Shown piece after piece: positions 1-64,000 of a stretch of DNA of 64,000 bases (within the stretch, counting starts at the first letter, position 1; the number at the start of each line of letters is the position of its first letter). The translations under genes were made by a program, and so were the position numbers. The stretch comes from Pantoea agglomerans (GTDB lineage Bacteria; Pseudomonadota; Gammaproteobacteria; Enterobacterales; Enterobacteriaceae). The notes below the pieces were generated by a model. The model saw only the letters and a list, made by a program, of their open reading frames with translations. It did no database searches and was not told the DNA's origin. The stretch spans positions 3,658,001 through 3,722,000 of the forward strand of contig NZ_CP083809.1 of NCBI RefSeq assembly GCF_020149765.1, in the 5' to 3' direction.

Positions 1-1136
1 GTGGGCGCGTCCGGATTGCACGGCGGCCGAATATCAAACTGCCCCTGCGCGCCATCGCGGCTGACCACCTGACGCAGCTGCACATCGGCGATCAGCACGT
101 CGCGAATATCGCCCGGCTGCGCGGCGTGCAGGTTAATCGCCCCTTCCGCCACGCCGCTCGCCTGCGTGAACTGCAGCTGCTCAACCCGCCCCGGCCGCAC
201 CGCCGGATCGCGCGGACGCACCGACACAAACAGCGGATCCGCTTTGCCCCAGTGACACGGCGGCGCGTAGTGACAGACAAACGTCAGATGGCTGAACAGC
301 AGACGCCGCATGGCACCGCCGTCGCGCGACAGAATGCCGATGCCGCGGTTGGAGTCAAACAGGGTGCAGTTAGTGACGGTGACATCCTCGATATCGTCAA
401 AGGTTTCGGTGCCGATCTTAAAGGCGCAGCTGTAGGAGCGCAGCAGGCAGTTGCTGATGGTGATCTGCCGCGCGGGGCGGCGTAGCGCCTCGGGCTTCCA
501 GGTGGTTTTGATGCAGATGGCGTCATCCGCCGCGCTAAAGTAGCTGTTGCTGACAAACACCGCCTCGCAGCTGTCGATGTCGAGCGCGTCGGTATTGGGC
601 ATCGTCATGGCGTTGTCGATGGTGAGGCGATCGATATGCACATGGCGGCAGCTGACCAGATGCACCGTCCACATCGGCGCCTGGACAATGGTGAATCCCT
701 CCAGCGTCACCTGCTCGCACGCTTCGAACACGATGATGCGCGGCCGATCGGCGTGCGGCAGCCGGTAGCCCTGGGCGTCGCGCCCGGCGGCGAACCAGAC
801 CTCGCCGTCACCGTCGATCCTGCCTTTACCGCTGATGGTCAGATTACGCTGGCCAAGCGCGTAAAGCAGGACGTTATGCGACTTCTCAGCGCTGCTCAGG
901 GTCTGAAAGCGCTGATAATCGGCGCGCTGCGGGCTGGCGAGCAGCACCGCACCCGCCTCCAGGTGCAGCTCAAAGTCGGAAGGCAAATTCAGGCAGCCGC
1001 TGCGGTAGCGTCCGGCGGGCAGCGTCAGGCGACCGCCGCCTGCCGCGGCGATGCGATCGATGGCGCATTGCAGCACCGCCGTATCCAGGGTTTCGCCGTC
1101 GGCGGCGGGATGAAAATCAGCAAGAGAAAGATGCAT
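1..1136 (-). CDS. GH28 family glycoside hydrolase (3' end outside the window)
   Basis: About 378 residues are readable before the gene runs off the left edge. The protein is a right-handed beta-helix of the polygalacturonase (GH28) type. The N-terminus has the usual DG-x-DT-x-x-Q-x-AID start at about residues 13-26, then NTDALDID near residue 186 and ADDAICIK about 20 residues later; these hold the Asp residues used for catalysis in GH28. The canonical GHG and RIK motifs are not obvious: the matching stretch reads SCAFKIGTE. No signal peptide is visible, so the enzyme is probably cytoplasmic and would act on oligosaccharides brought in by the adjacent ABC transporter. ATG at 1136 lies about 18 bp after the permease stop, in the same direction, which suggests an operon. 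The substrate (galacturonide, rhamnogalacturonide or other) cannot be read from the sequence. Confidence 0.85.
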   Translation of the reverse strand, partial: MHLSLADFHPAADGETLDTAVLQCAIDRIAAAGGGRLTLPAGRYRSGCLNLPSDFELHLEAGAVLLASPQRADYQRFQTLSSAEKSHNVLLYALGQRNLTISGKGRIDGDGEVWFAAGRDAQGYRLPHADRPRIIVFEACEQVTLEGFTIVQAPMWTVHLVSCRHVHIDRLTIDNAMTMPNTDALDIDSCEAVFVSNSYFSAADDAICIKTTWKPEALRRPARQITISNCLLRSYSCAFKIGTETFDDIEDVTVTNCTLFDSNRGIGILSRDGGAMRRLLFSHLTFVCHYAPPCHWGKADPLFVSVRPRDPAVRPGRVEQLQFTQASGVAEGAINLHAAQPGDIRDVLIADVQLRQVVSRDGAQGQFDIRPPCNPDAP

Positions 1137-1154
1137 TGTGCGGTATCTCACATT

Positions 1155-1970
1155 TTACTTTACGGCCCCTTCGGTGACGCCGCTGATAAACTTGCGCTGG
1201 AAAATCAGGAACACCACCACCAGCGGCAGGATCACAATCATCGCCCCCGCCATCAGCACCGGAATATCGATGGTGTTTTTGTTCTGAAAGAACATCATGC
1301 CGATCGGCAGCGTGCGCAGCTCATCTTTGTTAACCAGAATCAGCGGGATCAGGAATTCGTTCCAGGTCCAGATAAACAGCAGCAGTCCCAGCGTCGACAG
1401 GGTTGGCCAGATAGCGGGCACCAGAATGCCCCAGAGAATTTTGATCCGTGACGCGCCATCCATTACCGCCGCCTCTACCAGCTCTTTCGGCACCTGCTGG
1501 AAGGCGCTGGCGATCATCAGGGTGGTAAAGGGCAGCGACAGGGCGATCTGAGGCAGGATCAGTGCCAGCCAGGTGTTGGTCAGCCCCATCCAGCGCAGCT
1601 CATGGTAAAGCGGAATAATAAAGGCCTCGCTCGGCAGCACCATCCCCAGCGCCAGCATCGCTGCTATCGCCTTTTTGCCGGGGATCCTCAGCCAGGCAAA
1701 GCCAAACCCGGCCAGAATACCCAGCAGCACGCTGCACAGCACTACCGGGATCACCACCAGCACCGAGTTAAGAAAATAGACGTTGAAGTGGCCCTGCTGC
1801 CAGGCGGTCAGGTAATTTTTGAAGTTCAGCGAGGCGGGCAGCGTAAACACCCCCTGAAACAGCTCCATCTGGGTTTTGAATGAGGTCATCAGCGCCATCA
1901 GAAACGGCAGAATGGTCATCAGCGCCACTATCCAGATCAGCGCGCGTGAAATCACCGGCGTGCTTCGCAT
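1155..1970 (-). CDS. ABC sugar transporter permease, MalG-like (271 aa)
   Basis: Inner-membrane permease of a binding-protein-dependent carbohydrate importer (CUT1 family). About six hydrophobic segments are seen. The cytoplasmic EAA loop, which contacts the ATPase, reads EAAVMDGASRIKILWGILVP near residue 165. Its ATG overlaps the stop codon of the upstream permease by one base (TGATG), so the two are translationally coupled. It forms the heterodimeric channel with the 290-residue permease, together with the binding protein at 2897-4228 and probably the ATPase at 5388-6479. The substrate is unknown. Neighbouring GH28 and amino-sugar-kinase-like genes point to an oligosaccharide. Confidence 0.93.
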   Translation of the reverse strand: MRSTPVISRALIWIVALMTILPFLMALMTSFKTQMELFQGVFTLPASLNFKNYLTAWQQGHFNVYFLNSVLVVIPVVLCSVLLGILAGFGFAWLRIPGKKAIAAMLALGMVLPSEAFIIPLYHELRWMGLTNTWLALILPQIALSLPFTTLMIASAFQQVPKELVEAAVMDGASRIKILWGILVPAIWPTLSTLGLLLFIWTWNEFLIPLILVNKDELRTLPIGMMFFQNKNTIDIPVLMAGAMIVILPLVVVFLIFQRKFISGVTEGAVK

Positions 1971-2842
1971 CAGTAACGCTCCTTTAAGGCGAGATGGATC
2001 AGGTAGTTAATCCCCAGCACAATCAGCATGCTGAATACCGCCACCGACGAGGCGTAGCCGAAATAGTGCAGGTCAAAGCCCTGCTTATACATAAAGATAT
2101 TGGTGACCATGGTCGAGGTGCCAGGCCCGCCCTGGGTCATCACGTAAATCAGGTCAAAGGCTTTCAGGCTGGCGATCACCGTCAGCAGCAGAGCGATACG
2201 CAGCTCAGGCCGCAGCCCCGGCAGCGTAATGCGCATAAACTTCTGGCGGCGCGAGGAGCCATCAAGATCGGCCGCCTCCAGCAGCGAGGGATCCATACGC
2301 TGCAGCCCCGCCATAAACAGCACCAGGCAGAAGCCAAAGAAGTACCAGGTTGCTACCAGCCCTACGGCGGGCAGCGCCCAGGTAAAATCGCCGAGCCACG
2401 ACATCGCCAGCTGCGGCAGCCCAATGGCGCGCAGCAGCTGATCGATCGGCCCAAACGCCGGGTTATAGAGCCAGCGCCACACCACGCCCAGCACCGCCAT
2501 CGGCATAATATAGGGCAGGAAAAAGAGGATACGCAGCACGCTGCGTTCGCCGTTGCTGCGGGTGTCATACAAAAAGCTGCACAGCAGTAGCCCCACGCCG
2601 ATGGGCAGCAGCGTATAAAACAGCATCAGAATGGCGTTATTGCCCAGCGCTATCCAGAACACCGGATCGCTGAACATGCGCAGATAGTTGCTGACGCCGC
2701 TGAAGACCGGCAGCGAGGTGCCATCCCATTCGGTAAAGCTGATGCCCAGCGAGGCCAGCAGCGGCAACAGCAGAAAGACCGCATAGACCAGCACCGCAGG
2801 CAGAACATAGAGAAAATTACGCCAACCGCTTAGATTCAACAT
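1970..2842 (-). CDS. ABC sugar transporter permease, MalF/UgpA-like (290 aa)
   Basis: Inner-membrane permease, partner of the MalG-like protein. It has an N-terminal membrane segment at about residues 10-32 and several more after residue 70. The EAA loop near residue 190 reads EAADLDGSSRRQKFMRITLP. The length (290 aa) matches the short UgpA/LacF type rather than the longer MalF. It sits 54 bp downstream of the binding-protein gene and overlaps the next permease by one base, as in a classical CUT1 operon. Assignment to the carbohydrate class is firm; the sugar is not known. Confidence 0.93.
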   Translation of the reverse strand: MLNLSGWRNFLYVLPAVLVYAVFLLLPLLASLGISFTEWDGTSLPVFSGVSNYLRMFSDPVFWIALGNNAILMLFYTLLPIGVGLLLCSFLYDTRSNGERSVLRILFFLPYIMPMAVLGVVWRWLYNPAFGPIDQLLRAIGLPQLAMSWLGDFTWALPAVGLVATWYFFGFCLVLFMAGLQRMDPSLLEAADLDGSSRRQKFMRITLPGLRPELRIALLLTVIASLKAFDLIYVMTQGGPGTSTMVTNIFMYKQGFDLHYFGYASSVAVFSMLIVLGINYLIHLALKERY

Positions 2843-2896
2843 AACCGTACTCGTGGCTCAGAACGCTCAGGCCCGGCAGCACGCCGGGCCACCGGC

Positions 2897-4228
2897 TTAG
2901 TGCTTCAGGGTTTTCAGGTAGCGCTGATAGTTGTTGTCGAAGTTAGCCACCATCTGATCGGCCGTCTGACGGCCCGCCAGCAACAGCTGGACGTTCTGAT
3001 TCAGCTCGGCGTTCATGGTGGGGGTCGCCCAGTCCACGTAGTGCCCTAAACCGTCATAGTCGTTAAGCGTCAGCCAGACCTGATAGGCTTCCGCCAGCAG
3101 CGGGTTATCAGCGGGCATTTTGGCAGCTTTACTGGTGCTCGCCGGCAGGAAGCCGACCTTCAGCCAGCGGTTGGCCATCGCATCGGAGACCATATAGTTG
3201 ATAAACTTCGCCGCCGCGTCCTGCTCCGCTTTGCTCTTCGCGGTGCTGGTCACGGAGAAGGCGAGATCGGTACCGCCGACCATCAGCGGCTGCTTCACGC
3301 CCTCGCCTGCCGGCATCGCCGCGAAGTGGATATCTTTATTATCTTTAAACTGGCCCAGATACCAGGTGCCGCTGACCAGAAAAGCCGCCTGGCCGTTCTG
3401 GAACAGCGTCGCGGCGTCATCATGGCCGATCCCCTGGAAGCCGGGGAAGAAATAGCCTTTATCGGTCCAGCTCTTCATCATGGTGGCGGCGTTGACCAGC
3501 TTGCTCTCTTTGAAGGTGCCGCCCACATCGTAAATCAGATCGTCCAGCGCCTTGCGGTCGCGGCTCTCAATCTGCGCCTGCCACAGGGTGCTGAGCAGCT
3601 GCTGCCCCATATTGCCATCCAGCAGGCCCAGCATCATCGGCGCGGTGCCCTGCTGCTTCAGCTTCGCCATTGCGCTTTCAAGCTCCGCCAGCGTTTTCGG
3701 CGGCGCGATACCCGCCTTATCCAGCAGCGCTTTGTTGTAGTAAAGCCCGACCATCTCGCCGAGGCTGGCGATACCGTAAAGTTTGCCGCTGCCGAACTCC
3801 CCGCTGTCGGACCAGCGGTTACGCTTCAGAATCGAGTCGGGGAAGCGGGTGGTCCAGCCGTTGCTGGCGGCGTAGCCGTCGAGCGGCAGCAGCAGTTTAT
3901 CTTTCACCAGCGAGCCCATATCGCCGCCGCCCTGATTCACCTGGGCGATCTGCGGCCCGTCACCGGCCGTCAGCGCCAGCTTGAGCGGGATGCGCGTATC
4001 TTCAAAGGAGTGAACCGAGCGGTTAATCACGATGCCGGGGTTCTGCTGGGCAAATTCTTTAATCCCCTCGTCAACTGCCGCCGTCTGCTGCGGATAGTTG
4101 TAGATATCCCACTCATTGAGGGTCACGGCGGCGTGGGCGGCATGCGTAACGCTGCCCGCCAGCAAGCCCGCCGCCAGCAGCCGACCCAGATTGCGAATTC
4201 GGAACAAACGAACGGAGGAAACAGCCAT
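2897..4228 (-). CDS. Extracellular sugar-binding protein of the ABC transporter (443 aa)
   Basis: Periplasmic solute-binding protein of the CUT1 family (bacterial extracellular solute-binding protein 1). The N-terminus has basic residues, a hydrophobic core around residues 12-30 and an AHA cleavage site near residue 34, which fits Sec export. The body includes motifs common in sugar-binding proteins, such as [26 protein letters not shown] near residue 150 and an SGTWYLGQ stretch near 285. It is the first gene of the leftward operon and so the most likely promoter-proximal gene. The 547-bp region upstream separates it from the divergent GNAT/ATPase pair. Ligand unknown. Confidence 0.92.
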
Positions 4229-4775
4229 TATGCTTACCTTCTTCAGACCAGGATCGGCATCCCTTCATCTCACCGTCTGCCATCCCGCAGACTGAAGCCG
4301 CACAGCAACGCACCTCCTCATACTTACTTTAATAAAAAAATAAAGTCAAACGGCCCGCGGCGCGAATTGCAACGCTGTGAGCGCGCGCAAATAAACAGCA
4401 GTCAGGCGGCAAAAGCAGCAGGCTACGCGGCCCACTGCGCCCTTTACCCTGACGGCATAGCGCCAGCCAGGCTTTGCGCAGCAGAATAATCCAGAAGGAT
4501 AATCGCAAAATAACGCCCTGATAAAACATATGAAAATCCTATAACGCTCACACTTTTCGCTTTTCGCCGGGCGCAATTCGCCCGCCAAAGGCCGCAGTTT
4601 GGGCGTGTTGGCGATCACAGATGCGCATCAGAATGTGGGTAAAGGTTGCTGAACGAGCTGGGTTAGTGCGATAAGGTAATTATTCTATCTTGAAAACTAA
4701 GTCCGCTTTCATTAACGTAACTTTTCAGCTGCGGCACTGGGCAATCCTTAACCTGTTCACTCACGAGAATTGATC
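4229..4775. promoter_or_regulatory. Divergent regulatory region between the binding-protein operon and the GNAT/ATPase genes
   Basis: 547 bp with lower GC than its surroundings and no convincing gene. It must hold the promoters for both transcription units. An inverted repeat ACTTTA-N9-TAAAGT lies at 4326-4346, inside a very A/T-rich stretch, and could be an operator. A half CRP-like TGTGA (minus strand) occurs near 4548-4552 without a good partner half. The short open frames on both strands here lack ribosome binding sites and recognisable composition. Confidence 0.5.
4326..4346. promoter_or_regulatory. Candidate operator (inverted repeat in A/T-rich DNA)
   Basis: ACTTTA and TAAAGT arms are separated by nine A/T-rich bases, 98 bp upstream of the binding-protein ATG. 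ROK-family repressors such as NagC and Mlc often bind A/T-rich inverted repeats, and a ROK regulator is encoded 2.2 kb away. The link is inference only. Confidence 0.25.
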
Positions 4776-5375
4776 ATGGCGAATCAAGGTGTCATTCGTC
4801 CGGCCACCCCGGCGGACTATCCGGCGCTCTACCGCATCTGCCTGGAAACAGCGGATGCCGGCGGCGACGCCAGCGCGCTCTACTCCGATCCCGACTACCC
4901 CGGCCAGCGTTTTGCCGTGCCCTATGCCCGCTTCGCGCCGGACTTCGCCTTTGTGCTGGAGCGGGCGGGTGAGGTGCAGGGCTATGTGGTGGCCGCGCCT
5001 GATACGCGCACCTTTGAGGCGCAGCTGCAGGCAGAATGGTGGCCGCAGCTACAGGAAAAATATCGTCAGCGCAGCGCCAGCGCCCCGCTCGACAGCAAGG
5101 TGCTCGACGCCATCCGTCACCCCGACCAGGCGGCTGAGACGCTGGTGGCGCAGTGGCCTGCCCATCTGCACATCAATCTGCTGCCTGCGGCGCAGAAAGG
5201 CGGCTGGGGCCGCAAAATGATTGAGCATGAACTGGCAGCGCTGCGGGCAGCAGGGGTCAGCGGCGTTCATCTGGGCGTCAGCCTGCAGAACGAGCAGGTC
5301 TGCGCCTTCTATCAGCGCATGGGGTTTACCCCGATTATGCGCAGCAATGCCATCTACATGGGCCAGTTACTCTGA
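4776..5375 (+). CDS. GNAT family N-acetyltransferase (199 aa)
   Basis: Acetyl-CoA-dependent N-acetyltransferase fold. The C-terminal half carries the GNAT core: HINLLPAAQKGGWGRKMIEHEL (about residues 127-148) corresponds to motif A for acetyl-CoA binding, with GGWGRK in place of the usual Q/RxxGxG/A. GVHLGVSLQNEQVCAFYQRMGF corresponds to motif B. I prefer ATG 4776 over the in-frame TTG at 4770, because a GAGAA stretch lies at a workable distance before 4776. It ends 12 bp before the ABC ATPase gene, so the two are probably one transcript. Linked to a sugar importer and an amino-sugar-kinase-like gene, acetylation of an amino sugar is possible but unproven. Confidence 0.85.
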   Translation: MANQGVIRPATPADYPALYRICLETADAGGDASALYSDPDYPGQRFAVPYARFAPDFAFVLERAGEVQGYVVAAPDTRTFEAQLQAEWWPQLQEKYRQRSASAPLDSKVLDAIRHPDQAAETLVAQWPAHLHINLLPAAQKGGWGRKMIEHELAALRAAGVSGVHLGVSLQNEQVCAFYQRMGFTPIMRSNAIYMGQLL

Positions 5376-5387
5376 GTGAGGTAGCCG

Positions 5388-6479
5388 ATGACCAGCCTGC
5401 GCCTGCAGAATGTGAAGAAGTCTTACGACAACGTTAATGTGATCCATGGCATCGACCTGACGATTAACAGCGGCGAATTTGTGGTGTTTGTCGGGCCTTC
5501 CGGCTGCGGTAAATCGACGCTGCTGCGCATGATTGCCGGGCTGGAAGAGATCAGCAGCGGCCAGCTGCTGATTGAGGATCAGGATATGACGCGCCAGCCC
5601 GCCACCGAGCGCGGCATCGCCATGGTGTTTCAGTCCTATGCGCTCTACCCCAATATGACGGTGCGCGGCAACCTGGCCTATCCGCTGGAGGTGATGAAAA
5701 AATCCAAAGCGGAAATCAGCCAGGCGATTGAGCAGACGGCGGCGCGCCTGCACCTCACCGAGCTGCTTGACCGTCTGCCGCGCGCCCTGTCCGGCGGCCA
5801 GCGGCAGCGCGTGGCGATTGGCCGCGCCATCATTCGTCATCCACGCATTTTCCTGTTTGATGAGCCGCTCTCCAACCTCGACGCGGAGCTGCGCCTGCAG
5901 ATGCGCATTGAGATCGCCCGACTGCATGCCTCCCTCGGCAATACCATGATCTACGTTACCCACGATCAGCTGGAGGCGATGACGCTGGCGGACCGGATCG
6001 TGGTGCTGCGCCAGGGACGCATCGAGCAGGCAGGCGCGCCGCTGACCCTCTATCACGATCCCGATAACCTGTTTGTCGCCGGTTTTATCGGGTCGCCAAA
6101 GATGAACTTTCTGCAGGCGCAGATTGCCGCGGCTGGCGAGGGTGAAGTGCAACTGCGCGTGCCGGCGCTGAAGATTGAGAACCTGGTGCTGAAAATCGCC
6201 GCGCCCTGCCGCGAGGGAGCTCAGGTCACGCTGGGCATTCGTCCCGAGCATTTCCAGCCTGCCGCGCAGACGCCTGAGCCACAGCGCTTTACCGGCGAGC
6301 TGGCTTATGGCGAGATGCTGGGCCACACCAACTATCTTTACCTGGATATTGGCCGTGAGCAGATGCTGGTGGTGGAGGAGCGGGAGGCGATTGCGCGCGA
6401 TCTGGGTAGTCAGGTTGCACTGGGCATTTCCGCCGCGCACTGCCTGCTGTTTGATGCGCAGGGCATGCGCCTGCGCTAG
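5388..6479 (+). CDS. ABC transporter ATPase, UgpC/MalK/MsmK type (363 aa)
   Basis: Nucleotide-binding subunit for carbohydrate ABC importers. Walker A GPSGCGKST is at about residues 37-45, the Q-loop VFQSYALYP near 80, the signature LSGGQRQR near 134, Walker B IFLFDEPLSNLD near 154 and the switch His in YVTHDQ near 189. The C-terminal 120 residues form the MalK/UgpC TOBE-like regulatory domain (GIRPEHF near 285). It is transcribed away from the permease operon but is the only ATPase in the locus, so it most likely powers the importer at 1155-4228. A good intrinsic terminator follows. Confidence 0.93.
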   Translation: MTSLRLQNVKKSYDNVNVIHGIDLTINSGEFVVFVGPSGCGKSTLLRMIAGLEEISSGQLLIEDQDMTRQPATERGIAMVFQSYALYPNMTVRGNLAYPLEVMKKSKAEISQAIEQTAARLHLTELLDRLPRALSGGQRQRVAIGRAIIRHPRIFLFDEPLSNLDAELRLQMRIEIARLHASLGNTMIYVTHDQLEAMTLADRIVVLRQGRIEQAGAPLTLYHDPDNLFVAGFIGSPKMNFLQAQIAAAGEGEVQLRVPALKIENLVLKIAAPCREGAQVTLGIRPEHFQPAAQTPEPQRFTGELAYGEMLGHTNYLYLDIGREQMLVVEEREAIARDLGSQVALGISAAHCLLFDAQGMRLR

Positions 6480-6497
6480 AGGTAAGTATAGAGATTA

Positions 6498-6520
6498 ACG
6501 GGCGCGCGTCGCCCGTTTTT
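6498..6520 (+). terminator. Intrinsic terminator after the ABC ATPase gene
   Basis: A 7-bp GC stem (ACGGGCG / CGCCCGT) with a short loop is followed by a run of five T. It lies 18 bp after the ATPase stop and just before the 3' end of the convergent ROK gene. Confidence 0.8.
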
Positions 6521-6534
6521 ACTGGCGGTGCGTC

Positions 6535-7653
6535 TCAGGCGACCGGCTCTTCATCAGCCTGCGCGGCCAGCAGATCAAGCAGACGATTAACGGCAAAACC
6601 CGCTGCGCCCAGCGCCCACATCCGGTTGGATTCGCTCAGAAACTGCAGCGGCGTCATATGCGGCGTCAGCTTCAGGCGGTATGCCTGGAAGCTCTGGGTA
6701 ATGTTATCGAGCAAAATGCGCGACGCCATATGCGGCTCCATCGCCAGATAAACCACATCCGGGTCATACGCCACCGACAGGTTCGCCAGCGAAATGCCCA
6801 GTTCGCGCCCCGCCTCTTCCAGCGCGGCCAGCACCTCTGGCGTAGGACGCTGATCGAGGGCCTGTAGGGTAACGCCCTCAATATTCTCCTGTGCGGCAAC
6901 CCGCTGCAGAATGGCGCGCGAGGAGGCAACATCCTCCAGCAGCCGCAGCGAGCCATCGCCGACCAGTCCATTGCCAATCTCGCCCGCTTTGCCGTGGCGT
7001 CCCCGGTAGAGCTGGCGATTAAGAATGATGCCGGCCCCGATGCCCTTGCCGTAGGTGGCGATAACCGCTGACTGCGCGGTGCCGAGCTGGCCAAACACCA
7101 GCGCAGCCATCGCCATCGCATTGGCGTCGTTCTCAATAAAAACCGGCAGCGAGAAGCGCTCCTCCAGCAGGCTGGCGATGGGCACGTTATCCCAGTCGAG
7201 AACTTTCGAGCGGATACAGTAGCCATTCTCGGCGTCCACCAGCCCCGACAGCGCCAGCCCGATAGCGCCGACGCGCCTCTCCTCAACGCCGCGCAGGAAT
7301 TTCGCCAGCGCGTCGCCGAGCTGGCGCGGCGTCAGCGTGCCCGACGGCATTTGCTGTTCGCCCAGCAGGTTGCCGCTGAGATCGGTCATGACGATCAGGT
7401 TACGCTCAGCGTTAAGCTGGATGCCAATTACGCTGGCGCGGTCGGGATTAAGCCCCAGCAGCGTTTTAGGCCGCCCCATTGAGACGCGACGCAGCCCCAG
7501 CTCCTGGACAATCTCTTGCGCCAGCAGGCGATTGGTCGCTTGCGAAACCGTCGACATGCTGAGTCCGCTGCGAACTTTCAAATCGGACTGACTAATCGGC
7601 GCGTTTTCAACAATCAACCGCAGAATGCGCGCGGTTACGTTGGGAGCGGTCAT
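6535..7653 (-). CDS. ROK family transcriptional regulator, NagC/Mlc/XylR-like (372 aa)
   Basis: The N-terminal winged helix (ISQSDLKVRSGLSMSTVSQATNRLL, roughly residues 20-45) is followed by a ROK sugar-binding/kinase-like domain. The ROK signature region is recognisable as GKGIGAGIILNRQLYRGRHGKAGEIGN near 215-242. The zinc-binding CxCGxxGC segment of NagC/Mlc is not present; that place reads GNGLVGDGSLR. ATG 7653 is chosen because GAGGAATTT precedes it; an upstream extension would overlap the sugar-kinase gene. It starts 7 bp after that gene, so they form an operon. It is the probable local repressor of the importer and catabolic genes, with a phosphorylated or free sugar as inducer. Confidence 0.88.
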   Translation of the reverse strand: MTAPNVTARILRLIVENAPISQSDLKVRSGLSMSTVSQATNRLLAQEIVQELGLRRVSMGRPKTLLGLNPDRASVIGIQLNAERNLIVMTDLSGNLLGEQQMPSGTLTPRQLGDALAKFLRGVEERRVGAIGLALSGLVDAENGYCIRSKVLDWDNVPIASLLEERFSLPVFIENDANAMAMAALVFGQLGTAQSAVIATYGKGIGAGIILNRQLYRGRHGKAGEIGNGLVGDGSLRLLEDVASSRAILQRVAAQENIEGVTLQALDQRPTPEVLAALEEAGRELGISLANLSVAYDPDVVYLAMEPHMASRILLDNITQSFQAYRLKLTPHMTPLQFLSESNRMWALGAAGFAVNRLLDLLAAQADEEPVA

Positions 7654-7660
7654 AAATTCC

Positions 7661-8566
7661 TCAATTAATAGCCCTGACGCGATCGGCTCTGGCCGAGAAA
7701 GCGGGATGCGCACCGGCAAGCTTCAGCGCCCCGCTTAACGCATCGCCCTGCGGCGTCGCCAGAGAGGCCTGAATATCCGCTGCCAGCCAGCGATGAACTG
7801 GCGCGGCCAGACCGCCCATCAGCGCCACGTGCCCGCTGCTTAACGTCATCAGGCGACGCACCATCAGGCCGATATCGGCGGCGGTCTGCGACAGCAGATG
7901 CTGCGCGTGACCATCGCCAGCGTCGGCGGCGGCGAAAACTTGCGGCACGACGCGCGCCCAGTCAGCGGGCACGGCCGTGCGGGTCCAGAGCAGCATGGTC
8001 TCCGGGCTATGGTCGAATTGCGCCATCAGCTGATGGGTAAAATCGCTGGGTTCAACCACAGCTTCGTGAGCCAGCAGCGCCAGGCGCAGCGCGCGCCGCC
8101 CCAGCTCTGCGCCCGACCCCTGGTCGGAGAGAGCAAATCCCCAGCCCCCCAGCAGCGTAAAACGCGTGCCGTCCCAGGCGGCGCCCTGGCTGCCGGTGCC
8201 GGTGATAAATACCGCGCCAGGCTCTCCACCGTGCGCGCCTGCGCAGGCGATCTCAACATCGCTGACCACCCGTAACGCCGCGCAGGCGGGTTGCCAGCCG
8301 GCCAGCCGTGCCTGTACTGAGGCAACGTTGGCACCGGCCAGTCCGGCGACCAGCGACGTTTCCCCCAGCGCCTGCGGCGTCAGGCCGGCCTGTAAAAATA
8401 CCTTATCGATCAGTGCGCCAACGCGAATCAGCGCCGCATCATAGTCAGACCAGACGTTGGCTGGTCCGCCAGCCGCTTCGGCCAGAACGTTACCGTGTAG
8501 GTCGGTTAACCGCGCGCGACACTGCGTGCCGCCGCCATCAATGCCAAGGAGATAGTGTGCCTGCAC
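7661..8566 (-). CDS. BadF/BadG-type sugar kinase, glucosamine/GlcNAc kinase-like (301 aa)
   Basis: ASKHA-fold ATPase of the BadF/BadG/BcrA/BcrD family, which includes eukaryotic-type N-acetylglucosamine kinase and bacterial glucosamine kinase GspK. The phosphate-1 loop LLGIDGGGTQCRARLTD is at the N-terminus. The phosphate-2/adenosine regions include FITGTGSQGAAWDG near 118 and GWGFALSDQGSGAELGRRAL near 138-158. I start it at GTG 8566, which has GGGAGG about 7 bp upstream; the longer in-frame extension has no ribosome site and no family similarity. It would phosphorylate the monosaccharide released in the cytoplasm. Glucosamine or GlcNAc is the best guess from the family. Confidence 0.82.
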   Translation of the reverse strand: MQAHYLLGIDGGGTQCRARLTDLHGNVLAEAAGGPANVWSDYDAALIRVGALIDKVFLQAGLTPQALGETSLVAGLAGANVASVQARLAGWQPACAALRVVSDVEIACAGAHGGEPGAVFITGTGSQGAAWDGTRFTLLGGWGFALSDQGSGAELGRRALRLALLAHEAVVEPSDFTHQLMAQFDHSPETMLLWTRTAVPADWARVVPQVFAAADAGDGHAQHLLSQTAADIGLMVRRLMTLSSGHVALMGGLAAPVHRWLAADIQASLATPQGDALSGALKLAGAHPAFSARADRVRAIN

Positions 8567-8683
8567 GCGCTTCCTCCCGCCCCCGCTGCTTAAGAGATAT
8601 CGCCGTAATGAGCGAACGATAGGGTAAAAAAACTTAAATCGCAATAACAAATAAATATGGCAAAAAAGCTGTTTAATTTTATC

Positions 8684-8707
8684 TTTATTTAACATATGGA
8701 TAATAAA
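8684..8707. promoter_or_regulatory. Candidate ROK-type operator between kinase/ROK operon and oxidoreductase gene
   Basis: TTTATT-N12-AATAAA inverted repeat in a very A/T-rich stretch, midway in the 277-bp divergent region (8567-8843). NagC/Mlc sites are A/T-rich palindromes of similar shape. The assignment is tentative. Confidence 0.3.
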
Positions 8708-8736
8708 AACATGCTCACATTATCCGCAGCGCGATA

Positions 8737-8763
8737 TTGACATTAGTTTTTCTGTCGTAATAA
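8737..8763 (+). promoter_or_regulatory. Candidate sigma-70 promoter for the Gfo/Idh/MocA gene
   Basis: TTGACA (8737-8742) and TAATAA (8758-8763) with a 15-bp spacer, 80 bp upstream of the start codon. The spacer is shorter than ideal; ATAAGT at 17 bp is an alternative -10. Confidence 0.4.
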
Positions 8764-8843
8764 GTTGGCTAACACATAATCACCAGCCGCGCCTGGCAGC
8801 GAGCGGGCTCTGCACCATCCGGTTTCAGGATCAGGGGTTTACC

Positions 8844-10001
8844 ATGAAAGTAGGCATCATCGGTCTCGGCTTTCGTCTGTCCCACATTATCAAAGAGTTC
8901 AACAAGGCTGACGACGACTTCTCCGTCGTTGGCTATTACGACCCGACACCCGCCGGGTTGCCCAACCTGCACAGTTTCGGCATTGAACCCGGCCAGGCGT
9001 TCGACTCGATTGATGCGTTACTGCAGCACGGCGGAATGGATCTGGTGCTGGTGGGCTCGCCTAACTTCCTTCACCTTGAACATGTCGGCCAGGCGCTGGC
9101 GGCGGGCTATACCGTCTTTACGGAAAAACCGGTCGTTATCAATGAAGAGCAAACCATGGAGATGGCGAAGCTGGTGCGCCAGTATGGCGAGGCGCGCATT
9201 CTGGTCGGCCTGGTGCTGCGCTATTCACCGCTTTATCACGACCTGCTGGCCGCGCGCGACGCCGGCCAGCTCGGCGAGATAACCTCTATAGAAGCGACAG
9301 AACATATCAAGCCGTACCACGGTGCTTTCTTTCAGCGCGACTGGCGGCGGCTGGAAAAATATGCCGGTCCCTACATTCTGGAAAAGTGCTGTCACGATAT
9401 CGATCTTTATCAGGGGCTTGTGCAGCAGCGCCCGGCGCGGGTAGCCAGCTTTGGCGGACGTAAATCCTTTACCCCCGATCATGCGCCGCAGGGCGCCGTG
9501 ACCCCAGACTCTGAGGTCTACCACATCAAACCCAGCGGCTGGTCCAGCACCGATGCGGTGTTTGACAGCGATGCCGACATCGTCGACTACCAGACCGCCC
9601 TGATTGAATATGCGGGCGGAGCCACCCTCGCCTTTCATGCCAATCTCAACGTGCCTGATGAGTTTCGTCGTTTCTGCGTGATGGGCACTGCCGGCATGGC
9701 GGAAGGCGATTTCGTGCGCAACTACTTCCGCGTACACAATGCGCGCAGCGGCGAGAAAGAGGTTGAAACCGCCTACAGCGGCAACGCCTACGATGGCCAT
9801 TACGGCGCGGACGCGCTGATGGCGGAAGAGATAGTGAAACACATTAAACAGGGAACGCCGCTGAAAGTTTCAGTGGTGGACGCGCTGGAAGCGGGCCTCA
9901 CCGCAATAAAAATCGATGAGGCACGCAAAACCCGCAGCGTGGTGGATATGCGCGAAAGCTGGCAACACTTTGACGCCAACCTGGGAAAAACAGGGGCCTG
10001 A
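8844..10001 (+). CDS. Gfo/Idh/MocA family NAD(P)-dependent oxidoreductase (385 aa)
   Basis: Sugar or inositol dehydrogenase-type enzyme. The N-terminal Rossmann fold begins MKVGIIGLGFRLSHI. The EKPVV motif near residue 95 carries the conserved lysine of the family. The C-terminal alpha/beta domain contains EKCCHDIDLYQGL near 178, with the HDxD catalytic-type signature. It is divergent from the sugar kinase/ROK operon and closes the carbohydrate locus, so it probably oxidises or epimerises the imported sugar or its product. Substrate specificity cannot be read. A strong terminator follows at 10076. Confidence 0.88.
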   Translation: MKVGIIGLGFRLSHIIKEFNKADDDFSVVGYYDPTPAGLPNLHSFGIEPGQAFDSIDALLQHGGMDLVLVGSPNFLHLEHVGQALAAGYTVFTEKPVVINEEQTMEMAKLVRQYGEARILVGLVLRYSPLYHDLLAARDAGQLGEITSIEATEHIKPYHGAFFQRDWRRLEKYAGPYILEKCCHDIDLYQGLVQQRPARVASFGGRKSFTPDHAPQGAVTPDSEVYHIKPSGWSSTDAVFDSDADIVDYQTALIEYAGGATLAFHANLNVPDEFRRFCVMGTAGMAEGDFVRNYFRVHNARSGEKEVETAYSGNAYDGHYGADALMAEEIVKHIKQGTPLKVSVVDALEAGLTAIKIDEARKTRSVVDMRESWQHFDANLGKTGA

Positions 10002-10075
10002 CGGCCTCTCCTGCGGCGCGCCGTCCCCCGTCGCGCTTCAGGCTGTGATTAGCGGTATGACTGGCAGCTCACTGT

Positions 10076-10099
10076 AACCGGCCTCACGGCCGGTTTTTT
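10076..10099 (+). terminator. Intrinsic terminator after the oxidoreductase gene
   Basis: An 8-bp perfect stem AACCGGCC / GGCCGGTT with a TCAC loop is followed by six T. It overlaps the last codons of the convergent MFS gene. Confidence 0.85.
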
Positions 10100-11339
10100 A
10101 TGCCGGGCCGTTTTCGTTCTCCAGCTTCTGCCGCTTACGTAAATGCGGAAACAGCGCCATCCATAGTCCGACCACCACCAGCGTGCCGATGCCGCCAATC
10201 GCCGCGGCGGGCACTGCGCCGAACCAGGCGGCCAGCATCCCCGACTCGAACTCTCCGAGCTGATTCGAGGTATTGATAAAAATGGCATTAACCGCGTTAA
10301 CGCGGCCGCGCATATCATCCGGGGTATCGAGCTGTACCAGCGCGCCGCGGATTACCATGCTTACCATATCGAATCCGCCGAGCGCGGCCAGCGCCAGCAG
10401 CGACAGCCAGAGCTGGGTCGACAGCGCGAACACCAGCGTCGCGACGCCAAACCCCGCCACCGAGCCAAACATAATCATACCGACATGCTTTTCCAGCTTG
10501 TTGCGGCTGAGCCATAGCCCCACCAGCAGCGCACCTACCGACGGCGCACCGCGCAGCAGGCCGAGCCCCCAGGGACCGGTATGCAGAATATCCTGGGCGA
10601 AAATCGGCAGCAGCGCCGTTGCGCCGCCGAGCAGCACGGCGAAAAGATCGAGCGAGATAACGCCGAGCACATCTTTGCGATCGCGGATAAAGCGCACCCC
10701 GGCAAAGAGATTGGGCAGATTCATCGGCAGACGCGGCTGCGGCGGGCGCTCGTAGCGCAAGCGCGCCACCAGCAAAAGCGACAGCAGATAAAAAGCGGCG
10801 GAGACGCCATAGACGACGTCCGGGCCGGCGACATAGAGCAGACCGCCCAGCGTTGGACCGACAATAACCGCCGCCTGGCTGCCGACCGAGGTCGAGGCCA
10901 TGGCGCGCGCAAGAATGGCGGGCGGCACCAGCGAAGGCAGCATTGAAGTAATAGCGGGCCACTCCAGCGCTTTCGCCACCGAAATAAGAAACACCAGTCC
11001 CCAGATCTCAACTTTGCCGGCCCAGTTGAACAGGGTTAAAAGCAGCAGCGCCACCAGCGCGACGCACTCGATCAGCTGGCCCAGCAGAACGATGCGGCGA
11101 CGGTCAAGCTGATCGGCGAGATGACCGGCGGGCAGCGCCAGCAGCACCGACGGCAAAAACTGCATTAGCCCGATAATGCCCAGCGCCATCGCGCTGTTGG
11201 TCAGGGCATAGATCTGCCAGCTAATAGCGACGGAAAACATCTGAAATCCAAACGATGAGCAGGTGCGCGCCAGCCAGAACGCAACAAACGCCCGATGCTT
11301 TAACAGCGATTCATCCGCTGTCTGTTCCACAGAATCCAT
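10098..11339 (-). CDS. MFS transporter, EntS-like MFS_3 family (413 aa)
   Basis: Twelve-segment major facilitator. The N-terminal half has the RTCSSFGFQMFSVAISWQIY segment, typical of the EntS/MFS_3 exporter group, and the conserved loop GHLADQLDRRR between segments 2 and 3. It is probably an inner-membrane exporter. No siderophore genes are adjacent, so an enterobactin role is not supported. It has no operon partner: the convergent oxidoreductase ends at its 3' side and a 386-bp intergenic region lies upstream. Confidence 0.82.
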   Translation of the reverse strand: MDSVEQTADESLLKHRAFVAFWLARTCSSFGFQMFSVAISWQIYALTNSAMALGIIGLMQFLPSVLLALPAGHLADQLDRRRIVLLGQLIECVALVALLLLTLFNWAGKVEIWGLVFLISVAKALEWPAITSMLPSLVPPAILARAMASTSVGSQAAVIVGPTLGGLLYVAGPDVVYGVSAAFYLLSLLLVARLRYERPPQPRLPMNLPNLFAGVRFIRDRKDVLGVISLDLFAVLLGGATALLPIFAQDILHTGPWGLGLLRGAPSVGALLVGLWLSRNKLEKHVGMIMFGSVAGFGVATLVFALSTQLWLSLLALAALGGFDMVSMVIRGALVQLDTPDDMRGRVNAVNAIFINTSNQLGEFESGMLAAWFGAVPAAAIGGIGTLVVVGLWMALFPHLRKRQKLENENGPA

Positions 11340-11725
11340 AATTTATCCCGTTAATCAGTCTGCCGGTTCACGTCATAGCGCGAACCTCTCTTTTTAATCT
11401 GCGCAGGCGAACGCGCAGCACAGCGTGCTTGATTTCTCCTCGCCTGGCAATGTCGGGATGTGCTTTAGCCTGTCGCTAAAATGCGGCGCAGAGCGGCAGC
11501 TTTATTATTGACTATTATCAGACTATTTATTTCCAGAAAGACAAAATTAGGTCCATTAAATTATTAAGTATTCTTTGCAATGCACGTTATTAGCCGCGCA
11601 ATAAGGCGCATAAAAAGGATGACGACTTTAATATTTCCGTTTTATATTGAGTCCAGCAGTAACCTGAGCGTTACCTTGAGAAACACTTATAACTTTGTCC
11701 GACTTTTTCTTTTAACCAGAGATGC
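11340..11725. other. AT-rich intergenic region before the orphan gene
   Basis: 386 bp. GC falls sharply after about 11500. It must hold the promoters for the leftward MFS gene and the rightward orphan gene. An open frame at 11580-11858 overlaps the orphan gene in another frame and has no convincing ribosome site, so it is not called. No operator is recognised. Confidence 0.5.
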
Positions 11726-12316
11726 ATGGAAAATAGCTTGTACAATCCAGATGTTACTGAAAATATTCTCGGCCCTGCAGGCACCCTGCTGGGTTTTTGT
11801 TATTCAAAACCTTACTTACTGGATGATGCAGAGGAAATCAATAATAATGGCGATATAGTTACATGGAAAAATCATTGTCCACATGAAGCGGCATTAATGA
11901 TTATTCCCGTTGCCCTGAAGCAGCTTAAACAAATCATTGCCGCACCGGATCAATATTTTTGCTGGCAACATCCGCGCGTTCGCCTGGCCATTAACTATGA
12001 GGCGTTAAAAGCGTGCCGCCTCGCTTTGCCTGAAATAACAAATGTTTTTCAGTTCTGGTTGCTCGACTTCGCGCCGCCCGGCGCAGACTGGCGACTGATT
12101 GACTCTTTTCCCTTTTCCGGCATCGTGTTAAGCGAAGATTTCTTTAACACTAATTATCAAAAATTCACCTTCCCCTTTTTATTATCTTCATTTGCTGAAA
12201 GAGAAATTAAGGTTATTGTCCGCAGCCCCCAGCCTGTCCCGCCCGACGAGGTGATGAAGACGCTAAATATATCGGGATGGCAGCAGCAACGACGCGCAGG
12301 CAGCCTTATCTGCTGA
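11726..12316 (+). CDS. Hypothetical protein, unrecognised (196 aa)
   Basis: I do not recognise this protein. It is soluble-looking, with no signal peptide and no long hydrophobic segment. It is rich in aromatic residues and has a central stretch of WLLDFAPPGADWRLIDSF near residue 111 and a final basic/Cys tail. The codon composition is clearly more AT-rich than the flanking genes, and only a weak AGAG ribosome site precedes ATG 11726. It sits alone between an MFS gene and gcd, which are unrelated. The base composition suggests recent acquisition. Reading-frame integrity over 196 codons in moderately AT-rich DNA supports a real gene. Confidence 0.6.
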   Translation: MENSLYNPDVTENILGPAGTLLGFCYSKPYLLDDAEEINNNGDIVTWKNHCPHEAALMIIPVALKQLKQIIAAPDQYFCWQHPRVRLAINYEALKACRLALPEITNVFQFWLLDFAPPGADWRLIDSFPFSGIVLSEDFFNTNYQKFTFPFLLSSFAEREIKVIVRSPQPVPPDEVMKTLNISGWQQQRRAGSLIC

Positions 12317-12598
12317 CGCACCGAGGAAAAACCCAAACGCTGGCGTTGTGAGCGAACCCTGAGCGCCATAACGCAGCGTTAACCTCATAAAATGTTGTAG
12401 TAATCGCGCTGTTAAGCGTAAAGCGCCAAAAAAATCAAACCTCTTAACGTTTTTACTATAAAATTTAACTCACACGGATCAAGATGCTCACGGGAAGAGC
12501 AGCATTGAACACCTGCTTTCTTACGTACTTTATATAACGTGAAAACAGCGTAATTCGTTGTTTTCTGTGTTTTTATGGCAACAAACGAGGTCGACATT

Positions 12599-14989
12599 AT
12601 GGGGAAAAGTTCCTCATCTTTTGGCGTAATTCGTTTCCTGACGGTGCTGTTCGCATTCCTGACGGGCGCGTTTATGCTGATTGGCGGTGGTTGGTTAGCC
12701 GCTATCGGAGGTTCCTGGTATTACGTTATCGGCGGTGTGGTTATGCTTATCACCGCTTATCTGCTGTCACGTCGCAAAAGCACCGCGCTGGTTCTCTATG
12801 CGCTGCTGCTGATCGGCACCCTGATCTGGGGCGTGTGGGAAGTCGGCACCGACTTCTGGGCCCTGGCGCCGCGCACCGACGTGCTGGTAATTTTTGGCGT
12901 CTGGCTGATCCTGCCTTTTGTTTACCGTAGCGTAAACGCTGGCAGCAAAGCCGCGCTGGGCAGCATGGCTGTCGCGCTGATCGCCAGCGCACTGGTGCTG
13001 GCGTATGCGGTATTTAACGATCCGCAAACGGTCAACGGCAAACTGCCGGAGACCGCGCAGAACGCCACGCCGGCGCAGCCGCTGAGCAATATCGACGATG
13101 CCGACTGGCCCGCCTATGCGCGCGACCAGCAGGGTACGCGTTTCTCGCCGCTGAAACAGATCAACGAAGGAAACGTGAAGAACCTGCAGGTTGCCTGGCA
13201 GTTCCAGACCGGCGATCTGAAGACCCCTAACGATCCGGGCGAAATTACCGACGAAGTGACGCCGATTAAAGTCCGCGACACCCTCTACCTCTGCTCGCCG
13301 CACCAGATTCTGTTCGCGCTCGACGCGACCACCGGCAAGCAGAAGTGGAAATTCGATCCGGGTATGAAACCGAATCCGACCTTCCAGCATATGACCTGCC
13401 GTGGCGTCTCTTACCACGAAGTGCCTGCGGCGGCCGATGCTGCTAACAGCCAGCCTGCGCTCTGCTCGCGCCGTATTTACCTGCCGGTAAACGACGGTCG
13501 TCTGTTCGCGCTGGATGCGGAAACTGGCGCACGCTGCCCTGCCTTCGGCAACAACGGCGAGCTGGATCTGCAGCACAAGCAGCCGGTAACCACGCCGGGT
13601 CAGTATGAGCCGACGTCACCGCCGGTTATCACCGATACCACCATCGTTATGGCGGGCGCGGTAACGGATAACTACTCGACTCGCGAGCCTTCTGGCGTGA
13701 TTCGCGGCTTCGACGTTAACACCGGCAAACTGCTGTGGGCCTTCGATCCGGGCGCGAAAGATCCTAACGCGATTCCGGCTGACGAACACACCTACACCAT
13801 GAACTCGCCTAACTCCTGGGCACCGGCGGTTTACGATCCGAAACTGGATATCGTTTACCTGCCGATGGGCGTCTCTACCCCGGATATCTGGGGCGGCAAC
13901 CGTACCCCGGAGCAGGAGCGCTACGCGAGCAGCGTGCTGGCGCTGAACGCCACCACCGGTAAGCTGGTGTGGTCATATCAGACCGTGCATCACGACCTGT
14001 GGGACATGGACCTGCCGTCGCAGCCGACGCTGGCCGACATCACCGATAAAGATGGCAATACCGTTCCGGTGATCTACGCCCCGGCGAAAACCGGTAACAT
14101 CTTTGTGCTGGATCGTCGTACCGGCAAGCCGGTAGTGCCTGCGCCGGAAACCCCGGTTCCGCAGGGCGCGGCCAAAGGCGATCACGTTTCGCCGACGCAG
14201 CCGTACTCCGAGCTGACCTTCCGTCCGAAGCAGAATCTGACGGACAAGGATATGTGGGGCGCGACCCTGTATGACCAGCTGGTGTGCCGCGTGATCTTTA
14301 AGCGTCTGCGCTATGAAGGTCCGTTCACCCCGCCGTCTGAGCAGGGCACCCTGGTGTTCCCGGGTAACCTGGGCATGTTCGAATGGGGCGGCATCGCGGT
14401 CGATCCGCATCGTCAGATCGCTATCGCTAACCCGATGGCCCTGCCGTTCGTCTCTAAACTGGTGCCGCGCGGTCCAGGCAACCCGATCGAGCCGCCTGAA
14501 GGCGCGAGCGGCGGTTCTGGCACCGAAACCGGTATCCAGCCGCAGTACGGCGTGCCGTACGGCGTTGAGCTGAACCCGTTCCTGTCGCCGTTTGGTCTGC
14601 CGTGTAAGCAGCCGGCCTGGGGCTACGTTTCTGCCGTCGACCTGAAAACCAATGAGGTGGTCTGGAAGAAACGTATCGGCACCACGCGCGACAGCGCACC
14701 GGTTCCGCTGCCGTTCAAGATGGGTATGCCAATGCTGGGCGGTCCGATCGCTACGGCTGGTAAAGTCTTCTTTATCGGCGCGACCGCAGACAACTATCTG
14801 CGTGCCTTCAGCACCGAAACGGGTGAGCTGCTGTGGCAGGCGCGTCTGCCGGCTGGCGGCCAGGCAACGCCGATGACCTATGAAGCGAATGGCAAGCAGT
14901 ACGTTGTTATCGCGGCGGGCGGTCACGGCTCCTTCGGCACCAAACTGGGCGACTATGTGATCGCCTACGCGCTGCCGGACGAGAAATAA
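12599..14989 (+). CDS. gcd: PQQ-dependent membrane glucose dehydrogenase (796 aa)
   Basis: Quinoprotein glucose dehydrogenase that oxidises D-glucose to gluconolactone in the periplasm and passes electrons to ubiquinone. Five membrane segments occupy about residues 10-140 (LIGGGWLAAIGGSWYYVIGG). The eight-bladed PQQ propeller follows, with typical pieces WPAYARDQQGTRFSPLKQIN, VTPIKVRDTLYLC, YQTVHHDLWDMDLP near 460 and GGHGSFGTKLGDY at the end. ATG 12599 is preferred over 12575: AACGAGG lies 8 bp upstream of it, and the resulting 796 aa equals the E. coli enzyme. No pqq genes are in the window. It works upstream of the gluconate dehydrogenase at 28.7-32.6 kb. Confidence 0.97.
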   Translation: MGKSSSSFGVIRFLTVLFAFLTGAFMLIGGGWLAAIGGSWYYVIGGVVMLITAYLLSRRKSTALVLYALLLIGTLIWGVWEVGTDFWALAPRTDVLVIFGVWLILPFVYRSVNAGSKAALGSMAVALIASALVLAYAVFNDPQTVNGKLPETAQNATPAQPLSNIDDADWPAYARDQQGTRFSPLKQINEGNVKNLQVAWQFQTGDLKTPNDPGEITDEVTPIKVRDTLYLCSPHQILFALDATTGKQKWKFDPGMKPNPTFQHMTCRGVSYHEVPAAADAANSQPALCSRRIYLPVNDGRLFALDAETGARCPAFGNNGELDLQHKQPVTTPGQYEPTSPPVITDTTIVMAGAVTDNYSTREPSGVIRGFDVNTGKLLWAFDPGAKDPNAIPADEHTYTMNSPNSWAPAVYDPKLDIVYLPMGVSTPDIWGGNRTPEQERYASSVLALNATTGKLVWSYQTVHHDLWDMDLPSQPTLADITDKDGNTVPVIYAPAKTGNIFVLDRRTGKPVVPAPETPVPQGAAKGDHVSPTQPYSELTFRPKQNLTDKDMWGATLYDQLVCRVIFKRLRYEGPFTPPSEQGTLVFPGNLGMFEWGGIAVDPHRQIAIANPMALPFVSKLVPRGPGNPIEPPEGASGGSGTETGIQPQYGVPYGVELNPFLSPFGLPCKQPAWGYVSAVDLKTNEVVWKKRIGTTRDSAPVPLPFKMGMPMLGGPIATAGKVFFIGATADNYLRAFSTETGELLWQARLPAGGQATPMTYEANGKQYVVIAAGGHGSFGTKLGDYVIAYALPDEK

Positions 14990-15007
14990 GCCTCTTCGAG
15001 GTATGTT

Positions 15008-15034
15008 AAAAAGCGGACTTCGGTCCGCTTTTTT
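15008..15034 (+). terminator. Intrinsic terminator after gcd
   Basis: Stem AGCGGAC / GTCCGCT with a TTCG tetraloop, flanked by A-run and six T. It lies 20 bp after the gcd stop. Confidence 0.9.
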
Positions 15035-15084
15035 ATTGGCAACGTGCCAGCGTAGATGAACCCGTTCAGTTCATTCTCTTATCG

Positions 15085-16278
15085 CTACTTTTTCCGGCTT
15101 TTCCTCCAGTTCACTGCCCCACACAACAACAGCACCGCCGCCGTCAGCAAAAACACCGGCCGCATACCGAAGGCGCCGCCGATAAAGCCACCGAACAGCG
15201 GGCCGCTCACCTGACCGATATATTGCGCAGACGTCGAGTAGCCCAGCATGCGTCCGACCTGCTCTTCCGGCACGCTATGGCGAATTATCGCCGTAATACA
15301 GGGCAGCAGCCCGCCGAGGGCCATCCCCATCAGGAAGCGCAACACCACCAGCTGCCACGCGGCGGTAATAAACGCCTGCGGGATCAGCAGCGCCGCGCAG
15401 GCCAGCAGACCGGCGATCAGCACGCGCCAGTGGCCGATGCGGTCAGCCAGCTTGCCCAGCCGCGGCGCGGAGAGAATGCTGCCCAGCGCGGCGGCGGCCA
15501 TCACCAGCCCGGCGGTAACGGTAATGGCGCGATCGCCGGTAACGAACTGCCCAATATAGAGCGTGATAATTGGCTCAATCGACATATTGGCGAAAATCAG
15601 CAGCATGCCCGACAGCCACATCAGCTTTACCACGCCGCTGACGGCGCCGGAGGCGCTGTCGGCGGCGCGCGTTGCCGCAGGCGGACGCGGCTGCTCTTTA
15701 AGCAAAAAGGTGGTCGCCAGAAAGGCGAGGAAAATTACGCCGCCGGTCAGCCAGAAGGTATGGCGAATGCCGATCAGCGGCGGCAGCACGCCGCCCAGCA
15801 GCGGACCGACAACGTTGCCCGCCATAATGCCGGAAGAGAGCACGCCCAGCGCCCAGCCGGTCTGCGCCTTCGGCGTCTGCGACGCCACCAGAATGGTAGA
15901 GCCGGAGGCGTAGCCGCCGAGCAGCCCCGCCAGCAGCCGCAGCGCCACCAGCTGCCAGGGCGCGGTCGCCATGCCAATCAGCGCCATCGCCACCGCCATG
16001 CCGAGGCTGGCGCGGATCAGCATCAGCTTGCGGCCATAGCGATCCGCCAGCCTGCCCCAGAGCGGCGCGGTCAGTGCGGCGCTGAAAAAGGTTGCGCCGT
16101 AGGCCAGCCCGGACCAGCGCGCGATGGCCGCCGGTTCCGTTACGCCGAGCTGCCGCACATAGAGCGGCAGAAAAGGCAGCAGCAGCGTCATTGCGACAAT
16201 CGTGCTGAACGAGCCCAGCACGCATACCCATAAGTTTCGTTTCCAGATTTGCGCGTCTGGCGCGGCGATCGCTTCCAT
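15085..16278 (-). CDS. MFS multidrug exporter, MdtG-like (397 aa)
   Basis: Twelve-segment drug:H+ antiporter. Similarity to E. coli MdtG (YceE) as I recall it is seen in WKRNLWVCVLGSF at the start, the motif-A loop GRLADRYGRKLM near residue 76, GWALGVLSSGIMAGNVVGPLLGG in segment 5 and APRLGKLADRIGHWRVLIAGL in the second half. AAAGGAGG precedes ATG 16278. It lies 106 bp downstream of a same-strand LysR gene that may control it. The exact drug range is unknown and orthology to mdtG is not certain. Confidence 0.82.
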   Translation of the reverse strand: MEAIAAPDAQIWKRNLWVCVLGSFSTIVAMTLLLPFLPLYVRQLGVTEPAAIARWSGLAYGATFFSAALTAPLWGRLADRYGRKLMLIRASLGMAVAMALIGMATAPWQLVALRLLAGLLGGYASGSTILVASQTPKAQTGWALGVLSSGIMAGNVVGPLLGGVLPPLIGIRHTFWLTGGVIFLAFLATTFLLKEQPRPPAATRAADSASGAVSGVVKLMWLSGMLLIFANMSIEPIITLYIGQFVTGDRAITVTAGLVMAAAALGSILSAPRLGKLADRIGHWRVLIAGLLACAALLIPQAFITAAWQLVVLRFLMGMALGGLLPCITAIIRHSVPEEQVGRMLGYSTSAQYIGQVSGPLFGGFIGGAFGMRPVFLLTAAVLLLCGAVNWRKSRKK

Positions 16279-16384
16279 CAGGCCTCCTTTTTGACTGGCT
16301 TTCAGGCTAGCGTCGTTGTCATGGGAACAACAGTAGCGGCGCGATAATTACTCAGCGCCGCCCGCTGTTGCTGGAGAGCAACAA

Positions 16385-17275
16385 TCAGCCGCTCAGCGCG
16401 GCGACCAGCGCGTCGCACAGCAGGCTGACCGGCGCGGCAGGCTGCGCCTCCTTCAGCAGCAGATAGCTTTGCAGGCGATCCATCTGCCACTCCGCCAGCA
16501 GCTGAACAATTTCGCCGCGCGCCAGCGCCGCCTGCGCCATATAGGAAGGCAAATAGGCGATGCCGCTGCCCGCCTGGGCGGCGTTAAGCAGCGCCATGCT
16601 GTTGTTGGCGCGAAAGCGGCTGCGCACGTCGACCGCCAGCCGCTGCTTATCGCGGCGAAATGGCAGCGCGGCGGTATGCGCCGGCCCGTGAAACATCAGC
16701 AGGTCGTGGCGCGGCAGCATATCGGGATGGGTAACAGGCGGGCGCTGCGCCAGATAGGCCGGTGCAGCATAGAGTCCCCACTCAATATCGCCTAACAGCC
16801 GGACGTGCGCGCCCTGCGGCGCGCGGGCGCGGATCGCCACGGCGATATCGACCTGTTCCTCCAGCCGATCGCTACCGCGATCGGTCAGGTCGAGATCGAC
16901 ATTGATATGGATATGGCGACGCAAAAAGAGGTTGAGCACCGGCGCGACGCACTGGCAGCCGTAGGTGACCGGCGCCTGCAGCCGCACGTTGCCCGCGACG
17001 TTCTGATGCAGCTGCTGAACAAAGGCGTCGGCGCGCTGCATCTCCGCCAGCATGCGGGTACAGAAGGGATAGTAGGCCTGGCCCAGCTCGGTCAGCGCCA
17101 TATTGCGCGTGGTGCGATAGAGCAGCTTAAAGCCGAGCCGCACCTCAAGCCGGGCGATCTCCCGGCTGACGTGGGATTTAGAGAGGCCGAGCGCGCGCGC
17201 GGCCTCGCTGAAGCTTTTGCACTCTACCACCCGGGCGAACATCATCATCGCCGTTAAGTTTTCGCTGTTATCCAT
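16385..17275 (-). CDS. LysR family transcriptional regulator (296 aa)
   Basis: N-terminal winged HTH (FARVVECKSFSEAARALGLSKSHVSREIARLE, about residues 12-43) and a C-terminal PBP-like effector domain. The domain layout, including KLLYRTTRNMALTELGQAYY, is that of the CrgA/DsdC-like LysR subgroup. ATG 17275 is chosen over an upstream TTG because MDNSENLTAM is the natural N-terminus. It lies directly upstream of the MdtG-like exporter on the same strand, so it may control that gene or itself. Effector unknown. Confidence 0.88.
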   Translation of the reverse strand: MDNSENLTAMMMFARVVECKSFSEAARALGLSKSHVSREIARLEVRLGFKLLYRTTRNMALTELGQAYYPFCTRMLAEMQRADAFVQQLHQNVAGNVRLQAPVTYGCQCVAPVLNLFLRRHIHINVDLDLTDRGSDRLEEQVDIAVAIRARAPQGAHVRLLGDIEWGLYAAPAYLAQRPPVTHPDMLPRHDLLMFHGPAHTAALPFRRDKQRLAVDVRSRFRANNSMALLNAAQAGSGIAYLPSYMAQAALARGEIVQLLAEWQMDRLQSYLLLKEAQPAAPVSLLCDALVAALSG

Positions 17276-17344
17276 AATCGTCTTCGTCCGCCGCAAAAAA
17301 GCAGACTAAACAATTCAGCTATCCGTTACACCTGTTAGCTGGCC

Positions 17345-17713
17345 TCAGCTTGCCATCGCCAGCGGAAACAGCAGACGATCCGGCTCAACGCGGCGCTGAC
17401 GGCGCAGCTGCCCCGGCGTGACGCGAAAATAGTTTTTAAAGGTTCGCGTGTAGGCCTGCTGGGTGTCGAAACCGTAGTTCATCGCCACCTGCAGAATCGC
17501 CTCGTTACTGTTCAGCAGCAGCAGCGCGGACTCCGTCAGGCGGCGCTGACGAATATATTCCGCCAGCGAAAAGCCGGTGTGCTGACGAAACAAACGCTGC
17601 AGATGCCAGCGGGAATAGCCTGAGCGGCGCGACACCTCATCCAGATGGAGATCCTGGCCTAAGTTATTTTCAATCCACTGCAGCAGACTACGAATGAATT
17701 CGCGCTGATTCAT
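17345..17713 (-). CDS. Small AraC-family regulator of the MarA/SoxS/RamA type (122 aa)
   Basis: Single-domain AraC protein with two HTH motifs: LDEVSRRSGYSRWHLQRLFRQHTG near residues 24-47 and LQVAMNYGFDTQQAYTRTFKNYF near 75-97. GGAGGAACTC places the start at ATG 17713. It has no effector-binding domain, so its level alone should set activity, as in MarA, SoxS and RamA. Such proteins raise efflux and stress genes, and an MdtG-like exporter lies 1 kb away. The real soxS is at 56.5 kb, so this is a paralogue. It is divergent from the two-component genes. Confidence 0.85.
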   Translation of the reverse strand: MNQREFIRSLLQWIENNLGQDLHLDEVSRRSGYSRWHLQRLFRQHTGFSLAEYIRQRRLTESALLLLNSNEAILQVAMNYGFDTQQAYTRTFKNYFRVTPGQLRRQRRVEPDRLLFPLAMAS

Positions 17714-17888
17714 GAGTTCCTCCTGATACGGCATGATGTTCAGTGAACCCACTGTAACGGGGAAAATTTATCCCTTAATTAGCGAAAAATTAGCGCAGAA
17801 TTAGCATCGCGCCGCCGTGCGGCGGCTTTAATTCTGTGCTAATAATCCCGGCGTAAACTGAGGCCAGTCACTGACGAGGCGATCTTCC

Positions 17889-18548
17889 ATGCGCGTACTT
17901 TTGGTTGAAGATGATGAAATGATCGGCGCTAACCTGCAGCAGGCGCTCGAAGCCGCAGGCTGGTCGGTTGACTGGGCGCGCGACGGCGTCTTCGCCCATC
18001 ACGCCTGGAATGAGGGCGACTATACCTGCGTGCTGCTCGATCTCGGCCTGCCACGCGACGATGGCCTGCAGGTGCTGAAGCGCGCGCGCGGACGCGGCGA
18101 TACCACGCCGGTGCTGATTTTAACGGCGCGCGACACGGTGGCGCAGCGCGTGCAGGGGCTCGACAGCGGCGCCGACGACTACCTTCTGAAACCGTTCGAC
18201 CTGCAAGAGGTGCTGGCGCGCATGCGTGCAATCACCCGTCGTCGCCACGGCGCAGCGGACTCGCTGCTCGGCAGCGGCGACGTTCAGCTGGATATGATGA
18301 CGCGCGAAGTGCTCTATAAGGGCCAGCGCGAGCAGCTTACCGCGCGCGAATATGCCCTGCTTTACGCCCTGCTGGAGCGTCCCGGCGCCATCCTGTCGCG
18401 CGAGCAGCTGGAGAACCGCATCTACGGCTGGGGCGAAGAGGTAACCAGCAACGCGGTGGACGTGCTGATCCACGGCATGCGCCGCAAGCTCGGCAACGAC
18501 GCCATCCGCAACGTGCGCGGGCTTGGCTGGCGCGTGCCTGCGTTATGA
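17889..18548 (+). CDS. Two-component response regulator, QseB/PmrA-like OmpR family (219 aa)
   Basis: Receiver domain at residues 1-115 with acidic pocket EDDE at 7-10, phospho-acceptor Asp51 (LLDLGLP) and the conserved Lys in LLKPFD near 102. The C-terminal OmpR-type winged helix contains REYALLYALLERPGAILSREQLE and EVTSNAVDVLIHGMRRKLG. The latter is typical of the QseB/PmrA/TctD subgroup. Its last codon overlaps the kinase start as ATGA, so the pair is translationally coupled. Target genes are unknown; tsx follows 260 bp after the kinase but has its own CRP-type promoter. Confidence 0.92.
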   Translation: MRVLLVEDDEMIGANLQQALEAAGWSVDWARDGVFAHHAWNEGDYTCVLLDLGLPRDDGLQVLKRARGRGDTTPVLILTARDTVAQRVQGLDSGADDYLLKPFDLQEVLARMRAITRRRHGAADSLLGSGDVQLDMMTREVLYKGQREQLTAREYALLYALLERPGAILSREQLENRIYGWGEEVTSNAVDVLIHGMRRKLGNDAIRNVRGLGWRVPAL

Positions 18549-19900
18549 AACCTTTTACTTTTATGCGATCCCTGCGCAATAAGCTGCTGAGCACGCTGCT
18601 GCTTATCCATCTGCTGATGATCGGCGGCGTAACCTGGTATTTCTTTAGCTGCTACGGCGACATGATTGGCACCATGAAGGACGACCAGCTGTCGAAAATT
18701 GCCGACGCCTGGGCGACCAACAAAACGATCCCGGCGCTGATGCCACTGATGCTGCACGCCGACAAAATGAAAAGCGCCTACGTCGTACAGCTGTGGGACA
18801 GCAACGGCAGGCTGCGCGCCAGCTCCTGGCCGGAGCTGCATGCGCCGCTGCAGGCGCAAAAAGGCTGGCACGATATCGACGTTGGCGGCTGTGACGAGTG
18901 CGCCTGGCGTATCTACACCCGTCCCGGCGAGCCAGGCAGCGAAATTAAAACCATTCAGGTGATGCATAACCTCAGCCATATGCGTGCCGAGATGGTGAGG
19001 CGCGCGCTGGCGGCGATTATTCCCCTGATTTTGATGATGCCGCTCTCGCTGCTGGTTATCTGGCTGGTGGTGCGCAAAATCACCCGCGATCTGCGCGTCG
19101 CCTCGCGCGAGATCGCCGCGCAGGAGACGCTGCATCCCCATCTGGTGTCGCCCGAGGGGCTGCCGGACGAGATCCTGCCGCTGGTTGAGGCCTACAACTC
19201 ACTGCTGAACAAGCTGCGCGCCGCCTGGTCGTCGCAGCGCCAGTTCCTGGAGGACGCGGCGCATGAGCTGCGCACGCCGGTCACCGCGGTGACGCTGCAG
19301 CTGGAGAACCTGCGCCAGCATATTCAGCCGGGCGAAGCGAGCCGCCAGTTCGATCAGCTGGAGGCGGGCGTAACGCGCACGCGACATCTGGTGACGCAGC
19401 TGCTGAATATCTCACGCCAGGAAGATAAAACCCTGGTCGCCTCGGTAGAGAATATCGAGCTGGAAGATCTGCTGAAAGAGAGCATCGAGCAGCTGATGGT
19501 GGTGGCCGACAAGCGCGGCATCGACATCGGCTTTAACGGCTCGACTCGCTATCGCCTGCAGGCGAGCCGCTCCGAGCTGCGCAGCCTGTTCGATAATCTG
19601 ATCGGCAACGCCATGCTGCATACCCCGGAAGGCAGCCTGGTGGATGTCCTGCTGCATGAGGTCGGGGATCGCACGGTGGTCGATATCGTCGATAACGGCC
19701 CCGGCATGCCCGAGGCGTTTATCGATCGCGCCTTTGACCGCTTTACCCGTTCGCCGACGGTAAAGGCGCAGGGCAGCGGCCTGGGCCTGTCGATTGTGCG
19801 CAGCGTCGCGCAGAAACACCATATCCAGGTTTCCCTCTCCAACTGCCTCAATCCGCAGGGCGCCATCTGCGGGTTACAGGTTCGCGTCACCCTGCCCTGA
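18545..19900 (+). CDS. Sensor histidine kinase, QseC/PmrB-like (451 aa)
   Basis: Membrane kinase of the adjacent response regulator. It has a first membrane segment at about residues 14-36 and a periplasmic domain of about 120 residues that includes the two-cysteine stretch GGCDECAWRIY near 116. The second membrane segment is near 160-180, followed by a HAMP-like linker. The phospho-His is in AAHELRTPVTAV near 240. N, G1 and G2 boxes follow (DNLIGNAML, DNGPGMPE, GSGLGLSIVR). The C-D-E-C pattern could sense redox or bind metal, but this is inference. Confidence 0.92.
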   Translation: MKPFTFMRSLRNKLLSTLLLIHLLMIGGVTWYFFSCYGDMIGTMKDDQLSKIADAWATNKTIPALMPLMLHADKMKSAYVVQLWDSNGRLRASSWPELHAPLQAQKGWHDIDVGGCDECAWRIYTRPGEPGSEIKTIQVMHNLSHMRAEMVRRALAAIIPLILMMPLSLLVIWLVVRKITRDLRVASREIAAQETLHPHLVSPEGLPDEILPLVEAYNSLLNKLRAAWSSQRQFLEDAAHELRTPVTAVTLQLENLRQHIQPGEASRQFDQLEAGVTRTRHLVTQLLNISRQEDKTLVASVENIELEDLLKESIEQLMVVADKRGIDIGFNGSTRYRLQASRSELRSLFDNLIGNAMLHTPEGSLVDVLLHEVGDRTVVDIVDNGPGMPEAFIDRAFDRFTRSPTVKAQGSGLGLSIVRSVAQKHHIQVSLSNCLNPQGAICGLQVRVTLP

Positions 19901-19968
19901 TTTTCACGTTCGCGCGCAATCCCGACAACGTAAACGGTTGCGGCGTTCCGTTCGCCACCGCTTAATTT

Positions 19969-19984
19969 CGTGATGGACTTCACA
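19969..19984 (+). promoter_or_regulatory. CRP site (distal) of the tsx promoter
   Basis: CGTGA-TGGACT-TCACA matches the TGTGA-N6-TCACA consensus at nine of ten positions. It lies 52 bp upstream of a second, weaker site, a spacing like that of paired CRP sites in CytR-controlled promoters. Confidence 0.75.
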
Positions 19985-19994
19985 ATTTCACGTA

Positions 19995-20007
19995 AATGCA
20001 ATGCAAC
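19995..20007 (+). promoter_or_regulatory. CytR-type recognition sequence between the two CRP sites
   Basis: AATGCAATGCAAC holds two overlapping copies close to the CytR half-site (AATGCAAC in this orientation). CytR represses E. coli tsx together with CRP. Its place between two CRP-like sites fits the CRP-CytR-CRP layout known from deoP2 and tsx-P2. Confidence 0.6.
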
Positions 20008-20020
20008 ACATTTTGACAAA

Positions 20021-20036
20021 CGTGAGCAAAATCTAT
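20021..20036 (+). promoter_or_regulatory. CRP-like site (proximal) of the tsx promoter
   Basis: CGTGA-GCAAAA-TCTAT matches only one half well. The placement 52 bp from the strong distal site is the main argument for it. Confidence 0.45.
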
Positions 20037-20175
20037 TTTCTATCGCTCTGTAACGGTCAGGCTACGCAGGTCAAAAACCGGCTGTAAAAAACGGTTACAT
20101 CTTCGCCGCCCCACTCTGGGATCGATTTTACTCTGGCTGCGTCCCCGCGCAGTCAAAAGCATGTGGTTAATGATA

Positions 20176-21042
20176 ATGAAATTTAAAACCTTGATAGCAG
20201 GCGCCTTGCTGGCGACATCCCTGAGCAGCGGCGCGCAGGCCGCAGAAAGCGATCCGCAATACCTTTCCGACTGGTGGCATCAGAGCGTCAACGTGGTGGG
20301 CAGCTATCACACCCGCTTCGGACCGCAGTTCAATAACGATGTCTATCTGGAATATGAAGCCTTCGCGAAAAAGGACTGGTTCGATTTCTACGGCTATCTC
20401 GATCTGACCAATTTCTTCGGCATGGGTAACAGCAACGCCAACGGCATCTTCGACCACGGTTCGCCGATGTTCATGGAAATTGAGCCGCGTTTCTCAATCG
20501 ATAAGCTGACCGGCACCAGCCTGGCCTTCGGCCCGTTCAAAGAGTGGTATTTCGCCAACAACTATATCTACGATATGGGCCGCAACAGCGATAACCGCCA
20601 GAACACCTGGTATATGGGTCTCGGCACCGACATCGACACGCACAGCGACGTCGGCCTGTCGCTTAACGTCTACGCCAAATACCAGTGGGAAAACTACGGC
20701 GCGGCGAACGAAAACAGCTGGGATGGCTATCGCTTCAAGGTGAAATATATGGTGCCGATTACCACCCTGTGGGGCGGCAACCTGAGCTATATCGGCTTTA
20801 CCAACTTTGACTGGGGTTCCGACCTGCGCGACAAATCAGACGCGTCGCGCACCAGCAACTCCATCGCCTCCAGCCATATTCTGTCGCTGGGTTACGACCA
20901 CTGGCATATCTCCGCCGTGGCGCGTTACTTCCATAACGGCGGTCAGTGGGCGGATGGCCAGGAGCTGAACTTTGGTCGCGGACCTTTTGAAGTGAAATCT
21001 ACTGGCTGGGGTTACTACCTGGTGGCGGGTTACAACTTCTGA
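20176..21042 (+). CDS. tsx: Nucleoside-specific outer-membrane channel Tsx (288 aa)
   Basis: Outer-membrane 12-stranded barrel that lets nucleosides enter. Strongly like E. coli Tsx: the mature N-terminus contains [20 protein letters not shown], then [35 protein letters not shown] and a final aromatic (YNF) for barrel assembly. The signal peptide ends near AQA at about residue 22. Three in-frame ATGs exist (20161, 20170, 20176); I choose 20176 for the normal signal peptide, though no clear ribosome site decides it. Upstream CRP/CytR-like sites predict induction by nucleosides and catabolite control. Confidence 0.96.
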
Positions 21043-21045
21043 TAA

Positions 21046-21073
21046 AAGCGGGCGATCAATTATCTGCCCGCTT
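21046..21073 (+). terminator. Hairpin after tsx, likely terminator
   Basis: Stem AAGCGGGC / GCCCGCTT just after the tsx stop. The T-run is short (TTGAAA), so strength is uncertain. Confidence 0.5.
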
Positions 21074-21153
21074 GAAAGCAGTGCCTGTCGCAGGAGAGCT
21101 GGCCCGATCGCAGAGATGCAAAAACGGCTATGCCAGCTCGACCTGCGCAAATA

Positions 21154-21175
21154 CGCACCTCATCCCTGAGGTGCG
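21154..21175. repeat. Perfect 9-bp hairpin between tsx and the VOC gene
   Basis: CGCACCTCA / TGAGGTGCG around a TCCC loop. There is no T-run, so it is not an obvious terminator. It may stabilise mRNA ends of the convergent genes. Confidence 0.45.
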
Positions 21176-21245
21176 CCCGTTACCGGGCTGACGCGATGCG
21201 TTATGGGAAAACGCTCACCGCGTAAACACACTACCTTAACCAGAC

Positions 21246-21683
21246 TTACTGCTGCGGTTTCACCACATTGATGCGCCACGGAATGCCAAACTTATCGATA
21301 AACATGGCGAAGCCGTCTGACCAGAAGGTCTCCTGCCACGGCGTAGTGACTTTGCCGCCCGCCGACAGCTTTTCAAACCAGGCTTTACCCTGATCCACAT
21401 CGGTGGTCGACAGACTGACCGCATAGCCCGCATGTTCTGAAGCTGGCGGCTGATCGGTGTTGCCGTCGCTCAGCATCAGCTCACCCTGACCAATACGCAG
21501 ATGAGCGTGCATGATTTTCTCCGGCGGCAGCGGCGGCGCAGACTGGTCGCCCACCTGTTCACCCTGATCCGGCATATCGCCAAAGGTCATTTTGTACAGC
21601 AGTTCGCCCTCGGTGGCGGCCAGGTAAAAATCGATCGCCTCTTCGCAGCGGCCATAGAGAAACAGATAAGGACTGACTTGCAT
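21246..21683 (-). CDS. VOC superfamily protein, PhnB-like (145 aa)
   Basis: Glyoxalase/bleomycin-resistance fold of the PhnB/YjdN type (YLFLYGRCEEAIDFYLAATEGE at the N-terminus; WRINVV near the C-terminus). These proteins form beta-alpha-beta-beta-beta modules; many lack a known reaction. GGAGGTGA places the start at ATG 21683 rather than the upstream ATG. It stands alone between tsx and abgR. Function is not predictable beyond the fold. Confidence 0.85.
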   Translation of the reverse strand: MQVSPYLFLYGRCEEAIDFYLAATEGELLYKMTFGDMPDQGEQVGDQSAPPLPPEKIMHAHLRIGQGELMLSDGNTDQPPASEHAGYAVSLSTTDVDQGKAWFEKLSAGGKVTTPWQETFWSDGFAMFIDKFGIPWRINVVKPQQ

Positions 21684-21756
21684 CTTCACCTCCATTTGTC
21701 GGTTGGATTTCTTACAGCACCTTAACAGTGTAGACGATCGACCTAATGCACTGTTT

Positions 21757-22653
21757 TTACTGGCAATAGCGCCGAAACAGCTGCGCCATATAGGCGCTCA
21801 TCGGCGTCAGTGCGGTCTCTTTGCGCTGAATCAGGTAGAAGGTCGCTTTTGGCAGCGGCTCGTCCAGCTCCAGCGCCACCAGCTGGTGCCCCAGCACCGG
21901 ATCGTTAATCACATCCACCGACAAAATGCTGACGAAATCGCTCTGCGCCACCAGACTGGTGCAGGCCATAAAGGTTTCGCAGGAGACCACGATTTTCGGC
22001 GCCATGCCGCGCTCGCCAAACAGATCGTGCAGCAGTCGGTAATAGCTGCCTTTCGGCGTCGGCATCGTCCAGTCGCACTGCTGCAACTCCGCCAGCGTGC
22101 GCGCCTTTTCCAGCGGGTGCCCTTTGCGCACCACCACCTTGTAGTCGCGCTGCATCATTTTCTCGAAGCTCAGCTCCTGATCGAGATGGCTCTGGTCGTA
22201 GGTGTTGATGGTGAAATCGAGTTCGCCCTGGCGCAGCTCCGGGATCATCGACACCAGCTGCCCCTCAACGATACGCACCTTTACCTGCGGATATTCGCGG
22301 TGAAACTGGGTGATAACCTGCGGCATGATGGTGCGCGCCACGCTGCCGCCCACCCCGATATTCACCCGTCCGCCTGCCAGCCCCAGCCGCTGCTGAATAT
22401 CCTCCTGCGCCACACGTAATTCTTCCAGCACCAGACTCGCATGGCGAAAAAAGTTATCACCTACGTCGGTTAACACCACACCCTGCTGGCGGCGAATAAA
22501 GAGTTTTGCGCCTAAAACCTGCTCAAGTTCCTGAATCGCTTTGGTCAGCGCTGGCTGGGAAAGCCCGGAAAGACGGCCTGCGGCGCGGATACTGCCCTGG
22601 CGCGCCACCTCTACAAAGGCGCGCAGCTGATGCAATTTAAGCTGTGACGGCAT
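21757..22653 (-). CDS. abgR: LysR regulator of the abg operon (298 aa)
   Basis: LysR protein divergent from abgABT. The HTH is LHQLRAFVEVARQGSIRAAGRLSGLSQPALTKAIQELE, closely matching E. coli AbgR (KIHQIRAFVEVARQGSIRGA). The effector domain keeps EGQLVSMIPELRQGELDFTINTY and SWTMPTPxGSYY-like DWTMPTPKGSYY. ATG 22653 is used; a GTG 9 bp upstream is possible and no clear ribosome site decides. The product probably activates abgABT in response to p-aminobenzoyl-glutamate or a related folate breakdown product. Confidence 0.93.
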   Translation of the reverse strand: MPSQLKLHQLRAFVEVARQGSIRAAGRLSGLSQPALTKAIQELEQVLGAKLFIRRQQGVVLTDVGDNFFRHASLVLEELRVAQEDIQQRLGLAGGRVNIGVGGSVARTIMPQVITQFHREYPQVKVRIVEGQLVSMIPELRQGELDFTINTYDQSHLDQELSFEKMMQRDYKVVVRKGHPLEKARTLAELQQCDWTMPTPKGSYYRLLHDLFGERGMAPKIVVSCETFMACTSLVAQSDFVSILSVDVINDPVLGHQLVALELDEPLPKATFYLIQRKETALTPMSAYMAQLFRRYCQ

Positions 22654-22684
22654 GATAACCACGGTTTATCAGGAGAAAGTTATT

Positions 22685-22697
22685 CGCATCTTATGCG
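22685..22697. promoter_or_regulatory. Candidate AbgR operator
   Basis: CGCAT-CTT-ATGCG palindrome in the 104-bp abgR-abgA intergenic region, shaped like a LysR T-N11-A site. Assignment is inference from place and shape. Confidence 0.35.
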
Positions 22698-22757
22698 GTC
22701 CGCGCGCCTTGTGTAAATTCGACGCTGTGCATAAAAAACCATCAATAAGGATTTCCT

Positions 22758-24071
22758 ATGACAACCCTCTCCGAGCAGGTCCAGGCGCTGGCGCCGCAGA
22801 TGCAAAGCTGGCGCCGCGATCTCCATCAGTACGCCGAATCTGGCTGGCTGGAATTTCGCACCGCGACGCGGGTGGCCGACGCGCTACACAGGCTGGGCTA
22901 TCAGCTGCAGCTGGGCCGCGAGGTGATTAACGCCGAGGCGCGCATGGGGCTGCCCGACGCCGAAATCATCAAACAGCAGGAGGCGCGCGCGCTGCAGCAG
23001 GGTGCGCTGCCCCAGTGGCTGCCCGCGTTCTCCGGCGGCTTTTGCGGCATCGTCGCCACGCTCGAGACTGGCCGACCCGGCCCGGTCATGGGGTTCCGCG
23101 TCGATATGGACGCGCTCGATCTTAATGAGAGCCAGGCGGCCGATCACCTGCCGCAGCGCGAAGGCTTCGCCTCCTGCAATCCCGGCATGATGCACGCCTG
23201 CGGCCACGACGGCCATACCACCATCGGGCTGGCGCTCGCCAGCGTGCTGATGGCGATGAAGTCGCAGCTGAGCGGCACCCTCAAACTGATTTTCCAGCCC
23301 GCTGAAGAGGGCGTCCGCGGCGCGAAGGCGATGGTGGAAGCGGGCGTGGTGGACGATGTCGATCTCTTTACCGCCATCCATCTCGGCACCGGCGTGCCCG
23401 CTGGCGAACTGGTATGCGGCAGCGACAGCTTCCTCGCCACCACGAAGCTCGACGTACGCTTTACCGGCGTCGGCGCGCACGCGGGCGGCAAGCCTGAAGA
23501 GGGGCGCAACGCGCTGCTGGCGGCGGCGCAGGCCACGCTGGGGCTGCACGGGCTGCCCCAGCACAGCGGCGGCGTGGCGCGCGTCAACGTCGGCGTGCTG
23601 CAGGCGGGAACCGGCCGCAACGTGGTGGCTGACACCGCGCTGATGAAGGTGGAGACGCGCGGCGCCAGCAACGAGGTCAACGACGATATCTATCAGCAGG
23701 CGCTGCGCGTTATCGCCGGCGCAGCCGCGATGTACGGCGTGGAGTATGAGGTGAAGCTGATGGGCGCGGCGCGCAGCTGCACGCCGACTCAGCCCTGGGT
23801 CGATTTTCTCCACCAGCAGGCGGAGGCGCTGGGCATCTTCGACTCGGTGGTGGACCGCAAGGCGCAGGCCGCCGGATCGGAAGACGCGACCTACATGATG
23901 GAGCGCGTCAAACAGCGCGGCGGCCAGGCGACCTACGCCATCTTCGGCTGCGAGCTGGCGGCGGGTCACCATAACGCCCGCTTCGACTTTGACGAAAGCG
24001 TGATGGGCAAAGCGGTGCAGATGCTGGCGACGCTGGCGCTCAACCAGGCGCAGTTCGGAGGCGGACGATGA
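22758..24071 (+). CDS. abgA: p-aminobenzoyl-glutamate hydrolase subunit A (437 aa)
   Basis: M20-family metallopeptidase subunit. AbgA and AbgB together split p-aminobenzoyl-glutamate, a folate breakdown product, into p-aminobenzoate and glutamate in the cytoplasm. Metal-binding motifs seen are [10 protein letters not shown] near residue 112, HACGHDGHT near 150 and [13 protein letters not shown] near 182 with the general-base Glu pair. AAGGA precedes the ATG. The stop overlaps abgB by ATGA. Confidence 0.95.
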
Positions 24072-25510
24072 ACGCGGATCGCCTTGCCGACTATATCGAC
24101 ACTCACCAGGCGCGCTTCACCGCCCTCAGCGACGCCATCTGGGAGACGCCAGAAACCCGCTTCGCCGAAGTCCGATCCAGCGCGCTGCTGGCTGATGCGC
24201 TGGAGCAGGAAGGCTTCACCGTGACGCGCGGCGTCGGCAATATCGAAACCGCCTTTATCGCCAGTACGGGCGAAGGCCAGCCGGTGATCGCCATTCTTGG
24301 CGAGTTCGACGCGCTGGCCGGGCTGAGCCAGCGGGCGGGCTGCGCGCGGCCGGAGCCGCTGGAGGCAAACGGCAACGGCCACGGCTGCGGCCATAATCTG
24401 CTCGGCACCGCGGGGCTGGCGGCGGCGTTCGCGCTGAAGGCGTGGCTGGCGCAGCACGGCGGACGCGGCACGGTGCGCTTCTACGGCTGCCCCGGCGAAG
24501 AGGGGGGATCGGGTAAAACCTTTATGGTGCGCGAGGGGCTGTTCGACGATGTCGACGCCGCCGTTACCTGGCATCCCGAGGGCTTTAGCGGCCTGTTTAA
24601 TCTCAGCACGCTGGCCAACATCCAGGCGGCATTTCAGTTCAAAGGGGTGGCGGCGCACGCGGCCAACTCACCGCACCTGGGCCGCAGCGCGCTTGATGCG
24701 GTGACGCTGATGAACACCGGTGCCAACTTTTTGCGCGAGCATATCGTGCAGGAGGCGAGGCTGCACTATGCGGTGACCAACAGCGGCGGCGTCTCGCCCA
24801 ACGTGGTGCAGGCCGATGCCGAAGTGCTCTACCTGATCCGCGCGCCCGAGCTGCCGCAGGCGCAGGAGATCTACCAGCGCGTAATCAATATTGCCAAAGG
24901 CGCGGCGCTGATGACCGACACTCAGGTCAGTGTGCGCTTCGATAAGGCCTGCTCTAACTATGTGCCGAACCGCGCGCTGGAGGCGGTGATGGAGCGTTAT
25001 TTGCATCACTTCGGTCTGCCGCACTACAGCGACGACGAGCGCGCCTTCGCCGCCGATATCCGCGCCACGCTGAGCGAGGAGGATCTGCGCAACGCGCGGC
25101 TTAATGCGGCGCGCACCGGCGGCGAGGCGGGCGCGGCCTGGATTGAGGCGCACGGCGACAAGCTGCTGATGGATGAAGTGGCGCCCTGCGCGGCGACGCG
25201 CGAGCTGCTCTACGGCTCCACCGACGTCGGCGACGTCAGCTGGGTGACGCCCGTTGCGCAGTGCTTTGCACCCTGCTTTACCTTCGGCACGCCGCTGCAC
25301 ACCTGGCAGCTGGTGGCGCAGGGACGCACCACCGTCGCGCACAAGGGGATGCTGCTGGCGGGCAAAGTGATGGCCGCCACCGTGCTGGAGCTGCTGACCG
25401 ATGCGCAGGCGCTGGCGCGCTGCCGCGCCGAATTTGAACGGGCGCGCCGCGCGCAGCCCTATAGATGCCCGATTCCTGCAGGCGTCACGCCTTCAAAACT
25501 GGCCAGCTGA
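24068..25510 (+). CDS. abgB: p-aminobenzoyl-glutamate hydrolase subunit B (480 aa)
   Basis: Second M20-type subunit of the heterodimeric hydrolase. [13 protein letters not shown] near 77, [13 protein letters not shown] near 105 and [14 protein letters not shown] near 142 are the metal and catalytic regions. TWHPEGFS and [12 protein letters not shown] are also typical of AbgB. It overlaps abgA by four bases, which fits a fixed subunit ratio, and is followed 78 bp later by abgT. Confidence 0.95.
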
Positions 25511-25588
25511 GCCGCGGCCGCGCCGCCGGGCGCGGACCGATAACACAATAAAAAAACGCAAACACGACCATTCAAGACGAGGAATATC

Positions 25589-27109
25589 ATGACCATAATG
25601 TCGGAGAGTCGCAGCCCTGGGAAAGTGTTCGGCTGGATAGAGCGGGTCGGCAACAAAGTCCCCAATCCCTTCCTGCTGTTTGTTTATTTAATCCTGGTGC
25701 TGATGGTAGCCACCGCGATTATCAGCTCGCTCGATCTGGCGGTGAAAAATCCGGTCAGCGGCGAGATGGTGCGCGTTAATAACCTGCTGAGCGTCGCCGG
25801 CCTGCAGTGGATCCTGCCCAATATCATCAAAAACTTCAGCGGCTTTACGCCGCTCGGCTCGATTCTGGCGCTGGTGCTCGGCGCGGGCCTGGCGGAAAAA
25901 GTTGGCCTGCTGCAGTCGCTGATGGTGAAGATGGCGTCACGCGTGAGCCGCCGCTACGCCAGCTATATGGTGCTGTTTATCGCCTTTTTCAGCCATATCT
26001 CCTCCGATGCCGCGCTGGTGGTGATGCCGCCGCTCGGGGCGCTGATCTTTCTCGCCGTGGGCCGTCATCCTGTGGCGGGCCTGCTGGCGGCGATTGCCGG
26101 CGTCGCCTCGGGCTTTACCGCTAACCTGCTTATCGTCACCACCGATGTGCTGCTCTCCGGCATCAGCACCGAGGCGGCGAAGGCGGTGAGCGATACGGTA
26201 CAGGTCAGCGTGATCGATAACTGGTTCTTTATGGCCACCTCGGTGATTGTGCTGACCGTGGCGGGCGCCATTCTCACCGACAAATTTATCGAACCACGCC
26301 TGCCGCAGTGGAATGAGGGCAGCAGCGAGCGGCTGGCGGCCCTGACGCCGCTGGAGAATCGCGGCCTGCGCGCGGCGGGCATTGCGGCGTTGCTGTTTAT
26401 CGGCGTGCTGGCGCTGCTGGTGGTGCCGGAACATGCGCCGCTGCGCGATCCCAAAACCGGCGGCATTGTGCCCTCCCCCTTCATTCGCGGCATCGTGCCG
26501 ATCATCATTCTGTTTTTCTTCGTGGTGGCGATCGTCTATGGCGCGGTGACAAAGCAAATTCGTCGTCCCGACGATATTCCGCAGCTGCTGGTTGAGCCGA
26601 TGAAAAGCATGGCGGGCTTTATCGTTATGGTGTTTCCGCTGTCGCAGTTTGTGGCGTTCTTCAACTGGAGCAACATGGGCAAGTTTATGGCCATCGGGCT
26701 GACCGACGTGCTGGAGAGCGCGAGTATCAGCGGCGCGCCCGCCTTTCTCGGCCTGATGTTCCTGTCGGCCTTTCTCTGTATGTTTATCGCCAGCGGATCG
26801 GCGATATGGTCGATCCTCGCGCCGGTATTCGTGCCGATGTTTATGCTGCTCGGCTTTCACCCCGCCTTCGCCCAGATGATCTTCCGTATTGCCGACTCGG
26901 CGGTGCTGCCGCTGGCGCCGATGTCGCCCTTTCTGCCGCTGTTTCTCTCCTTTCTGCAGCGCTACCTGAAAGGTGCCCAGCTCGGCACCTATTACGTGCT
27001 GATTTTCCCCTATCCGGTGGTCTTCTTTATCACCTGGATCGCGCTGCTGCTCGCGTGGTATGCGCTGGGGCTGCCGATCGGGCCGGGCGTCTGGCCGCAG
27101 ATGCCTTAG
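25589..27109 (+). CDS. abgT: p-aminobenzoyl-glutamate transporter (506 aa)
   Basis: Inner-membrane importer of the AbgT family. It matches E. coli AbgT over its length as I recall it: ERVGNKVPNPFLLFVYLI near the start, SHISSDAALVVMPPLGALIFLAVGRHPVAGL, GFTANLLIVTTDVLLSGISTEA and MFIASGSAIWSILAPVFVPMFMLLGFHPAF. About 13 hydrophobic segments including hairpins are present. The 506 aa length is close to the 508 aa E. coli protein. ATG 25589 follows an AAGACGAGGAATATC ribosome site. It delivers the substrate for AbgAB. Confidence 0.96.
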   Translation: MTIMSESRSPGKVFGWIERVGNKVPNPFLLFVYLILVLMVATAIISSLDLAVKNPVSGEMVRVNNLLSVAGLQWILPNIIKNFSGFTPLGSILALVLGAGLAEKVGLLQSLMVKMASRVSRRYASYMVLFIAFFSHISSDAALVVMPPLGALIFLAVGRHPVAGLLAAIAGVASGFTANLLIVTTDVLLSGISTEAAKAVSDTVQVSVIDNWFFMATSVIVLTVAGAILTDKFIEPRLPQWNEGSSERLAALTPLENRGLRAAGIAALLFIGVLALLVVPEHAPLRDPKTGGIVPSPFIRGIVPIIILFFFVVAIVYGAVTKQIRRPDDIPQLLVEPMKSMAGFIVMVFPLSQFVAFFNWSNMGKFMAIGLTDVLESASISGAPAFLGLMFLSAFLCMFIASGSAIWSILAPVFVPMFMLLGFHPAFAQMIFRIADSAVLPLAPMSPFLPLFLSFLQRYLKGAQLGTYYVLIFPYPVVFFITWIALLLAWYALGLPIGPGVWPQMP

Positions 27110-27135
27110 CGCTCTCGCCAGGGAGGGCGAAAAGT

Positions 27136-27149
27136 GCAACGTACGTTGC
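27136..27149. promoter_or_regulatory. 14-bp perfect palindrome between abgT and the MFS gene
   Basis: GCAACGTACGTTGC, 27 bp after the abgT stop and 147 bp before the MFS start. A perfect 14-bp palindrome with a central CGTACG looks like an operator for a dimeric repressor. The regulator is unknown. The same 186-bp gap also holds an 8-bp inverted repeat GCTAACGG/CCGTTAGC near 27215-27257. Confidence 0.4.
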
Positions 27150-27295
27150 TAAAAACTCACCAACACCCCTCTCGGCAAGGATCGCCGAATTGATTATTCT
27201 GCTGTTTCTTCGCTTGCTAACGGTCACTATTTTTATAACGTCGCCACGCCGTTAGCGAGACAGGCAAACACCGTCACACCGAGGTTAATAAAATA

Positions 27296-28708
27296 ATGAC
27301 AACCACCTGCACTTCAGGGATGGCGCCGGGGTGCGCTGCGCCGTCGCCGAATAACAGCTTAGCGGCGCGCATCGACGCCCTGCCTTCGTCACGCGGCTTA
27401 TGGCGTTTTATTACGCTGCTGGCGCTCGGCGGCTTTTTTGAGCTCTACGATCTGTTCGAAACCGGCTATATCAGCGCCGGGCTAGTGGCCGCCGGTATCT
27501 TCCACACCGGCAGCGCGGGCGTGTTCGGCATCGCCGATCAGGCCGCCTTCGCCTCCGCCACCTTTCTCGGCCTGTTTGTTGGCGCCAGCCTGCTTGCGCC
27601 CTGGGCCGACCGCTTCGGTCGCCGCCTGACGTTTATGTGCGCGCTGGCGTGGTATGGCGTTTTCTCGCTGCTGATGGCCTTCCAGCAGAGCGCGGAGATG
27701 ATTATTCTGTTCCGCTTTCTGGTGGGCATCGGCCTCGGCATCGAGCTGGTGACCATCGACACCTATCTTTCAGAATGGGTGCCGACGCATCTGCGCAGCC
27801 GCGCCTTCGCCTTCTCTTTTTTCGTGCAGTTCCTCTCGGTGCCAACGGTGGCGCTCATGTCCTGGTGGCTGGTGCCGCAAACACTGTTAAGCCTCGAAGG
27901 GTGGCGCTGGGTGGTGATTGCAGGGGCACTCTGTTCGCTGATTATCTGGTTTATCCGCAAAGATCTGCCGGAGTCGGCGCGCTGGCTGGCGCAGCAGGGC
28001 CGTCATCAGGAGGCGCATCAGGTGCTGAGCGCGATGGAGAAACGCTGCGGCGTCGCGCCCGGCGCAGATTTTCCGCCGGATGACGCGGCGGCGCAGCTGC
28101 CGAAACGCGGCCGCTTCAGCGAGATCTGGGCGCCCGCCTACCGCAAGCGTACCCTGATGCTGGTGGTGATGAACTTCTTTCAGGCGATCGGCTTTTTCGG
28201 CTTCGGCAACTGGCTGCCCGCGCTGCTGTCGGGCAAAGGCGCGACCGTCACCCACAGCCTGCTCTACGCCTTTTTTATCACCCTCGCCTACCCGCTCGGC
28301 TCGCTGATCTGCAGCCGCTACGCTGACAGGATCGAGAACAAATGGCAGATTGTTTTATCCTGTCTGATGACGGTGGTGTTCGGCACGCTGTTCGCCTTCC
28401 AGACTAATCCGGTGCTGCTGATACTCTGCGGCTTTCTGATCACCTACTCCAACGCCTGGCTGACCTTTAGCTATCACGCCTACCAGACGGAAATTTTTCC
28501 CACCCATATCCGCGCCCGCGCGGTCGGCTTTTGCTACTCTTTTAGCCGCCTCTCAACGGTGTTCAGCAGCATTCTTATCGGGATGATTTTGCAGTATGCG
28601 GGCAGCCAGGGCGTTATCGCCTTTATCGTGCTGAGTATGCTGATGGTGATGCTGTCGGTGGGGGTTTACGGGCCAAAAACGCGCGGGATCGATCTGGAGA
28701 ATATTTAA
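27296..28708 (+). CDS. MFS transporter, sugar-porter/YaaU-like (470 aa)
   Basis: Twelve-segment major facilitator with GGFFELYDLFETGYIS in segment 1, motif-A loop APWADRFGRRLTF near 100 and FLVGIGLGIELVTIDTYLSEWVPTHLRSRAFAF in segments 4-5. These are hallmarks of the sugar-porter/metabolite-H+ symporter group. The second-half RYADRIENKW and FPTHIRARAVGFCYSFSRLS repeat the pattern. It follows abgT by 186 bp on the same strand but has its own regulatory-looking region, so membership of the abg operon is uncertain. Substrate unknown, possibly an aromatic or carboxylic acid. Confidence 0.85.
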   Translation: MTTTCTSGMAPGCAAPSPNNSLAARIDALPSSRGLWRFITLLALGGFFELYDLFETGYISAGLVAAGIFHTGSAGVFGIADQAAFASATFLGLFVGASLLAPWADRFGRRLTFMCALAWYGVFSLLMAFQQSAEMIILFRFLVGIGLGIELVTIDTYLSEWVPTHLRSRAFAFSFFVQFLSVPTVALMSWWLVPQTLLSLEGWRWVVIAGALCSLIIWFIRKDLPESARWLAQQGRHQEAHQVLSAMEKRCGVAPGADFPPDDAAAQLPKRGRFSEIWAPAYRKRTLMLVVMNFFQAIGFFGFGNWLPALLSGKGATVTHSLLYAFFITLAYPLGSLICSRYADRIENKWQIVLSCLMTVVFGTLFAFQTNPVLLILCGFLITYSNAWLTFSYHAYQTEIFPTHIRARAVGFCYSFSRLSTVFSSILIGMILQYAGSQGVIAFIVLSMLMVMLSVGVYGPKTRGIDLENI

Positions 28709-28715
28709 GTGGAAT

Positions 28716-28745
28716 AAAGGCGCTCCAGCCTGAGCCGGAGCGCCG
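28716..28745 (-). terminator. Terminator at the end of the gluconate dehydrogenase operon
   Basis: Perfect 8-bp stem GGCGCTCC / GGAGCGCC with a TTTATT run on the minus strand, 10 bp past the cytochrome gene stop. It also lies 8 bp after the convergent MFS gene. Confidence 0.65.
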
Positions 28746-28755
28746 TGATACAGGA

Positions 28756-30072
28756 TTACTGATTTTCGAGCTGGTGGATATCCGCGCTGCCCTGATAAGG
28801 CTGAATAGTCTTATCTTTACGCAGCTTCGCCACATCCTTCGCCGTGACGTCTGACTTGCCGCCGTTGCCCCAGCTGGTGCGGATAAAATTCACCACGTCC
28901 GCGACCTGCTGATCGTCCAGCCGCCAGCCGAACGCCGGCATGGTAATGGTGGTCGGCGCGCCTTTCACGCCGGGCAAGGTGCCGCCCGCCAGCACGATAT
29001 GGATCAGCGAGGTGGGATCCTCGGCCATCACCACCGGGTTGCCGCGCAGCGCCGGGAAGAAGCGCTGATAGCCGCTGCCGTCAGTTTTATGACAGGCCGC
29101 GCAGCTATCAACATAGACCGAGGCGCCGGTCGCGCTGTCGTCGCCTTTCCACAGCGCTTTCGCCGTGGCGTCATCGACGCTAAACGCAGCCTGGTTCGGG
29201 TCCTTCGCGCCGAGCGACTTCAGATAGTGGGCGATCGCCGCGATATCCTTATCGCTGAGATGCTGCAGGCTGTGCTCAACCACCTCGGTCATGCCGCCAA
29301 ACGCAGCGGTATGGTCGTTGCGACCGTAGCGCAGGAACTGACGCAGATCCTCTTCGCTCCAGCGGCCCAGCCCGTCACGGTTATCGCCGCGCAGATTGCT
29401 GGCGGTCCAGCCGTCAATCGGCGCGCTGCTGCCCGCCAGATAGTCGCTGCCTTCACCGTTGTTCAGGGCTTTCTCCTGCATGGTGATGCTGCGCGGCGTA
29501 TGACAGGCACCACAGTGGCCCAGCCCTTCCACCAGATAGCGCCCGCGCGCCAGCTCAGGATCTTCCTGCGCCGCCGGCTGGAACGCCTTCACGTCCGGCG
29601 CGAACATCGTGCGCCAGATAGCCAGCGGCCAGCGCATTGACAGCGGCCAGGGAATGTCGCTTTTATGGTTAGCCTGCTCCACCGGCGCCACGCCGTGCAT
29701 AAAGTAAGCGTAGAGCGCCTGCATATCTTCGTCGCTTACCACCGCATAAGAGGGATAAGGCATCGCTGGATAGAGGGTATCGCCATTCTTCGCCACGCCG
29801 TGACGCACCGCCTTCTGGAAGTCGTCGTAGCTGTAGTCGCCAATACCGGTCGCTTTGTCCGGCGTGATATTGGTGGAGTAGATGGTGCCGATCGGCGTCG
29901 CCATCGGCAGGCCGCCGGCGAAAGGTTTGCCATCTTTGCTGGTGTGACAGGCGACGCAGTCGCCCGCGCGCGCCAGATACTCGCCGCGTTTTACCCGATC
30001 GCCGCCGTTGTCGTCCGCCAGTGCGGCAAAGGTCATCGTGCCCAGAATCAGGGCCAGTAAGCCGTTTTTCAT
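28756..30072 (-). CDS. Gluconate 2-dehydrogenase cytochrome c subunit (438 aa)
   Basis: Membrane-attached triheme cytochrome that carries electrons from the flavin subunit to ubiquinone. A short signal peptide (ALILGTMTFAALA) precedes three CxxCH heme sites: CVACH at about 39-43, CGACH near 190 and CAACH near 325. ATG 30072 is preferred over the upstream ATG at 30078, because AAGGA sits about 7 bp before it and runs into the other ATG. It is the last gene of a three-gene operon, 10 bp after the GMC gene. The family includes 2-ketogluconate, sorbitol and alcohol dehydrogenases, so the exact sugar acid needs testing. Confidence 0.9.
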   Translation of the reverse strand: MKNGLLALILGTMTFAALADDNGGDRVKRGEYLARAGDCVACHTSKDGKPFAGGLPMATPIGTIYSTNITPDKATGIGDYSYDDFQKAVRHGVAKNGDTLYPAMPYPSYAVVSDEDMQALYAYFMHGVAPVEQANHKSDIPWPLSMRWPLAIWRTMFAPDVKAFQPAAQEDPELARGRYLVEGLGHCGACHTPRSITMQEKALNNGEGSDYLAGSSAPIDGWTASNLRGDNRDGLGRWSEEDLRQFLRYGRNDHTAAFGGMTEVVEHSLQHLSDKDIAAIAHYLKSLGAKDPNQAAFSVDDATAKALWKGDDSATGASVYVDSCAACHKTDGSGYQRFFPALRGNPVVMAEDPTSLIHIVLAGGTLPGVKGAPTTITMPAFGWRLDDQQVADVVNFIRTSWGNGGKSDVTAKDVAKLRKDKTIQPYQGSADIHQLENQ

Positions 30073-30082
30073 CGCCATTTCC

Positions 30083-31867
30083 TTATGCCTGCACCAGTGG
30101 ACCCGGGTTTTTCAGATACTGTTCGCGGATCGCTTTCGCCGACCAGTAGGTCAGCGCCGCCACCATGCCCGTCGGGTTATAGCCCAGCCCCTGCGGGAAA
30201 GCGGAGGCGCCCGGTACAAAGACGTTCGGCACGTCCCAGCTCTGCAGATAGCGGTTAACCGCGCTGGTTGAGGGATCCTCCCCCATAATGGCGCCGCCGC
30301 TGATGTGCGTAGTCTGATAGACCGTGGTGTCGAAATGGCTGCCCGGCTTTTTCGCGCCGCCGATAATCATCTTCGGGCTCATCGCTTCGGCAATTTTATG
30401 CATCTTGCCCACCATAAACTGCGCCATTTTGATGTCGTTATCCTGCCAGTCAAAGGTCATGCGCAGCAGCGGCTGGCCGTGGGCATCTTTGTAGTTGGGA
30501 TCGAGATCGAGGTAGTTCACGCGGTAGGACTGGTGCGCGCCGTGGGCGTCCATCGAGACGTGGTGCGTATAGGTATCCGCCACCGCCGCTTTCCACTTGC
30601 TGCCCCAGTTCGGCGTGCCGGTTGGGGTCGGCAGGCCAGAGATCGGTTTGGTACCCGCCTGGTTGACCCAGAACGGCGAGCCGCCGACGAAGCCGTGCGG
30701 CCCGTGGTCGAAGTTGTCGGCGTTGAAGTCGTCGACGCCAACGCCCGCGCCGCCCGCGCCGATAAAGGGGTTGGTGGTGGTATTTTTGTCGAACAGCGCC
30801 TTCAGGGTCGAGATGTTCTGATAGGCAAAGTTGCGGCCGACGGTGCCTTCGTTGGTGATCGGGTTATAGGGCTTGCCGATGCCGGAGAGCAGCATCAGGT
30901 GGACGTTGTGGAACTGGAACGCTGACAGGATCACCAGATCCGCCGGCTGCACCACCTCACGCCCCTGCGCGTCGACATAGGTGACGCCGGTGGCGCGCTT
31001 TTTGTCGTCGGTCAGGTTGACGCGCAGCACGTAAGAGTTATTGCGCAGCTCGAACTTCGGCTCCTGGCGCAGCGCAGGCAGGATATTCACGTTCGGCGAC
31101 GCTTTCGAGTACATGTAGCAGGCGTAGCCGCTGCAGTAGCCGCAGAAGTTGCACGGCCCCATCTGTGCGCCGTAGGGGTTGGTGTAGGGGCCGGAGGTGT
31201 TGGCCGACGGCAGATCGTAGGGGTGATAGCCCACCGACTTCGCCGCCTCGGCAAACAGCTGCGCCGAGTAAGTGCGCTTCTGCGCCGGCAGCGGGAATTT
31301 ATCGGAGCGATCCGGCGCAAACGGGTTGCCGCCCTTATCTTTGCCGACTACCTGCCCTTTAATGCTCCACGGCGTGCCGGAGGTGCCGAAGACTTTTTCC
31401 GCCTTGTCGAAGAACGGCTCCAGCTCATCATAGGTGACGCCAAAATCCTGGATAGTCATCCCTTCCGGGATAAAGTTTTTGCCGTAGCGCTCTTCATAGT
31501 GGCTGCGCTGGCGCAGCTCGGTCGGATCGACGCGGAAGTGGACGCCAGACCAGTGCAGCCCTGCGCCGCCGGTGCCGGTGCCCGGCAGAAAGGCGGCCAG
31601 CTCGCGATAGGGAACCGCCGTCTGCGAGGCGTCGTGACGGATAGTCACGGTGCTTTTCGACAGATCCTGGAACAGCTTTTTGCGAATATTGTAGGTCAGC
31701 TCGTCAATCGACTGCGGATAGGAGCCGTCTGGATAGGTGTCGCGATGCGGGCCGCGCTCCAGCGCCACCACGTTCAGACCCGCTTCGGTCAGCTCTTTCG
31801 CCATAATTGCCCCGGCCCAGCCGAAACCAACAATCACCGCGTCTGCTTTTTTCATCTCGTTTGCCAT
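30083..31867 (-). CDS. Gluconate 2-dehydrogenase flavoprotein (GMC) subunit (594 aa)
   Basis: FAD-containing catalytic subunit. The dinucleotide-binding motif ADAVIVGFGWAG lies at about residues 7-18. The GTGTGGAGLHWSGVHFR region near 95 is typical of membrane gluconate dehydrogenases. A cysteine-rich stretch CNFCGYCSGYACYMYSK near 240 could bind a 3Fe-4S cluster, as known for this family. C-terminal GMC residues are in HISGGAIMGEDP and NPTGMVAALTYWSA. ATG 31867 is chosen rather than GTG 31876, which would overlap the gamma gene. It probably oxidises gluconate (or 2-ketogluconate) in the periplasm, exported together with the Tat-dependent gamma subunit. Confidence 0.9.
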   Translation of the reverse strand: MANEMKKADAVIVGFGWAGAIMAKELTEAGLNVVALERGPHRDTYPDGSYPQSIDELTYNIRKKLFQDLSKSTVTIRHDASQTAVPYRELAAFLPGTGTGGAGLHWSGVHFRVDPTELRQRSHYEERYGKNFIPEGMTIQDFGVTYDELEPFFDKAEKVFGTSGTPWSIKGQVVGKDKGGNPFAPDRSDKFPLPAQKRTYSAQLFAEAAKSVGYHPYDLPSANTSGPYTNPYGAQMGPCNFCGYCSGYACYMYSKASPNVNILPALRQEPKFELRNNSYVLRVNLTDDKKRATGVTYVDAQGREVVQPADLVILSAFQFHNVHLMLLSGIGKPYNPITNEGTVGRNFAYQNISTLKALFDKNTTTNPFIGAGGAGVGVDDFNADNFDHGPHGFVGGSPFWVNQAGTKPISGLPTPTGTPNWGSKWKAAVADTYTHHVSMDAHGAHQSYRVNYLDLDPNYKDAHGQPLLRMTFDWQDNDIKMAQFMVGKMHKIAEAMSPKMIIGGAKKPGSHFDTTVYQTTHISGGAIMGEDPSTSAVNRYLQSWDVPNVFVPGASAFPQGLGYNPTGMVAALTYWSAKAIREQYLKNPGPLVQA

Positions 31868-31868
31868 G

Positions 31869-32600
31869 TTACGCACGCTCCCCGCGAATCGATACTGACG
31901 GGAACGGATAGCGTTCGCCGCGCTCTACCCAGTCCATAAAGTCGGCGCGCGCGCCTGGGAAGCCGATCAGCTTCCAGCCCACCATATTCTGGTTGCCGCC
32001 GTGAATCGGGTCGCTGAAGAAGCCTTCGCGGGTGTTCTGGATCAGAAAGGCGAAGAAGGTTTTCGCCGGCAGCTGGCGGAAATCGGCCTCACCGCTCTCC
32101 ATCGCCTGCAGCAGTGCGTCCTGTTGCTCGCCGCTGAGATCGGCAAAGACCTTGCCGTGCTGGCGCTTGCTGTAGTCGTCGGCGTCCGCCAGTCCCAGAC
32201 GGTAGATCTGCTGCGGCACCAGCGGCAGCTGATAGCCCAGCTCTTTCGGCAGGTCCGGATTGAACGGCCCCTGCATATACCAGTTGGCACCGGTGGCGTA
32301 AGGGGTGTTCATCTGGCGGTCGATAAATTCCGGCACGCCCGCTTCCAGCGCGCCTGGGCCGCGCTCATCATTGGGGATCAGGCGGGCGACAGCAGCCTTG
32401 ATAAAGGTGAACTCTTCTGCGGTAAACCAGCTGGGCTGGTAGTCGCGCGCCGGCTGCGCCGCTGCGGGATCGGCAGCCTGCACCGCGGGTGCCATGCTGA
32501 AGCCGCCGACGACGGCGCTGCCCGCCGCCATCGCTGGCGCCAGCGCAATGGTTCTTAACAGAAAATCCCTGCGTGTCTGCCCACGTTTTTGTTCTGACAT
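31869..32600 (-). CDS. Gluconate 2-dehydrogenase gamma (small) subunit (243 aa)
   Basis: Small subunit with a twin-arginine signal: [14 protein letters not shown] at residues 9-22, then a hydrophobic stretch and an AxA-like site near 42. The rest matches the gluconate 2-dehydrogenase subunit 3 family ([39 protein letters not shown]). It probably ferries the folded flavin subunit through the Tat system. It is the first gene of the operon. A perfect palindrome resembling a GntR operator lies about 93 bp upstream. Its stop is one base from the GMC start. Confidence 0.9.
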
Positions 32601-32692
32601 GACATTGCCTCAGTACCGCTTATAATGCGGCATGAAAGTTAAACAGTTGCGTTGTAATGGTTTTTTTATGCGGATTAAGGGTTACAGCAGCA

Positions 32693-32708
32693 CTGTTACC
32701 GGTAACAG
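32693..32708. promoter_or_regulatory. Candidate gluconate (GntR/IdnR-type) operator
   Basis: CTGTTACCGGTAACAG is a perfect 16-bp palindrome. Its core TGTTACCGGTAACA agrees with the operator recalled for the LacI-family gluconate repressor GntR of E. coli. It lies 93 bp upstream of the gluconate dehydrogenase operon and 190 bp upstream of the divergent sbmA. Gluconate-induced control of the dehydrogenase would follow. Confidence 0.65.
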
Positions 32709-32897
32709 CGGCCGCTAGTGTAACACTGTTGTGGTGAAACATTTAGTTCGCCGAAACAAATTCGCACAAATTCATTAACATCTCGTCGAAATGCTTTACC
32801 TGACGCACCGGATAACTGTCACCACCAGAAACAACACTCAACAGACAGATAATGCTAAAAGACGTTATAAAAGAGTGCACACAACAGCGGAGAGCCT

Positions 32898-34139
32898 ATG
32901 TTTAAGTCCTTTTTCCCCCGGCCAGCGCTGTTTTTCAGCTCGGCAGCGATCTGGAGTCTGATCGCGATTTTTGCCTGGTTCGGCTTTGCCGATGACCTGC
33001 CGTCCCGCTGGCCAGCGCTGCATGCCGCCGTCCAGCAGCCGCTGCCGACCACGGCCGCGCGTTTTATCGCCCCCAGCCAGCTCTGGTTTTATGGCTACTA
33101 CTGGATAGTGGTGGCGATCTTCGCCCTGGCCTGGCGGGTTATTGATAACCATCCCTGGCAGCGCTGGTCGGTGTGGGGATCGGCGCTGATTATCTTTGTC
33201 ACCTGGTTTGGCGTGCAGGTCGGCGTCGGCGTCAACGCCTGGTATGGCCCGTTTTACGATCTTATTCAGCAGGCGCTGACCAAAGCAGGGTCGGTGCCGA
33301 TTAGCCGTTTTTACGCGGAAGTGATGGCTTTTCTCGGCATAGCCCTGATAGCGGTGGTGATTGGCGTGATGAACTCGTTCTTTATCAGCCACTGGGTGTT
33401 CCGCTGGCGTACCGCGATGAACAACTACTATATGCACAACTGGCAGCGCCTGCGTAAGGTCGAAGGCGCGGCGCAGCGCGTGCAGGAAGACACCATGCGC
33501 TTCGCCAGCACGCTGGAGGACTGGGGCGTGAGTTTTATTCAGGCGATTATGACGCTGGTGGCCTTTTTGCCGGTGTTGATCGGCCTGTCGCATCACGTTA
33601 AGGATGTGCCGATTCTCGGCAATATCCCCTATGCGCTGGTGATCGCTGCGCTGCTCTGGTCGCTGTTCGGCACGGCGCTGCTGGCGCTGGTAGGCATCAA
33701 GCTGCCGGGGCTGGAGTTCCGCAATCAGCGGGTCGAGGCGGCCTATCGTAAAGAGCTGGTCTACGGCGAAGATAATGCCGATCGCGCGACGCCGCCGACG
33801 GTGCAGGCGCTGTTCAGCCGCGTACGCTTTAACTATTTCCGCCTCTACTTTCACTATCTCTACTTTAATATCACCCGCATTCTCTATCTGCAGGTCGATA
33901 ACGTATTCGGCCTGTTCGTGCTGTTTCCCTCTATTGTGGCGGGCACCATTACGCTCGGGTTGCTGAACCAGATCACCAACGTTTTCGACCAGGTGCGCTC
34001 CTCATTCCAGTACCTGATTACCTCCTGGTCGACGCTGGTGGAGCTGATGTCGATCTACAAACGTCTGCGCAGTTTCGAGCAGATTCTGCAGGATATCCCG
34101 CATCAGGAGATGATGCGCGAAGCGGCGGAAAACGAGTAG
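32898..34139 (+). CDS. sbmA: Peptide antibiotic/peptide transporter SbmA (413 aa)
   Basis: Inner-membrane SLiPT transporter that brings in microcins B17 and J25, bleomycin and proline-rich peptides by proton gradient. Very like E. coli Sbm[10 protein letters not shown] at the start, [67 protein letters not shown] and [24 protein letters not shown]. It has no nucleotide-binding domain, as expected. No yaiW follows; a hairpin and the convergent DHA kinase gene come next. Confidence 0.96.
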
Positions 34140-34145
34140 CCACTG

Positions 34146-34170
34146 AAGCTGTCCCCACGGCGGGGACAGC
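34146..34170. terminator. Hairpin between convergent sbmA and DHA kinase genes
   Basis: AGCTGTCCCC / GGGGACAGCT perfect 10-bp stem, loop ACGGC. There is no long T-run on either side, so it may end transcripts only weakly or protect 3' ends. Confidence 0.45.
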
Positions 34171-34181
34171 TCCGCCCGGCA

Positions 34182-35819
34182 TCACACCAGCGCGGCGAAA
34201 ACCTTCTCCACGGCCCAGGCGCCGGGATCTTTTACCCCATCCAGCGTCTGCTGATTAAGGTAGGAGGCGCGTCCCGCTCTGGCGCTCTGCATCTGCGCGG
34301 TGGAGTCGGCGCCCTGCGCCGCCGCCACTGCCGCCTCCGCCAGTGAGCTGCCCGCCGATAGCGCCGCCAGCGCCGGCTCCAGCGCATCCACCAGCGTACG
34401 GTGGCCAATCTGCGCGCCGCCGTAGTGCTTCATCTGCTCCAGCCCCTGCGTCAGCGCCTGCGGCAGCGTGCCCCCCTCCGCCAGCCGCTGCCCCGCCGCG
34501 GTAAACAGAATCGACATCAGCACGCCGCTCGAGCCGCCCATTACCGTCGCCAGCTGCTCGCCCACCAGCGCGAACAGCGTCGGCAGATCCGCCAGCGGCA
34601 GCTGCTGCGCCTCCAGCGCGCTTTTCACCTTGCGCGCGCCGGCGGCGAAGGTCGAACCGGTGTCGCCGTCGCCTACTTTCGCGTCCAGCGCGTTCAGCTC
34701 CGCTTCGAGATCGATCAGCGTCTGCGCCACGCGGTCAACTATCTGCGCCGTGCGTTCGTCCTGAGAGGGGGTAAATTCAACGTTGCTGACCACGCGCTGG
34801 CTGCTCAGCGTGGTCACTGACTCCACCGCATGGACTGGCGCCCAGCCCAGCACCTCGACCGGCGCTTTCAGCGCCTCGAGAAACGCCGCTTCCACCTGCA
34901 GCACCGTCAGCGAAAAGCCTTTCATATCGAGCGCGCTTACCAGGGTCGCCGGGCCGATCAGATGGCTGATCTGCGCCGCCAGCGGGCTTTTCAGCACGTC
35001 GCGCGTTACCAGCGCCAGCTCCAGCATCGAGAAGCCGCCGAGGTTGTTCACCATCAGCACCGCGCGGGTGCCGGAAGAGAGATGTTTAGCCAGCTTCTCC
35101 GTCATAAGAGTGACCAGCTGCTCGCTGTTTTGCGTATCCAGCGTAATAACGCCCGGCTCGCCGTGAATGCCCATACCCAGCTCGCTCTCGCCCTCTTTCA
35201 CGCGGTTGTCGCGCTTTTCGCCGGGAATATGGCAGGTGGAAAAGGCGACGCCAATGCTCGCCGTGCCCTTGATGGCGCGCTGCGCCAGGGTTTTCACCTG
35301 CGCCAGCGACTGCCCCTGCTCTGCGGCGTAGCCGGCGATTTTGTGGATCAGGGCGGTGCCGGCGATGCCGCGCGGCTGCGGGTTGTCCGGCAGGGCGATA
35401 TCGTCCTGCACCATTACCATCTCTACCTGGTAGCCCATCGCGCGCGCCTTCTCCGCCGCCAGGCCGAAGTTAAGCCGGTCGCCGGTGTAGTTTTTCACAA
35501 TCAGCAGGCAGCCGGCGTCGCCGGTGACGTTGATAATGGCGCTCAGCACCGCGTCGACGCTGGGAGAAGCGAAAATATCGCCGCAGACCGCCGCGGTCAG
35601 CATCCCTTTGCCAACGAAGCCGGCGTGCGCCGGTTCATGCCCCGAGCCGCCGCCCGAAATCAGCGCCACCTTGCTTTTGTCCCAGTCGTTGCGCACCACC
35701 ACCCGAATATCGTCGCCTAAGTCGAGGCGGCTGAGGTTATGCCACGGCGTGCTCAGCAGCACGCCCTCTATCGCTTCGTTGACCAGATTATTTTTTTCAT
35801 TCATCAGGAACTGGCTCAT
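34182..35819 (-). CDS. ATP-dependent dihydroxyacetone kinase, DhaK-DhaL fusion (545 aa)
   Basis: Single-chain DHA kinase of the Citrobacter type. The N-terminal DhaK domain has SGGGSGHEPAHAGFVG near residue 42, binding DHA (covalent His expected near 215, within the HGEPG stretch). The C-terminal DhaL domain has KVGDGDTGSTFAAG near 380, which holds Mg-ATP. GGAGAAG precedes ATG 35819; the longer frame to 35927 is not needed. The fused form uses ATP rather than the PTS-linked DhaM of E. coli. It would feed dihydroxyacetone into glycolysis as DHAP. It follows yncE on the same strand after 109 bp with a hairpin between. Confidence 0.93.
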   Translation of the reverse strand: MSQFLMNEKNNLVNEAIEGVLLSTPWHNLSRLDLGDDIRVVVRNDWDKSKVALISGGGSGHEPAHAGFVGKGMLTAAVCGDIFASPSVDAVLSAIINVTGDAGCLLIVKNYTGDRLNFGLAAEKARAMGYQVEMVMVQDDIALPDNPQPRGIAGTALIHKIAGYAAEQGQSLAQVKTLAQRAIKGTASIGVAFSTCHIPGEKRDNRVKEGESELGMGIHGEPGVITLDTQNSEQLVTLMTEKLAKHLSSGTRAVLMVNNLGGFSMLELALVTRDVLKSPLAAQISHLIGPATLVSALDMKGFSLTVLQVEAAFLEALKAPVEVLGWAPVHAVESVTTLSSQRVVSNVEFTPSQDERTAQIVDRVAQTLIDLEAELNALDAKVGDGDTGSTFAAGARKVKSALEAQQLPLADLPTLFALVGEQLATVMGGSSGVLMSILFTAAGQRLAEGGTLPQALTQGLEQMKHYGGAQIGHRTLVDALEPALAALSAGSSLAEAAVAAAQGADSTAQMQSARAGRASYLNQQTLDGVKDPGAWAVEKVFAALV

Positions 35820-35890
35820 TGCATCTTCTCCAATGGTGTTGATGCCGCCAGGCAGCGGCACGCTAATAAAGGTAGCCGAAGAAATGCAAA

Positions 35891-35910
35891 GGGCGGCGCA
35901 GCGGCCGCCC
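35891..35910 (-). terminator. Hairpin between yncE and the DHA kinase gene
   Basis: GGGCGGC / GCCGCCC stem, followed on the minus strand by TTTGC. It is a weak terminator candidate 19 bp after the yncE stop. Confidence 0.45.
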
Positions 35911-35928
35911 CTGAAGAGGAGGGTCAAA

Positions 35929-36969
35929 TTAAAGCGCGATACGCATCACGCTGTCGGGATCCTTCGGTGGTTCTTTGCGCGACCCCGGCTGCTTGACGCT
36001 GACGTAGAGCGTGCTGCCGTCGGCGGAGAGCGCCAGGCTGTTAGGCAGCCCTGCGGTTTTAACGCTGCGCTTCACTTTATAGCTGCTGGCGTCGATGATG
36101 CTGACCTCGCCCGCTTTGCGGTGCGTGACGTAGAGTTCGTTGCGCTGCGCATTGAACAGCACCGCCAGCGACTCAGGCACCGCGATCCCCTGGATCACCT
36201 TGCGATCGCGCAGATCGACCACCAGCACCTGCGGCTGTTTTGAATCGCTGAGGAAGGCGCGCTGGCCCTGCGTATCGAGCGCAATATTCAGGAAAAAGTG
36301 TTCTTTGTCACCGCTGATTTTCTCACGCTGTTCAATCGCGTTGGTGCGGGTGTTGATGGTAACCAGCTCGCCGTCGGCGTTGGTCACGTAGAGTTTTTGC
36401 CGCTCGCTGTCGAGCGCCAGGCCGGTGGCCATTTTGCCGGTGTTCGGCACCACGCTGATAAGCTGCAGGGTTTTGCCATCCACCACCCAGACCACGCTCT
36501 GCGGCCCCAGTCCGGTGACGTAGACGCGGTTGGTTTTGGTATCAACGGCGATCTCGCGCGGCTGCAGCGGGCGCACGCCCTCGCCGCGCTGGCGGCCGTC
36601 CAGCACCAGCGTGTTGATCACCTTGCCGCTCACGGCGTCGATGGCGGTCAGCGCGCTGCTGACCGTATTGCCAATGTAGAGCACGTTGGTTTGCGGGTTA
36701 ATCGCCGCGCCAAAGCTTTTCAGCTCGGTGGGGATGGTTTGTTTAATCGCCAGGTTTTGCGCATCGAGGCGGAACACCGCGCCGCCCGGCGCGTCTCTGC
36801 CCTGTGATGCGGCAAGGAACAGCGTATTGTCGCTGGGGCTAAAAGCGAGTTCATAGGCGCCTTTGCCGATCGGCTGGGTAAGGTCGTTCGCATGCGCCAG
36901 CATGCCGGAAGCGGAAAAGAGCGCGGTGGCGAGCAGCGTCACACGCAGCGCAGAGGATAAGGATTTCAT
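35929..36969 (-). CDS. yncE: YncE-like periplasmic seven-bladed beta-propeller (346 aa)
   Basis: Exported YVTN-type beta-propeller close to E. coli YncE, a DNA-binding periplasmic protein of unclear role that is raised by iron lack. A signal peptide ends at AHA near residue 27. Then come GKGAYELAFSPSDNTLFLA, YIGNTVSSALTAIDA, NTGKMATGLALDSERQKLYVTNADGELVTI, FLNIALDTQGQRAFLSDSK and PNSLALSADGSTLYVSVKQ. ATG 36969 follows GGAGAG; the longer frame adds only an unlikely leader. Confidence 0.92.
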   Translation of the reverse strand: MKSLSSALRVTLLATALFSASGMLAHANDLTQPIGKGAYELAFSPSDNTLFLAASQGRDAPGGAVFRLDAQNLAIKQTIPTELKSFGAAINPQTNVLYIGNTVSSALTAIDAVSGKVINTLVLDGRQRGEGVRPLQPREIAVDTKTNRVYVTGLGPQSVVWVVDGKTLQLISVVPNTGKMATGLALDSERQKLYVTNADGELVTINTRTNAIEQREKISGDKEHFFLNIALDTQGQRAFLSDSKQPQVLVVDLRDRKVIQGIAVPESLAVLFNAQRNELYVTHRKAGEVSIIDASSYKVKRSVKTAGLPNSLALSADGSTLYVSVKQPGSRKEPPKDPDSVMRIAL

Positions 36970-37137
36970 GATCTCTCCATAGCAAAAATTCACCGCCGTC
37001 AGGCAGTGCTGGAAAGCTCACATTGCAAACCAGACAAAAAAGCGAAACGGCCCTAAGGCCAGCAGAGACAGTTTTTTTGGCAAATCATAAGGATTTATCG
37101 CCGAAAGGGAAGCGGTTTCACCCGCTTAAACGCCGCC

Positions 37138-37157
37138 AGGACGCCCGCAGGCGTCCT
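37138..37157 (-). terminator. Hairpin after the BhsA-like gene
   Basis: AGGACGCC / GGCGTCCT perfect 8-bp stem, loop CGCA, 22 bp past the stop. There is no real T-run. Confidence 0.45.
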
Positions 37158-37178
37158 GTCAGCAACAGCCGGTCAGGC

Positions 37179-37388
37179 TTATTTCAGCAGTTCAGCCGTC
37201 ATATGTACGCCGTTGTTGGTGTAGGCTTCGGTCACTTTGTAAGATGCGCCCGCTTCTTTCGCCTGCGCCGCGATTTTGGCTTCCGCACCGTCAAGGGTAG
37301 AGTCGGTAGCGGTGACGCTCTGCGCAAAGCTGGTCAGGGGAAGAACAGAGAGAGCGATAACAGCAGCAAAAGTTTTGATAGTTTTCAT
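37179..37388 (-). CDS. Small periplasmic BhsA/McbA-family (DUF1471) protein (69 aa)
   Basis: Exported small protein: signal peptide KTIKTFAAVIALSVLPLTSFAQS, then the DUF1471 fold pattern (SVTATDSTLDGAEAKIAAQAKEAGA... YKVTEAYTNNGVHMTAELLK). E. coli members (BhsA, McbA, YhcN, YdgH group) respond to stress and affect the envelope and biofilm. GAGGAATTGACC places the start at ATG 37388. It is a single-gene unit between yncE and the NepI-like exporter. Confidence 0.85.
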   Translation of the reverse strand: MKTIKTFAAVIALSVLPLTSFAQSVTATDSTLDGAEAKIAAQAKEAGASYKVTEAYTNNGVHMTAELLK

Positions 37389-37565
37389 GGTCAATTCCTC
37401 GGTAGATGTTTATTCAGGTAAGGCGTGTCGCCTTGTTGATATGAATAATAGACCGGGGAAGCTGCTGCTGATAGCGGAGATAATTGCCGTTCTTTATCAA
37501 ATTTACTGAAAGTCAAAGCGCACATTAGGTGTAGCGGCGCCGCAAAAGGTTAACCCACTGGCATA

Positions 37566-37594
37566 AAGAAAAAGGGCAGCATATTTTGCTGCCC
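37566..37594 (-). terminator. Intrinsic terminator after the NepI-like gene
   Basis: GGGCAGCA / TGCTGCCC perfect 8-bp stem followed by TTTTT on the minus strand, 10 bp past the stop. Confidence 0.8.
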
Positions 37595-37603
37595 ATTTAC
37601 CTG

Positions 37604-38791
37604 TTAGCCGTGATGTCGCACGCGAGTAAAGATAGTGACAGAGGCGAGCAGCATCAGCACGCCGCTGGCGAGAAAGACGCCGCCTGCGCCCTGCAGGTCG
37701 AACATCCAGCCGCCCGCCGCAGCCCCGCCGGTGATCGCCAGCTGGATGGTGGCCACCAGCAGGCCGCCGCCCGATTCCGCGTCGTCCGGTACCGCGCGCG
37801 AGATCCAGGTGGACCAGCCGGTCGGCATCGAACCAAACGCCAGCCCCCACAGCGCCACGCCCGCGGCCACCAGCCAGGAGAGATCGGCAAAGCTCACCAG
37901 CAGCAGCGCGGTGGCGCTCATCACCAGCGCCATCGCGCTCAGCGTTAGCGATACGCTGCGCGTCACCAGGTAGCCCGCCAGCGAGGTGCCGAAGAAGTTC
38001 GCCACGCCAAACGCCAGCAGCACCAGCGAGAGCTGATTAAGGCTGAGCTGCGCGCTGCTCTCAAGGAACGGACGCAGGTAGGTAAAGAAGGCGAAGTGGC
38101 CGGTGAACATCATAATCACCGCCAGCATGCCCCAGCGCATCAGCCCGCTGCGCAGCAGATCGAGCACGCCGCCGCTGCGCGCTTTATTCTCTGGCGGCAT
38201 CGCCGGCAGCGTAAAGCACTGCCAGATCAGCGCCAGCCCGCCCAGCCCGGCGGTCAGCATAAAGATATTGCGCCAGCCGATCAGGCCGCCAAGATAGCTG
38301 CCGAGCGGCGCGGCGATAATGGTTGCCAGCGAAATGCCGCTGAAAACGATCGACAGGGCGCGCGGCACCTGATCGCTGGGCACCAGCCGCATGGTGATAG
38401 CGGTAGAGAGCGTCCAGAAGCCGCCGATCGCCATGCCGAGCAGCACGCGCGCCAGCAGGATCAGCGTCAGGTTGCTCGCCAGCGCCACCAGCAGCGCCGA
38501 GGCGACCAGCAGCAGCGTAAAGGCCAGCATCACCACGCGGCGATCGAGCCGCCGCGTGACGCTGCCCACCACCAGACTGGTCAGCAATGCCACCAGCGCG
38601 GTCACCGTTACCGTTTGTCCCGCCTGCCCTTCCGACACCTGCAGCGAGGCGGCGATCGGCGTCAGCAGGCTGACCGGCAGAAATTCGGCGGTGATCAGGC
38701 CGAAGACCCCAAACGCCATTGAAAATACCGCGCCCCAGGCTGGACGCGCGGGTACGGAAACCTCATCAGCCACTTCGCTACTCAGACTCAT
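37604..38791 (-). CDS. MFS exporter, NepI-like (395 aa)
   Basis: Drug:H+ antiporter-1 family carrier similar to E. coli purine ribonucleoside exporter NepI. Shared segments are AEFLPVSLLTPIAASLQVSEGQAGQTVTVTA, LARVLLGMAIGGFWTLSTAITMRLVP, GHFAFFTYLRPF and GWSTWISRAVPDDAE. GGAGAAG precedes ATG 38791; the frame extends 105 bp upstream but would cover the divergent promoter. The neighbouring AraC gene is divergent and probably controls it. Substrate assignment to purine nucleosides is by similarity only. Confidence 0.82.
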   Translation of the reverse strand: MSLSSEVADEVSVPARPAWGAVFSMAFGVFGLITAEFLPVSLLTPIAASLQVSEGQAGQTVTVTALVALLTSLVVGSVTRRLDRRVVMLAFTLLLVASALLVALASNLTLILLARVLLGMAIGGFWTLSTAITMRLVPSDQVPRALSIVFSGISLATIIAAPLGSYLGGLIGWRNIFMLTAGLGGLALIWQCFTLPAMPPENKARSGGVLDLLRSGLMRWGMLAVIMMFTGHFAFFTYLRPFLESSAQLSLNQLSLVLLAFGVANFFGTSLAGYLVTRSVSLTLSAMALVMSATALLLVSFADLSWLVAAGVALWGLAFGSMPTGWSTWISRAVPDDAESGGGLLVATIQLAITGGAAAGGWMFDLQGAGGVFLASGVLMLLASVTIFTRVRHHG

Positions 38792-38895
38792 GCAGCTTCT
38801 CCATAGAAAATTTATTAAGGCTGGAGCATAGAGGCTGCGGGCAAGACGATCTATGATGGTGACACCTTCATTATTGATAATTCGTCTGGAATGCA

Positions 38896-39855
38896 ATGAG
38901 CCATTATGAAGATCTGACCAGCGAGCTGCTGATGGGGATGCGGCTGCACGGCGTGACCTATCAGCGCATTCAGCTCGCCGCGCCCTTCGGCCTGCGCTAT
39001 GAGCATGCGCCGGGCCGCGCGCAGTTCCACTTTGTCGGGCGCGGGCCGCTGCTGGTGCGCGGCGCGTCGGGCGCCATCTTCACGCTTAATACCGGCGACG
39101 CGCTGCTGATCCCCCACGGCAAACCGCACAGCCTGCTTTCATCACCCGACGCCGCGACTGAGAATATTGCCGCCTACGTCAGCAAGCCGATCTGCGACAG
39201 CGTCTGCGCCATCGGCGCGCCTGCCGACGCCTGCGACGACGAGGAGAGCGTGATCCTGTTCAGCGCCTGTATGAAGTTCGAGCTGGGGGGCATGCAGCCG
39301 CTGATCAACACCATGCCGGATATCATGCTGGTGAGCACGCTGCTGTCGCAGTACCCGGAGATCCAGCCGATTCTCGACGCCATGGAGCGGGAATCGCGCA
39401 CGCGCCACGCCGGGTTCGCTGGCATTCTGTCGCGGCTGGCGGACGTGGTGGCGGCGCTGATCGTGCGCGGCTGGGTAGAGAACGGCTGCGGCCAGGGCAG
39501 CGGACTGGTGCAGGCGATGCGCGATCCGCGCCTGAGCAAGGCGATTGCCGCGATGCACCGCGAACCGGGAGAGAACTGGACGGTCGAGCGGCTGGCGCGC
39601 GTGGCGGGCTGCTCGCGTTCGGTATTTGCCGAGCGCTTTCAGCACGCCACCACCATGACGCCGCTGCGCTATCTCACCGAGCTGCGCATGCGGCTGGCGG
39701 TGCAGCGCATCGTCAATAACGGCGAAGCGGTAGAGGTGGTGGCGTTTCAGCTCGGCTACGGCTCGCTGGCCGCCTTTAGCCGCGCCTTTAAGCGCATCGT
39801 TGGTCAGCCGCCCGGCGCACTGCGCGCCGGACGGGTAGAGGCGCGCGCCTCTTAG
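38896..39855 (+). CDS. AraC family regulator with N-terminal cupin (cupin_6 type) (319 aa)
   Basis: N-terminal cupin domain ([29 protein letters not shown] near 40-80) and a C-terminal double [45 protein letters not shown] near 228-270 and [29 protein letters not shown] near 280-308. This layout is common in repressor/activators of adjacent MFS exporters. Divergent from the NepI-like gene (104 bp between starts) and tail-to-tail with aer, overlapping by four bases. Confidence 0.9.
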
Positions 39856-41396
39856 CGGAAGACGCTGATCGCCTCCACCAGCCGGTTGGCCTGGTGCGTC
39901 ATACGGCCGGACGCCTCGGCGCTCTCCTGCACGCGCGCGGCGTTGCGGTGGGTAATATCGTCGAGATCCTCGACCGCCGAAGAGACCTCGCTCAGCGCGG
40001 TAGACTGCTCGGCGGTAGCGGCGCTGATCTGCGCAATCAGCGACGAGACGTTCTGCACCTGCGCGACAATATCCTGCATGGTGCGTCCCGCCGCGTCGGC
40101 GTGGCGGCTGCCGAGCTGCACGCGGCTGGCGCTGGTTTCCACCAGGCTTTTGATTTCGCTGGCGGCCTTCGCGCTGCGCTGCGCCAGGCTGCGCACCTCT
40201 CCTGCCACCACCGCAAAGCCTTTGCCCTGCTCGCCCGCGCGCGCCGCCTCTACCGCCGCGTTAAGCGCGAGGATATTGGTCTGGAAGGCGATGCCGTCGA
40301 TCACGCTGGTGATGTTGGCGATGCGCTGCGAACTTTCGGCGATTTCCGCCATCATGCCGACCATCTCCTGCATCACGTCGCCGCCCTTGCTCGCCGCCTG
40401 GCTGGTGCGCGCCGAAAGGGTATTCACCTCGCCTGCCGTTTCGGTGTTGCTTTTCACCGTGGCGGTCATCTCATTCATAGTGGCGGCAGTCTGCTGCACG
40501 TTGGCCGCCGCCTGTTCGGTACGGCGGCTCAGCTCGTTGTTGCTGCTGGCGATGGCGTCGCTGGCGCTGAGGACATTAATCGCCTGGCCGCTGACGTCAT
40601 CCACCAGCCAGCGGAACATCAGGCCGAGCTGGCCGACGGCGCGCAGCGTCATGCCCACCTCATCGACGCGGTCCATCTGCTCGACCTTATGGCTGGCACC
40701 GGTCGCCACGCTCAGCGCCTGCTGGCAAATGCGCTCGATCGGGCGCGAAATCTGCTGCTCCATCCACAGGCTGGTCAGCAGCAGCAGGATCGCCATGCCG
40801 CCGCTAAAGCAGCCCAGTGAGGCAGGCGTCATGCCGAGCAGCGCGGCACTGAGCGCCGCCAGCGGCAGCAGCGTCATCAGCGGCAGGCGAATGCGCCAGC
40901 GCAGCGGCAGCGTTTTCAGCAGCGATGTGACGCGACGCCAGCCGGTGCGGACTATCAGCCCTTTATGAAAGCGGCGCCCTTTGGCCCGTCCTTCACGAAA
41001 ATCGCGGTAGAGCGCTTCGGCGCCGCGGATTTCCGCTTCGCCTGGCTTGGTGCGCACCGACATAAAGCCCTGCACCTTGCCGTTGCGCACGACCGGCACC
41101 GCGTTGGCGCGCACCCAGTAGTGGTCGCCGTTTTTACGGCGGTTTTTTACCAGCGCCGACCAGGGTTCGCCCTGCTTCAGCGTCATCCACATATCAGCAA
41201 AGGCTTCCGGCGGCATATCGGGATGGCGCACCATATTGTGCGGCTGGCCGTTGACCTCTTCCGGCGAAAAGCCGCTGACGTCGATAAAGGCGTCGTTGGC
41301 GTAGGTGATGTTGCTGTTGATATCGGTGGTCGACATCAGGGTCGCGTCATCGTCAAACACGAATTCGCGCTGGGTGACTGGCTGATTGTTACGCAT
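39852..41396 (-). CDS. aer: Aerotaxis receptor Aer (514 aa)
   Basis: Redox/oxygen-sensing chemoreceptor. The N-terminal PAS domain, which binds FAD, reads [44 protein letters not shown] and [19 protein letters not shown], very close to E. coli Aer. A hydrophobic anchor lies at about 180-215, then a HAMP-like part. The C-terminal signalling domain contains the hairpin sequence [36 protein letters not shown]. It has no periplasmic domain. AAGGACC precedes ATG 41396. A flagellar-type (sigma-28) promoter candidate lies upstream. Confidence 0.95.
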
Positions 41397-41454
41397 GGCG
41401 GGTCCTTGAAAGGGCTGCGGAATGTCTGGAGATTATCAGTTATGTTTTTTTATA

Positions 41455-41482
41455 TTTTCGGCAGCGAAAGACCCCAGCTTTA
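41455..41482 (-). promoter_or_regulatory. Candidate sigma-28 (FliA) promoter of aer
   Basis: On the minus strand TAAA and GCCGAAAA are separated by 16 bp. The FliA consensus is TAAA-N15-GCCGATAA, so there is one mismatch in the -10 and one extra base in the spacer. It lies about 60 bp upstream of the aer start, where a class 3 chemotaxis promoter is expected. Confidence 0.5.
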
Positions 41483-41508
41483 GAGGTGATAATAAATTTT
41501 CACCGCTA

Positions 41509-41546
41509 AAAAAGCGGCTGGCGAGCAATTAACCCGTCAGCCGCTT
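41509..41546 (-). terminator. Terminator after murQ
   Basis: AAGCGGCTG / CAGCCGCTT stem with a 17-base loop, and a T-run on the minus strand, 38 bp past the murQ stop. Confidence 0.65.
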
Positions 41547-41584
41547 ATTTATAAATCGTTAGCCCTTTTTAATAATCCTGTCGA

Positions 41585-42484
41585 TCACCCCTGCAGGGCG
41601 CGGCGGATAAAGCCCTGATGCGTCTTGAGCCGCGCGCGGGCTTCTGCGGCGTCGATATTGGCCAGCAGCATCAGGATAGCGGTTTTGCAGTGGCCGTCGC
41701 AGGCCGCCAGCGCGCGGCTGGCGCTCGCGTCGTCGCAGTCGGTGGCCTGCATGACGATGTTGATCTGGCGCTGTACCAGCTTCTGATTGGTAGCCTCAAC
41801 GTCGACCATCAGGTTGCCGTAGACTTTGCCGCTGCGGATCATCGCGCCGGTGGTGAGCATATTAAGCACCAGCTTTTGCGCGGTGCCCGCCTTCATACGT
41901 GAGGATCCGGTCACCACTTCCGGGCCGACCACTGGCGTAAGCGCGATATCCGCCGCCTGCGCCATTGCGCTGTTGGGATTGCAGGTGAGCGCCGCCGTGG
42001 TGGCACCGAGCGCGCGGGCGTACGCCAGCGCCCCCAGCACGTAGGGGGTGCGGCCGCTGGCGGCAATACCCACCAGCACATCTTTCGCGCTGAACTGGAT
42101 ATCACGCAGATCCTGCGCGCCTTGCTCGCGGTCATCCTCTGCGTTTTCTACCGCCTGCAGTATCGCCTTGTGGCCACCGGCGATAAGCCCCACAACCTGG
42201 TCGCGCGGCGTGCCGAACGTTGGCGGGCATTCGCTGGCGTCGAGGATGCCGAGCCGTCCCGAAGTGCCCGCGCCGCTGTAAATCAGGCGGCCGCCCTGCG
42301 CGAAGGCGGCGACGATAGCATCAACCGCCTGGGCGATCTGCGGCACGATCGCTTCAACCGCCAGCGCCACTTTTTTATCTTCGTCGTTAATGACGCGCAG
42401 CATCGCGTCGGTCGAAAGCTCGTCGATGTTCTGGCTGGCCGGGTTACGGCCTTCGGTGATGAGCTGGCTGAGGTCGATTGTCAT
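41585..42484 (-). CDS. murQ: N-acetylmuramic acid 6-phosphate etherase (299 aa)
   Basis: Cytoplasmic etherase that turns MurNAc-6-P into GlcNAc-6-P and D-lactate in cell-wall recycling. SIS domain with [23 protein letters not shown] near residue 65-88, [11 protein letters not shown] near 140 and [24 protein letters not shown] near 197. Glu in DASECPP is the catalytic acid known for the family. No murP or murR is beside it, unlike in E. coli, so MurNAc-6-P may come from anhMurNAc recycling through AnmK. It is downstream of gltP but separated by a strong terminator. Confidence 0.96.
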
Positions 42485-42537
42485 GGGACGTGCTCCGGGC
42501 GTGATTTATCCAGGCCCGGTTTTATCATATTTGCGGG

Positions 42538-42570
42538 ATAAAAAAAGGGTTCAGACGAGGTCTGAACCCT
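42538..42570 (-). terminator. Strong terminator after gltP
   Basis: Perfect 11-bp stem AGGGTTCAGAC / GTCTGAACCCT with a GAG loop and a T-run of seven on the minus strand. Confidence 0.9.
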
Positions 42571-42615
42571 GTTATATGGCCAGGTGTTGCCTGGAAAGCC
42601 AGGTCAACGGATGGA

Positions 42616-43917
42616 TTAGCTCGCCGTTTGCGCGCGCAGCTTCAGCTCGTAGGCTTTCGCCTGCTCGGCGTCGAACTGGTTCTCCCAGCGGGCGATGACC
42701 AGCACCGCCAGCGCGTTGCCGATAACGTTAAGAGCGGTACGCGCCATATCCATGATGCGATCGACGCCCGCGATAAAGGCCAGGCCCTCCAGCGGAATAC
42801 CGACGCTGCCCAGCGTCGCCAGCAGCACTACGAAGGATACGCCCGGTACGCCTGCGATGCCTTTTGAGGTCACCATCAGCGTCAGCACCAGGATAATCTC
42901 ATCGGTCAGCGACAGGTCGATGCCGTAAAGCTGCGCGATAAAGATGGCGGCGATGCTCTGATAAAGCGTTGAGCCGTCCAGGTTAAAGGAGTAGCCGGTC
43001 GGCACCACGAAGCTGGTGATCGCCTTCGGCGCGCCGTAGGCCTCCATCTTCTGCATAATGCGCGGCAGCACGGTTTCCGAACTGGAGGTCGAATAGGAGA
43101 GGATCAGCTCATCTTTCAGAATACGCATCAGGGTGGTGATGCGCAGCTTACAGAAGCGCGCCACGCCGCCGAGGATAACGAACGCGAAGAAGAGGATGGC
43201 GGCGTAAACCAGCAGCACCAGCTTCGCCAGCGGCCACAGCGAGGTGAAGCCGAAGTTGGCGATGGTCACGGCGATCAGGGCGAAGACCCCCACCGGCGCG
43301 TAACGCATAATCATGTGCGTCACTTTAAACATGGTTTCCGACACGCTGCGGAAGAGGTTGACCAGCGGATCGCGCTGCTCTGACGGCAGCGCCGACAGGC
43401 CCATACCGAACAGCACCGAGAAGAAGATAATCGGCAGCATGTCGCCCTTCACCAGCGAGGCGAAGATATTCTGCGGGATCAGCGACAGAATGGTGGTGAC
43501 CAGGCTGTGAGGCCCGTTCTGCACCGCTTCGGTCGTGGCTTCATACTTAGAGATGTCCACCGTTGCCAGCGTTGACATATCAATGCCGGTGCCGGGTTGA
43601 AACACGTTAGCCAGCGTAATGCCGACCACAATGGCAAGGGTGGTGATCACTTCGAAATAGACGATGGTTTTAACGCCAATACGTCCCAGTTTCTTTGCAT
43701 CGCCCACGCCGGCGATGCCGACAATCAGCGATGAAATAACGATAGGCACAACGATCATCTTGATCAGATGAATAAAGATGTCGCCCGCCGGGCTGAGAAT
43801 GTTGGTGATTAACCATTCACGATCGTCTGGCTGATTATGCAGCACTGAACCGACAACAATGCCGAGCACCAGCGCAATCAGAATCTGCCAGGCCAGGCTT
43901 ATTTTAAAACCTTTCAT
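42616..43917 (-). CDS. gltP: Glutamate/aspartate:proton symporter (433 aa)
   Basis: DAACS-family inner-membrane carrier. N-terminus MKGFKISLAWQILIALVLGI. The re-entrant hairpin signature reads SYSTSSSETVLPRIMQKMEAYG near 273-294, and the second half has PTGYSFNLDGSTLYQSIAAIFIAQ with the NMDGT-like substrate motif (NLDGS). Both agree with E. coli GltP. TGAGGAAAT lies 11 bp before the start. It is divergent from acs across 550 bp. Confidence 0.94.
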   Translation of the reverse strand: MKGFKISLAWQILIALVLGIVVGSVLHNQPDDREWLITNILSPAGDIFIHLIKMIVVPIVISSLIVGIAGVGDAKKLGRIGVKTIVYFEVITTLAIVVGITLANVFQPGTGIDMSTLATVDISKYEATTEAVQNGPHSLVTTILSLIPQNIFASLVKGDMLPIIFFSVLFGMGLSALPSEQRDPLVNLFRSVSETMFKVTHMIMRYAPVGVFALIAVTIANFGFTSLWPLAKLVLLVYAAILFFAFVILGGVARFCKLRITTLMRILKDELILSYSTSSSETVLPRIMQKMEAYGAPKAITSFVVPTGYSFNLDGSTLYQSIAAIFIAQLYGIDLSLTDEIILVLTLMVTSKGIAGVPGVSFVVLLATLGSVGIPLEGLAFIAGVDRIMDMARTALNVIGNALAVLVIARWENQFDAEQAKAYELKLRAQTAS

Positions 43918-44467
43918 AACGCGTTATTTCCTCAGTCAAAACCCCTATTGCTACGCTGCGAAGGTGCAGAGAAGGATACACACAGGGAAGTGAGCAAAAG
44001 CCCGGTAAATTAGAGGGTTATTGAGGACAACGTCCTCTACGAAAATGCGAAAATTCCCGTACTATTTTCAGACGCCGTCTGGTTGAGTCCTGCTGAGCAG
44101 GGGCGAGATAAGTACCATTTTCACTGTGGTAAATGCAACCCCTGGCGCGTTCGATTAAAGATTAGCCACTCTTATAGCATAAAATGCTGTTTGGTTATAA
44201 AAACCCTAACTTGCTGTTATGAAAAGTAATAGTTAGCAAATTTTCCGCATAGCTATGCAGCGCTGCGCAAAAAGGCGGCGGGATCGTTTGCTCTATTTTT
44301 CACCAGCTGCAGGTGCTGGCAGCGGCGGGTACCTGTCGACTTTTGCAACAGATCTCAGGCGGGCAAGCGCTGTCGTGATCTGAGGCGCAAAAAAGAAACA
44401 AAGCACTGGCTCAGGCTTCACTTAACCTTTGATTGACATATCATTAACATCTTCAAGGAGATCCGCC
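43918..44467. promoter_or_regulatory. Divergent gltP/acs regulatory region
   Basis: 550 bp, AT-rich, no gene. It holds a palindrome GAGGAC-AAC-GTCCTC (44023-44037), a second near-palindrome AGACG-C-CGTCT and a CCTGCT/AGCAGG hairpin, all within about 100 bp on the gltP side. On the acs side the best CRP-like sequence (CGTGA-TCTGAG-GCGCA near 44374) is weak, although E. coli acs is CRP-activated. No confident promoter could be assigned. Confidence 0.5.
44023..44037. promoter_or_regulatory. Candidate operator upstream of gltP
   Basis: GAGGAC-AAC-GTCCTC inverted repeat about 106 bp upstream of the gltP start. Regulator unknown. Confidence 0.3.
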
Positions 44468-46423
<1,956 letters not shown>

Positions 46424-46433
46424 CCGTCTTACC

Positions 46434-46457
46434 GGCGGGAGGTCTCTTCTTCCCGCC
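46434..46457 (+). terminator. Hairpin between acs and yjcH (possible attenuator)
   Basis: GGCGGGA / TCCCGCC stem, with only CTTTCC following. It may reduce expression of the downstream genes or stabilise acs mRNA. Confidence 0.4.
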
Positions 46458-46566
46458 GCCCTTTCCTTACGCAGTGTGTTTCTGAAGTCACATAACAATA
46501 TCTGACCAGGCCTTTCTCGCGCAGCGGCGTGAGGCTGCCGCCTGCATAACCTCTGGAGAAACTGTG

Positions 46567-46896
46567 ATGAACGACGCCCTTTCCACTCAGGAGGCGCTCA
46601 ATCAACGGATTGAACGTCACCCGCGCTTTCAGGAGCTGGTGCATAAGCGCCAGCGGTTTGCCCTGCTGCTGTCGCTGATTATGCTGGTGCTCTACGTCGG
46701 CTTTATTCTGCTGATCGCCTTCGCCCCCGGCTGGCTCGGCACGCCGCTGCATGACGGCACCAGCGTGACGCGCGGCATCCCCATCGGCGTGGGCCTGATT
46801 GTTATTTCTTTCGTGCTGACCGGCGTTTACGTCTGGCGCGCCAACGGCGAATTCGACCGCCTGACGAAGCAGATCCTCAGCGAGGTAACCCCATGA
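46567..46896 (+). CDS. yjcH: DUF485 inner-membrane protein YjcH (109 aa)
   Basis: Small two-segment membrane protein: hydrophobic stretches at about 35-58 ([25 protein letters not shown]) and 72-95 ([29 protein letters not shown]). Matches E. coli YjcH, which is always next to actP and thought to help the acetate permease. GGAG precedes; ATG 46567 is used rather than the GTG just upstream. It overlaps actP by ATGA. Confidence 0.94.
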
Positions 46897-48542
46897 AGCG
46901 TCTTTCTCTCTGGCTGCTGGCGCTGCTGCCCGCCTCCGCGCTGGCAGACGCCCTGACCGGCGCGGTGCAGAAGCAGGGCACAAACTATCAGGCGATCGGC
47001 ATGTTTGTGGTGTTTGTCGCCGCCACCCTGGGCATTACCTACTGGGCGTCGAAGCGCACCCGCTCGCGCAACGACTACTATACCGCGGGCGGCAATATTA
47101 CCGGCTTCCAGAACGGGCTGGCGATGGCGGGCGACTTTATGTCCGCCGCCTCCTTTCTCGGCATCTCCGCACTGGTTTACACCTCCGGCTACGACGGACT
47201 GATCTACTCCCTCGGCTTCCTGGTGGGCTGGCCGATGATCCTGTTCCTGATTGCCGAGCGCCTGCGCAACCTCGGTCGCTACACCTTCGCCGACGTCGCC
47301 TCCTATCGCCTGCAGCAGAAGCCGATCCGCACCCTCTCCGCCTGCGGCTCGCTGGTGGTGGTGGCGCTCTATCTGATTGCGCAGATGGTGGGCGCGGGCA
47401 AGCTGATCCAGCTGCTGTTCGGCCTCGACTACCATATCGCCGTGGTGCTGGTCGGCATTCTGATGGTGCTCTACGTGCTGTTCGGCGGCATGCTGGCGAC
47501 CACCTGGGTGCAGATTATCAAAGCGGTGCTGCTGCTGTTCGGCGCCAGCTTTATGGCGATTATGGTAATGAAGGCGACCGGCTTCAGCTTTAATACCCTC
47601 TTTACCCAGGCGATGGCGGTACACCCGAAAGGCGCGGCCATCATGCAGCCCGGCGGACTGGTAAAAGATCCTATCTCGGCGCTGTCGCTGGGGCTGGGGC
47701 TGATGTTCGGCACCGCCGGCTTGCCGCATATTCTGATGCGCTTCTTTACCGTGGCGGATGCGCGCGAGGCGCGTAAAAGCGTCTTCTGGGCCACCGGCTT
47801 TATGGGCTATTTCTACTTCCTGACCTTTATTATCGGCTTCGGCGCGATCCTGCTGGTCGGGGCGAACCCCGCCTTTAAGGACGCCAGCGGCGCGCTGATT
47901 GGCGGCACCAATATGGCGGCGGTGCATCTGGCGAACGCGGTGGGCGGCAGCACCTTCCTCGGCTTTATCTCTGCCGTGGCCTTCGCCACCATTCTGGCAG
48001 TGGTTGCCGGGCTGACGCTGGCGGGCGCCTCGGCGGTGTCGCACGACCTTTACGCCAGCGTTATTCGTAAAGGCCAGGCGACCGAGCGTGAAGAGCTGCG
48101 CGTGTCGAAGATTACCGTACTGGTACTGGGGGGGGTGGCGATTGCGCTGGGCATCCTGTTTGAGAAGCAGAACATCGCCTTTATGGTCGGCCTCGCCTTC
48201 TCTATCGCCGCCAGCTGTAACTTCCCCATCATCCTGCTGTCGATGTACTGGTCGAAGCTGACCACGCGCGGCGCGATGGTCGGCGGCTGGCTGGGGCTGA
48301 TCACCGCGGTGGTGCTGATGATCCTTGGCCCGACGGTCTGGGTGCAGGTGCTGGGCCACGCGTCGCCGGTTTACCCCTATGAGTATCCGGCGCTCTTCTC
48401 GATGATCGTCGCCTTTGTCGGCACCTGGCTCTTCTCGGTCACCGACCATTCGCCGCAGGGTGCGCAGGAGCGCGGCCGCTTCCGGGCGCAGTTTATCCGC
48501 TCGCAAACCGGCATCGGGATTTCGCAGGGCAAATCGCACTAA
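46893..48542 (+). CDS. actP: Acetate/glycolate:cation symporter ActP (549 aa)
   Basis: Sodium:solute symporter with a cleavable signal peptide ([11 protein letters not shown]) and about 13 membrane segments. Family motifs include [34 protein letters not shown] near 56-90, [15 protein letters not shown] near 270 and the SSS signature [18 protein letters not shown]. It imports acetate for Acs. Translationally coupled to yjcH, and ended by a clear terminator. Confidence 0.96.
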
Positions 48543-48556
48543 TCTGGCTGTTTCCC

Positions 48557-48586
48557 CGCCAGCGTTCCCGGACGCTGGCGTTTTTA
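48557..48586 (+). terminator. Intrinsic terminator of the acs-yjcH-actP operon
   Basis: CGCCAGCGT / ACGCTGGCG perfect 9-bp stem followed by TTTTTAT. Confidence 0.92.
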
Positions 48587-48644
48587 TCCCCATCCCGGTG
48601 TAAATAGCGACTAATCGCATGAGAAAGGGATCGCTACGCTGCGG

Positions 48645-48773
48645 TTGACCGCTAACCAGGCTAAAAGGCGTTTTGGCGAACTCATAAGCAAAGCGCAGCA
48701 CGAAGCCGTTACCCTCACCCAGAATGGCCGCACGGCCTTTATCTGTTTACCCGCCAGAGTATCCCGCCTTTAA
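48645..48773 (+). pseudogene. Remnant of a Phd/YefM-type antitoxin (about 42 codons)
   Basis: The frame from TTG 48645 to TAA 48771 reads LTANQAKRRFGELISKAQHE near its start, then a VTLTQNGRTAFI segment and an early stop. This is the Phd/YefM DNA-binding fold pattern (x-ANEAK-x-x-FGELL-x-x-AQ-x-x-PV-x-ITRNG-x-x-AV). Normal antitoxins have about 75-90 residues with a C-terminal toxin-binding tail, which is missing here. No ATG or ribosome site precedes and no toxin gene (Doc, YoeB or RelE type) follows. The rest of the 421-bp gap (48543-48963) shows nothing else but terminators. Confidence 0.6.
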
Positions 48774-48913
48774 GTCATGCAAACCGGAAAGCCTGCGCGC
48801 CAGAGTGGCTCGCGCTATTGCTCAGACGGCACAGGGTTAGCTGCACGCCGCAAGGTCTTCAAATCATTGCGCTCGCCTGCCCAAAGCGGTGAAAAAGCGT
48901 CAGCCCTGGCAAT

Positions 48914-48942
48914 AAAAAAGCCGGTCACGTAAGTAACCGGCT
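48914..48942 (-). terminator. Intrinsic terminator after yfaZ
   Basis: AGCCGGT / ACCGGCT stem followed on the minus strand by six T, 22 bp past the yfaZ stop. Confidence 0.85.
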
Positions 48943-48963
48943 CAAAGGCTTTTAGGGCGATGA

Positions 48964-49509
48964 TTAGAAACGCAGCGAAGCGCCGACGTACGGGCCGTCG
49001 ACCAGCACGTTGTCTTTACGGCCGCCTTTGTTGTTCAGCTCGATATACTGATAGCCTACGCGCAGGTTCAGCAGTGAAATCGGCGTGAAGCTCAGGCCGC
49101 CAGCGGCTTCCTGATAGCTGTCGAGATGGTCGGTCAGACCTTCCGGCGCGTAGTAGTATTCGCCGTACAGGCCCCACATGTTGTTGAAGCTGTACTGCGC
49201 GCCGCCGCCCAGCGCCACGGCGAAGCCATCTTTACCATCTTCAGGATGGGTGAAAATGGTCTTGGCAGTCGGCGCCAGACGCAGGCCGCCGATATCGACG
49301 TTGTAACCCAGTCCCAGACCGTAGGTGCTGCCGTCGTGATCGCTGCGCAGCCAGTTGCCTTTAAGGAACAGGCCAGGCGAGGTGGTGCCCAGACCGACGT
49401 TCAGATTTGTGTTGTGCTCGCCAACATCCACGCTGCCTTCGATAGCCTGCGCTGCGCCGCTCATCAGCACCAGACCCAGTGCGCTCCCGGTAACAAGTTG
49501 CTTAAACAT
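48964..49509 (-). CDS. yfaZ: YfaZ family outer-membrane protein (181 aa)
   Basis: Small exported beta-barrel. Signal peptide FKQLVTGSALGLVLMSGAAQA, then TNLNVGLGTTSPGLFLKGNWLRSDHDG, WGLYGEYYYAPEGL, GYQYIELNNKGGRKDNVLVDGPYVGASLRF with terminal Phe. This agrees with the E. coli YfaZ family, predicted porin-like, function not known. GGAGTGGAATC places the start at ATG 49509. It is a single-gene unit. Confidence 0.88.
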   Translation of the reverse strand: MFKQLVTGSALGLVLMSGAAQAIEGSVDVGEHNTNLNVGLGTTSPGLFLKGNWLRSDHDGSTYGLGLGYNVDIGGLRLAPTAKTIFTHPEDGKDGFAVALGGGAQYSFNNMWGLYGEYYYAPEGLTDHLDSYQEAAGGLSFTPISLLNLRVGYQYIELNNKGGRKDNVLVDGPYVGASLRF

Positions 49510-49627
49510 GATTCCACTCCATGAAAGGACAATAATTTCGGCGCAAAGGTTAACAGCCTGAAATCCCCTGACAACTCTATTTGGCAACCTTTACGTAAAC
49601 AGACATGTCGATCGGTATTTTTTGTTG

Positions 49628-50323
49628 TCAGGCCGCCCACATTACATGAGCAATAAGCGGTGCCAGCACCACCGTCACCACGCCGGAAAGCATCATCACC
49701 AGGCTGGCAACCACGCCCTCCTGCTCGCCGAGCTGCCAGGCGCGCGCCGTGCCTGCCCCGTGCGAGGCCGCGCCCAGACCCGCCCCTTTCGCCACGCCCT
49801 GCCGGATAGCGATGCGCAGAAACAGTACGTCGCCGATCGCCATGCCGAATACGCCAGTGATCACCACAAACAGCGCCACCAGATCGGGCTGGCCGCCGAT
49901 AGGCTTCGCTGCCGCCAGCGCGAAAGGCGTGGTGATAGAGCGCACCGCCAGGCTGCGCTGGATCGACTCGGGCAGCGTCAGCAGCCGCGCCAGCCACACC
50001 GAACTGCACACCGCCACCAGCGTGGCGGTCAGCACGCCAGCGCTGAGCGACAGCCAGTGGCGGCGGATAATCGCCATGTTCTCATACACCGGCACGGCGA
50101 AGGCCAGCGTCGCCGGGCCGAGCAGCCAGAGCAGCCAGTGGCTTTCGGCGATATAGTCCTGCCAGGAGACGTGCGTAATCAGCAGCAGCCCGACCAGCAG
50201 CACCGGCGTCGCCACCAGCGGCATCAGCAGCAGCGTGCGCCAGCGGCGATAGAGGCGTTTATTAAGGAAGTAGATCAGCAGCGTAACCGCCAGGCAGAGC
50301 AGGCTAAGGATAAAATCACGCAT
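49628..50323 (-). CDS. LrgB/CidB (YohK-like) membrane protein (231 aa)
   Basis: LrgB-family inner-membrane protein with six or more hydrophobic segments; signature ENMAIIRRHWLSLSAGVLTATLVAV and TTPFALAAAKPIGGQPDLVALFVVITGVFGMAIGD. Partner of the LrgA-like holin-type protein. Its ATG 50323 overlaps the lrgA stop by eight bases (ATGCGTGA). LrgAB/CidAB proteins control murein hydrolase release in staphylococci and carry pyruvate in Bacillus (PftAB). A link to the nearby acetate genes is plausible but unproven. Confidence 0.9.
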   Translation of the reverse strand: MRDFILSLLCLAVTLLIYFLNKRLYRRWRTLLLMPLVATPVLLVGLLLITHVSWQDYIAESHWLLWLLGPATLAFAVPVYENMAIIRRHWLSLSAGVLTATLVAVCSSVWLARLLTLPESIQRSLAVRSITTPFALAAAKPIGGQPDLVALFVVITGVFGMAIGDVLFLRIAIRQGVAKGAGLGAASHGAGTARAWQLGEQEGVVASLVMMLSGVVTVVLAPLIAHVMWAA

Positions 50324-50741
50324 CGCGCTGCTGCCTGCGCGCCGCGCGCGCCACTTCATACTGGTAGAGGCGATCGACCACCAGCGCGGTAGAGGCGAGC
50401 ACCAGCATAGTGCTGAGCGCGATCACCACGCAGATGCGCCAGCCGTCGACGCGCAGCAGATCGCCATAGTTCACCACCGCCACCACCGCGGGAATAAAGA
50501 ACAGCAGCATCTCTGCCAGCAGCCAGCGCGAGCCCGCCCTGACCCAGCGCAGCGGCAGCACGCGCGTGACGATCAGCACCAGCAGTAGCAGCATGCCGAC
50601 GATATTGGCGGGCAGCGGCAGGTGCAGCCAGCTCACCAGACGATCGCTGGCGATAAACATGCCGATATAGAGCAGCAGCTGTAGCGGCAACCAGAGTCGT
50701 TGCAGCCGGCCCACGCGCTGCGGGCTGAGCGCTAACGCCAT
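50316..50741 (-). CDS. LrgA/CidA (YohJ-like) holin-type membrane protein (141 aa)
   Basis: CidA/LrgA family with four hydrophobic segments: LLYIGMFIASDRLVSWLHLPLPANIVGMLLLLVLIVTRVLPL includes the typical LPxPxxIxGM motif. GGGAGAG precedes the ATG. Usually makes a complex with LrgB. It is divergent from a LysR gene that resembles CidR and is the likely regulator. Confidence 0.9.
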   Translation of the reverse strand: MALALSPQRVGRLQRLWLPLQLLLYIGMFIASDRLVSWLHLPLPANIVGMLLLLVLIVTRVLPLRWVRAGSRWLLAEMLLFFIPAVVAVVNYGDLLRVDGWRICVVIALSTMLVLASTALVVDRLYQYEVARAARRQQRDA

Positions 50742-50815
50742 TTTCTTCTCTCCCTTCCTCAGATTCAGCGCGTAGTATAAATCCGCAACAGAAGGTGAAA
50801 AAAATGAATTAAAAT

Positions 50816-50841
50816 TATTCCAATCATGCCAAAAGGGAATA
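50816..50841. promoter_or_regulatory. Candidate CidR-type operator (autoregulation)
   Basis: TATTCC-N14-GGAATA inverted repeat directly before the LysR start, overlapping its ribosome site, as in autorepressed LysR genes. Confidence 0.3.
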
Positions 50842-50844
50842 GTT

Positions 50845-51747
50845 ATGGACGTCCGCGCTTTACGCTACTTCACCGAGGTGGTGCGTCAGCAGAGTTTTAC
50901 CCGCGCCGCGCAGAAGCTCTACGTTACGCAGCCCACCATCAGCAAAATGCTGCGCCAGCTGGAAGAGGAGCTGGGCTGCACGCTGCTGCTGCGTGACGGA
51001 CGCAAGCTGCATCTGACCGACAGCGGTCAGGCGGTCTACCAGCGCGGGCTGGCGATTTTGCAGGAGTTTCACCAGCTTGAGGCGGAGATCGGCGACATTA
51101 ACCAGCTTAAGACCGGCGAGCTGCGCCTCGGTATTCCGCCGATGGTCGGCATGCAGATCGCCGGCTCGATCTCAGCCTTTCGCCGCCGCTATCCCGGCGT
51201 CGCGCTCAATATCTCCGAGTTTGGCGGCCTGACCGTGCAGCAGGCGGTGCTGGCGGGCAGCCTGGATATCGCGCTCACCGCCCTGCCGGTCGATGCCGAT
51301 CTGCCGCTCAATACGCTGCCGCTGATGCACCATCCGCTCTGCGTGCTGGTGCCGCGCCAGGCCGCCTGGCTTAACCGCAGCCATATCGCGCTGACGGAGC
51401 TGGCGGCGCATCCGCTGCTGATTTTTAACGAAGAGTTCTCTCTGAACCGCCAGCTGATGAAGGCGTTTCAGCGCCTTGGCGTGACGCCGCATATTGCGGT
51501 GCGCAGCGGCCAGTGGGATTTTCTGGCGGCGATGGTGCAGGCGGAAATGGGGCTGGCGATCCTGCCGGAGCCGATCTGTCAGCGGCTCGATAAGCAGTCG
51601 CTGCTGTGGCTGCCGCTGGAGTCGGAGCTGAAGTGGAGTCTGGGATTGATCTGGCGCGAGGGAAGCTATCTGTCGCGCAGCGCGCAGGCGTGGATCGCCT
51701 GCTGCCGCGAACACTGGCCGGATGAAGCGCCGCGCCTGTCGGTCTAG
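50845..51747 (+). CDS. LysR family regulator, CidR-like (300 aa)
   Basis: HTH at residues 1-60 (MDVRALRYFTEVVRQQSFTRAAQKLYVTQPTISKMLRQLEEELGCTLLLRDG), effector domain after. The start and the place divergent from lrgAB match CidR/YwbI proteins, which activate cid/lrg genes in response to acetate or pyruvate. AAGGGA precedes ATG 50845. Convergent with yjcE, 14 bp apart. Confidence 0.88.
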   Translation: MDVRALRYFTEVVRQQSFTRAAQKLYVTQPTISKMLRQLEEELGCTLLLRDGRKLHLTDSGQAVYQRGLAILQEFHQLEAEIGDINQLKTGELRLGIPPMVGMQIAGSISAFRRRYPGVALNISEFGGLTVQQAVLAGSLDIALTALPVDADLPLNTLPLMHHPLCVLVPRQAAWLNRSHIALTELAAHPLLIFNEEFSLNRQLMKAFQRLGVTPHIAVRSGQWDFLAAMVQAEMGLAILPEPICQRLDKQSLLWLPLESELKWSLGLIWREGSYLSRSAQAWIACCREHWPDEAPRLSV

Positions 51748-51761
51748 GCGCGGCGCGCGGC

Positions 51762-53411
51762 TTACTCTTCTTTTTCGATCAGCAGCGCTTCCAGCAGGTC
51801 GAGATCGCGCAGCAGCCGCTGCATACTCTCATCGGAAATCTGCTGCGTCGCGCGCAGGTGATAGACCTCGGCGCGCTCGGCGCGCAGCGCGGTCAGGCGG
51901 AAACGGCGCTCCAGATTTTCGGCGAACAGCGCCTGCTCCAGATCGCTTTTGCCGTCGGCGCGGCGGCGCAGGTTGCCGATAACGCGCAGGCTCACCTCTT
52001 TCAGCAGCTCGGGATCGATATTCTCCTCGCTGTCCTTCTCCAGCCGCTCTTCCATTTTATGCAGGCTTTCAATCGCCACGCTCGCCATCACCGCGCGGGC
52101 GTTTTGCAGCTCGCGACGGTGGCCGGCTTTATCGATGCCGTCTACGCCGCGCAGCAGCAGCGGCAGCACCACCACGCCCACCAGCAGCGAAAAGAGGATG
52201 ACGCCGGTTGCGATAAACACCAGCTCATAGCGCGCCGGGAACGGCTCGCCGGAGGTCAGGAACAGCGGAATAGAGAGCACGCCCGCCAGGGTGATGGCGC
52301 CGCGCACGCCCGCAAAGGTGGCAATCAGCAGCTCGCGCAGCGAGTAGTTGGCGAACTCCATCGGCTTCTTCTTCAGCACGCGCTTGCTGAGACGCTGCAT
52401 GATCCAGAGCCAGCCGAAACGCACCACCATCAGCGCGGCGTAAACCAGGATAATGTCGGTAAACAGCATCCAGAGTTCCACGTTGGGATCGGCGTTGGCG
52501 GCATCAATCGAGGTGCCGATAATGTCCGGCAGCTGCAGGCCGAGCATCAGGAACACCATGCCGTTGAACACGAACTCCAGCATCTGCCAGACGCTGTTGG
52601 CGCGCAGGCGCATCGCCAGCGGCGCCTGACGGATAATGCCGGAGCGGGTAATGGTCATGCCCGCCGCGACCGCCGCCAGGATGCCGGAGACGCCGAGATG
52701 TTCGGCGATCAGGTAGGAGGCGAACGGCAGCAGCAGCAGCAGCACGGTTTGCGTCGCCGGATCGTCGCCGCTCCAGCGGCTCAGCAGACGCAGCGATTTA
52801 CCATAGAGCCAGCAGACCGCCACGCCCGCAATCAGGCCGCCGATCGCCACCTTAAGGAACTCGATGCTGGCACCGCCCCAGGTAAAGACCATCGTGCCCA
52901 TCGCCACCGCAACGGCGAACTTCAGCGAGACCAGGCCGGAGGCGTCGTTCATCAGCGCCTCGCCCTGCACGATAGACATGATTTTTTTCGGGATGCGCCC
53001 CTCGCCGACAATGCCGGAGAGCGCCACGGCGTCCGTTGGCGACAGCACGGCCGCCAGCGCGAAGGCCGGGATCAGCGGAATGCCCGGCACCGTCCAGTAG
53101 ATAAGGTAGCCGATGCCGACCACGGTAATCAGCACCAGCACCAGCGCCAGGCCGATAATTTCCCGGCCGTGGTGCAGGAACTCGCTAATAGGCGTTTTCC
53201 AGCCGTCGGCAAACAGCAGCGGCGGAATAAACAGCACAAGGAAGAGTTCCGGGTCGAAGTCGACATGCAGGCCGAAGGTCGGCCAGGCGAGCAGCGCACC
53301 GGCGAAGATCTGCACCAGCGGCAGCGGGATCTGGAACGGCAAGATGCGCGCGGCCACCCCGGAGAGCGACACCACCAGCGTCATAATGAGAATAGTGAAG
53401 AAGATTTCCAT
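51762..53411 (-). CDS. yjcE: Na+/H+ antiporter YjcE (549 aa)
   Basis: CPA1-family cation:proton antiporter. Nearly the E. coli YjcE sequence: MEIFFTILIMTLVVSLSGV, FDPELFLVLFIPPLLFADGWKTPI, AAVLSPTDAVALSGIVGEGRIPKKIM with the transport Asp, GEALMNDASGLVSLKFAVAVAMGTM and AGVRGAITLAGVLSIPLFL. A hydrophilic C-terminal tail of about 130 residues is predicted helical. AAGGAAAGC precedes the ATG. Synteny yjcE-ghxP as in E. coli. Confidence 0.95.
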   Translation of the reverse strand: MEIFFTILIMTLVVSLSGVAARILPFQIPLPLVQIFAGALLAWPTFGLHVDFDPELFLVLFIPPLLFADGWKTPISEFLHHGREIIGLALVLVLITVVGIGYLIYWTVPGIPLIPAFALAAVLSPTDAVALSGIVGEGRIPKKIMSIVQGEALMNDASGLVSLKFAVAVAMGTMVFTWGGASIEFLKVAIGGLIAGVAVCWLYGKSLRLLSRWSGDDPATQTVLLLLLPFASYLIAEHLGVSGILAAVAAGMTITRSGIIRQAPLAMRLRANSVWQMLEFVFNGMVFLMLGLQLPDIIGTSIDAANADPNVELWMLFTDIILVYAALMVVRFGWLWIMQRLSKRVLKKKPMEFANYSLRELLIATFAGVRGAITLAGVLSIPLFLTSGEPFPARYELVFIATGVILFSLLVGVVVLPLLLRGVDGIDKAGHRRELQNARAVMASVAIESLHKMEERLEKDSEENIDPELLKEVSLRVIGNLRRRADGKSDLEQALFAENLERRFRLTALRAERAEVYHLRATQQISDESMQRLLRDLDLLEALLIEKEE

Positions 53412-53560
53412 GCTTTCCTTAGGCGAATCGTAAAGTCAGAAAAAATGTTGTGAGCGCTAAAGTGTAAAGCAAAGTGCGCAGAGAATGACAAGTCACGCGT
53501 GCGGCGCGGCGAAAAATCAGAGAACGAGCCGGGCGAGACGGCGCTCGCCCGGTTTTACTG

Positions 53561-54910
53561 CTAGATCGCCCAGCCACCGGCGTAAAACATCACCAGCGCG
53601 GCGGCAATCACCACGGTGCCAACGTTCAGCCTGCGCCACTCGCCAGCGAACAGGCGGCCCACCACCAGGGTGGCGAAACCGAGCATAATGCCGGTAACGA
53701 TATTGCAGGTCAGTACGATAAAGACCGCAGTTACCAGGCCGGACATCGCATCGACAAAGTCGCCGAAGTCGATTTTCGCCACGTTGCTCAGCATCAGCAG
53801 GCCGACATACATCAGCGCGGGCGCGGTCGCGTAGGCGGGCACCAGATAAGCGAGCGGCGACATAAACAGAATCGCCAGGAACAGCAGGCCAACCACAATC
53901 GCCGTCAGGCCGGTCTTACCGCCCGCCGCCGTGCCGGCTGCGGATTCGATATAGACTGCCGCAGGCGACGCGCCGACCAGGCCGGCGAACAGGCTGCTGA
54001 CTGAGTCAGTGGTCAGCGCGCGTCCGCCGTTGAGGATCTGGCCCTTCTCATCCAGCAGGTTCGCCTGCCCCGCCACCGCGCGGATGGTGCCGGTGGCGTC
54101 AAACACCGCCGTCATCACCAGCGCCAGCACGCTCGGCAGCACCACCGGCTGTAGCGCCCCCATAATATCCAGGCTGAACAGCAGCGAGTTGCCCTGGCCG
54201 TCGCGCAGGCTGGGCAAGGCGAACAGCCCCTGAAACTTCACCGCCGGATCGAAGATAAGTCCGAGAACCGAGATAGCGATAATGGTGAGCAGAATGCCGC
54301 CCGGCACCCGGCGCTTCTCCAGCCCGACGATTGCCGCCAGCCCCAGCAGCGACATCATTACCGGAAACGAAGTGAAGTGGCCCAGCGCCACCGGCAGGCC
54401 AGGCGCAGGGTTCTTCACCACCAGCCCAATGCCGTCGGCGGCGATCAGCAGCAGAAACAGGCCGATCCCCACGCCGGTGCCGTGCGCCACGCCCATCGGC
54501 AGATTGCGCAAAATCCAGGCGCGGATGCCGGTCAGCGAGATAAAGGTAAACAGCAGCCCCATCAGGAACACCGCGCCGAGGGCGACCGGCACGCTGATAT
54601 GCTGGCCGAGCACCAGACTAAAGGCAGTAAAGGCGGTGAGCGAGATGGCGCAGCCGATAGCCATCGGCAGATTGGCCCATAATCCCATGACGATTGAGCC
54701 AACGCTGGCGACCAGACAGGTGGCGACAAAGACCGCCGTGGGCGAAAAGCCCGCTTTGCCCAGCATGCCGGGCACCACAATCACCGAGTAGACCATCGCC
54801 AGGAAGGTGGTCAGTCCCGCCAGAATTTCCTGCCGGACGCTGCTGCCGCGTGCAGAAACAGAGAACCAGGCGTCCAGCTTGCCAGCGGACGAGCGTGATT
54901 CATATGACAT
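53561..54910 (-). CDS. ghxP: Guanine/hypoxanthine permease GhxP (449 aa)
   Basis: AzgA-type NCS2 purine permease, close to E. coli GhxP (YjcD): [93 protein letters not shown] and [22 protein letters not shown]. It imports guanine and hypoxanthine with protons. A PurR box about 100 bp upstream suggests repression when purines are plentiful. GAGGC precedes ATG 54910. Confidence 0.95.
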
Positions 54911-55220
54911 AGTTGAGCCTCAAAATTTTTTGTTGTGTGAAACGCCCTGCGTCGCAGCCTGCAAAATCCCTGGTTATCGACCCGGCACCATAGCGCGCCA
55001 GGCGGCAGGCAAACGTTTACTTCGCGGCGGATAGCTGTCCGCTATGCGGCCAGATTAAAGGCACGGGATTATCCGGCGTTTGGCCGCCGATTTTCAACTG
55101 CTTCCTCGCTTAAATTCAGGACAAAAAGAGGCGCTGATGGGGCTTTTTGCGGGGTTGTGCGGCGACCGCTTCAGGGCCGCCGTCGCGTTAGGTTCTGATG
55201 TCGCGGGATTTTTTTGCCGC
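54911..55220. other. Intergenic region upstream of ghxP and after the GST gene
   Basis: 310 bp. The ghxP side carries the PurR box. The rest shows no gene: an open frame beginning at 55080 runs into the GST gene antisense and has no ribosome site. Confidence 0.5.
55007..55022 (-). promoter_or_regulatory. PurR box upstream of ghxP
   Basis: AGGCAAACGTTTACTT matches the PurR consensus ACGCAAACGTTTTCNT at 14 of 16 positions including the central CAAACGTTTG-like core. Confidence 0.8.
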
Positions 55221-55886
55221 TTAGCCCCCTGGCAGCACCTCGCCGCCCTGCTGCACGGCGCGCTGCCAGGCGGCGCGCTGTTGCACAGTATTTAGCCAGG
55301 CCGCCGTGGCGGGCATATCATCCAGGCCGCCGCGCGACTGCAGCGCCAGCAGGGGAAAACTCATCTGAATATCGGCGATGCTGAAGCGCTTGCCGGCAAA
55401 CCAGGGCTGAGCGGCCAGATGGTGCTCAATCATCTGGCGATGCGGCACCAGCTGCTTATCGAGCCAGGCCTTCTGTATGCCCTTGCCCAGCGCCGCGCCC
55501 GCCGGACGCAGCAGCCAGGGCACCGGCGCCTTGCCGAGACGGCTAAAGACCAGCTTCATCACCAGCAGCGGCATCAGCGAGCCTTCGGCGTAGTGCAGCC
55601 AGTAATTAGCCTGCAGACGCGCCTGCTCGTCGGCGGAGGTCAGCCGCTGCTCGCGGTCATATTTGCTTTCCAGCCAGGAAAGAATGGCGCCCGACTCAGC
55701 AATCACCTGATTGCCGTCGGTAATGACCGGCGACTTGCCAAGCGGATGGACCTTCTTCAGCGCTTCCGGCGCCAGCATCGACGCCTCGCGCTGATAGCGT
55801 TTGATTTGGTAAGGCACTTCCAGCTCTTCCAGCAGCCACAGCACGCGATGCGAGCGCGATTGCTCAAGATGGTGGACGGTAATCAT
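55221..55886 (-). CDS. Glutathione S-transferase family protein (221 aa)
   Basis: N-terminal thioredoxin-like GST domain (MITVHHLEQSRSHRVLWLLEELEVPYQIKRYQRE; KVHPLGKSPVITDG; ESGAILSWL, the glutathione-binding ES) and C-terminal helical domain ending near KRFSIADIQMSFPLLAL (N-capping box). The catalytic position is a Ser in the SxSHRV region. AGGAA precedes ATG 55886. It lies 47 bp downstream of soxR on the same strand, so may be part of the redox-stress response. Confidence 0.9.
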   Translation of the reverse strand: MITVHHLEQSRSHRVLWLLEELEVPYQIKRYQREASMLAPEALKKVHPLGKSPVITDGNQVIAESGAILSWLESKYDREQRLTSADEQARLQANYWLHYAEGSLMPLLVMKLVFSRLGKAPVPWLLRPAGAALGKGIQKAWLDKQLVPHRQMIEHHLAAQPWFAGKRFSIADIQMSFPLLALQSRGGLDDMPATAAWLNTVQQRAAWQRAVQQGGEVLPGG

Positions 55887-55933
55887 AGTCAATTCCTGTT
55901 GTGAGCCTCTGGCAAGTATAGCCTTCATCCTCT

Positions 55934-56419
55934 TTAGCGCGGCGGCTCGCCTTTATCATCCTGTTCGGGATCGAGCAGCACCGCGCCGGACCCCTGCTGC
56001 GCTAGCCGGTCGCCGGGATTGCGCAGCGGACAGTCGCGCATCGACAGGCAGCCACAGCCGATACAGCCGTCGAGGTCGTTACGCAGCCGCGTCAGGGTTT
56101 CGATGCGCTTATCCAGCTCCTCACGCCAGTGCTGCGTCAGGGCGTCCCACTCCTGGGTCGACATGCGCTTGTTGGCGGGGATATGCATCAGGCTGTCGCT
56201 GACCGTGGCGAGCGGAATGCCGATACGCTGGGCAATCTTGATAATGGCGACGCGGCGCAGCACGTCGCGGCTGTAGCGACGCTGGTTACCGCCGTTGCGG
56301 GTACTGAAGATAAGCCCTTTGCTCTCATAAAAATGCAGCGCGGAAACCGCCACGCCGCTGCGCCGCGCGACTTCGCCCGGCGTCAGAACCGGTTTTGGGT
56401 AGTTGCGATCTTTTTTCAT
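55934..56419 (-). CDS. soxR: Redox-sensing activator SoxR (161 aa)
   Basis: MerR-family regulator with [29 protein letters not shown] at 13-38, a dimer helix, and four cysteines for the [2Fe-2S] cluster in [12 protein letters not shown] near 118-129. Oxidation or nitrosylation of the cluster switches on soxS. Divergent from soxS with the SoxR box between. The length and motif agree with E. coli SoxR (154 aa). Confidence 0.97.
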
Positions 56420-56426
56420 CTGGCTC

Positions 56427-56457
56427 TTTACCTCAAGTTAACTTGAGGAATTATACT
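56427..56457 (+). promoter_or_regulatory. soxS promoter with SoxR box
   Basis: CCTCAAGTTAACTTGAGG (56431-56448) is a perfect 18-bp palindrome, the same as the E. coli soxS SoxR box. It sits between -35 TTTACC (56427-56432) and -10 TATACT (56452-56457). The spacer is 19 bp, the over-long spacing that SoxR corrects by DNA distortion. Confidence 0.95.
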
Positions 56458-56502
56458 CGCCTCCGTCAAATAACGAATCCCTCAGAACTAAAGGACGAGA
56501 TT

Positions 56503-56928
56503 ATGATGCAAGAAGAGATCATTCACTCCCTGACGCGCTGGATCGATCAAAACCTGGATAAGCCGCTGTCGATCGATGACGTCGCGGCCAGGTCAGGCTA
56601 TTCAAAGTGGCACCTGCAGCGTATGTTCCGTACCGTGACGAAACAGACGCTGGGTGGCTACATTCGTGAGCGTCGCCTGACGCTGGCGGCGGAAGCACTG
56701 CGCCAGACGCAGCGTCCGGTATTTGATATCGCGATGCAGTACGGCTATGACTCGCAGCAGACTTTTTCCCGCGTGTTCCGCCGTCAGTTTTCGCAGACGC
56801 CAACCGCCTATCGCCATTTTATGCGTCGCCAGGCGATCCAGCGCCCGCGCAGGGTAAACTTCGACTGCAGCGAGCCCGCGGCGAGCTACACCCAGCGCAC
56901 CACCGGCGAATGCTGCCCGATTCGCTAA
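56503..56928 (+). CDS. soxS: Superoxide response activator SoxS, C-terminally extended (141 aa)
   Basis: Single-domain AraC activator with HTHs SIDDVAARSGYSKWHLQRMFRTVT and VFDIAMQYGYDSQQTFSRVFRRQFSQTP. About 107 residues match E. coli SoxS. A further 30 or so residues (RRQAIQRPRRVNFDCSEP then a Thr/Cys-rich end) form a basic tail not present in E. coli. AGGACGAG places the start at ATG 56503 (or 56506). It is the single direct target of SoxR. Confidence 0.95.
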   Translation: MMQEEIIHSLTRWIDQNLDKPLSIDDVAARSGYSKWHLQRMFRTVTKQTLGGYIRERRLTLAAEALRQTQRPVFDIAMQYGYDSQQTFSRVFRRQFSQTPTAYRHFMRRQAIQRPRRVNFDCSEPAASYTQRTTGECCPIR

Positions 56929-57066
56929 GCCTCAGGCGCCCTTAACGGGCGCACCTTTCCCCGCTTCTCTGCTTAACGCCCTGATATTCCTGCCAACATA
57001 TCGATAAAAAAATTTCTACCATACCAGGTACAAATTTTGTTCAAAAAATCAAATCCAGTGATATAA

Positions 57067-57082
57067 TGTGACCAAGATCACA
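57067..57082 (+). promoter_or_regulatory. Near-ideal CRP site upstream of yjcB
   Basis: TGTGA-CCAAGA-TCACA matches the full CRP consensus, flanked by AA and CATT. It overlaps a TATAAT (57062-57067) and lies 110 bp before the yjcB start. Depending on the real start point CRP may activate or block. Confidence 0.85.
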
Positions 57083-57191
57083 CATTAAATTCTTTTTGAC
57101 GACGGAAAGCCTTTCCCTGACCACGCTTTCTGTCGCCGGTGATGTCCAGTAACCGTCAGGGATAATCACTTAGATTCAGAGGCTTAAGTCG

Positions 57192-57473
57192 ATGGCGACC
57201 ATAACCACCAGCTTGATCGTTATGCGTTGGGAACTGCTCAGCGCAATCATGATGTTTTTTGCCAGCACCCTTAAAATTAAATTCCGCCAGAGCAGCCATC
57301 ATGTGATGGCCTTTATGTGCGGCGGCATTGGTCTCGGTATGAGCTGCTGGTTTGTGATGGGTCTGCTGGGTATCTCGCTGAGCATGGAAAACGTGCATCA
57401 CTTTATGCTGGTGACCAAAGATACCTTTATTCAGGTGATGAGCCAGACGCCGCCTGACTGGCCAATGCCTTAA
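57192..57473 (+). CDS. yjcB: YjcB family inner-membrane protein (93 aa)
   Basis: Small membrane protein with two hydrophobic segments (about 8-28 and 40-62). MATITTSLIVMRWELLSAIMMFFASTLKIKFRQ and the end SQTPPDWPM match E. coli YjcB. Function unknown. Placed beyond soxS as in E. coli. A CRP site lies in its promoter region and two terminators follow. Confidence 0.9.
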   Translation: MATITTSLIVMRWELLSAIMMFFASTLKIKFRQSSHHVMAFMCGGIGLGMSCWFVMGLLGISLSMENVHHFMLVTKDTFIQVMSQTPPDWPMP

Positions 57474-57474
57474 T

Positions 57475-57519
57475 CGTTAGCCAGTAAAAAACCCCGCATA
57501 GCGGGGTTTTTTATTTTGC
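57475..57519. terminator. Terminator, first copy of a 45-bp direct repeat
   Basis: Stem AAACCCCGC-ATA-GCGGGGTTT, A-run and T-run on both sides, so it works in both directions. The 45-bp unit is repeated with three changes exactly 180 bp downstream. Confidence 0.9.
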
Positions 57520-57537
57520 GGTGGTTACACAGCGCTG

Positions 57538-57646
57538 ACGAAGCTGGCATGGCACGATCGCAAAGTCGCTTAACGCATCCATGCTCGCTCGGCCCGCGCC
57601 TTCCATGGCGCGGGACGCTTTGCTCTTCGGCTCATGCCAGCTTCGT
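57538..57646. repeat. 109-bp nested palindromic element
   Basis: Outer 14-bp perfect inverted repeat ACGAAGCTGGCATG / CATGCCAGCTTCGT (57538-57551, 57633-57646). Inside are GCAAAG / CTTTGC arms and a central 8-bp stem CCCGCGCC / GGCGCGGG with a six-base loop (57593-57614). It lies between two copies of the same terminator. It looks like an extragenic palindromic repeat or a miniature mobile element. Confidence 0.65.
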
Positions 57647-57654
57647 TTTGGCTT

Positions 57655-57699
57655 CGTTAGCCAATAAAAAACCCCGCAGCGCGGGGTTTTTTATTTTGC
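57655..57699. terminator. Terminator, second copy of the 45-bp direct repeat
   Basis: Stem AAACCCCGC-A-GCGCGGGGTTT-like with flanking A- and T-runs. It ends the leftward ATP-grasp gene, which stops 9 bp away, and backs up the yjcB terminator. Confidence 0.9.
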
Positions 57700-57707
57700 T
57701 GTGTGAC

Positions 57708-58658
57708 TCAAACTTTCTTCAACAGCGCAGGAATATTGACGTCCTGCACCGAAACGCCCGGTCTCTGCGTGCCGCGGCGATCCTGAATCCACATATCTCC
57801 CATCATCTGATTAAGCCCGCGATCAAGCCCGGTCACCAGACCTGCGCCCGGCGTGAAGGTCAGCTCGCCGAAATAGATGCGGCCTTCATGGATATACCAG
57901 TCCACGCGCACGTAGTCGAAATCGCTCGCCAGCTTCTTGCTCAGATCGAGCGCGTGCTGCAGCGAATCGGCGATTTTCGTCACGTCGAGACCGGTATCGC
58001 GAATCTTATGAAAGGCTTCGGTCAGGTTATTGACATAAAAATTCATCGACAGCTGCGGCTGGCAGCGGTTGTAGATCACCTGCAGCACATATTCAAAGCG
58101 GCCGTCGCGCTTGTTGAACATATGGAACTTGTAATCGATCGGCGCCGTTTTGCCGTCGCCGATATACTGCTCGACCAGAATACGCGGCTTGATATAGCGG
58201 TAGTGGATCTCGCGCGCCTCGTTGGCGAAGTCGGTCTTCAGCCACTTATAGCAGCTGTTGATAATCTGCTGTTTGCGCAGCGCGTCCGGCTCTTCCAGCA
58301 GGATCTCCACCATATTGGAGGCGTGATTCGGCTTGATGACCGTGCCCTTCCAGCTTTGCAGGCTATTCAGCGATGCCGGATCGGTGGACTGGTGCACCAG
58401 CGGAATCAGGTACTCGTTGCCAATCTTCTCGGCAATATAGTCGCGCACTGAATACTTGTCCGACAGGCGGCCGTAGATCTGATAGTCGCCATAGACAAAT
58501 TTGCGGTACAGCACCTTTTCGTTAAACACCTTGGGCTGGCGCAAATTGGGCAATTTTCTGAACTTATGGAAGTAGTAAATGCGGTCCTGGTATGCCCAGG
58601 GCATCTTCTTAATGAAGTACTGCACACTTCTTCTGAGTTCATCTTTCAACTTAAACAT
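57708..58658 (-). CDS. TupA-like ATP-grasp protein (316 aa)
   Basis: Resembles the TupA-like ATP-grasp family of polysaccharide loci, some of whose members attach amino acids or peptides to glycans (teichuronopeptide in alkaliphilic Bacillus). Seen: KVFNEKVLYRKFVYGDYQIY near 43, YGRLSDKYSVRDYIAEKIGNEYLIPLV near 60, WKGTVIKPNHASNM near 102 (lysine that would hold ATP), RILVEQYIGDGKTAPIDYKFHMFN near 158 and the acidic DYVRVDWYI...GRIYFGELTFTPGAGL end. GAGGT places the start at ATG 58658, eight bases after the flippase stop. The pair stands without glycosyltransferases. Confidence 0.8.
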   Translation of the reverse strand: MFKLKDELRRSVQYFIKKMPWAYQDRIYYFHKFRKLPNLRQPKVFNEKVLYRKFVYGDYQIYGRLSDKYSVRDYIAEKIGNEYLIPLVHQSTDPASLNSLQSWKGTVIKPNHASNMVEILLEEPDALRKQQIINSCYKWLKTDFANEAREIHYRYIKPRILVEQYIGDGKTAPIDYKFHMFNKRDGRFEYVLQVIYNRCQPQLSMNFYVNNLTEAFHKIRDTGLDVTKIADSLQHALDLSKKLASDFDYVRVDWYIHEGRIYFGELTFTPGAGLVTGLDRGLNQMMGDMWIQDRRGTQRPGVSVQDVNIPALLKKV

Positions 58659-58666
58659 ATCTGACC

Positions 58667-59923
58667 TCATTTGTAGGTTTTGTAGTTGAGTGAGGAAACC
58701 TGAATTCTTTGAATGACGCCGTTTTTGAAGAAGTAATTCATTACGGTAAGGGACAAGAGTTCCGACACGAAGACGCTCCACGCAGCGCCCATAATGCCGT
58801 AGCCCTGGATCAGCCACCACGAAAGCGGCAGGCTGATCACCATCAGGCAGATGATTTTCTTCAACAGATAGTTGAAACCACCCTCTTTCACCATGTAGCG
58901 GTAGGCTACTGTGCCCATAGCGGAGAAACAGGTTGCCATTGACAACAACGTAATGAGACTTCCTGACTGTGTGTATTCTGAACCGTACAAAGCGATGATG
59001 ATTTTCTCGCCAAACAGCGCGATGACCAGCAGCATCATCAGTGAAACTCCCATGACATAGCCGTTAAGCCGCGCTGCCAGCTTAATAGCCACTTCGCCGC
59101 GTTCCCTGAAGATCTCAGTGAAGCATGAAGTTATGAGCGCCACGGGGATAAAAATCCACGAAGCCGCGATTGTGTTGGCCGCCGCAAACAGCCCGAGGTC
59201 GCTTGCCGACGCAATGCCGGCTAAAAACATCTGCGCGGCTTTCACCTGCACCGAAATAAAAATACTGGAGATCGCCAGCGGCAAACCGGCGTACATCAGA
59301 TAGCGCAGATAGGCGCTGCGCTTCTCCTGCGGCGGAGGAATATCCTGAGTTTCGCGGTAAAAGTTGTATCGTTTGATAGCGTAAGGCACCAGGGTCACGG
59401 CGACGATAGAGAGCGTCAGCCATGCCGGATTCAGGCGCAGCCAGGCGATAACGAAGCTGATGGTGAAGCTCAGCAGCATGCCGAGCGAGTTCGCAACGGT
59501 ATTCAGCCGGGAGGCCAGGCGCGCGTTGTTGTAAACGCTGAAGGTGTCCTGGGTGACAAATACCGAGGCGACGAACGACGCCAGCGTAAACGCCAGAAAG
59601 TTTTGCGGCATGGTAAACCACACCCAGGCCAGCACCGGCACCGAGGTAAGCAGCAGTAAAATCATGCGCAGCGTGCGCGCCACGTTCATCAGGCGCAGCC
59701 CTTTCGGCGCGCTTTTGCTGATCCGCTTGAACAAGATAGTTTCGGTACCGAAGATGGCGACGGTCTGGACCATAGAAAATAAAGAGGTAGAAAACGCCAT
59801 CTGGCCAAATACGGTTGGCCCGAATGATTTCGCCACGTAGGAGGTCACAAATATGACGCCAAAAACCGAGACGATCTTCTCAGACATCATCCAGGCGGCA
59901 TTCGACATTACGCTTAATTTCAT
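58667..59923 (-). CDS. Wzx-type oligosaccharide flippase (418 aa)
   Basis: Polysaccharide biosynthesis (MATE/MOP) protein with about 12 hydrophobic segments, starting MSNAAWMMSEKIVSVFGVIFVTSYVAKSFGPTVFGQMAFSTSL. This group flips undecaprenyl-linked sugars across the inner membrane. AAGGA precedes the ATG. No wzy, wzz or glycosyltransferase gene is beside it; only the ATP-grasp gene follows, 8 bp downstream. Composition is lower in GC than the backbone. Its cargo cannot be deduced. Confidence 0.87.
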   Translation of the reverse strand: MKLSVMSNAAWMMSEKIVSVFGVIFVTSYVAKSFGPTVFGQMAFSTSLFSMVQTVAIFGTETILFKRISKSAPKGLRLMNVARTLRMILLLLTSVPVLAWVWFTMPQNFLAFTLASFVASVFVTQDTFSVYNNARLASRLNTVANSLGMLLSFTISFVIAWLRLNPAWLTLSIVAVTLVPYAIKRYNFYRETQDIPPPQEKRSAYLRYLMYAGLPLAISSIFISVQVKAAQMFLAGIASASDLGLFAAANTIAASWIFIPVALITSCFTEIFRERGEVAIKLAARLNGYVMGVSLMMLLVIALFGEKIIIALYGSEYTQSGSLITLLSMATCFSAMGTVAYRYMVKEGGFNYLLKKIICLMVISLPLSWWLIQGYGIMGAAWSVFVSELLSLTVMNYFFKNGVIQRIQVSSLNYKTYK

Positions 59924-60448
59924 TGACTCATCCTTTGCATTACTTACTTCAACCGCTTCGGTACAACGTCCCTGTAACGAATTAACAAGCGCTCAGTGGG
60001 CCTGGCGTTATTTAAAGATTTCAAACCAGGCTGGTCCGAAAAATGAGAATCAGAACACGATTCGGTGAATATTTTCAGGATAATTCTGATTAAATTTGGC
60101 TCAGAACGGCTAATCTGGAATCGATTTCACGGTGAAAACAGAACCCATTCGCAAGCCATTTCCCTGCGAATTTAGCAAGCACGTTATGCTAAATATCAAA
60201 TGTACGTAGAAATTTTTCGTATTTGGGATGGGAAGAATCTATAACAAAAATCCCTGACCAGGAAGGTGCGCCCATCCGATAAGAATAAAATAAGATTTAT
60301 CCCATGATGATATTTATTCTAAATATCTTAATTTAACCCACGCAATTCTAATCGCGCACTTTAATACTGCATTAATAGTTTATTTACAGTGCCAGATATT
60401 AATACAGTACATCTCATCCATTAATCGATAAGAAAGGTAAGAGCATTT
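59924..60448. other. AT-rich divergent region upstream of the flippase and the HTH gene
   Basis: 525 bp, one of the most AT-rich parts of the window, no gene. It must contain promoters for both flanking units. No JUMPstart/ops element (GGCGGTAG) was seen. Confidence 0.5.
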
Positions 60449-60844
60449 ATGAGAAAGTCACGATATAGCGAAGAGCAAATCACAAATGCCATTAAAGCTT
60501 CTGAATCAGGGGTTAAAGTCAGGGAGATTTGTGACGAGCTGGGGATCTCTGAGGCCACCTTCTATAGCTGGAAAAAGAAATTCTCCGGTCTCTCTTCGGA
60601 AGAAGGAAGAAGAATCAAGGAGTTAGAGGATAAACTACAATCACTTACCCGTGAGCTGCAAATGCTCAACTCAGATAAGGAGATGCTGCAAAGCGTACTG
60701 AAGAACTTCTTTACTACCAATGAGAAACGTCAGGCGGTCAACTTCCTGCAGAGCACTTTCGACATCGGCACGCGCCGCAGCTGCCGCCTGCTCGATATTA
60801 GCCGCAGCGTTTATCACTACCCGTCAGGCTCGGAAAATCGATAA
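60449..60844 (+). CDS. Truncated IS3-type OrfA/OrfB fusion, possible domesticated HTH protein (131 aa)
   Basis: Residues 1-50 form an IS3 OrfA HTH (RYSEEQITNAIKASESGVKVREICDELGISEATFYSWKKKF). Residues 55-90 form a leucine-zipper coiled coil (RRIKELEDKLQSLTRELQMLNSDKEMLQS). Residues 92-126 resemble the first part of OrfB (EKRQAVNFLQ...GTRRSCRLLDISRSVYHY), in the same frame, and then the protein stops. The DDE catalytic domain is missing and no terminal inverted repeats were recognised. GAAAGGTAAGAG precedes ATG 60449. Either a decayed IS or a kept DNA-binding protein divergent from the flippase cassette. Confidence 0.65.
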   Translation: MRKSRYSEEQITNAIKASESGVKVREICDELGISEATFYSWKKKFSGLSSEEGRRIKELEDKLQSLTRELQMLNSDKEMLQSVLKNFFTTNEKRQAVNFLQSTFDIGTRRSCRLLDISRSVYHYPSGSENR

Positions 60845-61048
60845 AACCAATAATACTGCCTTAAACTGACTTAGCGCTGAGATTGTTCTTACCAGAAGAG
60901 ATGATGACACTTTAAGATACCATTCGTGGCTTTAATTTTCGCTCCATGCATTCCTGATGAGTTTGCAGCCGGGCTGATTTTCATTTTTTGCGGTAATATT
61001 GATAAGCACCAGCAAAAGTCTCGCATTTCTCGCTACTTCTACTCTCGC

Positions 61049-61072
61049 CCAATCTCATTTCGATGAGATTGG
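61049..61072. repeat. 10-bp hairpin with UUCG tetraloop
   Basis: CCAATCTCAT-TTCG-ATGAGATTGG, followed by TGCTTCTTACTTTTC. Such a stable stem with a UUCG loop is typical of RNA 3' ends; the following T-rich tract is interrupted. Confidence 0.5.
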
Positions 61073-61604
61073 TGCTTCTTACTTTTCATCAGGCATGTTA
61101 ATGGCCGGCGCTAAACGTCGCTCTTACCATTAAGCCGTGCTAAAGCGCCCGCCAAAGCCAGCCTACTTTTACTTCAACATTCGCTGGCACTAAGTTTGCA
61201 TCCACTGGATAATATTTAATCAGACCGGAATAAGCGGTGCGGCACAAAAACGCCAGGAATTTTCCTGGCAGAATGGTTTATCACTGCTTATCTCTTTTCT
61301 TATTCAGGGGCGATCTCATATAAGAATATTCAGGATAAAGATCGGCAAATCTAAAGTTTCGTAAATTCCGTCGTTAGGAATTATTCTTATTAGCCGCCCC
61401 CTTTCTGGAAAAAACGGTGGTTTATCAAACGCTATTCTCAGGGCCAAATGCCAATAAAAACGCACCGGCAGGTGATAAATATGCAGCAAAATGGCGAATT
61501 GATCGCCAGCGTTACGGCCTTAATGGCGGTTTAAAAGGGAATAAAAGCGGCCGGAAGCGCAGATTGCGGCCAGGTTGAGACGTTAAACGCCAGGCTGACA
61601 GCGA

Positions 61605-61630
61605 AAAAAATGCGATCAAGATCGCTTTTT
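61605..61630. terminator. Bidirectional intrinsic terminator
   Basis: A-run, GCGATC-AA-GATCGC stem, T-run of five. On the minus strand it is followed by TTTTTTT. It could end a rightward transcript from the non-coding region or back up the EamA gene. Confidence 0.7.
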
Positions 61631-61671
61631 ATCAGGTTTCTCTCGCTGGCCTTAGCGCTTATTTAGCAAAA

Positions 61672-61692
61672 GAGCGGCAAATTTTGCCGCTC
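61672..61692 (-). terminator. Palindromic hairpin downstream of the EamA gene
   Basis: GAGCGGCAAA-T-TTTGCCGCTC, 10-bp arms about 77 bp past the stop. It probably forms a stem with a small loop; T-run weak. Confidence 0.45.
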
Positions 61693-61768
61693 CGCTCTGC
61701 GTATTATTCTTAAAACGGTGTGAAATCAGCGGGTCAGCGCATATTGAATGGCGCGACAGCAGCAGAGA

Positions 61769-62728
61769 TTAATGCTCAATTGAGGTCAACAGCGGTTCCG
61801 GCTTGATGCGCATCGCCCAGAGCACGCCGAGGATTAAACACAGAATACCCGTTATCGTCAGCAGCGGTGGCCAGCTCTGGCGCCAGAGAAAGGTCCACAG
61901 CAAACCGGACAGCGTTTCGAATACGATAAGCGGCCCCATAAAGACCGTCGGCAGCCGCTGGCTGGCGGCATTCCAGCAAAGGGTGCCAAGCCAGGAGCAG
62001 AGCAAACCAATCACCAGCATCAGCGGCAGAAACAGCTGCGGCTGCGGGCCAAACGGCAGGGCGAACGCCGGTCGCTGCCACGCCAGCTGCGCGCTGACCA
62101 GCGCATACATCACCAGCGCCAGCGGCAGTGTGACAACGCCCTGCGCCGTTGCCCAGGTGGCGGGCCTGTGCTGCGGATGGGTGCGCAGCCAGCGCGCGTT
62201 GCGCAGCGGATACCAGGTCCAGCACGCGACCGCTAACACCGCCAGCCCAATGCCGCTCAGGTAGCGCGTAAGATCCCACTCGCCCCCCTGACCGCGCAGC
62301 TCGGCGACATTGACGCACGCCAGCCCCGCGCCAATTGCCAGCAGCGCAGGCGCCAGCCGACGCCAGGCGAGGCGCCCTTCAAGATGGCCGTAACAGAGGT
62401 TGGCGGTAATCGCCATCACCACCGGCAGCGTGCCGATAATCATGGTCGATACCGGCGCGCCGGTGCGCTGGATCGCGCTGGCGAGAAAGGTGTAATAAAG
62501 AAGGTTGCCTACCAGCGACAGTTTTAGCGCCTCGCGCCAGTCGGCCGCCAGCAGCTTACGCAGGCGGCGGCGATCGAGCCAGGCGAGCGGCAACGCGATC
62601 AGACCAAAGGCGACATAGCGCCCGGCAGACTGCAGCGCGCCGGGATAGTCCGGCACCAGCAGCGGCCCCACGAAAATCAGTCCCCACATCAGCCCTGCGG
62701 CAAGGGCAAACAACACGCCAGCTAACAT
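61769..62728 (-). CDS. EamA/DMT superfamily transporter (319 aa)
   Basis: Ten-segment drug/metabolite transporter. It starts MLAGVLFALAAGLMWGLIFVGPLLVPDYP and has two EamA repeats (about 4-135 and 160-305), with APVSTMIIGTLPVVMAI in the first. Probably an exporter of amino acids or drugs. GGAAGAG-like sequence precedes the ATG. It is followed upstream by a same-strand AraC gene 74 bp away, which may control it. Confidence 0.86.
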   Translation of the reverse strand: MLAGVLFALAAGLMWGLIFVGPLLVPDYPGALQSAGRYVAFGLIALPLAWLDRRRLRKLLAADWREALKLSLVGNLLYYTFLASAIQRTGAPVSTMIIGTLPVVMAITANLCYGHLEGRLAWRRLAPALLAIGAGLACVNVAELRGQGGEWDLTRYLSGIGLAVLAVACWTWYPLRNARWLRTHPQHRPATWATAQGVVTLPLALVMYALVSAQLAWQRPAFALPFGPQPQLFLPLMLVIGLLCSWLGTLCWNAASQRLPTVFMGPLIVFETLSGLLWTFLWRQSWPPLLTITGILCLILGVLWAMRIKPEPLLTSIEH

Positions 62729-62802
62729 CGTCTCTTCCTTTATTAAAGTGCATAAGGAAGTGTGGCGGAAAAAGCAGGGATAAATCTTGTAGCAGATTGC
62801 GG

Positions 62803-63636
62803 TTAGCCCTGGGTGCCGCGCACCTGTTTTTGATAGCGCACCGGCGTAATGCCGTAGCGCTGGGCGAAGGCGCGGGTGAGGTGCGCCTGGTCGCTCAGGC
62901 CGACGCTCGCCGCCACGCTGGCGGCCGACTGCCCGCGCGCCAGCAGCAGCTTGGCTTCATAGAGCCGGTACGCCATCAGCATCTGGTGTGGCGTCACGTG
63001 AAAGTGCGCGCGGAAGGCGCGCAGAAAATGCCACGGCGAAAGACCCGCCAGCGCCGCCAGCTCTTCCAGCCTCACCGACTCGGCCAGATTGTCGCGCAGG
63101 TAATCGCGCACCTGGTCGAAGCGATGACGCCCCTCCTCTTTGCCTCTTTGCGCCATGCGCGCCAGCGGCCGCAGCTGCGCCAGCACCTCGCCCAGCAGGC
63201 TTTGCCGCGCCAGCACGCTGTCGGCCTGCCACAGCGCCGAGAGCGCCTGCGACAGCGGCAGCGCCAGCTTTGAATCGGTGCGCAGCGCTTCGCTGAACCA
63301 CCAGCCGCGATCGCCGGTAAGCTGCGTCATCTCCTCTGGCTGGATATAGATCATCTGGTAGCGCCAGCCCTCCTCGCAGGCGGACTCGCCGGTATGCAGC
63401 TCATCGGGATTCATCATCACCAGCGAATGGGTCGGCGCCGTGTATTGCGCGCCGCGATAGCGGAACCGCTGCGCGCCCGATTCGATGGTGCCGATGCCGA
63501 ACGCTTCGTGCGTATGCGGCTCAAAAGCATAGCGGGTGATATGCGCCTGATAGAGTTCTACGCCTGGCAGCTCGTCAAACTGGCGAAACTGCGCGCGATC
63601 TTTTTCGCAGGGAAAAATGGCCGGAACGCCCTCCAC
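62803..63636 (-). CDS. AraC family regulator with AraC_binding domain (277 aa)
   Basis: N-terminal cupin (ITRYAFEPHTHEAFGIGTIESGAQRFRYRG, NPDELHTGE) and C-terminal double HTH (VRLEELAALAGLSPWHFLRAFRAHFHVTPHQMLMAYRL; VAASVGLSDQAHLTRAFAQRYGITPVRYQKQ). GTG 63636 is chosen because AAGGAG lies six bases upstream and the cupin begins soon after; the longer frame would overlap the divergent gene. Probably controls the EamA exporter downstream and perhaps the divergent hydrolase. Confidence 0.88.
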   Translation of the reverse strand: MEGVPAIFPCEKDRAQFRQFDELPGVELYQAHITRYAFEPHTHEAFGIGTIESGAQRFRYRGAQYTAPTHSLVMMNPDELHTGESACEEGWRYQMIYIQPEEMTQLTGDRGWWFSEALRTDSKLALPLSQALSALWQADSVLARQSLLGEVLAQLRPLARMAQRGKEEGRHRFDQVRDYLRDNLAESVRLEELAALAGLSPWHFLRAFRAHFHVTPHQMLMAYRLYEAKLLLARGQSAASVAASVGLSDQAHLTRAFAQRYGITPVRYQKQVRGTQG

Positions 63637-63760
63637 CTCTGACTCCTTATTCGCCTGACAGGCAGTCAGAATGCCAGCGATAGCTGACCGATTGCAAAAC
63701 AGTTTTGCCATTTTGCCCAGCCAGGGTAAGACTGAGCCATCGCAGGCGCAGGGAGAAAGG

Positions 63761-64000
63761 ATGATGTCGCTTAAAACAGTAGTGGTAGTAGATATGCAAA
63801 ACGGTGTGTTTGCCACGCCGCGCTTTGACCAGGCGGGCTGTACCGCACGCATCAATCAGCTTACTGAGGCGGCCGACCGCACGATTTTTATATCGCATTG
63901 CGAAGGCGAGCTGCAGGAAGGCACGACGGCGTTTCAGCTGCTGGCCGGGCTGCATCAGCCTGAAGGCAGCCTGTATGTGAGCAAAACCGCCTGCGACAGC
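63761..64000 (+). CDS. Isochorismatase-family cysteine hydrolase (5' part; continues past the window)
   Basis: Eighty residues are visible. LKTVVVVDMQNGVF at the N-terminus carries the first Asp of the family's catalytic triad (VDMQ). FISHCEGELQEGTTAFQLLAGL continues the fold but its place differs slightly from the usual THD motif. GGGAGAAAGG precedes ATG 63761 (63764 is an equally good start). Divergent from the AraC gene. Substrate unknown. Confidence 0.82.
   Translation, partial: MMSLKTVVVVDMQNGVFATPRFDQAGCTARINQLTEAADRTIFISHCEGELQEGTTAFQLLAGLHQPEGSLYVSKTACDS

What the first reader, a model, noticed from the sequence alone, without database searches (positions are those of the whole stretch)
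57708..59923. Orphan two-gene cassette: Wzx-type flippase plus TupA-like ATP-grasp protein
The genes are 8 bp apart, low in GC, and stand outside any polysaccharide cluster. Known: Wzx flips lipid-linked glycans; TupA-like ATP-grasp proteins are linked to adding amino acids or peptides to cell-wall polymers. Inference: a compact system that attaches an amino acid or peptide to a glycan or lipid carrier and exports it, working on a glycan made elsewhere. I know of no described system of just these two genes.
Basis: partly seen in the sequence, partly recalled or inferred. Interest (0 to 1): 0.7.

Follow-up and report, generated by a model that had tools for sequence, protein, structure and literature searches.

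The report
Mobile flippase–amidoligase surface-glycan pair
Two neighbouring genes, a membrane flippase and an enzyme of the kind that forms amide bonds, recur together as a self-contained unit on chromosomes and small plasmids, and most likely add an amine to a membrane-bound sugar chain and move it outward.

The parts
57708..58658 (-). TupA-like ATP-grasp (predicted amidoligase), 316 aa, second gene of the pair
58667..59923 (-). Wzx-type (PST/MOP) flippase, 418 aa, first gene of the pair
   Evidence: PF01943 28.4 bits, cut-off 28.2; the only solved relative by profile is Lipid III flippase 9g95, E 0.0085; invariant E15, D126, K356, E388 in the 30 sequences aligned
59924..60448 (.). Intergenic region between the divergent HTH gene and the flippase; conserved blocks on the HTH side at about 60230-60448
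   Evidence: 518-558 bp in the 55 loci measured; alignment of 25 of them; no Rfam family at gathering score
60449..60844 (+). Transposase-derived HTH protein, 131 aa: IS3 OrfA HTH plus the OrfB N-terminus, no DDE domain; candidate regulator
   Evidence: PF01527 73.1 bits; NF033516 positions 1-126 of 369 only at this place; syntenic in 57 of 59 loci; median dN/dS 0.034
57660..57707 (.). Hairpin with T-runs between ATP-grasp and yjcB, a likely terminator that closes the unit
   Evidence: Inverted repeat AAAAAACCCCGC..GCGGGGTTTTTT seen directly in the sequence; no terminator scan was run
57192..57473 (+). yjcB, conserved neighbour; with soxS/soxR it marks the fixed site; not part of the system
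   Evidence: PF15940 123.6 bits; beyond the pair in 57 of 57 fully ordered loci, with soxS next

Best explanation
A self-contained decorate-and-flip module. The ATP-grasp protein (TupA-like amidoligase) works at the inner face of the inner membrane: using ATP it couples an amine (amino acid or amino alcohol) by an amide bond to a carboxylate, most likely a uronic-acid residue, on an undecaprenyl-linked oligosaccharide that other, chromosomal genes make. The flippase gene just upstream encodes a Wzx-type protein, the private exporter for the decorated unit, which a native Wzx would handle poorly. The polymer or lipid-linked glycan at the surface thus carries amide groups in place of free carboxylates. 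In Erwiniaceae a transposase-derived HTH protein, encoded divergently, is the likely regulator. Shown here: the gene pair, its conservation, its recurrence as a unit, the predicted fold and the conserved residues. Inferred: co-transcription, activity, acceptor, amine, direction of transport, regulation. Candidate acceptors in this host: ECA lipid II/III (ManNAcA) or the uronic acid of a colanic/stewartan-like EPS unit (sugars recalled).
Against: No activity, acceptor or amine is shown. TupA genes also occur without a flippase nearby: 19 of 19 Xanthomonas/Lysobacterales loci and many Enterobacterales loci, five of them beside a two-component system, so TupA does not always need this partner. 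Related flippases occur without TupA: 10 of the 33 matches, among them a GT2-flippase-GT2 triple in the own genome. The profile was built from pairs, so the score split is partly by construction. The flippase is only just over the Pfam cut-off. In the ATP-grasp tree L108 is a long branch. No residue-level superposition was made, and no flippase model was obtained.
Confidence: 0.5

Rival explanations
1. A split, MprF-like lipid modification: the ATP-grasp couples an amino acid to a membrane lipid or lipid A precursor rather than to an oligosaccharide, and the flippase carries the aminoacyl lipid outward, changing surface charge.
For: The pair stands without glycosyltransferases at many sites. 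The ATP-grasp has an amphipathic, +4 N-terminal helix at residues 2-18. Some solo TupA genes lie next to a two-component system and an RND pump gene, and one lies beside mcr-8.6 in a published island (PMC12708576, one passage).
Against: The flippase belongs to the polysaccharide (PST) branch and its relatives also sit in EPS and O-antigen clusters. The one reported TupA-like activity that I saw is on a sugar carboxylate.
Confidence: 0.15
2. Accessory genes of one particular host polysaccharide: the pair is a relocated part of the EPS or O-antigen pathway and decorates only that polymer.
For: Four of 20 related pairs sit inside a WecA-type/Wza/Wzc/GT EPS cluster, and the own genome has a Wza/Wzc-type EPS cluster near galF (read from translations).
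Against: The own genome has five other PF01943 matches, one of them in the EPS cluster near galF and one in what reads like the ECA cluster, so those pathways have their own flippase. The pair is fixed at the sox site in 57 of 59 loci, whereas EPS and O-antigen clusters usually vary between species (general knowledge, not tested here).
Confidence: 0.2
3. Two genes that travel together without direct cooperation: the flippase exports its own unit and the ATP-grasp has a separate, soluble role.
For: Each occurs without the other, and one flippase subfamily is found with unrelated TupA subfamilies.
Against: 20 of 21 strong flippase matches are adjacent to TupA; short gaps or overlaps; distance correlation 0.91; both genes share 9-11 kb plasmids.
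Confidence: 0.1

Closest known systems
C. jejuni Cj1438 C-terminal amidoligase (HS:2 capsule)
   Same: TupA-like ATP-grasp fold; reported to form an amide on the C6 carboxylate of glucuronic acid (passages of PMC11800379)
   Different: There it is a domain fused to a GT2 glycosyltransferase in a capsule cluster; here it is a separate protein paired with a flippase and outside any glycan cluster. The two sequences were not compared here
Wzx/PST flippases, such as WzxE (lipid III flippase)
   Same: PF01943 family; the only solved relative found by profile is a Lipid III flippase (E 0.0085)
   Different: No Wzy, glycosyltransferase or sugar genes beside it; coupled to an ATP-grasp gene
MprF-type lipid aminoacylation and flipping
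   Same: A synthase plus a flippase that act together on a lipid-linked substrate (works like; recalled)
   Different: No LPG synthase domain (PF09924, accession recalled) among the Pfam matches; two proteins, ATP-grasp chemistry
Phage Gtr serotype-conversion cassettes
   Same: Compact mobile units that alter a glycan built by the host (recalled)
   Different: Gtr uses a small flippase and glycosyltransferases (recalled); here amide chemistry and a Wzx-type flippase
IS3 family transposases (for the HTH gene)
   Same: OrfA HTH and the N-terminus of OrfB (NF033516 positions 1-126)
   Different: No DDE catalytic domain; fixed site and purifying selection

Membership tests
TupA-like ATP-grasp (PF14305) | Sequence match over the curated cut-off | tested here: met
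   109.2 bits against 25
TupA-like ATP-grasp (PF14305) | ATP-grasp ligase fold | tested here: met
TupA-like ATP-grasp (PF14305) | Conserved lysines, hinge glutamate and metal-binding D/E retained | tested here: met
   K68, K109, E163, K177, R251, D253, E265 invariant in 70 sequences; their roles are assigned from recalled ATP-grasp biochemistry, not by residue superposition
TupA-like ATP-grasp (PF14305) | ATP-dependent amide formation | not testable with these tools
   Needs biochemistry
Wzx / PST flippase (PF01943) | Sequence match over the curated cut-off | tested here: met
   28.4 bits against 28.2, marginal; no NCBIfam match; profile hit to Lipid III flippase E 0.0085
Wzx / PST flippase (PF01943) | About 12-14 transmembrane helices | tested here: inconclusive
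   Hydropathy gives overlapping segments only; the structure job had not finished
Wzx / PST flippase (PF01943) | Translocates an Und-PP-linked oligosaccharide | not testable with these tools
   Needs transport or accumulation assays
Standard O-antigen or EPS cluster | Adjacent glycosyltransferase, polymerase and sugar-nucleotide genes | tested here: not met
   Nearest PF00535 match about 183 kb away in the own genome; HTH and yjcB/soxS flanks in 57 of 59 loci
MprF | tRNA-dependent LPG synthase domain | tested here: not met
   No such domain among the Pfam matches of either protein
IS3 insertion sequence (HTH gene) | DDE catalytic domain in the same element | tested here: not met
   Only positions 1-126 of the 369-position model match at this place

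The most novel reading that the evidence does not exclude
A new class of plug-in surface-remodelling units: one cytoplasmic modifying enzyme plus its own Wzx-type flippase, with the enzyme exchangeable between TupA subfamilies (and perhaps glycosyltransferases), mobile on plasmids as small as 9-11 kb, able to act on a lipid-linked unit that any Enterobacterales host makes (for example ECA lipid II/III), and in Erwiniaceae fixed in the core genome under a domesticated transposase-derived regulator.
Probability: 0.3. Interest if true: 0.8.

Novelty: new variant of a known kind. Interest (0 to 1): 0.6.

Why it matters
If right, bacteria carry a portable two-gene way to neutralise or recharge surface sugars without owning the pathway that builds them, in the core genome of the Pantoea-type genus of the window and on small plasmids of enteric bacteria. 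It makes concrete the question of what the orphan flippases and TupA-like genes of enterobacterial genomes do, and whether Wzx specificity can be met by a private flippase for a decorated unit. It also offers a tidy case of transposase domestication next to the genes it may control.

Tried and rejected
O-antigen-cluster remnant: rejected for this locus by the fixed sox-site context and by the distance to other glycan genes.

Recent chance insertion: rejected by 57 of 59 loci in order, dN/dS of 0.034-0.061 and presence in 60 of 61 genus genomes. The exceptions are a 1.4 Mb genome without the gene and three genomes whose copies carry stops.

Known RNA element upstream: none in Rfam at gathering score. 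Known defence family: no PADLOC match at E 0.01 for either gene of the pair; the HTH gene hits a model called DrmC, which I take to be an IS3 OrfA-like sequence in that library.

By sequence alone: the ATP-grasp profiles found no credible PDB relative and the single flippase sequence none. The flippase structure job was accepted late and had not finished, so no flippase model is used.

A Caps_synth gene on an E. coli 8.1 kb plasmid was considered as an alternative partner of the flippase. It is separated from it by an IS1 copy and about 1.5 kb, so I make no claim.

Against my reading, in part: TupA genes without a flippase and flippases without TupA. One of the solo cases, L113, proved to be a pair with a decayed flippase; it still counted as solo. 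Paired flippases are not one clade, and neither are paired ATP-grasps.

Rows dropped before counts: one search left out ten near-duplicate loci and two flippase fragments; one search used 30 of 38 pairs, and 15 of these for the second correlation (two from the sox site, some others close relatives of each other). In one search the genes of L053 and L137 and the second ATP-grasp of L050 were labelled paired by hand. One search used only pairs with 0.2 < pS < 0.62 and dropped loci with partial or broken genes (median dS is about 1, so the ratios are rough). Distances and trees used quick methods (SH-aLRT, no bootstrap).

Full report
Observation. The ATP-grasp gene runs from 58658 down to 57708 (316 aa) and the flippase from 59923 down to 58667 (418 aa), with 8 bp between them. 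PF14305 scores 109.2 bits (cut-off 25) and PF01943 scores 28.4 (cut-off 28.2). GC is 0.528 and 0.527 against 0.598 for the window; the HTH gene has 0.472 and the 525-bp gap between HTH and flippase 0.373. A hairpin with T-runs closes the unit toward yjcB (seen).

Place and conservation. A profile search of named genomes kept 79 loci, the best of 484 stretches that encode relatives: 59 Erwiniaceae-type (by title or by flanks), 1 Pseudomonas and 19 Xanthomonas/Lysobacterales. In 57 of the 59 Erwiniaceae-type loci the order is HTH (-), flippase (+), ATP-grasp (+), yjcB (-), with soxS beyond in 57 of 57; the other two (L033, L080) have partial flippase matches and no HTH match. The gap is 8 bp in 49 of 57. 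In the genus of the window 60 of 61 genomes match the ATP-grasp at E 1e-60 or better. The one without it has 1.4 Mb, and the copies in G460, G472 and G475 (2.9, 2.4 and 3.9 Mb) carry stops. Median dN/dS (Nei-Gojobori, pairs with 0.2 < pS < 0.62) is 0.034 for the HTH gene, 0.061 for the flippase and 0.052 for the ATP-grasp, against 0.061 for SoxS, 0.069 for SoxR, 0.072 for GhxP, 0.130 for YjcB and 0.172 for EamA. The unit is therefore old in the family and kept as tightly as its stable neighbours.

The HTH gene. It is a 131-aa protein with an IS3 OrfA HTH followed by the N-terminal part of OrfB (NF033516 positions 1-126 of 369 at this place) and no catalytic domain. Together with its constraint and fixed position this fits a domesticated transposase fragment acting as a DNA-binding regulator (inference). 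The gap to the flippase is 518-558 bp in the 55 loci measured, with conserved blocks on the HTH side in an alignment of 25 of them.

Recurrence. The same genome carries a second stand-alone pair near pepT (37% and 32% identical). In 149 family genomes the pair-flippase profile gave 33 matches at E 1e-30 or better. Twenty-one score 490 bits or more; 20 of them are directly beside a PF14305 gene and one is cut by a contig end. Two are fragments of one assembly (one of them beside a TupA gene), and ten are weaker with no TupA gene beside them. The profile was built from pairs, so the score split is partly by construction. Of the 20, read from ORF translations (with Pfam on a subset, and for the sox site): 8 are the sox site, 6 stand alone elsewhere, 1 has a GT2-like gene beside it, 1 an Acyl_transf_3 gene, and 4 sit in an EPS cluster; Pfam on one of these four shows epimerase, WecA-type transferase, Wza, Wzc and GT genes. 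A Trans_reg_C regulator stands beside the three pairs in which I tested for it (L096, L098, L103).

Mobility. Six Klebsiella pneumoniae plasmid records of 9-11 kb carry the ATP-grasp at 40.5% and the flippase. I opened three; each has both genes besides replication, IS, integrase-like and small or hypothetical genes (the PLSDB gene table is incomplete). Pairs are also on Pantoea plasmids and, with the flippase split or interrupted, on Klebsiella michiganensis plasmids. On Lelliottia and Enterobacter plasmids a more distant flippase directly precedes the ATP-grasp. Close copies of the plasmid unit are in 4 of 5426 complete E. coli genomes, on plasmids, with the flippase part only.

Coupling and exchange. 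Over 15 pairs of different types flippase and ATP-grasp distances correlate at r 0.91, with 0 of 2000 permutations as high. Yet the flippases of L108 and of L115/L144 are sisters (50-52% identical) while their ATP-grasps share 26-27% and fall in different supported clades (the L108 ATP-grasp is a long branch). The partnership has thus probably been rebuilt at least once, which argues for function rather than inertia.

Reading. The ATP-grasp amidates a carboxylate on a lipid-linked unit built by other genes, and the flippase exports it. The host offers two plausible carboxyl-bearing units, those of ECA and of a colanic/stewartan-like EPS; their sugars are recalled, and the clusters were recognised from translations. 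Results that limit this: solo TupA genes (19 of 19 Xanthomonas/Lysobacterales loci without the flippase nearby), flippases of this kind without TupA, and no assay at all.

Literature. Ten searches of the held library found no paper with both 'ATP-grasp' and 'wzx' and none described an orphan flippase with an amidoligase. Three papers listed hold both 'ATP-grasp' and 'flippase'; I looked at passages of one (PMC12419801), which do not describe such a pair, and did not open the other two (PMC4155827, PMC2964297). I also saw passages of PMC12096838, PMC2824669 and PMC12708576. PMC9619395 and PMC3268129 are not held and are known to me only as cited references.

Noticed in passing
L127 10600-13893 and L128 7354-11074 (own genome): Two stand-alone GT2 / flippase-like / GT2 triples outside polysaccharide clusters. 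The L127 flippase is 36% identical to the window flippase. The L128 middle protein (508 aa) gave no Pfam match at E 1e-5, although the genome search puts a PF01943 match of 46.5 bits there.
   Followed up: partly
L090, L094, L097, L117, L147: Solo TupA genes lie tail to tail with a histidine kinase/response regulator pair beside an RND pump gene, as read from translations.
   Followed up: partly
PMC12708576 Figure 2 legend: A published mcr-8.6 genomic island in Klebsiella michiganensis lists an ATP-grasp fold amidoligase gene next to mcr-8.6 (one passage).
   Followed up: no
L050 and L051: Two Erwinia genomes carry a tandem duplication of the ATP-grasp gene behind the flippase, the copies 58-60% and 67% identical to the window gene.
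   Followed up: no
window 60230-60448 and orthologous gaps: Conserved blocks upstream of the HTH gene, including TCCCATGATGATATTT in the window, which could open a short leader ORF in some but not all species (read by eye).
   Followed up: no
L161 1854-6301: An E. coli 8.1 kb plasmid carries the flippase (94.8% to the Klebsiella plasmid copy) with IS1 just behind it and a Caps_synth gene elsewhere on the plasmid.
   Followed up: partly
L060 3271-10094: In Pseudomonas matsuisoli a close copy of the pair lies between a Wzy_C-type ligase gene (near a gene that reads like pilB) and nadC.
   Followed up: partly
L061, L063-L079, L081: Xanthomonas and Lysobacterales have a close relative of the ATP-grasp (57-63%) without a flippase within the fetched stretch; of three Xanthomonas genomes searched whole, two had no match and one only a 29-bit match.
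   Followed up: partly
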